A stretch of DNA of 10,650 bases. It comes from Bradyrhizobium sp. GTDB lineage: Bacteria > Pseudomonadota > Alphaproteobacteria > Rhizobiales > Xanthobacteraceae. The DNA lies in the NCBI GenBank assembly GCA_028290165.1, contig JAQGKJ010000157.1:1-10650 (forward strand), in the 5' to 3' direction. The translations under genes were made by a program, and so were the position numbers. The notes beneath the pieces were generated by a model. The model made no database searches and had not been told where the DNA came from. It saw only the letters and a program-made list of their open reading frames with translations. This document shows positions 1 through 10,650 of the stretch, piece by piece; within the stretch, counting starts at the first letter, position 1; every line of letters begins with the position of its first letter.

Positions 1-2292
1 GCGCTCGGGCTCTTTTCTGCGCCAACTCTCGCGACCGAAGCCGGCGCGCAAGCGCGCGACGCCATCACCGTGCAAGGCAATCGCCGCATCGACACCGAGA
101 CGGTGCGTTCGTATTTCCATGCGGCGCCGGACGGGCGGTTCGACGACGCCGCCCGCGATGCGGCGCTCAAGGCGCTGCTGGCAACCGGTCTGTTCGACAA
201 GGTTACGATCGACCGCGTCGGCGAACGGCTGGTTGTGCGTCTGTCCGAGGCCCCGGTGCTCGACCGCGTCGCGTTCGAGGGCAACAAGAAAGTAAAAGAC
301 AAAGACCTTGCGGCCGTCATCGAGTCCAAGCCGCGCGGCACATTGCAGCGCGCCGTGGTGCAAGCCGACGTCGGCCGCATCATGGAAGCCTATCGGCATG
401 CCGGGCGCGACGATATCGGCGTCGTGCCGCAGATCATCGATCGCGGTAACGACCGGTTCGATCTCGTCTATGTGGTGACGGAGGGGGCGAAGACGACGGT
501 GCGCCAGATCAACTTTGAAGGTAACCGGGTTTTCGGCAAACGGCAGCTTGCCGCCGTGATCAAGACTTCCGCCACCAACATGCTGAGCTTTCTGACCGGC
601 GGCGATGACTACGATCCCGACCGGATTGCAGCGGATCGTGAGCAGCTGCGGCTATACTACCGCAGCAAGGGCTATGCCGACGCCAGCGTAACTTCGGCCA
701 AGGCCGAATATGACTCCGCTCTCCACGGGTTCACGCTGACGTTTTTGATCGATGAAGGCGAGCTCTATCATTTCGGCGAGATCAGTATCGTTGGCAATGT
801 GCCGGGACTGGATACCGAAAAGCTTCGGCCTCTGCTCGTGGCGCGCTCGGGCGCGGTGTTCAACGGCAACGCACTGGACAAGACGGACGAAATTCTCGCG
901 ATCGAGCTGTCAAAACTCGGTTTTCCGTTTGCACAAGCGGTCCCCACCACAACCCGCGACGCCACGGCAAAACGCATCGACGTCGCCTTTACGATCAATC
1001 AGGGGCCGCGGACCTATGTCGAGCGCATCGATATCCACGGCAACACCCGTACCCGCGGCTATGTGATCCGGCGCGAATTCGACATTGCCGAGGGCGATGC
1101 CTACAACAAGGCCCTGATCGACCGCGCCGAACGGCGGCTCAAGAACCTGAACTATTTCAAGACCGTCAAGATTACGCGCCAGCCCGGCTCTGCGCCGGAC
1201 CGCGTCGTGCTCGATGTCGAGGTGGCGGAGCAGTCGACCGGCGAGTTTACGATTTCCGGAGGTTACTCGACCACCGATGGCTTGCTCGCCGAGGTCAAGG
1301 TGGGCGACCGGAATTTCCTGGGGGGTGGCCAAGCGGTCAGCGCGTCGGTGACCTACGGCCAATACGCGCGCGGGATCGACCTGTCGGTATCCGAGCCGTA
1401 CTTCCTCGGCACCCGCGTCTCGGCGGGCATCGAGCTCTACGGCAGACAGAATATATCGAGCCCCTATCAATCCTACGGCAGCGACATCTATGGCGCGACC
1501 CTGCAGGTGGGCACCCCGCTGACCGAGCAGCTTGGCGTGCAGTACCGCTACTCCATCTATAACCAGAACATCACGCTGGACCCGGCAACGTTAACTGCAC
1601 TGCCGTCGCTGCCGATCCAGCAGGCAGCGCTCGCCGGACCCCAATGGGTCTCCTCCATTGGCGACACCGTCACCTACAGCACGCTGGACAACAACAAAAC
1701 CCCGACCAGCGGATTCAATTCTCAACTCAAGCAGGATCTCGCCGGCCTCGGCGGCGACGTGAAGTTCATGCGCACCACCGAGGACATGCGCTATTATCAG
1801 CCGATCAACGATGACGTGGTCAGCCTGGTGCGCGCGCAAGGCGGCTACATCACCGGTTGGGGCGGCCAACAGGTGCCGCTGATCAACAGCTTCTTCGGCG
1901 GCCCGACGATGGTGCGGGGATTTGCGCCCTACGGCTTCGGTCCGCGCGACCTCACGCCCGGCACGACGATGGATAATGTCGGCGGCACCATGTACTGGGC
2001 AAGCACCCTGGAATTGCAGAGCGCGATCCCCGGCGTACCCCAGGAATATGGGCTCAGGGCATCGGCCTTCGTCGACGCCGGCAGCGTTTTTAATTACGGC
2101 GGGCCGACAATATTTCCGGGCTCCGCGCAATCGCTGCAGGTCGCCAATTCCAACACCATCCGCTCTTCGGTTGGAGTGGGCCTGACCTGGGCCTCGCCGT
2201 TCGGCGCGCTGACCGTCAACTACGCCGTGCCGCTGACGAAGGCGGCCTACGACGTGGTGCAGCCGTTGAACTTCACTGCCGGAGGGTTTTGA
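1..2292 (+). CDS. bamA: BamA/Omp85 outer-membrane assembly factor, 5' partial
   Basis: This is the outer-membrane insertase of the BAM complex, which folds beta-barrel proteins into the outer membrane. The frame is open from base 1, and the first residues (ALGLFSAPTLA) look like the end of a signal peptide, so the true start lies to the left and 763 residues are visible. Five POTRA repeats follow one another, each opening with a V-x-F/I-x-GN type strand: ITVQGNRRID (residues 22-31), VAFEGNKKV, INFEGNRVF, ISIVGNVPG and IDIHGNTRT. The barrel starts near residue 413 (EFTISGGYS). The signature VRGF is at residues 638-641, and the chain ends in Phe (NFTAGGF), as a barrel signal should. The usual alphaproteobacterial neighbours lpxD, fabZ and lpxA do not follow, so this may be a second BamA copy rather than the housekeeping one; that is inference. 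The family assignment is firm. Confidence 0.93.
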   Translation, partial: ALGLFSAPTLATEAGAQARDAITVQGNRRIDTETVRSYFHAAPDGRFDDAARDAALKALLATGLFDKVTIDRVGERLVVRLSEAPVLDRVAFEGNKKVKDKDLAAVIESKPRGTLQRAVVQADVGRIMEAYRHAGRDDIGVVPQIIDRGNDRFDLVYVVTEGAKTTVRQINFEGNRVFGKRQLAAVIKTSATNMLSFLTGGDDYDPDRIAADREQLRLYYRSKGYADASVTSAKAEYDSALHGFTLTFLIDEGELYHFGEISIVGNVPGLDTEKLRPLLVARSGAVFNGNALDKTDEILAIELSKLGFPFAQAVPTTTRDATAKRIDVAFTINQGPRTYVERIDIHGNTRTRGYVIRREFDIAEGDAYNKALIDRAERRLKNLNYFKTVKITRQPGSAPDRVVLDVEVAEQSTGEFTISGGYSTTDGLLAEVKVGDRNFLGGGQAVSASVTYGQYARGIDLSVSEPYFLGTRVSAGIELYGRQNISSPYQSYGSDIYGATLQVGTPLTEQLGVQYRYSIYNQNITLDPATLTALPSLPIQQAALAGPQWVSSIGDTVTYSTLDNNKTPTSGFNSQLKQDLAGLGGDVKFMRTTEDMRYYQPINDDVVSLVRAQGGYITGWGGQQVPLINSFFGGPTMVRGFAPYGFGPRDLTPGTTMDNVGGTMYWASTLELQSAIPGVPQEYGLRASAFVDAGSVFNYGGPTIFPGSAQSLQVANSNTIRSSVGVGLTWASPFGALTVNYAVPLTKAAYDVVQPLNFTAGGF

Positions 2293-2337
2293 CGGACTGG
2301 CAGCTACCTTTTTGGCATTGCGCCCGTGAGCGCACCG

Positions 2338-2784
2338 CTACTGTTTCTTCAGTGTATACACATAGTCATTGAGGCCGATTTCCGCGGTCGTGGCGTCGAC
2401 GAAATGAAAGTCGATCTCGCAGCCGGTCTCCAGCGTCTTGATACGGTTGCCAATAAAGCCGAGCGAGGATGCGATCTTGTTTTTGTCGACAGACTTGTTA
2501 TTCGATTGCATCTCCTCGAAGGCGCCCTGGATGATCATTTCGGCGGTGAAATCGGTTTCCTTACGCGGCCCGGCGATCGCATTGGCCTTGAAGACGATGG
2601 TCTTGTCGAGCAGGCGCGCCTGCTCCGCGCTATCCGGCTTTCGCTTCGGATCGGCCCACGGCGCGACCACCGCGGCGGAGATCTTCCAGGTCCCGATGTA
2701 GAATGAATCGGCGGCTTTAGCGGAGGTAACGATCGTTGGCCCGGCAATACAGGCGACAAAGCAAGCAACGAACGCGAATTTCAT
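2338..2784 (-). CDS. Small secreted hypothetical protein
   Basis: A 148-residue protein I do not recognise. It starts with a signal peptide: basic Lys2, a hydrophobic core FAFVACFVACIAG, and a probable AKA|AD cleavage near residue 24. The mature part of about 124 residues opens with YIGTWKISAAVVAPW, a GxW beginning reminiscent of lipocalin-like small periplasmic proteins, which is only a resemblance. Two Cys lie in the signal peptide region and one in the mature part (ETGCEIDF). The ATG at 2784 is preferred over an in-frame TTG at 2796 because GGGGA sits 6 bases ahead of it. The gene converges on the BamA gene with 45 bases between the stop codons, so the two are not co-transcribed. Confidence 0.75.
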   Translation of the reverse strand: MKFAFVACFVACIAGPTIVTSAKAADSFYIGTWKISAAVVAPWADPKRKPDSAEQARLLDKTIVFKANAIAGPRKETDFTAEMIIQGAFEEMQSNNKSVDKNKIASSLGFIGNRIKTLETGCEIDFHFVDATTAEIGLNDYVYTLKKQ

Positions 2785-2840
2785 ATTGGTCCCCAAAGGC
2801 TACGCCACTATGACGGCGCCACAGCCAAAGAGGTTCATCC

Positions 2841-2910
2841 GCTATTGCGAGGACCAAAGCGACGAGCCAATCCAGTGATCGCATCCCAACCTCTGGATTG
2901 TTTCGCGAAG
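2841..2910. repeat. Degenerate intergenic palindromic repeat
   Basis: The stretch begins ATTGCGAGGACCAAAGCGAC and carries an inverted repeat: CGAGCCAATCCAG at 2863-2875 against CTGGATTGTTTCG at 2893-2905, pairing at 11 of 13 positions with a 17-base loop. It resembles the abundant Bradyrhizobium/Rhodopseudomonas element of the form ATTGCGAGGAGCGAAGCGAC...AATCCAG, recalled from memory, with several changes that suggest an old copy. It sits between divergent genes, the secreted protein at 2338-2784 and the frameshifted gene at 3036. No function can be read from it. Confidence 0.6.
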
Positions 2911-3035
2911 TGCCCCAGCACCTTGAACCCCGGTTCCGCCGGGCGCGACTAACGTGTGAACCGGGCCACGCTGTTTCACGGGCGCCAGTGGCTGAACATC
3001 AGGATCTTGCGCGACATCAGGCATAAAGGACATGC

Positions 3036-3394
3036 ATGTTTTCTCGACGCAACAAGCTCAAATGCGGTGCTTCGGCGGTAGTCATCCTTGCCGGCCTCAA
3101 GCCGCGTGGGCGCAGGAGAACAAGACGGACTTGTTCAAGGTCGTTACCGCCAAGGATGAAATCATCATTGGGCTCTCCACCGAGGAGCTCAAGGCGCTCG
3201 GCGGGTCGGATGCCAGTGCGGTTGCCCATGCGCTGGCGCAGAAGGGCGACCTGACAGTGTGGCAATACAACGTGCATCGCGGCCAAAACGGCGAATTGCA
3301 GCAGGCGCCGACCGCGAAGATCGGCCTGCTCGCGAACTCATCGCTGCGCGTCGAGCCCTACACCACGCCATACGCGGTTGTGCCGCATCAATGA
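3036..3394 (+). pseudogene. Small secreted protein, frameshifted in signal peptide
   Basis: The ATG at 3036 has AAAGGA 5 bases upstream and begins a good signal peptide, MFSRRNKLKCGASAVVILAGL (first 21 residues, 3036-3098). The same frame then becomes Arg-rich noise (KPRGRRRT). The neighbouring frame from 3098 supplies the natural continuation, QAAWAQENKTDL, with an AWA|Q cleavage site and a coherent mature protein running to the TGA at 3392. Adding one base at about 3098 (for example CTC CAA in place of CTCAA) would rebuild a 119-residue secreted protein. The second frame's own ATG at 3032 has only a one-base gap to the RBS and no signal peptide, so it is a poor start. The mature part (VVTAKDEIIIGLSTEEL, then VWQYNVHRGQNGELQQAP) belongs to no family I know. 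Either the gene is inactivated or the base is a sequencing error. Confidence 0.65.
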
Positions 3395-3473
3395 ATTTCG
3401 CCGCCGCGGCGGCGCCAGTCCGGCCGAAGCAAAACGCCCCTCGAAATATTCTGCACACATTCAAGGAAACCAG

Positions 3474-4478
3474 ATGCTGGATGCCCACCAATTGCTATGG
3501 ACACAAATCGCCGCCGGCGTTTGCCTGCTGATTTTCGGCGGAATGCTATTCAACCTGCGGCGCATGCGAAGCCAGATGCAGGCGGCCAAAAACTGGGACA
3601 AGGTCGAAGGTGTCATCACGGTTTCCGAGGTGGATCAGCCTTCAGCGCATGTATCCGATGATTTGAACGACGCCACGCCGATCGTACGCTATAACTATCG
3701 CGCCGGCGGTCAGGATCTTGAGAGCGACCGGATCGCGATCGGCGGTCAGCCGCTCACGACACGCGTGCTCGCCGGCAAGCTGGTCGCAAGATATCCGGTC
3801 GGCGCCCGCATCGATGTCCATGTCGACCCAAACGATCCCAAGAACGCGCTGCTGGAGCCGGCCCAGAACTCCAATCTTGTAGCCCTACTCGCTCTGACGA
3901 TCGTGTTCGGTTTTATCGCCGCCATTTTGGTCGCGCATTCTATCGCCGGCCACGTGCTCTATACCGGCAATGGCACTCCACTGTTTGTCTTCCCACTGCC
4001 GATCCTTGCCCTGCTCGGTGCTGTCGTTAGCGTCTTCGCATTCGTCCACGGACGACGGCTCGCCAGCGCGAGCACGCGATGGCCGACCGCTGCTGGCATC
4101 ATCACGACCTCAGGCGTGATCGAGGAGGCCATCGAGGATACAAGCAACGACGACAAATCGTTCATCCGGAAGATCTATCGCTATCAGGTCGATCTCCGCT
4201 ACGCCTACCAGGTGGGCAAGCACGACTTTGTCGGCACCACCGCCAATTGGGGATGGACAGCTATTTACGGTCTTCGTGAACTCGCGGAAAAAGCGGCGGC
4301 CCAGTATAGCCAGGGACAGCCCGTCACCGTCTATTATGACCCGGAGCAGCCGGGCAATGCCGTACTGGAGCCGGACAACCGGAAAGGCTCGCTGGCGCCG
4401 CTGATCTTCGGTGCGATTTCCGCCATCGTCGGCGCGGTCATGCTCGCGTTCTTCGTCAAGGTCGGTTTCGGCAACTAG
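3474..4478 (+). CDS. DUF3592 membrane protein with two DUF3592 domains
   Basis: A 334-residue inner-membrane protein. Four hydrophobic helices are visible at residues about 10-27, 134-156, 169-192 and 307-328. Between them lie two copies of the DUF3592 domain (about 41-129 and 203-300). Each begins with a GVI/GII strand, has a Y-x-Y core (IVRYNYRAGG; DLRYAYQVGK) and ends with a closing YxDPxxPxNAxLEP element (VHVDPNDPKNALLEP; VYYDPEQPGNAVLEP). The domain's function is unknown; even spacing of helices suggests an internal duplication. The ATG at 3474 is chosen because AAGGA lies 6 bases upstream; the open frame reaches back to 3378, but that part is Arg-rich and overlaps the previous gene. It follows the frameshifted gene by 79 bases and could share its transcript. 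Confidence 0.85.
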   Translation: MLDAHQLLWTQIAAGVCLLIFGGMLFNLRRMRSQMQAAKNWDKVEGVITVSEVDQPSAHVSDDLNDATPIVRYNYRAGGQDLESDRIAIGGQPLTTRVLAGKLVARYPVGARIDVHVDPNDPKNALLEPAQNSNLVALLALTIVFGFIAAILVAHSIAGHVLYTGNGTPLFVFPLPILALLGAVVSVFAFVHGRRLASASTRWPTAAGIITTSGVIEEAIEDTSNDDKSFIRKIYRYQVDLRYAYQVGKHDFVGTTANWGWTAIYGLRELAEKAAAQYSQGQPVTVYYDPEQPGNAVLEPDNRKGSLAPLIFGAISAIVGAVMLAFFVKVGFGN

Positions 4479-4577
4479 CTGCCGGGCTCTCGGCGGCGCG
4501 GGATAAGTAGCGCAGCTGCGATCTACCGCAGCTCGCCCTACTCTGCGGAATCTCGGTTCGATTCAAAATGGGGGTAC

Positions 4578-4697
4578 ATGGCGGGTCGAAGGAGGGTCTG
4601 GAAGACCGTCAAGGGCGAAACAGTCACCGCCGCCGGCAAGGCCGTCGTTTCCGGCGTGAGTTGCTCGATCCAGGAAGGAAACGTGTTCGCAAATTGA
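4578..4697 (+). CDS. Possible 39-residue small ORF
   Basis: ATG to TGA, beginning MAGRRRVWKTVKGETV and ending SIQEGNVFAN. The third codon position is mostly G or C, as in the neighbouring genes, and a run of G lies 3 bases before the ATG. The length is compatible with chance and I recognise no family. It could be a real small protein, a gene remnant or noise. Confidence 0.18.
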   Translation: MAGRRRVWKTVKGETVTAAGKAVVSGVSCSIQEGNVFAN

Positions 4698-4760
4698 TGG
4701 GTGTCGAGATGCGCTGAGAAGCAATCTTGGTACCTGAAGCCAAAGGCCCGCCCTGACCGG

Positions 4761-4789
4761 TTGCGGGCGACGGCTGGCCTTGGTATATT
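4761..4789 (+). promoter_or_regulatory. Predicted promoter of caspase-like gene
   Basis: TTGCGG at 4761-4766 and TATATT at 4784-4789 are separated by 17 bases. Transcription would begin near 4796, leaving a leader of about 23 bases before the GTG at 4819. This also argues against starting translation at the in-frame TTG at 4780. Confidence 0.4.
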
Positions 4790-4818
4790 TCGGGTATTCG
4801 GCTATTGGGGGCCCTCTA

Positions 4819-6573
4819 GTGCGGTCCGCGCTTGCTATTTTTTTAGGATTTTTATTCTGCATTTCCGCCAGCCCGGCGACCGCGGAAAAGCGCGTCGCCC
4901 TCGTCATCGGCATGTCCCGATATCAGCAGGTTCCGCAGCTTGCCAATCCGGCGCGCGACGCCGATGCCATGTCCGCGCTGTTCAAGAAGGCCGGCTTCGA
5001 CGTGGTCGACAGCGAGCGCGACCTCGGCATCTCCGACCTGCGCCGCGTCGTCCGCGAATTCTCGGAGACTTCGCGGGATGCTGACATCTCGGTGGTTTAT
5101 TATGCGGGTCACGGCATCGAGGTCGACGGTACGAATTATCTGGTACCGGCGGACGCCAAATTATTGAGCGATTTCGACGTCGAGGATGAAACCGTTTCGC
5201 TCGATCGCGTGCTCAAGGCGCTTGATCCCGTCAGGCGGCTCAAGCTGGTCATCCTGGACGCCTGCCGCGATAACCCGTTCGCGAAATCGATGAAGCGAAG
5301 CGTCGCCAGCCGCTCGATCGGGCGCGGGCTCGCGAAAATCGAGCCTGCAATGTCGGACACGCTGATCGCTTTCGCCGCCAAAGCCGGCGCGGTGGCGAGC
5401 GATGGCGACGGACAAAACAGTCCGTTCGCAACCGCTCTCGTCAAGTACATTGCCGAACCCGGGCTGGATCTCCGCCTTGCCTTTGGCCGCGTTCGCGATG
5501 AAGTGCTGAAAACCACGGGCTATCGCCAGGAGCCTTTCGTTTACGGATCGCTCGGCGGTGAAACGATGGCGCTGGTTCCGCAGATTGCGAAAGCCGCCGC
5601 TCCGGCAGCTGACCCGCGTATCGACTACGAGCTCGCGGCTCAGGTCGGTACCAAGGAAGCATGGGACTCGTTTCTGGCAAACCACAGCACCGGCTTCTTT
5701 GCGGATCTCGCACGCGCGCAGAACGAAAAACTTTCCGCTGCGCAACAGACACGGACAAAGGCTGACGATGCGCGACGTGACGCCGAGGAGCAGGCCGCCC
5801 GCAAAACAGCAGAACTTCGCAAGCAAGTTGAAGAACAAGGCACGCTTCAGACGGCCGAAGCAAAGCAGAAGCTCCCCGAGCAAGCCAAGAGGGACCTTGA
5901 GGAAGCGCGGCGTCAGGTTGCCGAACAGGCCAAGAAGGAATTGGACGAAGCCAGGCATCAGGTCGAGCTTGCGCAGCAGCAGGCGGAAGCCGCGCGACAA
6001 CAGGTCGAGGAAGCCAAGCGACAGGCAGTCGCGGACGCGCAGCTTCAGGTCGAGCAAGCCAAGCGCGCCGCCAAGGCGGACGCCGAGAAGCTCGCGTCTC
6101 TGACCCCTGCCCAGTCGATCCCGCAAAACGCGTCGCCGCCGCCGTCTTCGCAAATAGACCCCGCTGATATCACGCGATTGCTGCAAGCTCACCTGAAACG
6201 CGTGGGCTGCAATCCGGGGACGGCCGACGGCAATTGGGACGACGGCTCCCAAAAGGCGCTCGAACTCTTCAACAAGAACGCCCAGACCAAATTCGACGTC
6301 AAGCTGGCCAGTCTGGATGCGCTGGACGCCGTCCGCAGCAAACCCGATCGCGTCTGCCCGCTGGTTTGCGCAAAGGGACAGCGTGCCGACGGCGATCGCT
6401 GCGTTCAGATCGGTTGCGCAAGCGCCTTCTTCCTGAACTCCAGCGGATCATGCGAGAAGAGGCCGGAGCCCGCGCCGAGAGCGCGCACCGCCCACGAGTC
6501 GGCGCCGCAACGCCGATCCGGTTCAGGCGGCGGAAAATGCTTCTCCTTCAGCGGAAAGACTTACTGCGAATAG
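4819..6573 (+). CDS. Secreted caspase-like (peptidase C14) protein with coiled coil
   Basis: A 584-residue protein with a signal peptide (MRSALAIFLGFLFCISASP, cleavage near ATA|EK) followed directly by a caspase fold. KRVALVIGMSRYQ is the first strand, VVYYAGHG carries the catalytic His98 and LDACRDNPF carries the catalytic Cys149, so the dyad of C14 peptidases (metacaspase/orthocaspase type) is intact. Residues about 300-430 form a Glu/Ala/Lys/Gln-rich coiled coil with repeated QVE-A-QQ and EEAKRQ units. A domain at about 448-512 (ITRLLQAHLKRVGC...GTADGNWDDGSQKAL) resembles a peptidoglycan-binding repeat. The tail contains at least seven Cys and ends KTYCE. The GTG at 4819 is chosen because the signal peptide and promoter fit it; GGGGG lies about 7 bases upstream. 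Bacterial relatives cleave after Arg or Lys; the substrate here is unknown. Export suggests a periplasmic or cell-wall role. Confidence 0.88.
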   Translation: MRSALAIFLGFLFCISASPATAEKRVALVIGMSRYQQVPQLANPARDADAMSALFKKAGFDVVDSERDLGISDLRRVVREFSETSRDADISVVYYAGHGIEVDGTNYLVPADAKLLSDFDVEDETVSLDRVLKALDPVRRLKLVILDACRDNPFAKSMKRSVASRSIGRGLAKIEPAMSDTLIAFAAKAGAVASDGDGQNSPFATALVKYIAEPGLDLRLAFGRVRDEVLKTTGYRQEPFVYGSLGGETMALVPQIAKAAAPAADPRIDYELAAQVGTKEAWDSFLANHSTGFFADLARAQNEKLSAAQQTRTKADDARRDAEEQAARKTAELRKQVEEQGTLQTAEAKQKLPEQAKRDLEEARRQVAEQAKKELDEARHQVELAQQQAEAARQQVEEAKRQAVADAQLQVEQAKRAAKADAEKLASLTPAQSIPQNASPPPSSQIDPADITRLLQAHLKRVGCNPGTADGNWDDGSQKALELFNKNAQTKFDVKLASLDALDAVRSKPDRVCPLVCAKGQRADGDRCVQIGCASAFFLNSSGSCEKRPEPAPRARTAHESAPQRRSGSGGGKCFSFSGKTYCE

Positions 6574-6610
6574 GCGATCCGCCGCACGCGCGAAAAGTAC
6601 GCGATACGAT

Positions 6611-6880
6611 TTACCAGGAAACGCCGTACTTCGCGGCGATCCTTCGGGCTTTTGCTTCGTCGGTTTCACGCCGCTTCGCCTGGCGTTTTTTCGACGGCTT
6701 GGCGGGCTGAGCGGTCAGCTGGGTTGTGTCGGGAGCTGCGGCTTGAGGCGTGGGTGCCGCGGGTGCGGCTTGGGTCGCGGGAGCCGTCGTCGCCTGAGCG
6801 ACCTGGAAGCTTGTCAAACCTTGGGCGTGGGCGGCCCCGCAAGCGAGAACAATAGCTGCGGCGAGCATGATCTTACGCAT
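6611..6880 (-). CDS. Small secreted Ala/Pro-rich, basic-tailed protein
   Basis: An 89-residue protein with a clear signal peptide (MRKIMLAAAIVLACGAAHA|Q, cleavage after residue 19). The middle is low-complexity and rich in Ala, Pro, Thr and Gln, and the C-terminus is strongly basic (KPSKKRQAKRRE), ending AAKYGVSW. AGGAG lies 8 bases before the ATG at 6880. It converges on the caspase-like gene with 37 bases between stop codons. I know of no function; its build suggests a periplasmic protein that could bind anionic partners, which is inference only. Confidence 0.75.
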   Translation of the reverse strand: MRKIMLAAAIVLACGAAHAQGLTSFQVAQATTAPATQAAPAAPTPQAAAPDTTQLTAQPAKPSKKRQAKRRETDEAKARRIAAKYGVSW

Positions 6881-6909
6881 TTTGAAATCTCCTATTGAAA
6901 GGTCGGAAG

Positions 6910-6915
6910 ATTATA
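6910..6915 (-). promoter_or_regulatory. Predicted -10 box of the small secreted protein gene
   Basis: On the minus strand this reads TATAAT, a perfect -10 hexamer, 30 bases before the ATG at 6880. No good -35 hexamer lies 16-18 bases further up; the place is taken by the palindrome TCACGTGA (6932-6939). This suggests a promoter that depends on an activator or is controlled by a factor binding there. Confidence 0.45.
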
Positions 6916-7035
6916 CAAAACGTTCAGAGAGTCACGTGATCTCGCTCACAAATATCGGAGGCGCCTTCCCTGAAAAGCCGCGCGTCCGGCGGTGTTCACG
7001 ATCGACGCTCGCAGCGTTTGCGGCAGATTGAATTG

Positions 7036-7158
7036 ATGTCATCGCCGCCGCACGCCGCTCCTGGTGTCGACACCTATTCGCAAGAGGTCCTCAATCTGAT
7101 CATTCGCTTCGAGGCTCCCGAGAGCGCTCCCCACCCCGAGGCCAGTGCGCACGCGTAA
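7036..7158 (+). CDS. Possible 40-residue small ORF or gene remnant
   Basis: ATG to TAA, beginning MSSPPHAAPGVDTYSQ and containing the protein-like segment EVLNLIIRFEAPES. The frame is open further upstream (DRRSQRLRQIEL) but without a good start, and no ribosome binding site precedes the ATG. It might be the 3' end of a decayed gene. Little else supports it. Confidence 0.2.
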   Translation: MSSPPHAAPGVDTYSQEVLNLIIRFEAPESAPHPEASAHA

Positions 7159-7371
7159 TCCGATCCTCGCAGTCTGCGGCACGCTAGCATTTTGTCGGGT
7201 GATTACTCCGCTCCCAACCCAGTCGGCTGTTGCCAAAAGAGCGCAGTGAACCGCCCGCGGGCGAATTTTAACACTTACCCATTCCAATTGTGTCGGGAAT
7301 CGGACATAGCCGAGGCGGGCCCGTGGCCCGAGTGGTAGCGTTACATCACCTCTATGGGACACGAGGATACG

Positions 7372-7557
7372 ATGCTGCAAATACCCCGGCCGACGCCGAC
7401 CTGCACCCGCTTTGAAACCACCATCGAGATGCCCTGCATCAAATGCGGGGTGCAGATGAGGCTGGCCATGATCGAGCCGCAAGGCCGGAACTTCGAATTG
7501 CTGACCTACCGGTGCATCCCGTGCGTCGCCGAAGAGAGTTTCTTGCAGGCGATCTAG
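7372..7557 (+). CDS. Small zinc-ribbon-like protein
   Basis: A 61-residue cytoplasmic protein with two CxxC knuckles, CIKC at residues 22-25 and CIPC at 48-51, spaced as in treble-clef or zinc-ribbon folds that bind one Zn ion. GAGGA lies 4 bases before the ATG at 7372; an in-frame ATG at 7354 lacks an RBS. The segment between the knuckles (MRLAMIEPQGRNFELLTYR) is a plausible beta hairpin, as in small zinc-binding orphans. The function is unknown: it could bind nucleic acid or be purely structural. Confidence 0.65.
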   Translation: MLQIPRPTPTCTRFETTIEMPCIKCGVQMRLAMIEPQGRNFELLTYRCIPCVAEESFLQAI

Positions 7558-7663
7558 ATCGGCGTCATCTCAGATCAGTTCGCCGGATGAGGCATCGGCG
7601 GGAGATGGCGGATGGCGTGCGGCTGGCAGGCCGGCTGTGCTCTTCCCGGCGCCTCAATCTTCC

Positions 7664-7810
7664 CTAATTGTCATTGGCAACGCACGTCCAGCCCGAACGC
7701 ATGCCAAGAGAGGCGGTGAACCCGTCGCGGCAAATCGGCTTGATTGTTATCAGCCAGAAACAGAAGAGAACCACGATCAGTGCAATGCCGAATCCCAGCC
7801 GTCGGTACAT
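7664..7810 (-). CDS. Small single-pass membrane protein
   Basis: A 48-residue protein with GGAGG 6 bases before its ATG at 7810, one of the best ribosome binding sites in the window. Residues about 6-24 (GFGIALIVVLFCFWLITI) form one transmembrane helix with a basic YRR ahead of it. The tail carries two Cys (ICRDGF and GWTCVANDN) that could pair in the periplasm. From memory, similar short proteins occur widely in Bradyrhizobium with no assigned role. Only 83 bases separate its start from the end of the gene at 7894-8445. Confidence 0.7.
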   Translation of the reverse strand: MYRRLGFGIALIVVLFCFWLITIKPICRDGFTASLGMRSGWTCVANDN

Positions 7811-7893
7811 TTCTGTCCTCCGCTTCCCGCCGAACGTAGCATGGGCCACGGCGGCGACGGCGCATCAACTCCAACCGTTCTTGATGCCAAACG

Positions 7894-8445
7894 TTACCGC
7901 TTCTCTGTCGCAAACCCATAGATCAGCGCCAGCCGGTCGAGGCACTCCTGGAACCGCCGCGCAAAATAATCGAGCCAGCGCTGTGCCCGCAATCCGCGGC
8001 GCTGCCCGATTTGCTCCATCGTCATGCCCAGGATCAAAACCTCATGCACCAGCGCCGCGCCGTCGGCGCCTAATTCGCGCTCGGCGCGGTTCAGCCGCAG
8101 CACGGCCTTGCGCTGGCCCTCGGTGATGGGCTCCCGCATCCGCACGCCATCGACATATTCCCGCGTGGGATCGACGGCCTGCGGGCCGCGCTCGGCCTTT
8201 TCCCAATCGGCCTGAAACGCCCGCCCGCCCTGATATTGCGCCTCGTCGAGCTGGCGATGCGAGTGCAGGCGTCCCAACGGATCATTGCGGATCGAGCGCA
8301 GCGTGACGATTTTTTCGCCTGGCTCGAGCGCGAGCGGATCGTCCACTTCAACGGCCACCACTTCCGCGTTGCGCGGCAAATCCCGGGATCGCCGGTCATG
8401 AATCTTTGACTGCCTATAAGCCTTGTTCCGTTTGGCCCGTGCCAC
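7894..8445 (-). CDS. Hypothetical protein with C-terminal HTH-like region
   Basis: A 183-residue protein beginning at a GTG with AGGAG 9 bases upstream. The N-terminus is very basic (MARAKRNKAYRQSKIHDRRS). The middle has a conserved-looking block (DPLGRLHSHRQLDEAQYQGG), and the C-terminal third is helical with a pattern like a sigma-region-4 or terminase-type helix-turn-helix (GMTMEQIGQRRGLRAQRWLD). This would fit a DNA-binding protein. It lies 39 bases after the GcrA-like gene on the same strand and probably shares its transcript, so the S24 repressor may control both. I recall similar proteins near prophage-like regions of alphaproteobacteria but cannot name the family with certainty. Confidence 0.72.
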   Translation of the reverse strand: MARAKRNKAYRQSKIHDRRSRDLPRNAEVVAVEVDDPLALEPGEKIVTLRSIRNDPLGRLHSHRQLDEAQYQGGRAFQADWEKAERGPQAVDPTREYVDGVRMREPITEGQRKAVLRLNRAERELGADGAALVHEVLILGMTMEQIGQRRGLRAQRWLDYFARRFQECLDRLALIYGFATEKR

Positions 8446-8484
8446 GTTGGACTGCTCCTGGATGAGTGAAATCTAAATGCGCCG

Positions 8485-9080
8485 CTACGCCGTTCGCGGT
8501 GTTACGCCCTCATGGCGCGGCAAAGAGTGGTGACACCCCCGACCGCCGGCGTCAGTTGCCTCCACGAGCCTGAGCAAGACCGCGCCAGCCGCCCGTTCCG
8601 CGGCGGTGCCGGGACCGCTCGTCAGGTGAAAATGCGGAACGCAATAGCTTGAACCCGCGCGCCGCGGGTGACCGCAAAAGGTAATGGCTTCACCCTCCTC
8701 GTCCCCGCCGTAGGGGTAGCGGCAATCGCCGCGTTCCAGCTCCATGAGCGAGAGATGGCGCGGATCGATTTCGACACAGCGAAACTCGACGGGCTCGCGC
8801 GCTCAAAAATCGGCGGCGGCCGCACCAACTCGGGCCGAGCCCGTTGGCGGGGTTCCTGAAGCGGCGGCAGCGCCGCTATCGGCGCAGCCTTGGGTATCTC
8901 GTCCGACCGGTCGGGACTGGCCAGCCCCATGCGCCTGCTGCGGCCGAGCGTGGCGCTCCGGGTATAGGCGGTTCCAAATCTCGCGTTGATCGCCTGGGCG
9001 ATTTCCGAATAGGACCGACCCCTGGCGAGGCCTTCGCGCAGCGCCTCTGAATGTTCGGCCGTCCAGTCTGACGATTGCAT
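8485..9080 (-). pseudogene. GcrA-like cell-cycle regulator, frameshifted
   Basis: GcrA proteins bind promoter DNA and sigma70 RNA polymerase, often at CcrM-methylated GANTC sites. The N-terminal part from ATG 9080 (GGGAG 8 bases upstream) is the GcrA helix-turn-helix: DWTAEHSEALREGLARG, SYSEIAQAIN, and RSATLGRSRRMGL. After PPPIFE that frame turns into Ser/Arg noise. The next frame gives REPVEFRCVEIDPRHLSLME and then the family's C-terminal signature CRYPYGG...FCGHPRRAGSSYC. The switch lies at about 8794-8804, and a TGA closes the second frame just before it, so the halves cannot be read as one protein. Restoring one base (GAG GCG CGC in place of GAGCGCGC) would give about 198 residues, normal for GcrA. 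It diverges from the S24 repressor across three operators. Either it is an inactivated gene or one G was lost in sequencing. Confidence 0.8.
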
Positions 9081-9101
9081 TCCTCGTTCTCCCGATTCCA
9101 T

Positions 9102-9132
9102 ATAATTTCTGATATTCCGAAATCAAAGTCAA
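9102..9132 (-). promoter_or_regulatory. Predicted promoter of the GcrA-like operon
   Basis: On the minus strand TTGACT (9132-9127) precedes AATTAT (9107-9102) with a 19-base spacer, somewhat long. The start of transcription would fall near 9095, giving a short leader that includes GGGAG and ends at ATG 9080. An operator copy (9107-9121) lies over the spacer and -10, so a bound repressor should block it. Confidence 0.42.
9107..9121. promoter_or_regulatory. Operator O1, probable S24 repressor site
   Basis: TTCTGATATTCCGAA, an imperfect 15-bp palindrome matching TTCTGAWNWTCNGAA. It overlaps the -10 of the leftward promoter of the GcrA-like operon. Confidence 0.65.
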
Positions 9133-9139
9133 GCTTGAT

Positions 9140-9154
9140 TTCTGAAAATCGGAA
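9140..9154. promoter_or_regulatory. Operator O2, probable S24 repressor site
   Basis: TTCTGAAAATCGGAA, 33 bases centre to centre from O1 (about three helical turns). It lies in the middle of the divergent region, just beyond the leftward -35. Confidence 0.62.
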
Positions 9155-9164
9155 TTGCATTCGT

Positions 9165-9179
9165 TTCTGAAATTCAGAA
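9165..9179. promoter_or_regulatory. Operator O3, perfect palindrome before repressor start
   Basis: TTCTGAAATTCAGAA, a perfect 7-1-7 palindrome and the best copy in the window. It ends 10 bases before the repressor's ATG, where occupancy would shut off the repressor gene itself (autoregulation). Confidence 0.7.
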
Positions 9180-9189
9180 GTATAGCGCC

Positions 9190-9828
9190 ATGCTGGATGT
9201 CAGGATGATCGAGCGGGGACTGGAAAAGCCGGGCAAGACCAAGGGCGGTCTGGCCATGGCGATGGGCGTTCGCGCCGGCGCGGTTTCGGAAATTTTGGCC
9301 GAGATTCGCCAGATCAAGGCCACCGAAATCCAGCCGATCATCGACTATCTCGAACTGAATTCGGTCCCGATCATGGGCCGCGTCGGCGCCGGCGCGACCA
9401 TCGAGCCGGAACACGAGCAGGTGCCTCCTGAAGGCCTGGGCGAGATCGAACTGCCCTTCCCGATTGCGGAGGAAACCATCGCCTTCGAGGTTTCAGGGGA
9501 TTCCATGCTGCCGAAATACGAAAATGGCGACATTATCGTGGTCTACAGGGAGCAGCGCCACCCGCTGGGGAGCTTCTACGGCGAAGAGGCGGCGGTCAGG
9601 CTAAAGACGGGCGAGCGCTATCTGAAGACGATCGAGCGGGGAAAATCCGCCACCCTCGTCAACCTCACGAGCTTCAACGCCAAGCCGATCAACGGGGTGA
9701 AGCTGGAGTGGATCGGCGAGATCTGCGTCACCCTGCCAAGGGGCCAGATCGAGCGGCTGCGTGCCAAGGCTGCGGCGCGCGCCCGCAAGGCGGCAAAAAC
9801 CCACGGCGGGCGCGCGCAAGAGAAATAA
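9190..9828 (+). CDS. S24-family self-cleaving repressor (LexA/CI type)
   Basis: A 212-residue transcriptional repressor. The N-terminus holds a short helix-turn-helix (KGGLAMAMGVRAGAVSEILA, residues 18-37). A linker carries the autocleavage site GRVGAGA, with the Ala67-Gly68 bond in the expected place. The C-terminal S24 domain has catalytic Ser105 in VSGDSM and Lys146 in RYLK, the serine-lysine dyad used by LexA, UmuD and CI. All residues needed for RecA-stimulated self-cleavage are thus present. The tail is basic (RAKAAARARKAAK). Five copies of one palindrome flank the gene and are its likely binding sites. No clear RBS precedes ATG 9190; a second ATG at 9205 is possible. It could be a prophage repressor or a LexA paralogue; the short N-terminus and local operators favour the former. 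Confidence 0.88.
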   Translation: MLDVRMIERGLEKPGKTKGGLAMAMGVRAGAVSEILAEIRQIKATEIQPIIDYLELNSVPIMGRVGAGATIEPEHEQVPPEGLGEIELPFPIAEETIAFEVSGDSMLPKYENGDIIVVYREQRHPLGSFYGEEAAVRLKTGERYLKTIERGKSATLVNLTSFNAKPINGVKLEWIGEICVTLPRGQIERLRAKAAARARKAAKTHGGRAQEK

Positions 9829-9901
9829 AGGGAACCGCGAGCTAGGCACACCCCCTGATTCTCGCCGAACCTGGGTCCGATTAGCGCGGCTAAAGCCATA
9901 T

Positions 9902-9916
9902 TTCTGATTTTCCGAA
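9902..9916. promoter_or_regulatory. Operator O4, probable S24 repressor site
   Basis: TTCTGATTTTCCGAA, lying just upstream of the -35 of the promoter at 9925-9953, with its centre 32 bases from that of O5. This spacing is close to that of O1-O2. Confidence 0.62.
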
Positions 9917-9924
9917 TATCTTGC

Positions 9925-9953
9925 TTGACTAACTTCTGATTTTCAGAAATAAT
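9925..9953 (+). promoter_or_regulatory. Repressible promoter of the 91-residue gene
   Basis: TTGACT at 9925-9930 and AATAAT at 9948-9953 are separated by exactly 17 bases, the best promoter match in the window. The spacer is almost entirely operator O5. Transcription would start near 9960 and give a leader of about 40 bases before ATG 9999. Confidence 0.62.
9934..9948. promoter_or_regulatory. Operator O5 within promoter spacer
   Basis: TTCTGATTTTCAGAA, a near-perfect palindrome (one mismatched pair) located between the -35 and -10 hexamers and touching the -10. A bound repressor would exclude RNA polymerase directly. Confidence 0.68.
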
Positions 9954-9998
9954 GAGTCTGCATCGTAAAGTCGGTTTCGCAGCAAAGAGAACACCCTT

Positions 9999-10274
9999 AT
10001 GCAGTATTTCGTCGTGATGATCGACTATGGGCGGCGCGGGCGCGAAGCTATCGTCGATCCCGAGGTCACCCGCCGCGAAGTCATCTCGCGGATCATGTCC
10101 GGCGAATACAAGAACATCAGCTTCATCCACGAAATCGCGGATTCTACGGTCGACGATATCACCGCTGAGATCCTGGCGGAGGCGGCCCTTCCCGATATCC
10201 CGGTCACGGGCGCCGATCTGCAGGCCGGCCGCTTCGATCATGCCCGCGATCTCCGAAAAACTGAGACGGCGTGA
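9999..10274 (+). CDS. 91-residue orphan under repressor control
   Basis: A small acidic cytoplasmic protein with no signal peptide or membrane helix. It opens MQYFVVMIDYGRRGREAIVD, continues TRREVISRIMSGEYKNISFI, and is mostly alternating strand and helix. AAGAGA lies 8 bases before the ATG. I recall similar short proteins in alphaproteobacterial prophage-like regions but know of no function. Its promoter contains operator O5 with O4 beside it, so it should be turned on when the S24 repressor is cleaved. It may be an effector or an accessory regulator of that switch; this is inference from position. Confidence 0.7.
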   Translation: MQYFVVMIDYGRRGREAIVDPEVTRREVISRIMSGEYKNISFIHEIADSTVDDITAEILAEAALPDIPVTGADLQAGRFDHARDLRKTETA

Positions 10275-10366
10275 TGGAGGCGAAGTTCGACACGGACTAC
10301 GACTGTTTGAACTGCATCTCAGACAGTTTATGTGTTATGAGCAAATTGTTTAGTGACGTCCGATAG
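10274..10366 (+). CDS. Possible 30-residue ORF coupled to upstream gene
   Basis: The ATG at 10274 overlaps the TGA of the preceding gene (TGATG), an arrangement typical of translational coupling. The peptide MEAKFDTDYDCLNCISDSLC carries three Cys, then VMSKLFSDVR and TAG. Composition shifts to lower GC from about 10305. It may be real but could equally be chance. Confidence 0.28.
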   Translation: MEAKFDTDYDCLNCISDSLCVMSKLFSDVR

Positions 10367-10397
10367 GCTCTCCTTGAATAAGGCTATTGGAAATTCG

Positions 10398-10650
10398 ATG
10401 ATCGCGAAGGGCTACAAACGCGCGCCAATAACGGAAGCTGTGGTGGAGTTACGGCTCGCTACCCCACTGCCTGTTGAGCTAGTCGAAAAAGTTAAAGCGC
10501 AGTTAACCGACGACTATCCTCTTACTCCTCAGATCGTGCAGAACATCACAGTTCATCCTGGTCCAGTGCCTCAGCCGAGCATTGAAATTGCCGCATAACG
10601 AATGTTCTCCGCCGATGCAACGAGCGTAGCTGTCATCGGCCGCCAGGTAT
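10398..10650 (+). pseudogene. TIGR04255-like protein, interrupted by in-frame stop, 3' partial
   Basis: From ATG 10398 the protein reads MIAKGYKRAPITEAVVELRL and continues through TPQIVQNITVHPG, the opening of the TIGR04255 family (sporadically distributed, about 250 residues, function unknown). TAA at 10596-10598 ends it after 66 residues. The same frame then resumes with family-like sequence, RMFSADATSVAVIGRQV, and runs open to the window's end. One codon has therefore become a stop: relatives, from memory, have a Tyr-Arg-Leu/Met step there, so TAC or TAT changing to TAA is likely. A GTG at 10353 is an alternative start with poorer context. Codon use is less GC-rich than in the neighbours, which suggests recent acquisition. 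Family recognition is from memory. Confidence 0.65.

Follow-up and report, generated by a model that had tools for sequence, protein, structure and literature searches.

The locus described here is probably a domesticated phage immunity region, whose S24-family repressor would have gained, within the genus Bradyrhizobium, operators throughout the genome, placed in the promoters of the copies of a dispersed element, and would hold these copies off. The anatomy of the locus, its conservation, its phage kinship, the placement of operators at the locus and at the element starts and, with one exception, the restriction of this arrangement to the repressor-bearing lineage were all computed.

An S24-family repressor between two operator groups

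The window (the whole stretch of 10,650 nucleotides that was analysed) carries the following features.

7894..8445, minus strand: DUF6456 protein, encoded beside the switch in conserved synteny (PF20057, 1.4e-6; PHROG 21451, 2.1e-16)
8485..8745, minus strand: GcrA-family gene, C-terminal half (PF07750 profile positions 105-154), in another frame than the N-terminal half
8622..9101, minus strand: GcrA-family gene (paralog), N-terminal half (PF07750 profile positions 2-78), continuing out of frame
9107..9121, no strand: operator 1, in the leftward promoter, downstream of its -35 box; exact match, conserved across 98 loci mostly at 90% or more
9127..9132, minus strand: -35 box of the leftward promoter, TTGACT (GTCAAGC shared by 90% or more of the 98 loci)
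9140..9154, no strand: operator 2, exact match, partly at least 90% conserved (upstream regions, 98 loci)
9165..9179, no strand: operator 3, exact match, weaker footprint (mostly 70-90%), shortly 5' of the repressor start codon
9190..9828, plus strand: S24-family repressor of 212 aa with a putative DNA-binding region at the N terminus and a self-cleaving peptidase domain (Pfam/PHROG)
9902..9916, no strand: operator 4, exact match, partial footprint over 95 loci, immediately upstream of the orf91 -35 box
9925..9930, plus strand: -35 box of the orf91 promoter, TTGACT (CTTGAC shared by 90% or more of the 95 loci)
9934..9948, no strand: operator 5, exact match with footprint, between the two promoter boxes of orf91
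9948-9953, plus strand: -10 box AATAAT for orf91, identified by eye, with a spacer of 17 to the -35
9999..10274, plus strand: orf91, conserved small protein (phage relatives at 46-52%, and one in viral contig L394 at 65% across residues 2-62)

The repressor matched Pfam Peptidase_S24 (PF00717; 1.4e-12, 47.8 bits vs a cut-off of 23.3) and, over residues 9-167, a PHROG transcriptional repressor family (2.3e-12). Pfam HTH_3 reached 15.4 bits, under its cut-off of 23, and no PDB relatives were found by sequence. The intact Ala-Gly site, Ser105 and Lys146 that the first-pass annotation had read in this gene were borne out: AG at 67-68, S105 and K146 were unchanged in 102/102 rows of an alignment that includes four copies of one phage repressor and leaves out L080, where the repressor frame is broken.

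The same annotation had placed five copies of one 15-bp palindrome around the repressor gene, three in the divergent region and two before the next gene, and all five proved exact (TTCTGAWNWTCNGAA at 9107, 9140, 9165, 9902 and 9934). Its remark that no further copy occurs in the window held for exact matches, with all remaining matches being 3 mismatches off. When up to 3 mismatches were allowed, 17 strand-matches were counted in the window vs a shuffle mean of 5.0, and 1 of 200 shuffles reached as many. Blocks conserved in at least 90% of the 98 upstream and 95 downstream regions were mainly the operators and the CTTGAC -35 boxes. Among the 75 readable genome loci, at least one operator (up to 1 mismatch) was present upstream in 74 and downstream in 71, and one was found in 13/3750 base-shuffled upstream regions. 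The operators thus lie above chance in the layout of an immunity region, with divergent promoters and the repressor between operator groups, as had been proposed at the outset, and phage contig L002 is similar in this respect.

LexA boxes are of the GAAC-N7-GAAC type. No exact box of this type was found in the window, and one-mismatch matches (7 vs a mean of 9.05) were at chance level. The identification of the repressor with LexA, and of the palindrome with the general LexA box, was rejected, given that the repressor has no PF01726 match, the palindrome is different and there is a separate LexA gene; a LexA_DNA_bind gene was found elsewhere in 6/6 genomes searched.

In the mechanism that we propose, a dimer of the S24 repressor would sit on the 15-bp palindromes, so that operator 1 would repress the promoter of the divergent GcrA paralog, operators 2 and 3 would shut the repressor's own promoter and operators 4 and 5 would shut that of orf91. 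Upon DNA damage, RecA-stimulated self-cleavage at Ala67-Gly68 would inactivate the repressor. DNA binding, repression and RecA dependence are properties that we infer for this protein.

Conservation of the locus and its phage relatives

An ortholog of the repressor, with similar operators, was present in 141/146 Bradyrhizobium genomes. Of the 248 family genomes, 17 carry an ortholog and 11 more carry lesser S24 relatives (33-53%). In japonicum-like genomes the locus operators were mostly 1 mismatch off, and palindromes genome-wide were near background. The bamA-like gene of the window lay within the flanks of 30/81 loci. A switch of the phage type now belongs to the regular make-up of Bradyrhizobium chromosomes. 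The first reading as a domesticated regulatory island therefore stands as to domestication within the chromosome, but "island" says too little for a locus that is near-universal in the genus; a recent local island was rejected on the ortholog count, and a plasmid origin was rejected too, with no plasmid match for the locus and none for orf91. Among the literature matches listed, none dealt with the locus or with the dispersed element.

The closest phage counterpart was contig L002, whose repressor is 79% identical to that of the window and is placed by the tree outside all copies from chromosomes (97/91). Its operator 1 is the same in 15/15 bases, and its operators follow a 3+2 layout, with three upstream (one with 1 mismatch) and two downstream that are 32 bp apart and lie ~0.5 kb past the repressor gene, vs ~75 bp at the chromosomal locus. 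This contig also codes phage recombination and replication-loader genes. In viral contig L394, a GcrA-family gene (2.1e-17), an S24 repressor and orf91 follow in the same order as at the locus; the L394 repressor gave no tblastn match with the window repressor, and no similar operators were found near the switches of L394 and two named phages. Furthermore, orf91 and the DUF6456 protein have relatives in Bradyrhizobium phages, that of the latter in ppBeUSDA76-2 at 49%. The predicted fold of orf91 has a confident core at residues 1-62 and matched nothing in the PDB with an E of at most 0.001 (best 0.42), and its viral fold matches were weak (best 0.03). As judged from sequence, descent of the locus from a phage immunity region has the best support; such a region, from a temperate phage, would have been domesticated anciently to become a core locus of Bradyrhizobium.

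These phage relatives of neighbouring genes would also be expected of a cryptic prophage remnant without present function, as would the breaks in the GcrA-like frame in the window, L056 and L336 and in the repressor frame in L080. We consider such a remnant very improbable, since the presence in 141/146 genomes, the invariant catalytic residues and the operators kept at two promoters point to long-term selection. The earlier statement that integrase and structural genes are missing agrees with our scans of window proteins (10 by Pfam, 6 by PHROG), in which no integrase, no convincing structural gene and no prophage remainder beside the switch were found. In addition, no tRNA was found in the window.

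The leftward gene had been read as GcrA-type, which is correct as to family (PF07750), but in the window it is split over two ORFs and is not one frame. Elsewhere it is a single frame in 93/96 loci, as determined by a profile search in all frames, with the profile built from 79 proteins that were intact by tblastn frames; this supersedes the unreliable tblastn-frame count (79 intact, 17 broken, 7 missing). Against the GcrA cell-cycle equivalog NF050816 (cut-off 280), the N-terminal half of the window copy alone scored 17.2 bits. GcrA acts at CcrM-methylated GANTC promoters, and the first-pass annotation had wired a DNA-damage switch into the GcrA/CcrM cell-cycle circuit through this gene. Its intactness in 93/96 loci and the position of operator 1 within its promoter speak for that wiring, which we nevertheless regard as improbable. 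The locus copy is a paralog that ranked third among the GcrA-family matches in 8/8 genomes searched, with two better ones elsewhere, and the copy in the window is broken. Moreover, a GcrA-family gene also adjoins the phage switch in L394, and therefore phage ancestry accounts for the leftward gene. L394, which was reached via orf91, was the only contig in which a viral GcrA-family gene turned up: none was found in the named-phage collection, IMG/VR scans with the GcrA-like gene and with DUF6456 found none, and a GcrA-C-like stretch in L382 had no Pfam match. The N-terminal half also gave weak matches (E 0.0002 to 0.08) with PHROG families for HNH and head morphogenesis, which were taken as a probable HTH likeness. 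No cro-type divergent gene was found at the locus, the GcrA-family gene being in that place.

The palindrome at a dispersed structured element

The genome scan for the palindrome showed that the motif is scattered in relatives, as the general LexA box would be; in G066 (repressor 92% identical), the only genome checked place by place, nearly all sites were however at one element. There the palindrome occurs at 53 places, and among the 51 examined 4 were at the locus and 45 beside a dispersed element of ~430 bp with a conserved RNA structure, which was seen in related genomes. Over 130 copies, the alifold value of the element was -85.5 vs -10.1 +/- 3.4 for 15 column shuffles, and compensatory changes were found in 24/70 pairs. 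No Rfam match at gathering score was obtained with three element loci, the window or L002, and in L288 all that matched were hairpins, scoring far under that threshold. The element had no match in phages and one partial match in plasmids, annotated as a hypothetical protein. Apparently it is an RNA-coding repeat, its transcription and non-coding nature being predicted. When copies were chosen by the element body, 30/30 carried an operator within 1 mismatch, these copies being ranked by likeness to L220, itself picked for its palindrome.

The operator headed 23/47 of the element copies examined in Bradyrhizobium vs 1/34 in repressor-less family genomes (p 3.6e-6, copies pooled), and within family genomes 10/17 copies with the repressor vs 1/34 without it (Fisher p 1.4e-5); by strict gene presence the pooled counts were 14/31 vs 10/50 (p 0.02), and all these p values treat element copies that are not independent of each other. 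A plain promoter was found at 26/34 copies in the family genomes without the repressor. Operators within 1 mismatch were also found at 9/16 copies in five Bradyrhizobium genomes without a repressor match (G065 3/4, G112 4/4, G109 1/4, G035 1/3, G050 0/1), some of which may be incomplete drafts, and at 4/14 copies in four repressor-bearing japonicum-like genomes. Because repressor-less Bradyrhizobium genomes keep operators at 9/16 copies, the link between operator and element tracks lineage more than gene presence, and the gain of operators at elements may have been one event.

These counts bear on the alternative that the switch is only local, and that the palindrome belongs to the elements, where a different protein, or no protein at all, binds it. 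The element is present in 57 family genomes without the repressor and therefore does not need it, operators persist in the five repressor-less Bradyrhizobium genomes, a perfect one heads the element in L434 (G385, repressor not found), and a short motif could arise once in a repeat and then be copied along. Against this, the distance between palindrome and body varies (it is 0 or 16 bp in G066 and greater by about 45 bp in G006), the palindrome is nearly absent outside the genus (1/34), and the commonest element site is identical to window operator 5 over all 15 bases. We hold a purely local switch to be unlikely. In the domesticated-switch reading, the repressor would have gained genome-wide operators at the promoters of the ~430-bp elements in this genus, so that many copies would be silenced jointly and then released jointly.

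These results suggest that an old repressor of viral origin may serve the bacteria in keeping the repeats off until DNA damage. As a wider and more tentative proposal, about which we remain somewhat doubtful, the host-adopted phage repressor could be a genus-wide, damage-releasable silencer of dispersed structured RNAs: its operator would have been acquired in the promoters of dozens of elements, and one self-cleaving repressor would turn on the whole family together, with standing immunity to phages that share these operators, such as L002, as a possible side effect.

Significance and comparison with known systems

If true, the proposal would show how a phage immunity switch can turn into a core regulator of bacteria, with operators spread via a repeat family, and would give a testable role to a dispersed structured element without an Rfam match in a nitrogen-fixing genus; it would also predict that Bradyrhizobium carries a resident immunity against one class of temperate phages. 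The repressor-less family genomes, which mostly have a plain promoter at the same element, offer a natural comparison.

As in a lambda-type immunity region (CI/Cro, OL/OR), an S24 repressor predicted to cleave itself is combined here with several operators at divergent promoters and with a second operator group at the rightward promoter. In contrast to lambda, a GcrA paralog is divergent and no Cro was seen, and the locus is a core chromosomal one, with other phage genes absent nearby in the window. The LexA/SOS regulon likewise has an S24 peptidase, presumed RecA-triggered cleavage and many genomic sites, but the repressor here lacks a match to the LexA DNA-binding domain, its palindrome is another one, LexA has a separate gene, and the sites in G066 are at one repeat family rather than at many genes. 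In the Dic region of the Qin cryptic prophage, the small RNA DicF and the small protein DicB are also under cryptic-prophage control; this region belongs to E. coli K-12, and the available part of the report makes no mention of dispersed operator-bearing repeats (PMC10448788). As for the repeats, Br-REP1 and Br-REP2 are dispersed palindromic repeats of Bradyrhizobium whose sequences differ from the element, and in the available part of their description there is no repressor link, and "LexA" and "SOS" occur 0 times (PMC5082802). MITE-like non-autonomous elements are similarly short, dispersed and multi-copy, whereas the element described here bears a promoter, and its body has a conserved RNA structure.

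The repressor switch in the window and its conservation

The first-pass annotation had placed a self-cleavable S24 repressor gene amid five copies of a 15-bp palindrome. All five were found at the positions that it gave, every one exact, and the window carries no further exact copy. The features are as follows.

1-2292 (+): outer-membrane protein gene, Omp85/BamA-like by eye only; 30 of 81 compared loci have a relative in their flanks
4780-6573 (+): protein with a caspase domain (Peptidase C14); it matches the PADLOC caspase model (1.8e-9) and has a sub-cut-off peptidoglycan-binding match
7894-8445 (-): DUF6456 protein
9107, 9140, 9165: operators 1-3, upstream of the repressor gene
9190-9828: S24 repressor, 212 aa
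9902, 9934: operators 4 and 5, before orf91
9999-10274 (+): orf91
10353-10598 (+): possible truncated gene whose 81 aa look like the beginning of a TIGR04255 family protein (24.9 bits, under the cut-off of 30; positions 2-62 of 252)

The repressor residues Ala67-Gly68, Ser105 and Lys146, annotated as intact, are indeed present in the window copy, and they were invariant in 102/102 aligned rows (one phage repressor accounts for four rows, and L080, a locus whose repressor frame is broken, was left out). The leftward gene does belong to the GcrA family, as had been claimed, but it is not a single frame in the window: its two halves lie in different frames, which may reflect a real mutation or an error in sequencing. 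The gene was intact in 93 of the 96 loci carrying it, the other broken frames being those of loci L056 and L336.

A search of public species genomes with the repressor yielded 76 loci, of which 68 carry Bradyrhizobium in the title. When these and five viral contigs were compared (81 loci), relatives of orf91, the GcrA-like gene and DUF6456 were found in 77, 74 and 73 loci, respectively. A repressor ortholog (E <= 1e-20) was detected in 141 of 146 Bradyrhizobium genomes, and some of the other five may be incomplete drafts. Among 248 genomes of the family, 17 carried an ortholog (75-90% identity), 11 carried lesser S24 relatives (33-53%), and the remaining 220 gave no repressor match. Hence, the gene is close to universal within the genus, and none was seen outside it in the 248-genome sample.

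Operators (at most one mismatch) were counted in 75 of the 76 genome loci, L080 being excluded for its broken repressor frame. Upstream of the repressor gene at least one was present in 74 loci, at least two in 72 and at least three in 36; downstream, at least one was present in 71 and at least two in 44. Only 13 of 3750 base-shuffled upstream regions contained one. A conservation profile was drawn from 98 regions upstream and 95 downstream, without the phage rows or L080 and, downstream, without three further rows in which the orf91 start was unrecognised. Conservation reached 90% mainly in operators 1, 2 and 5 and in one CTTGAC -35 box per side, operators 3 and 4 being less conserved. The leftward -35 is followed downstream by operator 1; the orf91 promoter (TTGACT-N17-AATAAT) has operator 5 inside its spacer and operator 4 directly upstream of its -35. 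The -10 boxes were assigned by eye. This layout fits autoregulated repression acting on the transcription units to either side. The repressor would bind the palindromes, and the bound protein would repress the target promoters until RecA triggered its release.

Palindromes and a dispersed element in related genomes

The genome scan proposed in the first-pass annotation found the palindrome scattered in relatives, and in G066, the genome analyzed fully place by place (G005, G006 and G009 were analyzed in part), almost all places lay beside one dispersed element; the genome-wide results concern relatives' genomes. In 20 genomes TTCTGANNNTCNGAA gave 1-37 forward matches, and its reversed control 0-1 (other strand 0-2). 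In 146 genomes TTCYGANNNTCRGAA gave 0 to 52 matches (control 0-5), the counts being near background in the japonicum-like genomes, our label for those with 75-78% identical repressors.

G066, whose repressor (92%) is among the top two matches to that of the window, carries the palindrome at 53 places. Of the 51 fetched, 4 were at the repressor locus and 45 beside the element, 43 of these at a distance from the body of 0 or 16 bp, give or take one base; the other 2 had no adjoining body, and their flanks resembled element starts. The best 30 copies by body all had an operator with at most one mismatch (18 with none), a set biased by a query from L220, itself chosen by its palindrome, and by the scoring of 40 of 129 candidates. 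In G066 (e.g., L220, upstream of 1500) many type B elements are preceded by TGATTTGCCCG(A/T)C(A/G)GGC units, apparently another dispersed palindromic repeat. Separately, the genome G044 showed six equal-score LexA_DNA_bind matches in 93-aa frames across the genome, probably a repeated mobile gene.

No copy of the element was found in the window. An alignment of 130 distinct copies, drawn from several genomes and in many cases fetched via the palindrome, gave an alifold energy of -85.5 kcal/mol, whereas 15 column shuffles, a lenient control, gave -10.1 +/- 3.4. Independently of that control, 24 of the 70 pairs showed compensatory changes, and 116 of 9069 cells were broken. The body is thus predicted to form a conserved RNA fold; the element is presumably transcribed. 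No Rfam family reached the gathering score in the element loci searched. In the G066 consensus one frame in each direction contains open stretches of more than 100 codons, and the forward frames of the G006 consensus contain stops; the element might also encode a protein. In type B elements the operator covers the presumed -35 region and is likely to serve repression. In type A it precedes the -35 by about 6 bp, which would allow either repression or activation.

Operators at elements and the presence of the repressor

The element was detected in 74 of the 248 family genomes: every one of the 17 repressor-bearing genomes has it, and so do 57 that lack the repressor. Scoring was limited to the top two candidates of each genome, so absences are weak. 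From listed places, 37 copies from genomes without the repressor and 21 from genomes with it were picked, L435 and L449 having been excluded beforehand for contig edges, and 3 and 4, respectively, were then dropped as duplicates or edges. An operator with at most one mismatch was present at 10/17 copies with the repressor vs 1/34 without (Fisher p 1.4e-5), and a plain promoter (TTGAC-N16-19 plus 4 or more of TATAAT) at 2/17 vs 26/34. The sole outside exception with an operator was L434, from a draft genome.

Within the genus the contrast blurs: operators were found at 4/14 element copies in four japonicum-like, repressor-bearing genomes, and at 9/16 in five Bradyrhizobium genomes without a repressor match. 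Pooled strictly by gene presence, the counts were 14/31 vs 10/50 (p 0.02), and pooled by lineage 23/47 in Bradyrhizobium vs 1/34 outside (p 3.6e-6), with copies that are not independent in either case. By these counts the operator accompanies the repressor-bearing lineage, in which it takes the place of a plain promoter, and its link to the gene itself is weaker.

The anatomy and conservation of the switch, its kinship and the co-distribution by lineage are observed. Beyond them, it is fairly probable that a domesticated phage immunity region is accompanied by a genome-wide set of operators at element promoters, held by the repressor. That a host-adopted phage repressor has become a genus-wide silencer of a structured-RNA family, releasable by DNA damage, is a more tentative proposal, somewhat short of even odds. 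Both are rated slightly lower because of the pooled counts.

Phage relatives of the switch

Orf91 relatives adjoin ERF-family genes in the prophages ppBeUSDA76-2 and ppBjS10J-1, the former also carrying a DUF6456 relative on the strand opposite to orf91. In the viral contig L394 a GcrA-family gene points leftward (2.1e-17) with an S24 repressor divergent from it, and orf91 has a relative there too (65% over residues 2-62). A window-like gene set, GcrA included, thus does occur in a phage; in the named-phage collection searched, GcrA was not found. The L394 repressor gave no tblastn match to the window's, and palindromes were not found near the switches of L394 and the two prophages. Adjoining its GcrA gene, L394 also encodes a 111-aa protein (3949-4284, -) that matches the LexA DNA-binding domain (PF01726, 5.1e-12) and gave no S24 match.

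Among 20 other phage relatives of the repressor, 11 align only from residue 54-59 onwards, L373 shares HTH-like residues, and none (0/20) has a site within one mismatch beside the repressor gene. In a peptidase-domain tree (99 ingroup rows; 7 of these 20 as outgroup), IMG/VR contig L002 fell outside all chromosomal rows (97/91), on few columns and with long outgroup branches. Its genes include relatives of exonuclease VIII, a DnaD-like loader and Holliday-junction-resolvase-type nucleases. Contigs L002-L005 share one repressor, 79% identical to the window's over residues 1-205. Their upstream operators sit where the window's do, and the middle one has 1 mismatch. Two downstream operators, 32 bp apart, precede a rightward ORF; the difference is that they lie about 0.5 kb past the repressor gene.
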